From Phycisphaerae bacterium (lineage in GTDB: Bacteria; Planctomycetota; Phycisphaerae; Phycisphaerales; UBA1924): a stretch of DNA of 5,223 nucleotides. Made by a program: the position numbers and the translations under genes. This document shows positions 1-5,223 of the stretch, piece by piece; the first letter of the stretch is position 1, and every line of letters starts with the position of its first letter. The notes under the pieces are model-generated. The model was not told the DNA's origin. It saw only the letters and a program-made list of their open reading frames with translations, and searched no databases. Location: positions 1 to 5,223 of the forward strand of contig JAEUIX010000270.1 of NCBI GenBank assembly GCA_016794945.1. The letters run 5' to 3'.

Positions 1-1675
1 GGCGCGCAAAGACGCCTCGGCGCGCCGCGGCGCCGTCGTAGGCCTCGGCCGGGCGGTCGATCATGGTCACGAGCCTGGCGGTGTCGTGCGAGTCGAGCAG
101 GTTGAACTGAACAAGCTCGGTCGCAGGGTGGTTGACGGTCGCCCTGACCAGGGCCTGAGTGAGGGCTCGGGCGCCGTACCCGCGGTCGCTCAGCCAGCGC
201 ACGACCGGCTCGGCGACGGGGTAGTTCATCTGGCCGTCGAACGCGGCGCCGCCGAAGTAGTCACGCGCGGGGAACCAGATCTCGCCGATCAGCAGCGCCT
301 CGGGGTCGATGGCCTTCACGTGAGCGCGCCAGTCGCGCCAGAAGGGCATGCCCAGGTCGGGCGCAACGTCCAGTCGCCAGCCGTCGCAGCCGCGGACCGG
401 TTCGCCATCGGCGCTGCGCGGCCGCATCCAGCGCTCCGTGACGGCCAGGACGTGCCGCTTGACGGGCGGGGCGAGATCGCCGTCGATCTGCCGCAGGGCG
501 GGCAGGCCGCCGTTGCGCCGGTCCCACCCGCGCCAGCCGATGAGCTGCCCGGCACGGAAGGGGCGCTGCCCCCCCACGATCTCATCGCCGGTGGCCAGGA
601 CGGCGTCGAACCACAGTGCGTAGGGCGAGTCGGCCCCGCGGCGCACCAGATCCTGGAACGCCCAGAACTTCGTGCCGGTGTGGTTCCAGACCCCGTCGAG
701 CACCAGGCGCATCCCGCGCCGGTGGACCGCGGGCAGGAACCGATCGACGAACCATCGGTCGGCGGCGGTCCAGGTCCAGGTCGCGGGGTCCTCGGTTTCG
801 CCCGGCTCGGCCGCGCGGGGCGCACCGTCGCCTGCCGGGCCGGCCAGCGCATCGTCGACGTGGCGGAAATCGGCGGCGTCGTACTTGTGCAGGCTGGGCG
901 AGCGGAAGATGGGCGTGAGGTAGATCCCCTCGACGCCCAGGTCGCGCAGGTCGTCGAGTCGCTGAGCGACGCCCTGCAGGTCGCCGCCGTAGCGTCGCTG
1001 GAAGATGACGTTCGACCAGGCGCCGGATCGCGAGACGAGGCGGCCGGCGTTGCCCTCTCCGGCCTCGGCCATGGCCCACGCGGCCTCGACCTCGTCGACG
1101 CTGACGCGACCCCAGGGGCTGTTCCAGGCGAGCAGTTTCGCATCGTGGTGGCGCGGGTCGTTGCCGGGCTCGCCGTTGCGGTAGCGCTCGGGCATGATCT
1201 GGTACCACACCATGCCCTTGGCCCAATCGGGCGTGCGGTGCGCCGGCTCGGGATCGGGGAGCGATTCGAACGGGCCAAGACGCCCCGCGCCGCCCGGGCC
1301 GGACCACTCGACGCGCCAGCGCGTCGGTGCGATGAGGCCGGACACGCGCGCCCGGGCGTACCGTCCCGCGTCGCCGGGTTCATCACCCCACCCGGAGGCC
1401 GGGACCAGCGGGACTCGGATCTCGCCGCGAGGGTGGTTTTCCACCACCAGCACACCGTCGGACCCGGGGGGCAGGCCGGAAACGGCCACTTCGGCCAGGC
1501 CGAGCCGATCGGACACCCCGATCCAGCGAGCCGCCGGCGGTTTGGGCGCGTCGAGGAAACAGCGAGCCTCGGAGGCGTTCGGACGCTGGAGGGTCATGCA
1601 CCAGATCGCCGCGAGCAGGCACGCGCGGATTCGCCGACCGCCGGCCTGCATGCCCGCCCCGCCGGTCCAGCGCAT
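1..1675 (-). CDS. GH13 alpha-glucan hydrolase, neopullulanase/cyclomaltodextrinase-like, C-terminus cut off by window edge
   Basis: Reading the minus strand from 1675 to the left edge gives 558 codons without a stop. The product should hydrolyse alpha-1,4 (possibly also alpha-1,6) bonds in maltodextrins or related glucans. Residues about 10-35 look like a signal peptide (GGRRIR, then a hydrophobic stretch, then an ASEA-like cleavage region), suggesting export. A small N-terminal domain follows. The catalytic barrel opens near W157 with WYQIMPERYRNG, then GIYLTPIF and HKYDAADF (H263-). All four GH13 core motifs are present: DGVWNH (327-332), GWRLDVA with nucleophile D436, GEIW with acid/base E465, and DSHD with H530 and D531. 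GIYLTPIF/HKYD and the EIW...MNYP pattern are typical of the neopullulanase group. The segment that usually reads MPKLN is GLPALR here. The exact substrate is not determinable. The start is uncertain: ATG 1675 and ATG 1651 are both possible and neither has a clear ribosome binding site. The C-terminal beta domain lies outside the window. Confidence 0.9.
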   Translation of the reverse strand, partial: MRWTGGAGMQAGGRRIRACLLAAIWCMTLQRPNASEARCFLDAPKPPAARWIGVSDRLGLAEVAVSGLPPGSDGVLVVENHPRGEIRVPLVPASGWGDEPGDAGRYARARVSGLIAPTRWRVEWSGPGGAGRLGPFESLPDPEPAHRTPDWAKGMVWYQIMPERYRNGEPGNDPRHHDAKLLAWNSPWGRVSVDEVEAAWAMAEAGEGNAGRLVSRSGAWSNVIFQRRYGGDLQGVAQRLDDLRDLGVEGIYLTPIFRSPSLHKYDAADFRHVDDALAGPAGDGAPRAAEPGETEDPATWTWTAADRWFVDRFLPAVHRRGMRLVLDGVWNHTGTKFWAFQDLVRRGADSPYALWFDAVLATGDEIVGGQRPFRAGQLIGWRGWDRRNGGLPALRQIDGDLAPPVKRHVLAVTERWMRPRSADGEPVRGCDGWRLDVAPDLGMPFWRDWRAHVKAIDPEALLIGEIWFPARDYFGGAAFDGQMNYPVAEPVVRWLSDRGYGARALTQALVRATVNHPATELVQFNLLDSHDTARLVTMIDRPAEAYDGAAARRGVFAR

Positions 1676-1744
1676 GGAAAGGGTCCGTGAGAAACCGGCC
1701 GGCGGGCGGGCGAACGGACCAGCCCTGCGGCCCGGAGCGTGTAC

Positions 1745-1750
1745 ATTATA
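1745..1750 (-). promoter_or_regulatory. Perfect TATAAT -10 box, candidate promoter of the GH13 gene
   Basis: The minus strand reads CTCTATAATGTACACG here, an exact sigma-70-type -10 hexamer, 69 bp upstream of ATG 1675. No convincing -35 hexamer lies 16-18 bp further upstream (the 17-bp position reads GCGGGA). The call therefore rests on the -10 box and its AT-rich setting alone. The same bases on the plus strand (TACATT at 1742-1747, TATAGA at 1747-1752) could serve the prepilin gene in the other direction. Confidence 0.45.
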
Positions 1751-1779
1751 GAGTCTGATCGGGGGCGTCCCGCCCGTGT

Positions 1780-1797
1780 CCGGGCATCGTCGCCCGG
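1780..1797 (+). other. Small hairpin in the presumed prepilin mRNA leader
   Basis: CCGGGC (1780-1785) and GCCCGG (1792-1797) form a perfect 6-bp stem with a 6-nt loop. It lies between the AT-rich promoter island and the prepilin start. A smaller GGGCG/CGCCC stem (1763-1767 with 1771-1775) precedes it. No T-run follows, so it is not a standard terminator. A leader structure or chance in GC-rich DNA are both possible. Confidence 0.3.
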
Positions 1798-1821
1798 GAT
1801 CGTTGCGGACTCATTCGTTCC

Positions 1822-1826
1822 AGGAG
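1822..1826 (+). promoter_or_regulatory. Ribosome binding site AGGAG for the prepilin gene
   Basis: AGGAG lies 7 nt before ATG 1834, an optimal spacing. It favours this start over the in-frame GTG at 1855, which would give a shorter and more typical leader before KRAFTLIE but lacks a well-placed Shine-Dalgarno site. Confidence 0.75.
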
Positions 1827-1833
1827 TCTGTTC

Positions 1834-2775
1834 ATGGAAGGTTGTCGCCGGATCGTGAAGCGGGCGTTCACGCTCATCGAACTGCTGGTGGTGATCGCGA
1901 TCATCGCGCTGCTGGTGGGGATCCTGCTGCCGGCGCTGGCCAGCGCCCGGGCCAACGCGCGCCAGGCGGCGTGCCTGAGCAACGTGCGGCAGATGGGCCT
2001 GTCGATGACGCAGTACGCCAACGACTTCAAGTCGTGGTACCCGCTGGTTCCGTTCACGGCGGCGGCGCGGGCCGCGTTCACGAACCCCAACCCGGCGTCG
2101 CGGTACCTGGACTTCCAGTACGTGATCGGCGGCGTGTCGGGGCTGTTCAGCCTGTACCAGAACCCCGACGGGGGCGAGGGAACGCCGACGGGCGATTTCG
2201 GCTACGTGGTGGGCGGCACGCCGGGGGTGCAGCAGTACGCCGACGGGAACCGCAACCCGATCATGGGCGGGTACCTGGACGGGTTCGGGCTGCTGGTGTG
2301 CAACAACGACCGGGAGGATCGGGTGGCCGTGAACAACGGGTCGTACACCCCGTCGTCGGCCATCGCGCTGCCCGCGGCCAAGAGCCGGATCCCCGCCGTG
2401 CCGGCGACGACGTTCCAGATCGCCCAGTACAACATCTCGTACCTGTACATCGCGGGGTTCAAGACGGACGAGGCGAACATCCTCAAGCCCGCGCCGCTGT
2501 GGGGCGACGAGACGAACGCGCCGGACCTGTCGACGCGCGCGTGGTACTACGGAGCGCAGGACCGTCCGAGCGGCGAGAACATCCGTCCGGGCTACTACTA
2601 CCGCTGGGACAACCACAAGGACGGGGCCAATTTCGTGTTCACCGACGGGCACGGCGACTTCCTGAAGGGCAACGTGCAGGAGACGTTCTTCTCCCCGCCG
2701 GCGCAGAGCACCAACAGCCAGTCCGTGAACGTCATCGACCAGTTCCGAAGCAACCGGCTGCAGACGATCGACTGA
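1834..2775 (+). CDS. Prepilin-like protein with N-terminal methylation motif and H-x9-DG motif
   Basis: This complete 313-residue protein has a type IV prepilin / type II pseudopilin N-terminus. A short basic leader ([11 protein letters not shown]) is followed by FTLIELLVV (residues 12-20), with the conserved Glu at position +5 of the mature chain. The hydrophobic helix continues to about residue 35 and then [21 protein letters not shown], the usual amphipathic extension. The C-terminal part contains an exact H-x9-DG motif (H261, D271-G272). Such proteins are inserted in the inner membrane, cleaved by a prepilin peptidase and assembled into pilus-like fibres; in Planctomycetota they occur in very many copies of largely unknown role. 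The residue before the cleavage point is Ala11 rather than the usual Gly, so processing may be less efficient. No other pilus or secretion genes are nearby. The product is secure at family level, the biological role is not. Confidence 0.9.
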
Positions 2776-2817
2776 TCGGGCGCGCCCGCCGAGCACCGCC
2801 GGTACACTCCCGACCTC
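2776..2817 (+). promoter_or_regulatory. Short gap between prepilin and permease genes
   Basis: This 42-bp gap holds a 12-bp perfect palindrome CGGGCGCGCCCG (2777-2788) just after the prepilin stop, followed by the candidate -10 box at 2803-2808. No T-run or clear terminator is visible, so read-through from the prepilin gene into the permease cannot be excluded. Confidence 0.45.
2803..2808 (+). promoter_or_regulatory. Candidate -10 box TACACT for a leaderless permease transcript
   Basis: TACACT matches four of six positions of TATAAT and ends 9 nt before the GTG start at 2818. A transcript from this box would start at or within a few bases of the GTG. That fits leaderless translation and the absence of any Shine-Dalgarno sequence. 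No -35 hexamer was recognised. Confidence 0.35.
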
Positions 2818-4374
2818 GTGCCGCCCGACGCGCAGGACCAACCCGCCCACGCCGCACGCGCCGACGCCGGCGCACGGGCGCGACCCGCCCGGCCGTGGTG
2901 GCTGCGCCTGATCGAGGTGCAGGAGGTTGGCCTGCTGCTGGTGGTCGCGCTGTTCGTGGTCGGCCTGACGCTGGCGACGCCTTGGATCCCCCGCCCCGAG
3001 CGCACCGAGGTCCCCGCCGGCGCCGCCGTCGCCGAGCGCGACGGCGTCATCACGGTGACCGCGGCCGGCGGCGGCGCCGAGGCGTACCGGGTTGCCGACG
3101 GCTGGCGCGTGACGGAGCGGCTCGGCCGCGCGTTCCTGGAGCGGCGCGAACGCACCGACGTGCCCGCCGGCGCCGCCGTCACCGAGGTGCCCGCGGGGTT
3201 CCGCATCGTCGCGCCGGGCAAGCCCGACCTGCTGCTGCCGGCGGCCGACGGCTGGGAACCCGCCCGCGACGGCGGGGTCGATGAAGTCCGGCGCACCACC
3301 ATCACGGGCGACACCGAGCGGCACCGCGCCGAGGGTGGCGTGCGCATCGAGCCGGTGCGCCCGGCGTACGTGGTCGAGCCCGCCGGCGGCGGCCGGCGCG
3401 TCTACCCCGCCGACGACGGGTGGCAGTTCGTCGAGACCGCCGACGGCCGCCGGACCATCGAGCGCGACCCCCGCGTCAACAAGTTCCTCAACAAGGACAA
3501 CCTCAGCCTGGTCGCCACCGCCGCGTCGTTCATCGCCATCATGGCCGTCGGGATGACGTTCATCATCATCCTGGGGGGCATCGATCTGTCGGTGGGCGCG
3601 ACGTACGCGCTGGCGGCGGTGGTGGGCGCCTCGGTGCTGCGGGTCGCGGCGACCGGGGGAGGCGACCTGTCGGCGTGGCTCGCGGTGCCGCTGGGGCTGG
3701 CGGTCTGCTGCGGGGTGGGGGCGCTGTGCGGGCTGATCAACGGCGCCGCGACCGTCGGCCTGAAGGTGCACCCGTTCATCATCACGCTGGGGGGCATGGC
3801 GGTCTACCGCGGGGTGGCGTTCGTCATCAGCCAGGGCCTGTCGATCACGGGCTTCCCGCCGGCGTACCAGGGCACGATCCGCGCGTCGGTGGGCGGCATC
3901 AACCCCCTGCCGATGCTGGTGATGCTCCTGGTCGGCCTGGCGGGGGCGTTCGTCGCGGCGCGGACGGTCTTCGGGCGGCGCACCTTCGCCATCGGCGGCA
4001 ACGAAACGGCGGCGCGGTACGCGGGCATCCCCGTCGGGCGCACCAAGATCCTGCTGTTCACGCTCTGCGGCGCGCTGGCCGGTCTGTCGGCGGCCATGGC
4101 CCTGGGCTATTACGGCGCGGGCTCCTCGGCCGACGGCACGGGATACGAGCTCGACGTGATCGCGGCGGCGGTGGTGGGCGGCGCATCGCTCTCGGGCGGC
4201 CGCGGGTCGGCCCTGGGGGCGGTGCTGGGGGCCCTGATCATCCAGCTCATCAACAACGGCTTCGACGTGCTGGGGATCGACTCGAATTACCGTCAGATCG
4301 TCATCGGCCTGGCCATCGTTCTGGCCGTGGTGGTCGACCAGGCCAAGCAGCGGGTGCTGGCCCGCCGCCGGTAG
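2818..4374 (+). CDS. Sugar ABC transporter permease (RbsC/CUT2 type) with a large periplasmic insert
   Basis: This complete 518-residue membrane protein belongs to the branched-chain/ribose permease superfamily (BPD_transp_2). It should form the channel of an importer taking a sugar from the binding protein encoded next. Family hallmarks are IMAVGMTF...GGIDLSVGATYAL (241-264), HPFIITLGGMAVYRGV (318-333), GGNETAARYAGI (393-404), TGYELDVIAAAVVGGASLSGG (441-461) and LINNGFDVLGI (477-487). The first membrane helix is at about 34-54. RbsC-type proteins are about 320 residues and pass from helix 1 to helix 2 through a short loop. Here residues about 60-220 are an inserted soluble region of three repeated units, which accounts for the extra length. 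GTG 2818 is the only start codon between the upstream in-frame stop (2773) and the first helix. It has no Shine-Dalgarno site, so it is probably leaderless. No ATPase gene adjoins it. Substrate unknown; ribose, galactose, xylose or another monosaccharide is plausible. Confidence 0.92.
   Translation: MPPDAQDQPAHAARADAGARARPARPWWLRLIEVQEVGLLLVVALFVVGLTLATPWIPRPERTEVPAGAAVAERDGVITVTAAGGGAEAYRVADGWRVTERLGRAFLERRERTDVPAGAAVTEVPAGFRIVAPGKPDLLLPAADGWEPARDGGVDEVRRTTITGDTERHRAEGGVRIEPVRPAYVVEPAGGGRRVYPADDGWQFVETADGRRTIERDPRVNKFLNKDNLSLVATAASFIAIMAVGMTFIIILGGIDLSVGATYALAAVVGASVLRVAATGGGDLSAWLAVPLGLAVCCGVGALCGLINGAATVGLKVHPFIITLGGMAVYRGVAFVISQGLSITGFPPAYQGTIRASVGGINPLPMLVMLLVGLAGAFVAARTVFGRRTFAIGGNETAARYAGIPVGRTKILLFTLCGALAGLSAAMALGYYGAGSSADGTGYELDVIAAAVVGGASLSGGRGSALGAVLGALIIQLINNGFDVLGIDSNYRQIVIGLAIVLAVVVDQAKQRVLARRR
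3001..3036 (+). repeat. Direct DNA repeat, copy 1 of 2
   Basis: These 36 bp match 3151-3186 at 33 positions, exactly 150 bp away. The three differences give Glu64/Asp114, a silent Val change, and Ala/Thr at residues 72/122. The high nucleotide identity suggests that units one and two of the permease insert arose by a fairly recent in-frame duplication of 50 codons, or are kept alike by gene conversion. Confidence 0.85.
3151..3186 (+). repeat. Direct DNA repeat, copy 2 of 2
   Basis: This is the second copy of the 36-bp segment, opening unit two of the permease insert. Beyond these 36 bp the two units diverge quickly at DNA level but keep the ADGW spacing. Confidence 0.85.
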
Positions 4375-4377
4375 AAT
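4372..4377 (+). promoter_or_regulatory. Candidate -10 box TAGAAT overlapping the permease stop codon
   Basis: TAGAAT matches five of six positions of TATAAT, and its first three bases are the permease stop codon TAG. A start about 7 nt downstream would give the binding-protein gene its own transcript with a leader of about 110 nt containing both hairpins described at 4390-4456. No -35 hexamer is evident, and the stop codon alone explains half of the match. Confidence 0.35.
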
Positions 4378-4389
4378 CGGAGCGGGCGT

Positions 4390-4414
4390 GCCGGGCCCTT
4401 GTTCGGGTTCCGGC
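4390..4414 (+). other. Intercistronic hairpin 1 between permease and binding protein
   Basis: GCCGGGCCC (4390-4398) pairs with GGGTTCCGGC (4405-4414), giving nine pairs with one G-T wobble and one bulged T around a 6-nt loop. No T-run follows. Hairpins between transporter genes often adjust the relative amount of binding protein to membrane components through mRNA stability or partial termination; that role is inferred here. Confidence 0.45.
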
Positions 4415-4427
4415 CGCCGGCCTTGCC

Positions 4428-4456
4428 CGCGTGCGTCCGGCAGGCCCGCGCACGCG
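4428..4456 (+). other. Intercistronic hairpin 2, perfect 8-bp stem
   Basis: CGCGTGCG (4428-4435) and CGCACGCG (4449-4456) are exact inverted repeats around a 13-nt loop. The stem ends 25 nt before the AGGAG of the binding-protein gene, leaving that site outside the stem. It lacks a downstream T-run, so an mRNA-stabilising or attenuating structure fits better than a strong terminator. Confidence 0.5.
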
Positions 4457-4481
4457 AAGACCGCTTCAACCCCGATCCATC

Positions 4482-4486
4482 AGGAG
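4482..4486 (+). promoter_or_regulatory. Ribosome binding site AGGAG for the sugar-binding protein gene
   Basis: AGGAG lies 8 nt before ATG 4495. It is a strong, well-spaced site that fixes the start and contrasts with the absence of any such site before the permease, consistent with higher production of the binding protein. Confidence 0.8.
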
Positions 4487-4494
4487 ATTCCGGA

Positions 4495-5223
4495 ATGTCC
4501 ATCGCCCGCACAGGTCTGTTCGCCCTCGCCGCGGTGCTGACCACCGCCGCCGCCGTCATCGGCGCGTCGGTCCAACCCGCCGGCAAGGCCCCGGCCAAGC
4601 CCGCCAAGAAGTCGTACGTCATCGGCCTGGTGGCCAAGAGCAACTCCAACCCCGTGTTCATCGCGGCCCGGACGGGCGCGAACGACGCGGCCAAGGAGAT
4701 CGGCAAGCAGTACGGCATCGAGATCAAGATCGACTGGCGCACGCCGGTCAGCGAGGACGGCCAGAAGCAGGCCGAGTTCATCGAGCAGCTGGTCGCCGCG
4801 GGCGCCGACGGCATCGCGGTCAGCGCTTCGGACGCCGCGAAGCTCAAGACCGCGATCGACGCGGCCGACGCCAAGGGCGTTCCGGTGGCGACCTTCGACT
4901 CGGACGTGCCGGGCTCCAAGCGGTTCGCGTACTACGGCACGGACGACTTCGCCTGCGGCCAGCAGGTCGCGGCCGAACTGGCCAGGGCGATGGGCGGCAA
5001 GGGCGTGGTCGCGATCCTGGCGGGCAACCCCAACGCGCCGAACCTGCAGGCGCGGGTGCGCGGGGTGAAGGAGGGCCTGGCGAAGTTCGCCGACATCAAG
5101 ATCCTCGACACGTACTACCACCCCGAGACGCCGCAGGACGCGGTCTCCAAGGTCGAGCAGGTGATGGCGGCGAACCCGCAGATCACCGGCTGGGCGATGG
5201 TCGGCGGCTGGCCGCTGTTCACC
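4495..5223 (+). CDS. Periplasmic sugar-binding protein of an ABC importer (RbsB-like), C-terminus cut off by window edge
   Basis: The first 243 codons are present and open to the right edge. Residues 1 to about 24 are a signal peptide (SIART, then a hydrophobic Ala/Leu run ending near GAS-VQ), so the protein is exported. The rest matches the periplasmic-binding-protein-like fold of ribose/autoinducer/rhamnose binders (Peripla_BP_4). YVIGLVAKSNSNPVF (41-55) is the first strand and ligand loop, AAGADGIAVS (101-110) and GVPVATFDSD (128-137) follow, YYGTDD is at 146-151, and VVAILAGNPNAPN (171-183) leads to QARVRGVKEGL (185-195), equivalent to the ARxRG ligand segment of RbsB. Asp135 occupies the position of the sugar-contacting Asp of RbsB. 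In the C-lobe, GGW (237-239) stands where RbsB has the Asn-Asp pair, so the ligand may differ from ribose. It is encoded directly after the permease and should deliver the ligand to it. Confidence 0.92.
   Translation, partial: MSIARTGLFALAAVLTTAAAVIGASVQPAGKAPAKPAKKSYVIGLVAKSNSNPVFIAARTGANDAAKEIGKQYGIEIKIDWRTPVSEDGQKQAEFIEQLVAAGADGIAVSASDAAKLKTAIDAADAKGVPVATFDSDVPGSKRFAYYGTDDFACGQQVAAELARAMGGKGVVAILAGNPNAPNLQARVRGVKEGLAKFADIKILDTYYHPETPQDAVSKVEQVMAANPQITGWAMVGGWPLFT

Follow-up and report, generated by a model that had tools for sequence, protein, structure and literature searches.

To our knowledge, MalF is the main example of a sugar permease with a large periplasmic domain, and Pfam contains a model of that domain, P2. 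In the passages of the literature that describe it, P2 spans residues 91-271 of MalF, with one segment contacting MalE (PMC3150292), and is a large periplasmic domain that belongs to a single lineage of MalF (PMC2246101). The Thermotogales MalG1 and MalG2 proteins likewise have a large, lineage-specific hydrophilic region in a sugar permease, although this region belongs to another subunit of a CUT1 system and the corresponding passages of that paper describe no copy-number series for it (PMC2246101). In GlnPQ, the tandem units are substrate-binding domains.

Here we describe an insert in a CUT2 permease encoded within the window, by which we mean the whole stretch of 5,223 nucleotides of Phycisphaerae DNA that was analysed. 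Like P2 as those passages present it, the insert would be a periplasmic domain that is restricted to one lineage, comparable in size and placed between membrane helices of an ABC permease for sugars. P2, however, belongs to a CUT1 permease, in which it separates helices 3 and 4; it is about 180 residues long and has no tandem units in the descriptions concerned, whereas the window insert follows hydrophobic segment 1 of a BPD_transp_2 permease and consists of three units. Unlike those of GlnPQ, these units are of about 55 residues, match no substrate-binding family and are accompanied by a separate gene for a substrate-binding protein (SBP). The locus shares with E. coli RbsC and characterised CUT2 permeases the family of its core and a Peripla_BP_4 SBP as neighbour; in two related loci (L002 and L003), a two-ABC-domain ATPase gene beside the SBP gene extends the likeness. 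A domain in the periplasmic loop of a sugar permease is of a known kind, of which the insert would be a variant.

Tandem units in the window permease

The permease gene starts with GTG and was assigned to the CUT2 (RbsC-type) group from its Pfam and NCBIfam matches (Table 1). A preliminary description had read it as a 518-residue RbsC-type permease with a canonical membrane core around the insert, and both points are borne out. The closest fetched locus, L001 (titled Phycisphaeraceae bacterium), and the database protein P0002 are each 91% identical to the window permease and keep its start and N-terminus. In NCBIfam, the protein comes closest to models of sugar permeases (ribose, allose, arabinose, galactose and others) and stays under the cut-off of each; no named CUT2 equivalog (for ribose, allose, arabinose or another sugar) gave more than 183.9 bits, against a cut-off of 398. 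The best stretch begins at residues 220-236, past the insert, in eight of nine NCBIfam sugar or autoinducer permease models, and at residue 363 in GguB. The gene 3' of the permease encodes a Peripla_BP_4 SBP, relatives of which occur in the fetched loci. Together, the permease and the genes around it mark this as a CUT2 sugar importer locus. The best NCBIfam match of the alpha-amylase-family gene, again under cut-off, is maltodextrin glucosidase.

Table 1. Positions of genes and permease features in the window
Feature	Nucleotides	Strand	Evidence
Alpha-amylase-family gene, cut by window start, divergent from pseudopilin gene	2-1675	-	NCBIfam match
DUF1559 pseudopilin-like gene, conserved upstream neighbour	1834-2775	+	N_methyl and SBP_bac_10
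CUT2 (RbsC-type) permease with insert, 518 residues	2818-4374	+	ORF, Pfam, NCBIfam
Hydrophobic segment 1, residues 37-55	2926-2982	+	Hydropathy peak 2.44
Unit 1 (U1), residues 57-114, ADGW at 93-96	2986-3159	+	64.2 bits; 39.1 with held-out profile
Unit 2 (U2), residues 107-164, ADGW at 143-146	3136-3309	+	52.7 bits; 29.2 with held-out profile
Unit 3 (U3), residues 163-221, DDGW at 199-202	3304-3480	+	49.5 bits; 14.5 with held-out profile
Membrane core BPD_transp_2, conserved, residues 229-503	3502-4326	+	Pfam E 5.5e-45
SBP gene, Peripla_BP_4, cut by window end, proposed partner	4495-5223	+	E 2.9e-46

Across residues 57-221, a unit of about 55 residues occurs three times in tandem. In local BLOSUM62 comparisons, U1 scored 73 with U2 and 61 with U3, and neither score was matched in 5,000 shuffles; the U2/U3 score of 38 was reached by 111 of 5,000 shuffles, so this pair is weak taken alone. 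When the insert was split blindly, the parts scored 77, which none of 500 shuffles reached (maximum, 60). A held-out profile, built from 54 single-unit loops with the window excluded, found three units each in the window, L001, L002 and L003, and the window units scored above the top of 380 shuffled loops (6.7 bits). Some units elsewhere lie near this noise level (6.7 bits for unit 3 of L003 and 6.2 bits for unit 2 of L060), and several units of the longest loops, of 305-309 residues, reached just 2-9 bits. At the DNA level, U1 and U2 have 45 nucleotides in common at 87% with a spacing of 150. Chance resemblance of the DGW stretches was considered and is ruled out by the shuffles and the held-out profile. 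The threefold repeat first reported, with DGW motifs at the residues given for them, therefore stands; the insert does lie at the proposed nucleotides 3001-3471, but this extent is slightly short, as the profile matches begin and end outside it.

The insert comes directly after hydrophobic segment 1, and hydropathy analysis found no hydrophobic segment within residues 58-220. By eye, about five hydrophobic segments, some overlapping in the plot, separate it from a conserved loop near residues 387-410, which from BtuC/RbsC topology we take to be the cytoplasmic contact for the ATPase. An odd number of segments between the two would put the insert on the periplasmic side. Hence, the segment count and the RbsC/BtuC topology support the periplasmic location predicted earlier and most likely place the insert in the first periplasmic loop.

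Conservation and alternating hydrophobic columns suggest that the unit is probably a small beta fold. In an alignment of 298 unit matches, partial ones included, one Gly is 95% conserved and is followed by an aromatic column (W, Y or F in at least 99%); a Y/F column reaches 88% and an Arg 85%. Mean Chou-Fasman values (0.98 for beta and 1.01 for alpha) do not favour beta. Residues 58-220 contain no Cys, 24 Arg, 1 Lys and 28 Asp or Glu. Comparison of the window with L001 gave a dN/dS of 0.17 for the insert (bootstrap range, 0.10-0.27) versus 0.05 for the core, with GC3 of 0.963 and 0.966; the insert is under purifying selection.

The insert is a new tandem-repeat domain with no match in the family libraries searched, in keeping with the preliminary description, whose author knew of no described family with this insert. 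Taken alone, it matched no Pfam family at E 1, P2 included, and no NCBIfam family. When 42 units were compared with Pfam, seven families each matched a single unit at E ≤0.1, and no SBP family was found by Pfam in the insert or in these units. PDB sequences gave weak unit matches, the best being ribosomal protein L6 (E 0.024), which resembles the PxG-V...V part of the unit over 24 positions and is read as chance or a convergent hairpin. The permease profile matched no solved structure at E 1; three antibody chains found with the permease as a single sequence (E 0.41-0.87) were taken as chance. The insert alone had no similar-sized protein at E 10 among 7,998 candidates, and a search of the insert region with whole-protein length limits returned solely the window and P0002. 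As known relatives of the L002 and L003 type were missed, such insert-alone searches are insensitive. The literature searched, whose coverage leaves out most subscription journals, contained no account of the insert.

A copy-number series within one permease clade

We compared 278 permeases, of which 159 were distinct sequences from loci (window included) and 119 were database proteins. The sources were 43 loci from genome contigs, 397 genomes of the class (220 with a match at E 1e-10), 400 genomes of the order (103 of them matching at E 1e-75) and, from 4,971 database proteins, the 120 best. These 120 were found with a profile mostly from unit-bearing permeases, so the class proportions among them are biased; several protein rows nearly duplicate locus rows, and rows are not equal to species. 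L003 is titled Isosphaera and L004 Planctomycetaceae, and both fall within the order search of L001's genome. The loop was measured from segment 1 to a conserved NKFLN-like motif, and classes were assigned by length.

The 278 permeases fall into discrete classes: 75 rows have loops of 11-37 residues without a unit, 125 have loops of 59-92 residues with one unit, 57 have 104-131 residues with two, 14 have 168-179 residues with three and 4 have 305-309 residues with four to five. Among the 275 classed orthologues, no loop measured 38-58, 93-103, 132-167 or 180-304 residues. A unit profile (>7 bits) that was trained partly on the same rows, with the held-out profile as the independent check, agreed with the length class in 75/75 rows without a unit, 114/125 with one, 56/57 with two and 14/14 with three, and found 4, 4, 5 and 5 units in the four longest loops. 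The 11 rows of the one-unit class without a profile match may not carry a unit, and in loops of 87-90 residues the match is mostly partial. Three rows were left unclassed by hand: L018, which is cut at a contig end, and L179 and L195, which by length alone (114 and 176 residues) would be two- and three-unit but have no unit by profile. These last two, both clade members, have other long insertions at the same loop site. Two one-unit permeases (L039, 1349-2752, and L040, 3-1358) have frames lengthened by extra sequence further along the core.

The feature is a copy-number series (0, 1, 2, 3 and 4-5 units) and not one odd insert. The ordinary short-looped relatives that the preliminary description had in mind do exist, as the 75 rows at 11-37 residues attest. 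Its picture of a single odd protein does not survive, for arrays of one, two, three or four to five units are common among orthologues from the same order. The loop that it took to be peculiar is shared by related organisms, but not as a named domain.

A FastTree tree was made from the permease cores with the loop removed and P0001, which equals the window, omitted. All classed unit-bearing rows lie within one clade of 222 rows (support, 100), made up of 125 one-unit, 57 two-unit, 14 three-unit and 4 five-unit rows, 20 without a unit and 2 unclassed. Of the 56 rows beyond this clade, 55 have no unit and one is unclassed. The fewest changes on the tree were 16 over five states, 11 between none and any, and 4 between at most one and at least two, so that expansion past one unit took at least four changes. 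The window groups with L001 and P0002 in a clade (support, 98) whose 52 rows have two, three or five units. Seven further three-unit rows (P0111, P0112, P0115, P0116, P0117, P0119 and P0120) form a second group, which lies apart from the window next to a row without a unit (support, 98). Inner branches in part have supports of 20-58, so three units may have arisen once or several times near the window. Against ten chosen two-unit relatives, whose last pieces are often the longer, U1 never scored lower with the first unit than with the last (10/10, one tie), U3 scored better with the last in 9/10, and U2 scored better with the first in three and the last in seven. As U1 resembles a first unit and U3 a last, the window array reads as a two-unit array with a middle copy added.

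In the rows examined, the unit is confined to one permease clade. A scan of the 397 class genomes with the unit profile, in which at most 16 first-look candidates were scored per genome, yielded 32 matches at E ≤0.01. Fourteen were in the orthologous permease of nine genomes (13 below 1e-5 and one at 6.3e-4); the other 18, at 7.2e-4 to 0.01, were taken as chance, although about four were expected. The known one-unit loops L050, L053 and L056 were missed by this search, so absence of the unit elsewhere is weakly supported. Relatives from Verrucomicrobia frequently have loops of 25-37 residues that by eye resemble one or two hairpins, which suggests that units may have grown from hairpins. Some database titles look wrong: L041 is titled Klebsiella pneumoniae, L014, L015, L025, L026 and L043 are titled Akkermansia muciniphila, and L016 has a near-identical loop under Pedosphaera, while all seven permeases resemble those of Verrucomicrobia metagenome-assembled genomes.

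Neighbouring genes and the possible role of the units

By motif, and with short flanks included, an SBP gene lies downstream in 82 of the 159 distinct loci. The ATPase gene is outside the window; in two genomes (G001 and G004) the best two-domain ATPase match is on a different contig. In the loci from these genomes (L244 and L243, respectively), the ATPase contig differs from that of the permease and a matched frame contains a stop, perhaps an assembly error. Among loci with at least 1,000 nucleotides upstream, 73 of the 101 in the clade have a pseudopilin-like gene, recognised by motif, immediately upstream, as against 0 of 49 outside the clade. This gene is of the DUF1559 kind, a large paralog group with 68 members in Planctopirus limnophila according to the part of PMC10632474 that treats it. 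The pseudopilin and the CUT2 importer may form one conserved operon, with or without loop units. Of the classed clade loci whose upstream sequence was long enough, 99 in all, 80 have at least one unit, and 17 of the 19 loci with no unit also have the upstream pseudopilin-like gene. Since these unitless loci keep their neighbour, the importer can do without the unit.

The preliminary description had suggested capture of the binding protein, contact with the cell wall or sensing of substrate as possible roles. We tentatively favour a reading in which the probably beta-rich tandem units of the first periplasmic loop contact the adjoining SBP in the manner of MalF P2; this is possible but short of probable. 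The array would stand on the periplasmic face of the permease and contact the SBP encoded by the next gene, which might then be held or guided at the pore as P2 does for maltose-binding protein, and more units would make a longer or multi-site platform. The insert would work like P2 without being P2 itself, and the contact step is drawn from this analogy. We count in favour of SBP contact the adjacency of the two genes and the precedent of P2, as set out in the relevant part of PMC3150292, and against it the 19 unitless loci, 17 of them with the usual upstream gene. A bolder form of the proposal, which we hold more doubtful, is that the CUT2 importers of one bacterial order have a copy-number-tunable periplasmic docking array of one to about five units, independent of P2 and lengthened several times, that holds the SBP at the pore. 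Covariation in 26 one-unit loci does not single out the SBP: loop and SBP distances correlate once core and pilin distances are taken into account (r 0.28, p 0.002), but SBP and pilin distances do so equally given core and loop (r 0.285, p 0.001), so a shared residual signal would explain the former equally well. The loop-core correlation given SBP and pilin was 0.01. A simple-motif search for an SBP lipobox showed no clear link with unit number (13/32 with no unit, 31/40 with one, 3/5 with two and 0/3 with three).

It is also conceivable, if doubtful, that the loop is a tolerated ornament in which hairpins and then whole units were gained and lost without a specific partner, under weak selection for folding. 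Members with none, one or several units are interspersed on the core tree, where none and any are separated by 11 changes or more, and have the same upstream neighbour; L179 and L195 fill the same place with other long loops; the conserved unit positions look structural; and the dN/dS of the insert is three times that of the core. The dN/dS of the insert is nevertheless 0.17 and at most 0.27 by the bootstrap, and the retention of at least one unit in 80/99 loci also speaks against an ornament. As the tests of SBP contact are weak and unitless loci have the same neighbour, this alternative comes close behind SBP contact. It is rather unlikely that the array is instead a spacer or binds peptidoglycan or a periplasmic polymer and so fixes the importer in place; its length does vary by whole units and it has no catalytic-looking conserved residues, but Pfam gave no match of any kind, wall-binding families included, and the sequence holds no evidence of a ligand.

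Sensing of substrate, in which the units themselves would bind sugar and adjust transport, seems improbable. The conserved aromatics could, by analogy, stack on sugars, but their positions resemble a hydrophobic core and, one Arg aside, there is no conserved polar pocket. We give still less credence to docking of the upstream-encoded DUF1559 pseudopilin, which would link a fibre to the importer. The position of that gene, so often directly upstream within the clade and never outside it, is what recommends this idea. However, the gene is found at nearly all the unitless clade loci and is absent by motif from 26 of 80 unit-bearing ones, the loop-pilin correlation given core and SBP is 0.07 (p 0.12), and a test of independent pairs, resting on 3 supported pairs only, has no power. 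A tie between the array and the pseudopilin is therefore unsupported by either correlation or gene distribution.

In summary, one orthologous permease exists naturally in 0-, 1-, 2-, 3- and 4-5-copy forms, commonly beside the same kind of SBP. This natural copy-number series is more interesting than a single insert, and it would add a new domain family for the permeases of Planctomycetota. The series is a ready-made set for asking whether a permease-borne domain alters SBP capture or transport rate.
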